A DNA stretch of 11,173 nt from Thalassiosira profunda (lineage: Eukaryota; Bacillariophyta; Thalassiosirophyceae; Thalassiosirales; Thalassiosiraceae): positions 1 through 11,173 of the forward strand of contig JALLAP010002433.1 of NCBI GenBank assembly GCA_036939355.1. The letters are read 5' to 3'. The notes below the pieces were generated by a model. That model saw nothing but the letters and a program-made list of their open reading frames with translations, was not told where the DNA came from and made no database searches. The position numbers and the translations under genes are program-made. Below are positions 1 through 11,173 of this stretch, piece after piece (position 1 is the stretch's first letter; every line of letters starts with the position of its first letter).

Positions 1-190
1 ACCAAACACGGTTCGTTTGTGCTTTTCAGCGGTGTAATGGTTGCATCGGGAGGTTTTGCAATTTTGGGGTGAACCCGAGGACACGTCCTGGACATGTCCC
101 CGACATGTCACGTCCAGTGTCCATTGGGCCCTTCTCGGAGACATCGGAAAAAAGGACGTTGCCAGCTAAGGCTAAGGCGGCCGGTTAGTA
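1..190. other. Gene-free left flank
   Basis: No coding region is supported here. The only open frame (from 94) is short, runs on into the tandem repeat and resembles no protein family. The stretch holds a cluster of short palindromes, listed separately, and then a purine-rich lead-in to the repeat array. A gene ending just outside the window cannot be excluded. Confidence 0.5.
79..122. repeat. Cluster of short palindromes around ACATGT
   Basis: The stretch begins with GGACACGTCC and continues with the perfect 10-bp palindrome GGACATGTCC at 90-99. GACATGTC follows at 102-109 and the cluster closes with CGTCCAGTGTCC. The first and last six bases (GGACAC and GTGTCC) are reverse complements, so the whole block is a loose inverted repeat. 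It could be a binding site for a dimeric factor or chance; nothing in the sequence decides this. Confidence 0.45.
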
Positions 191-1062
191 GGAACGTCGA
201 ATCGGACTGGAGGGATGGGTTCCAGAGATGTTTCCTCCATCCTGCGCTGCCAGAAGCTGCCCATCACTGCAATTGGTGATGCCCAATGCTCATTCTGCTG
301 TGTTTCGGCCTCCATCTGCCCTTTAGGGGCCGTGGCGTGCCCAGAGGGGAGAGACCAAAAAATCGAGAGAAACATTGGCTGCGGGGAACGTCGAAACGGA
401 CTGGATGGATGGGTTCCAGAGCTGTTTCTTCCATCCTGCGCTGCCAGGAGCTGCCCAACACTGCCATGGGTGATGCCCAATATGCTCATTCCGCTGTGTT
501 TTGGCCCCCATGTGCCTTTTAGGGGCCGTGGCGCGCCCAGAGGGGAGCAAAATCGAGAAAAATGAGCTGTGGGGAACGTCGAAACGGACTGGATGGATGG
601 GTTCCAGAGATGTTTCCTCCATCCTGCGCTGCCAGGAGCTGCCCAACACTGCCATGGGTGATGCCCAATGCTCATTCCGCTGTGTTTCGGCCCCCATGTG
701 CCTTTTAGGGGCCGTGGCGCGCCCAGAGGCAGAGGGGAGCAAAATCGAGATGAGAGAAAAAATTTGCCTGTGGGGAACGTCGAATCGGACTGAATGGATG
801 GGTTCCAGAGATGTTTCCTCCATCCTGCGCTGCCAACAGCTGCCCAACACTGCCATGGGCGATGTCCAATGCTCATTCTGCTGTGTGTCGGCCTCCATTA
901 GCCTTTTTGGGGGCGTGGCGCGCCCAGATGTCCTCAAAATCGAGAAAAACTGGTTGTGGAAAACATCGAATCCACCCAGAAGGAAGGGTTCCCGGGATGT
1001 TTCCTCCATCCTGCGCTGCCAGAAGCTGCCCAACACTGCCATGGGTGATGCTGAATGCTTTG
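191..1062. repeat. Tandem array, about 4.5 copies of a ~190-bp unit
   Basis: Units begin with GGAACGTCGAA or a close variant at 191, 385, 573, 774 and 958, giving periods of 194, 188, 201 and 184 bp. The best-kept core, TGTTTCCTCCATCCTGCG followed by CTGCCA, is seen at 229 in the first copy and at 998 in the fifth. Next comes a GC-rich part with AGGGGCCGTGGC and, in copies 2-4, an AscI-type octamer GGCGCGCC. An A-rich linker (AAAATCGAGAAAAA) ends the unit. Copies 2 and 3 are closest to each other; the fifth copy is diverged and stops after its first ~105 bp. Spacing differs by small insertions in the linker, for example a GGCAGA duplication near 727-735. This is the pattern left by unequal crossing-over in a small satellite. 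Open frames run through it on both strands, but none matches a protein family, so I regard it as non-coding. Confidence 0.9.
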
Positions 1063-1462
1063 TCAGGGGTCTTCAGAGACCTCTAACATGGCTGACAGGG
1101 GCCTCCCTTCTCCATCATCACGTGACCTGAATTCGGAAGCTTTCACGGGGGGTGCCACTATTATTTTATGTAGATGTGAGTATATTTCTACCGAAAGCGG
1201 TAAATGATTTGGCATCGACTAAATTTATCCATTACACATTGCTTGTTATTATCCCTTCACGATTGTCCTAGCCCTTCTTCAGATGAAGACTAACTGAAGC
1301 TACATTTGCCCCTTCAACTTGAGGCTCCTTCTCACTTCCCCTCTTTAATTTCATTTTTCACCTCAACTCGCTCGCGGTGTTGTCGAAGCCCATGACGACC
1401 GGGCCCCTCCCTCATACCTCATACATCAACCCTCCGCTGCCCGTTGAGGTATAGCCGCTAAT
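1063..1462. promoter_or_regulatory. Gene-free 5' flank of the histone deacetylase gene
   Basis: This 400-bp stretch has no plausible gene. It is visibly more AT-rich than the repeat array and the coding sequence, and has pyrimidine-rich tracts around 1255-1375. It probably holds the promoter and 5' leader of the gene starting at 1463. I see no clear TATA box or other defined element. Confidence 0.45.
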
Positions 1463-3294
1463 ATGAAGCGCGCGGTCGCGGAGCCCGCCGGCGGGCGGTG
1501 CCTGAAACGGGCCAACTCGTCCCTCTTCTCCATCGCAACGCTCGTCGACGACGAACCGAACGCCCCCGACGCCCTCGCGGGGATCATGGGGGCGGGGGGA
1601 TCGCAGGACAACCTCCTCCTCGTCGACGATGGCGACGTGAAGGAGGAGAAAGATACGTATTCCTCGCTGAAGGCGTCGGGCCTAGTGCCGTTGGATTGCA
1701 GCGACGACGACGGAAATAATGGGGAGGACGCCCCGGAGGATGGCGTTTCGACGTCGTGTTCCTCGTCTGTCATCGACGATAAGGATGATAATACCGACGC
1801 CATTTGCAATTCTAGCGGGGCGAGGAAGGTATCAAATGTACTCATATCTGACATCGTAGACAAAGCTGCCGCTTCGTTACCGCGCGAGCCACCTACCAGC
1901 CACGAGGTAGAATGTAAACGGGAGTTGCAGGCTTCAAAGTCCAGTGACCACCGGACGGGGCTAATATTCGAGGCCGGGGCCAAGCACTTTGACCGGCACA
2001 ATAAGTTTCACAAGGAAAGATCTGTGCGGGTCACCAGTGTCCGCGATTATCTTGCAAAAGCTGAACCCTCCGATGGCGAAAAGACCATTTTCGAGCAGTG
2101 CAATCTCCTGGAAGGGAGCGGGGAGAAGGAGGACGAAGCAAAGAGGAGTCCAGAAGAACTGTGGCTCGACGATCATGACTACCTGAGAGTGCATTTACCG
2201 GGATACATGCAGCGGTGAGTGGACTTCCAGTTGGTCGGAGCAAGTGCTTTCCTCCGTCAAACACTCATTTGTTGTCTTCCTTTCATTGCTTTGCAGCCTC
2301 GACCGCATATCTCAATGCAACTGCCACCATCGCCTCGACATCGAGGCAGAGCAGTTCAAATCAATATACTTCACGAATGATTCTGTCCTCGAGGCCAAGA
2401 CCGCAGCCTCGTCCCTCTGCAACCTCGTATCGCGCGTCGTTAAAGGCGACCTGGACAATGGCTTCGCCGTGATCCGCCCACCGGGCCATCATGCGGAGCC
2501 GGGGTTGGCGGGCGGGTATTGTGTGATCAATAATGTGGCTGTTGCGGCTGCATACGCGCAAGAGAAGCTGGGAATGAAGGTCCTCATTGTGGACTGGGAC
2601 GGTAAGCGGGTTATTTGATCTGACCTCCTTAAGTTGTCGCCTTGAACAGACCTCACACGCTCAATTCTCATCTTTCTACCCAGTCCATCACGGAAACGGG
2701 ACGCAGCGATGCTTCATCGACAATCCGAACGTGCTGTATTTCTCCGCCCATCGATACCACGGCGGCAACTTCTTCCCATTTCAGCAACAGGGTGGCCCCT
2801 CATTTGCTGGAATGGCAGACGGGGAAGGCTTCAACATCAACGTTGGGTGGAACGACAAAGCAATTGGCGACGACGAATACCTCGTTCTCTGGGAGAAACT
2901 GTTGATGCCAGTGGCCCAGGAATTTGACCCTGACCTGATCCTCGTCAGTGCTGGTTTTGATGCCGCGCGTGGAGATATGGGAGAGTGCGACGTAACCCCG
3001 GAATGCTTTGCCCGGTTGGCGCGCCGGCTCAAGACACTTGCAAATGGAAAGGTTGTCTGTGCTTTGGAAGGCGGATACGTCCGGAGTGTCTTGTGCAAGT
3101 GCATCGAGAGCGTGCTGGCATCGTTGCTGGATGCTGACAGCAACGAGAAGTGCAAGGAAGAGCTGGCCCGGTTTCACAAGAACGTGGGAGACCTCGAAAT
3201 GCTGGATTGCATCAACGAATCCGCCGCCAAGAGCATCCGCGAGACTCTCAAAGTGCATGCCAAATACTGGAATTGCTTGAAGTCCGAGAACTGA
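1463..3294 (+). CDS. Class II (HDAC6-like) histone deacetylase, three exons
   Basis: Predicted exons are 1463-2214, 2297-2601 and 2684-3294, giving 555 residues. Both joins restore conserved sequence: CG|C gives an Arg before LDRIS, and G|TC gives the Val of WDVHHGNGTQ. The product is a zinc-dependent protein lysine deacetylase, presumably acting on histones or other proteins. The catalytic domain starts near residue 164 (RTGLIFE). Visible motifs are RPPGHHAE (311-318, with the His pair 315/316), zinc ligands D352 and H354, D445 in SAGFDAARGD, and the transition-state Tyr484 in LEGGY. The spacing fits an active enzyme, and Tyr484 argues against class IIa, which carries His there. The first ~160 residues are acidic and Ser-rich, probably disordered. 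KR pairs at 2-3 and 15-16 resemble a bipartite nuclear signal. The 1463 start is the first ATG in the frame. Deacetylase identity is solid; the subclass and the extreme N-terminus are less certain. Confidence 0.93.
2215..2296 (+). other. Intron 1 of the histone deacetylase gene
   Basis: The donor GTGAGT follows AGCG, and the acceptor TTTGCAG comes after a pyrimidine-rich tract. The 82-bp intron removes a stop codon (2216-2218) and brings exon 1 into frame with the LDRIS...RPPGHH exon. Confidence 0.9.
2602..2683 (+). other. Intron 2 of the histone deacetylase gene
   Basis: The donor is GTAAGC and the acceptor is CTACCCAG. Its removal joins VDWD to VHHGNGTQ, the metal-binding block shared by the whole arginase-fold deacetylase family, so the splice is well supported. 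It is 82 bp, the same length as intron 1. Confidence 0.93.
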
Positions 3295-3463
3295 ATGATC
3301 TACGGATTAGCTGTGTTGGCTGTTTTGATGCATCAACCAATGTAGTACATATTCTTCTGTCCTCTGTAAATACGATGACCAGGATGGCTAAGATGCTAAC
3401 GTTTTGATGTCTATTCTATGCAGATTCTCTTCTATCCTAAATAGCTCTAAAGGGTTGCGGCCA
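3295..3463. other. Short convergent 3' spacer with a 12-bp palindrome
   Basis: These 169 bp separate the stop codons of two genes that face each other and must hold both 3' ends. A perfect palindrome, TTGATGCATCAA, lies at 3325-3336, and TGTAAATA near 3365 could serve as a poly(A) signal for the plus-strand gene. No gene is present. Confidence 0.5.
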
Positions 3464-5671
3464 TCACCAGTCGAAGACGCGGTCGCAGTCGAATTTGCCA
3501 GCGATAAGCGCATAGTGGCTGTCCCATAAGTAGTTGCACTGGTCGTCGGTGAGATTGCCGCAGTCTACACACCTCAACCGGACCCTTCGTCGTAGGGAAT
3601 CGAACTGCTGAACAAAAGGCAGCACATCCGCGTCATGTTCATTCGTCAAGGATGAGTATTCGCCATGCTCGTGCCAGTCCCCGAGAAGGTGATACCGGAG
3701 CAACTCGAGGGCCTCGTCCGGCAGCAACGTATTATTGTGCCTGAGAAGGTGGTACATGTACTCGCATCCCGACCACATCAGCGACACATTCTCGAGGCCA
3801 CAATGCTCTTGATACACCCCAGTATCCGATGCGAATCTTGCATCGTCCTCGTCCATGTTCAAGTGACGGAATTCACGGAAGGTGGCTCGCTGGGGAATCT
3901 TGCACCCAATTACCCTCGACCTTGACGAAATGGTCCAGTCATAGATCGACTCGGCCATTTCGCCCGTATGAGTGGGGTCCAAGATCTTGACAGCCTCGCC
4001 CAGCTCGTGAATCAGGGCGATGAACTGCACCCAATCGGGCAGGCCCTCCTCGCGAGCAACCTCCGCCATAAGGAAGCAGAGGGTGCGAAGTGAAGGAGCA
4101 GATTGGACAGGCTCGTCGTCTGCCCATGCATGGAAAGGGTGCGCGGGGAAGCTGTCGATCCACCCCAGGGCTTCAAGCAGCGTGACTTTCCCGAGGGAGA
4201 AGTTGAGGAATCTCTCCTTCATTGAAGCCACGTAATCGAACGTCTGGATTTTCCAGCCCTTGCGGTAGTGGTGCCGCCGCGGCGGGGTGTCGCTCGTGCA
4301 CACGAGACTGAGGTTGGCGCCATTGGCTTGCCAGAAGGAGGGGAGCTTGGTGCACGAGAGGGTCTGGTTGAGGGAGTCGGCGGTGAGGAAGGTGCCGTGG
4401 CAAGTGCGCAGTACCCAGAGGCTCCTCGAGGATTCCAGTTGCGTCAGCGCCTCGCAGCCTTCCGTCTTGCCACCGCCGTCTTCGTCGGACACGTGGCACG
4501 GGACGAACGTCGTCCACTTGTTCAGCACGTCGGTGTCAATGTCCAAGTCAGATTCACCATCGGTTTCGAGGTCGTCGGGGGACAACACAGACACCGCGCC
4601 ATTGGGGGTCGCCAGCAACAGGTGCCCGTGAGTAGTGCAGAACTGCATCCCATCCGCGCTTTCTGTGACCAGCCAATCCAGCTTCATCACTTCTCCAGTG
4701 TTATGCGATCGCACATTCAGCTTCCCCAAGGACCCCACCAACTGGACGGGCAAGAAGGATCCCTTGGACTTCGTCCCAGACAAATCCGAGAATCTCCGTC
4801 GTCGCACGCGGGCGCGTTGCAGCTTGGATGGCGAGTTGGCCTTCAGCGGACGGAGGTCGATTTGCATGGGGACCTTTCTGTACGTCTCGCTGTCATTATT
4901 GTTGACGTATTGCACCCTTTTTGTGGGCTTGACTCGGCACCCCAGGTGCTCATAAAAGGATATCAGCTTGCCGTGCCGGGTGACATCCTCTTCGGCATCC
5001 AGCATGCACTCAACGTCGTACAGCTGCTTTAAGTGTTTGCAGCCAGTGCTTTTGATTGGTCCAGAAATATTTTCCTCTTCATAGTCATCATCGTCGTTGC
5101 AATACTTTGACTTGAGGGATGTGATTGCCTCAGAGAACAGCAGGCCTCCCAAATCCCTCCCGCGGTATTGTGATTTGACGTCCAGCACGTGAATCTTCGC
5201 GTGGGCCGTCAAATGGGCAATTGCAGCCGCCTCTGCAATCACTTCAGATGCACCCGCATCACTCCCAAGCTGCGCCGGGGGCTTTACAGATTGGAACGCG
5301 TCCGGGAGCTCGGACGAGTAAATAATCTTGGCAATCGCGCCGGGCCGATCCGAGCGAAAGAGGAGGATGCGCTCCTCCCCTCGATGTTGGGCCATCGGCC
5401 CTCCCTGTCGATGCTCCAGCCTCAGCGTGTAAAATTTATCGGCCTGCTGCCCGGCGGCGGCGCCCCTGGCAGTAGCCGCGGTTGTAGCCCCAGCTGCCGA
5501 CCTATTGTTGGCACCCCCCTCGCTCGAATCTGCGAATCCGCTGGCAAAGAGGTCGTGAAGGCCAAACGCCCGGCCGTCGCGCCCCAAAGCTTGGGTCAGG
5601 AAGAGCTTCCACGATTTGGCCAGGGTCCGGGCCTTCTTGGCCGGGGGAGGCTCGGCCGCTTCCGCCGCCAT
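3464..5671 (-). CDS. GNAT-like / fascin-like beta-trefoil / MIOX-like fusion protein
   Basis: A single exon of 735 residues starts in a good ACCATGG context. Residues 1-20 include PAKKAR, a possible nuclear signal. Residues ~75-275 look like a GNAT N-acetyltransferase: a strand IHVLDV (160-165), the acetyl-CoA loop YRGRDLGGLL (169-178) and KLISFYEHLGCRV (235-247, with Tyr240). Residues ~300-460 show beta-trefoil/fascin-type elements, HGHLLLATPNGAV (348-360) and CHGTFLTADSLNQTLSCT (424-441). Residues ~475-735 match myo-inositol oxygenase to its usual C-terminal Trp: VTLLEAL, ALIHELGEA, GVYQEHCGLENV, EYMYHLLRHN, LPFVQQFDSL. Known MIOX converts myo-inositol to D-glucuronate with a di-iron centre. 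Here His555, His623, His661 and Asp691 are kept. The bridging Asp is Glu556, the first His ligand appears missing or displaced, and several substrate residues differ. Inositol oxygenase activity is therefore doubtful. The MIOX fold is near certain, GNAT likely and the trefoil probable. I do not know the function of the whole protein. Confidence 0.85.
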   Translation of the reverse strand: MAAEAAEPPPAKKARTLAKSWKLFLTQALGRDGRAFGLHDLFASGFADSSEGGANNRSAAGATTAATARGAAAGQQADKFYTLRLEHRQGGPMAQHRGEERILLFRSDRPGAIAKIIYSSELPDAFQSVKPPAQLGSDAGASEVIAEAAAIAHLTAHAKIHVLDVKSQYRGRDLGGLLFSEAITSLKSKYCNDDDDYEEENISGPIKSTGCKHLKQLYDVECMLDAEEDVTRHGKLISFYEHLGCRVKPTKRVQYVNNNDSETYRKVPMQIDLRPLKANSPSKLQRARVRRRRFSDLSGTKSKGSFLPVQLVGSLGKLNVRSHNTGEVMKLDWLVTESADGMQFCTTHGHLLLATPNGAVSVLSPDDLETDGESDLDIDTDVLNKWTTFVPCHVSDEDGGGKTEGCEALTQLESSRSLWVLRTCHGTFLTADSLNQTLSCTKLPSFWQANGANLSLVCTSDTPPRRHHYRKGWKIQTFDYVASMKERFLNFSLGKVTLLEALGWIDSFPAHPFHAWADDEPVQSAPSLRTLCFLMAEVAREEGLPDWVQFIALIHELGEAVKILDPTHTGEMAESIYDWTISSRSRVIGCKIPQRATFREFRHLNMDEDDARFASDTGVYQEHCGLENVSLMWSGCEYMYHLLRHNNTLLPDEALELLRYHLLGDWHEHGEYSSLTNEHDADVLPFVQQFDSLRRRVRLRCVDCGNLTDDQCNYLWDSHYALIAGKFDCDRVFDW

Positions 5672-5971
5672 GGTCGCTATGAAAAAATGAGCCGCTCGTT
5701 GCCACGAGGGCCGATGAGAGGGGTGTCAAAAGTGTCAACTCCTCACGGCCAGCTGGCGTTTTTCGCCTGTGAAATTTCACTGGCTCAGAATTCGATGTCA
5801 CTCTCCAGATGTCGTATCATCCGGTATTTACTGAGGTCTGATCGAAGGTCGAGTGAAGAATCGGTGCTGCACCGTGCTCGAGCGTGGGTGCTGATGCGGA
5901 TGCTGGATGGCCGCGGGGACGCCGATGTGAGGGGGTGGCGGCTGCGGTTAGGGGCATGCTAATATCGTACG
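5672..5971. promoter_or_regulatory. Divergent promoter region between the fusion-protein gene and the MFS gene
   Basis: The two flanking genes are transcribed away from each other, so both promoters and 5' leaders must fit in these 300 bp or overlap the genes. A perfect 12-bp palindrome, GTGAAATTTCAC, lies at 5769-5780, about 100 bp from the minus-strand start. A long open frame crosses the region on the plus strand, but it is a continuation of an antisense shadow and not a gene. I see no recognised core promoter element. Confidence 0.5.
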
Positions 5972-7915
5972 ATGGACTCGCATCATCGGTCGATTGATGA
6001 CTTTTTAGGGCAAATCTTTCAAGAGTACAAGCCGCGGCTGCCACATGCACCAACACGCGATGGCTTTTGGAATTGGATGGGGCAGTGCCGTCACTGTTTG
6101 CCCCTGCCCCTGCTCAGTCTGTGCATTGCAAACTCGTCGGATGCCACGGAAATATTGATGCTCTCGTATCTGTTGGCCAATCCACAGTTTCGACATGACA
6201 TGCTCTCGGGCGATTTGGGGGGAGGCGAGGGAGATTCATCTTCTTTGGAAGGAGCCGAATACCTCGCCGCGTCCATCTTCCTCGGAATGCTGATCGGGGG
6301 AACTCTTCTCGGATTTCTGTCGGATCAAATTGGACGTCGTCCTGCGCTTCTCGCAGGCCTCTTGATCAATGCAATTGCAGGTTTCAGTTCCTCTCTTCCG
6401 TTTTTGACGCCCACAATACAACAACTGACTCGATGGCGGTTCTTATCAGGGATAGGGGTGGGTGCAACTGTACCGTCCCTATTTAGCCTGGCGAGCGAGT
6501 GGAGCCCTAAGGAAGTGCGTGGGGCTGTTGTTACTTTTGTGGCGAGCTTCTGGATGGTGGGGAGCATCCTTGTGTCTGGACTGGCTTGGATTCTATTTAG
6601 GTGGGACGACGGGCATGATATCCCTGCTCACAATTCAGTGCCACTATGGCGAATCTTTGCTGCACTTTGTGCATTTCCGAGCGGACTGGGTGCATGGATG
6701 GTGTATTTGCACGTTCCTGAGAGCCCACGGTTCCTAGCATCGGCGAAACAAAAGTACGATCTGTCGGCAGATGCATGCAATACGATGGCGGCATCTCTGA
6801 ATATCGAGCTTGTGAACGATGCCCACGGAAATGGCGGGGAGATGTCAGATCATAGTGACAGCAATCGAACGGGGGTAAGAGATGATCTGTCTGAGCATGA
6901 AATGTCAGAGCACAGCGAAAAGAGCCAACCGGGCATGACCCGAGCGTTGCTTGAGGGCGGAAACGAAAGCAAGACAACCAGCACAATGCACACCACCAAA
7001 CCTTTGGCCGAAGAAGAAGTGCGTCAACATTACTCCTCAAGCATATCCATCGACATAACAGCTTCATCCTTGACCAGCAAACTGCGCCAAGCGACGAACA
7101 AGCTTCTCGATACTCTGCAAAATCTCTACTCCACCCGAATGCTCACCCGCACTACGCTGCCTCTGCAAACCATTTGGTTTTGTCTGTCGTTTGGCACCTA
7201 TGGCATAACAACTTGGATCAACACGCTCTTTGTAGAGGTTCATCTGGAGAACATCTACTTCAACTCCTTTCTATTTGCATTGGCAAATCTTCCTGGAAAT
7301 ATAATTTCCATTCTGTATTCAGACCGATGGGGGAGGAAGCGCCTGCTGGTCTGGAGCTTGCTTGGTGCATCGGGAGGCTTGGCTGTATTTGCACTCTTGG
7401 TGTATTGGGGAGGGGGCGGTGCGTTTGGAATAGTTCTATCAGCATGCATCTTTCAGATGCTGTCCATTGTTAGTTGGAATGCAATCGATATCTTGAGCGG
7501 AGAGCTCTTTCCAACTCGAGTGAGGAGTGCGGGGATGGGAGTCTGCACAGCCAGTGGGAGATTTGGGGCAATGCTTGCTCAATTTGTGAACGCGAAGTTG
7601 CTGATGGCCGGAGGCGAAGGTGGAGCATCTGCATCTGTACTTGTCGTGGCGGCATCCACACTGCTTGTGGGAGCTGGCATGCCTCTGTTTTTGGAGCGAG
7701 ACATGGCGCTGGGCGAGCTGATAGACGAGATTGCGGCTGAATCTCCATCTCCTTCTACGCAACTGACTCTGGGTTGCATGGGAATGAAGAGCCAAAAGAT
7801 TCATCTGAGCGATGATGAAACAGATGTTGTGCCACGCAATCGAAGCCGAAAAGTCAACGAGTATCAGGCCATCCAGCAGCGTGCTCAAGAGGTCGACAGC
7901 TTTTGCTTGCTCTGA
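5972..7915 (+). CDS. MFS transporter, SV2/organic-solute carrier type
   Basis: An intronless 647-residue membrane carrier of the major facilitator superfamily. The first helix carries DATEILMLSYLL (57-68), as in SV2-related carriers. Motif A, GFLSDQIGRRPALL, sits at 114-127 between TM2 and TM3. RFLSGIGVGATVPSL (156-170) is TM4. PESPRFL (249-255) follows TM6, as in sugar and organic-ion porters. DRWGRKRLL (451-459) is the second-half copy of motif A, and ELFPTRVRSAGMG (511-523) is the conserved late motif. About 12 helices are expected. The loop between TM6 and TM7 is long (~256-390) and rich in Ser, His and acidic residues. The C-terminal tail from ~590 is hydrophilic. The substrate cannot be read from sequence; small organic solutes or ions are likely from the family. 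The start at 5972 is the first in-frame ATG. Its stop lies 29 bp from that of the opposing PP2C gene. Confidence 0.92.
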   Translation: MDSHHRSIDDFLGQIFQEYKPRLPHAPTRDGFWNWMGQCRHCLPLPLLSLCIANSSDATEILMLSYLLANPQFRHDMLSGDLGGGEGDSSSLEGAEYLAASIFLGMLIGGTLLGFLSDQIGRRPALLAGLLINAIAGFSSSLPFLTPTIQQLTRWRFLSGIGVGATVPSLFSLASEWSPKEVRGAVVTFVASFWMVGSILVSGLAWILFRWDDGHDIPAHNSVPLWRIFAALCAFPSGLGAWMVYLHVPESPRFLASAKQKYDLSADACNTMAASLNIELVNDAHGNGGEMSDHSDSNRTGVRDDLSEHEMSEHSEKSQPGMTRALLEGGNESKTTSTMHTTKPLAEEEVRQHYSSSISIDITASSLTSKLRQATNKLLDTLQNLYSTRMLTRTTLPLQTIWFCLSFGTYGITTWINTLFVEVHLENIYFNSFLFALANLPGNIISILYSDRWGRKRLLVWSLLGASGGLAVFALLVYWGGGGAFGIVLSACIFQMLSIVSWNAIDILSGELFPTRVRSAGMGVCTASGRFGAMLAQFVNAKLLMAGGEGGASASVLVVAASTLLVGAGMPLFLERDMALGELIDEIAAESPSPSTQLTLGCMGMKSQKIHLSDDETDVVPRNRSRKVNEYQAIQQRAQEVDSFCLL

Positions 7916-7944
7916 CTTTTGTATCAAGACAATGTAATGTAATA
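7916..7944. other. 29-bp gap between two facing stop codons
   Basis: The MFS gene stops at 7915. The inferred true end of the PP2C reading frame on the other strand is the TAA at 7945-7947. Polyadenylation sites cannot both fit in 29 bp, so the two mature transcripts probably overlap at their 3' ends. If the PP2C protein ends at 8046 instead, its 3' UTR occupies this space. Confidence 0.55.
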
Positions 7945-9854
7945 TTACTGTGCAGTGTCGATTTCCAGGTCGGCGATGGCAATTGCAATGTCGTCTCTGT
8001 AGCGACCCCCCTTGTCCTCCTGCCATCCCTGAGCCGCAGCGTAAATCAAATCTTCGCAACGAGCAGTGGGTGCGTCTTGCCTTTCGATTCGGCGTCTCCA
8101 CTACTGCCAGCTGCGTCGTACAGTCCTTTGGCAACGTGATTTGCCACAGTTTGCCCCGGGAGGTAGTCGAATAGACCATCGGTGCCAGAGACTGCAAATA
8201 TATTGATGTCCTGCTCCGTGTACCCAACACACTGCGAAGATTGCACAGCGTCGCCACTGGCAGGATCGATCTCCACCTGCTCTCCAGCTTTACACTCCTC
8301 ATTCAGCGTCTCCAACACCCGCGCCTTGATATCGTTCACATCCAGAATATCGATCAGCGGGTCAGGGATAACGCCCACCTCCCCGGCGTCCCAATCTCCA
8401 ATTGACCGGCTCATGGCCAGCCCCGAAGTGCTTCCGGTCGTCGGATCCTGGTACAACACGCGCGTGGTACCCTTGCCGTGATCGAGGAAGCCGTTGGGGA
8501 GGTAAACAGTTCCACCCATGTGCTCGACGCGATCGCGTTCCGTGGAGAGGTGCGGCTTGTCCTCACGTGTGTCGAATATGATGTGAGTTTTTCCTTTGAC
8601 ATCATCACTGGCACTGGTGGATTGGGTTGGATCGTTGATGTGCACGGCAATGAAGGAATAACTGTCTCCCGCATTTGCAACATATATTCTGGGACCCAAC
8701 TGAAGGACGACACTGGCTGTGCACCCGCCTGATGGATGAGCGGGAGCCGTGGCATCCAGATGTAGGAACGTCTCATGCAACATTTTGCCAATGTCGTGGT
8801 CCTTTTGTGTTTGATCCACTTCTGCCTCCGAGTTCTTTGCATCATACTCCGCCAGTTTGCTTCCCAACAATGCCGGCAATGTCTTTGCGACATATTCTGA
8901 AACTTTCTCCCCATACTTGGCGTGTCCATCGAATGCACCCAACAATCTCGTCACCGGCTTTGCAGCGTCGCCATTGGAAGATGAGTTGATATTGTGGTAC
9001 ATGTATGGCGAGAGCACAAGAGCCCGGTCCTGATTGATTTGTGATTCCAACGCGCCCCCCTTGTAACCTATCAGCGTCAGAGTAGCCGCATGCTCCGCTC
9101 CCGTAGATGATATCATGTACTGCTTCCTATCCTTTTCGGCGCTCTTGCTATCATCTGCACTCGACGTCGACTCCTTTCGCATACTCTCCAACCGACTCTT
9201 CAGATCTTCATTGTAATGAACATCCAACGGCAGAAACGGGCAGCCGTACACCGGGCACGTGCCCAAACCATGTCGATGTGCGTGATTGTGATGAATGGTA
9301 GGATCGGACGCGCCGTTCGTAGCCCCCTTCAAAATGCCCGACTCATCCAGACCCGCTGCATCCAATGCCTTTGACACGACTTGGGCGGAGGCAGCCTTCA
9401 CTTCCTTCGTGGCGACGCCCGTGCCATCATCCAAGTGAACGCCAGGATAGCTATCAAAGCCAGAATATTCGACACCGAATTCGACATTCTTCTTCGTCTC
9501 CGCGTTGTAGCCACTTTTGTTGTCATCAGCATCGACATCGCTGTCGCCATTCACTGCCACGGCCGAACCCAGCAACAAAGTGGTGGCACAATAATACGCT
9601 GCAAACGAAGTGGATGCAGTGGCCGTTGCAACAAACGCCTTGGTGGCGAACGAGCCGAAGCCCCGGCCCGTCGATCTCTTCGTCTCGCTGGACGAGTCGG
9701 AAGAGGATACGTGGCGCATCGTGTGGAGCAGGCAGGGTGATGGGTGCGTCAGGAAGGGTTGATGTCTGTGTGGTATCGCGCCGATGAAAGCGCTGCGAGG
9801 AAGTGATCGGGCAAGTGGGTGCGGGAAGGCCAGGGCGCGGGCGGCCCGTTCCAT
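7945..9854 (-). CDS. PP2C-type Ser/Thr phosphatase with a frame break near its C-terminus
   Basis: A metal-dependent (Mg/Mn) protein phosphatase. The main frame runs 9854-8046 (602 residues). PP2C motifs in order are NQDRALV (274-280), GAFDGHAKYG (307-316), SGGCTASVVL (375-384), VANAGDS (392-398), PHLSTERDRVEHMGG (434-448), LAMSRSIGDWD (479-489) and SGTDGLFD (556-563). That frame stops at 8046 after HPLLVAKI. The missing end (CEDLIYAAAQGWQ, then GRYRDDIAIAIADLEI) lies in the -1 frame and ends at TAA 7945-7947. It carries the DD pair that normally supplies the last metal ligand. One absent base near 8060 would explain this; the switch must lie within 8049-8100. Residues 73-101 form a hydrophobic anchor-like segment, and the first 45 residues are Arg-rich and free of acidic residues after Glu2. 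A second candidate start is Met46 (codon 9719-9717). A His-rich stretch with two Cys (188-205) precedes the catalytic domain. PP2C identity is certain; whether the break is real is not. Confidence 0.85.
8049..8100 (-). other. Interval containing the PP2C frame switch
   Basis: The upstream frame stays open until TGA at 8048-8046. The downstream frame is closed by TAG at 8103-8101, so the switch must fall between them. Homology reads naturally as HPLL followed directly by CEDLIYAA, which points to a missing base in CTCGTTGCGAAG near 8060. No homopolymer or classical slippery heptamer is visible. Confidence 0.75.
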
Positions 9855-10067
9855 GGCAGAGGGAGGCCTGTCGATGGGCTGGCGGCGCCGTCGTGGGATA
9901 GGAGCAGGCGGACGGATGCGGATGTGTGAGGTGGAACAGGGGTGGATTTGGGATTTGTGGTGGCGGGGGCTTCGCCTCTGCGAAGGATCTGATTTGCTGC
10001 ATCAAAGATCGCAAAGATTCGACCTCAAAGATCCGCCTTCATTTATTTCACCGGCACCAGCACCACC
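9855..10067. promoter_or_regulatory. Divergent promoter region between the PP2C and phosphofructokinase genes
   Basis: These 213 bp lie between two start codons pointing away from each other. The gap becomes 348 bp if the phosphatase begins at its Met46. The strand is G-rich up to about 9970 and less so near the phosphofructokinase start. Open frames crossing it are shadows. No defined promoter element is recognised. Confidence 0.5.
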
Positions 10068-11173
10068 ATGGTCACCATCGATGGCAAGGCCGCCGCCCTC
10101 GTGGCGGCGGGGAGCGCAGCGGCGGCTTACCTCGTCGCGAAGCGGCAGTACGAGGGACGGGCCGCGGCGGAACGTCGCGAAAGATACGAGGCGGACCGGA
10201 AGGTTCGCTTCGCCGAGACGGAGGAGAGGAAGCGGGAGGGGCTGCCGGCGGGGACCAAGCTGGAGTGAGTTGCGATCGGCTGAATAATATTGCAACCTCC
10301 TTGCAATAATTTCACGCCGTCCGACGTCTAATTTGCGCCTGTGCACATCTTATGCTCGTTTTCTCCATCTGCCGTTGTTGTTTGCAGCGACGTCGGCGGC
10401 ACCGAGGAGGTGTACCTCTGGGAAGTCGAAAAGCTCTCCAAGTACTTCAAATCAGAGGGCGAAGGCATTGAGAACATTATGTATGCCCTGAGCGAGGCCG
10501 CCAAAGACGATAGGATGGGCGACCACCGTGCGAGGTACAACAAACTGATCGGGGATCACGAGTGCATCCTGGCGAACATTCGACGGAGTCCGGGGAAGGA
10601 CGGGACCACGCAGGCGTACGTGCGGGCGGGGCCGCGGGCCAAATTGCACTTCAACCCGAAGAACGTCAATGCGGCCATCGTGACGTGCGGGGGGCTGTGC
10701 CCCGGATTGAACAATGTTGTGCGAGAGATCACACGGGCGCTGTTTCACCTCTACGGAATTCAGGGGAAGGTGTACGGCATCGTGGGCGGCTACAAGGGCT
10801 TCTACGATCCGCAGACGCCGCCAATCAACCTGACGCCGGAGAGCGTGGAGAACATCCACCACGAGGGAGGCACCATCCTCGGCTCTTCCCGCGGTGGATT
10901 CGACATTGACAAGATCTGCGACTTCTTGACTTCGAAGAAGATCAAGCAGCTCTATGTGATTGGAGGAGATGGCACCCACCGGGGAGCCTACAAAATCCAC
11001 GAGACTTGCATGGAGCGTGGGCTGCACGTGGCTGTTGCAGGTATCCCAAAGGTGAGGGATTTGCTGTACTCAGTGTACTCTCATCCACTTGTGGATTCAT
11101 TCTTACGCTAGAACTCTTTCATTGACGAATGCAGACAATCGATAATGATGTGGACTACCTCGACCGATCCTTT
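10068..11173 (+). CDS. ATP-dependent 6-phosphofructokinase, plant type (3' end outside window)
   Basis: Exons are 10068-10264, 10388-11051 and 11135 to the window edge, 300 codons so far. The joined reading gives TKLDDVGGTEEVYLW and GIPK|TIDNDVDYLDRSF, both natural for the family. The enzyme phosphorylates fructose 6-phosphate to fructose 1,6-bisphosphate, the committed step of glycolysis. Visible motifs are the nucleotide loop GGLCPGLNN (167-175), GGYKGFY, GGDGTHRGA (258-266) and PKTIDND (286-292) with catalytic Asp290. Gly261 in GGDGT, where PPi-dependent enzymes have a second Asp, favours ATP as the donor. Lys287 places it in the plant-like clade. Residues 8-25 are hydrophobic (AAALVAAGSAAAAYLVAK), followed by a strongly charged Arg/Glu helix to ~58, suggesting a signal anchor or targeting segment encoded by exon 1. 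The rest of the catalytic domain lies beyond 11173. The family call is secure; location is inferred. Confidence 0.92.
10265..10387 (+). other. Intron 1 of the phosphofructokinase gene
   Basis: The donor GTGAGT follows CTGGA and the acceptor is TTTGCAG. At 123 bp it is the longest intron in the window. It splits an Asp codon (GA|C) between the anchor-like exon and the body of the enzyme. An ATG at 10341 inside it is in frame with exon 2. Confidence 0.85.
11052..11134 (+). other. Intron 2 of the phosphofructokinase gene
   Basis: The donor GTGAGG follows CCAAAG and the acceptor is ATGCAG. The 83-bp intron interrupts the catalytic block exactly between GIPK and TIDND, a join that is unmistakable in this family. 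Without splicing the frame ends at 11111. Confidence 0.95.

Follow-up and report, generated by a model that had tools for sequence, protein, structure and literature searches.

The window analysed here, the whole of an 11,173-nucleotide stretch of Thalassiosira profunda DNA, lies in an assembly of 1366 contigs (21.8 Mb). It opens with a tandem array (191-1059; period 201, 4.5 copies, 83% matches) that gives long spurious ORFs on both strands. A histone-deacetylase-like gene of several exons comes next (1463-3294, plus strand), with PF00850 on its last exon and no Pfam match on its first; its end lies 169 bases from that of the ORF studied here, tail to tail. On the far side are an MFS sugar transporter (5972-7915, plus strand; PF00083), a PP2C phosphatase (8046-9854, minus strand; PF00481) and a partial phosphofructokinase (10479-11111, plus strand; PF00365).

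Between these genes, 735 codons run from ATG to stop in a single unbroken frame on the minus strand, encoding a GNAT acetyltransferase fold, a beta-trefoil and a myo-inositol oxygenase (MIOX) fold, in that order (Table 1). The preliminary description had reported a three-part protein with all three domains in one frame, and both observations are confirmed, as the ORF is uninterrupted and three folds were assigned in one polypeptide. Each of the domains is of a known kind. NCBIfam holds no family for the protein, and the best public match is ACHAXT_010341, a Thalassiosira profunda protein of 742 aa that is 98% identical over its full length. The titles and abstract openings of the literature on diatom MIOX and GNAT proteins yielded neither a description of the fusion nor an earlier study of what is a real diatom protein family.

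Table 1. Features of the three-domain ORF, in order from the N-terminus; residue numbers refer to the 735-aa protein and counts to family members.
Feature	Position in window	Strand	Size or conservation
Three-domain ORF, GNAT - beta-trefoil - pseudo-MIOX	3464..5671	-	735 aa
K-K-A-R, nuclear-import-like basic motif, residues 12-15	5627..5638	-	K[KR]x[KR] conserved in family
GNAT acetyltransferase fold, residues 82-277	4841..5428	-	
Acetyl-CoA pyrophosphate-loop region, V165-K-S-Q-Y-R170-G171-R-D173-L-G175	5147..5179	-	see text (n=58)
Acidic end of strand beta5, D225-A226-E227-E228-D229, candidate general-base region	4985..4999	-	
Y240, presumed GNAT catalytic-acid tyrosine position	4952..4954	-	58/58
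Single beta-trefoil, residues 303-460	4292..4765	-	
MIOX-fold domain without di-iron site, residues 461-735	3467..4291	-	
R529, family-specific arginine beside lost His98 position	4085..4087	-	71/72; 58/58 in alignment A1
L531 at His98 place	4079..4081	-	His in 0/72
H555-E556 at His123-Asp124 place	4004..4009	-	His 64/72; Asp 1/72, Glu 43, Gly 16
R584 at Asp142 place	3920..3922	-	Arg 55/72, Asp 8
H623 at His194 place	3803..3805	-	His 36/72, Asn 25
H661 at His220 place	3689..3691	-	His 2/72, Phe 53
R694 at Asp253 place	3590..3592	-	Asp 0/72, Arg 54

A first protein search gave 92 relatives and a profile search 97, each search scoring only the 7993 candidates with the most shared words. Named sources include Thalassiosira, Conticribra, Discostella, Skeletonema, Odontella, Leptocylindrus, Cylindrotheca, Seminavis and a record marked Psemu1, presumably a Pseudo-nitzschia; taxids among the relatives also resolve to Corethron pennatum, Asterionellopsis glacialis and two Thalassionema species, and most of the remaining matches are metagenome proteins. 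The preliminary description had pointed to other diatoms as the place to look for the same architecture, and there it was found: the fusion is common to many of them. Its suggestion that a single mRNA carries all three parts is borne out in relatives, though not in T. profunda itself, by six matches whose source is mmetsp, a transcriptome project (P0006, P0009, P0043, P0056, P0057 and P0096; query coverage 89-100%). Because the family is present from Corethron and Leptocylindrus to pennates such as Seminavis, it is, given the branching order of diatoms, probably old within the group. A viral origin was considered and set aside: the family alignment, run once against viral_contigs, gave 24 pattern matches, of which none was confirmed. 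One further sequence, P0021, is labelled as the dinoflagellate Alexandrium tamarense and is 61% identical to the window protein; diatom contamination is the likely explanation of its label.

The GNAT assignment is one of fold. No GNAT sequence matched the window protein at E <= 10, and the family profile drew 13 matches from PDB sequences at E <= 10, no GNAT chain among them; a single relative used as query, P0080, matched Naa30 (E 0.0013). RimI and NatC stood first among the GNAT rows, with many other GNATs tied within about 1 Z, and identity to the RimI, NatC and Naa60 rows is 12-24%. With the GNAT N-alpha-acetyltransferases (RimI, Naa30/NatC, Naa60) the family shares the fold, the invariant tyrosine of FYE.LG and the R-G-x-x-x-G of the CoA loop; it differs from them in an Asp at the place of a loop Gly and in its trefoil and MIOX domains.

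The acetyl-CoA loop of GNATs follows the consensus Q/R-x-x-G-x-G/A, with a glycine in the middle. K166, R170, G171 and G175 of this loop are each identical in 58/58 aligned members, while the position of the middle glycine holds D173 in 56 and Asn in the other two. Some active GNATs, GNA1 for example, also lack that glycine to our knowledge. Since Asp or Asn replaces it here, we regard CoA binding by the GNAT part as likely and put it no higher. Y240 follows the beta5 region at what we take to be the position of the GNAT catalytic-acid tyrosine, and an alignment of P0080 with Naa30 (7l1k) places the same tyrosine on FYE.LG. At the acidic end of beta5, A226 and E228 are invariant (58/58), with E227 in 57 members, D229 in 53 and D225 in 47; either D225/E227 or E228 may be the general base, the choice turning on a 3-residue insertion. 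We had also read E228 and Y240 as a copy of the Glu-Tyr spacing of RimI, and dropped this because the Naa30 alignment has that insertion there. G244, R265 and M269 are likewise identical in 58/58. The GNAT part, which looks active, is the slowest-changing of the three domains: mean pairwise identity over core columns, in the 49 full-length sequences of the 58, is 0.607 in the GNAT part, 0.496 in the MIOX part and 0.380 in the trefoil, and invariant residues number 16 in 138 core columns, 18 in 261 and 3 in 125, respectively.

The three invariant residues of the trefoil are F306, P308 and W447 (58/58). This domain had been described as fascin-like; the beta-trefoil fold stands, but fascin cannot be singled out among trefoils, the rows for fascin, Symfoil, CBM92, CBM42, ricin-type and interleukin trefoils being tied within 1 Z. 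Fascin has four trefoils in tandem. Compared with known trefoil proteins (fascin, FGF, FRG1, CBM92, ricin-type), the family has a single trefoil, lodged between the GNAT and MIOX domains.

The C-terminal domain shows homology to PF05153 and has the MIOX fold. We take the six di-iron ligands of MIOX to be those numbered His98, His123, Asp124, His194, His220 and Asp253. Their positions were mapped onto the family via the mouse MIOX sequence; the residue types that make up the site are described in PMC6651669. The count covered the C-terminal domains of 72 of 112 sequences, 40 having been dropped as too short or lacking the start motif. All six ligands occur in 0/72 members: three members keep none, 37 keep one, 30 two, two three, and none more. 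Unlike MIOX itself (PDB 2huo, 2ibn), then, family members are fused to GNAT and trefoil domains and have lost four to six of the six ligands in 70/72 cases and three in the remaining two. HMMER alignments to mouse MIOX, independent of MAFFT, place identical residues opposite His98, Asp124 and Asp253, and 6/72 members have some His no more than 8 columns away from that of His98, so that a shifted histidine is possible in those six. The window protein reads L, H, E, H, H, R at the six places and so retains three ligands (H555, H623, H661), plus E556, which would make a single metal ion possible in T. profunda. Among the 72, a His at the His220 place is confined to the window ORF and a near-identical T. 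profunda copy, P0001. The invariant residues that run through the MIOX part show that it is under some constraint. PhnZ is an HD-domain di-iron oxygenase; the match to it is far weaker than that to MIOX, and its HD motif is H-E in the window protein.

The preliminary description's MIOX-like oxygenase is thus upheld as a fold and not as an oxygenase. A sugar- or polyol-modifying oxygenase is unlikely given the ligand count, and on the same count we rejected an active MIOX as the main reading. Public records call several family members 'inositol oxygenase', a label that the loss of the metal site contradicts and that is probably wrong; diatom metabolic reconstructions counting the fusion protein as MIOX would err. 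Other MIOX genes, either alleles or paralogues, are present in the same assembly (C1205 and C1137; L012, L013), in several exon-like pieces, and their translations retain the full set of six ligands in HLLQTAE, LLHDMGK, PHCGL, RYHS and FNKFDLYTK. With the C-terminal domain as sole query, 12 matches were obtained at E <= 0.001 among 700 candidates (38-72% identity), five of them already in the ligand count and seven (P0113-P0119) left out of it. Five of these seven, inspected by eye, carry the family motif YDWTI..RS, by which we class them as pieces of the fusion family and not canonical MIOX.

At the other end of the protein, K[KR]x[KR] occurs within the first 60 residues or fewer in 55/67 members, where shuffling these stretches would give 3.9; the set comprises sequences whose first residue is Met and in which 35 or more residues precede the GNAT motif, and as they are related the 55 occurrences are not independent. 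The other 12 members lack it. Elsewhere the N-terminus is variable, in contrast to this conserved motif. The motif matches the consensus of the classical one-part nuclear signal, and may be a nuclear import signal. The preliminary description had noted neither this motif nor the missing metal site.

Taking these features together, we lean towards a nuclear GNAT that acetylates a protein amine, with a trefoil and a dead MIOX domain that dock or sense. The protein would enter the nucleus, where its GNAT part would bind acetyl-CoA and acetylate a protein amine; we infer a protein substrate from the N-alpha-acetyltransferases (RimI, NatC/Naa30, Naa60) that head the GNAT rows. The preliminary description had envisaged an enzyme acting on a sugar, polyol or amine, and acetylation of an amine by the GNAT part is the most plausible predicted activity. 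The trefoil and pseudo-MIOX would pick out a substrate or partner, or detect a small ligand occupying the former inositol pocket; the pseudo-MIOX would oxidise nothing, and its role would be regulatory or docking. A specific form of this has the dead domain sensing inositol or an inositol phosphate in the nucleus, with an anionic ligand in the old pocket switching the acetyltransferase on or off. An anionic inositol phosphate is suggested by arginines: Asp142, presumably an inositol contact in MIOX, is replaced by Arg in 55/72 members and Asp253 in 54/72, and Arg529 is present in 71/72. We hold this form to be speculative and rather unlikely; if true, it would be an inositol-phosphate-gated acetyltransferase made from a retired inositol enzyme.

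Other readings of the protein were weighed against the same evidence. It could be non-catalytic in both domains, a nuclear scaffold or sensor, as the replacement of the loop Gly by Asp or Asn in 58/58 members and the dead MIOX part would allow; yet Y240, R170, G171, G175 and E228 are invariant (58/58), as for an active site, and the GNAT changes more slowly than the other two parts, so that we think this improbable while giving it some weight. There is a slimmer chance that the family is a cytosolic acetyltransferase of small amines or sugars, its trefoil binding carbohydrate and its N-terminal basic motif being no nuclear signal. The GNAT rows do include an aminoglycoside acetyltransferase, and CBM92 and CBM42 are among the trefoil rows, but conservation of K[KR]x[KR] in 55/67 members speaks against it, as does the first place of N-alpha-acetyltransferases among the GNAT rows, though with ties within 1 Z.

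The MIOX domain might instead be an oxygenase or other metal enzyme with an altered site, sharing a substrate with the GNAT; H623, H661 and E556, for instance, may hold a single iron. We doubt this strongly, since the His194 and His220 equivalents occur together in only 2/72 members (the window ORF and the T. profunda copy), Phe replaces His220 in 53/72 and Arg replaces Asp253 in 54/72, and the same genome has MIOX genes with intact motifs. An annotation artefact in which two adjacent genes were merged into one is scarcely conceivable and was rejected: the ORF is one ATG-to-stop frame, many diatoms supply dozens of sequences with the same domain order, six of them of source mmetsp, and no point in favour of a merger was found. 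Should the preferred reading, in which a pseudoenzyme domain controls a nuclear acetyltransferase, be true, the family would represent an unstudied regulatory layer in diatoms, a group weighty in marine primary production, and would offer a directly testable example of an inositol enzyme turned regulator.

A separate observation concerns protein ends only. Fifteen predicted relatives (P0069, P0071, P0072, P0075, P0076, P0079, P0082, P0085, P0089, P0091, P0100-P0103 and P0107) end within 60 residues of the motif S[LI]R[TS], which continues as [CLF]VS or LVR. These early ends look like read-through into an unspliced intron (GTNAGN) within the MIOX part, a site at which the gene in the window is intronless.
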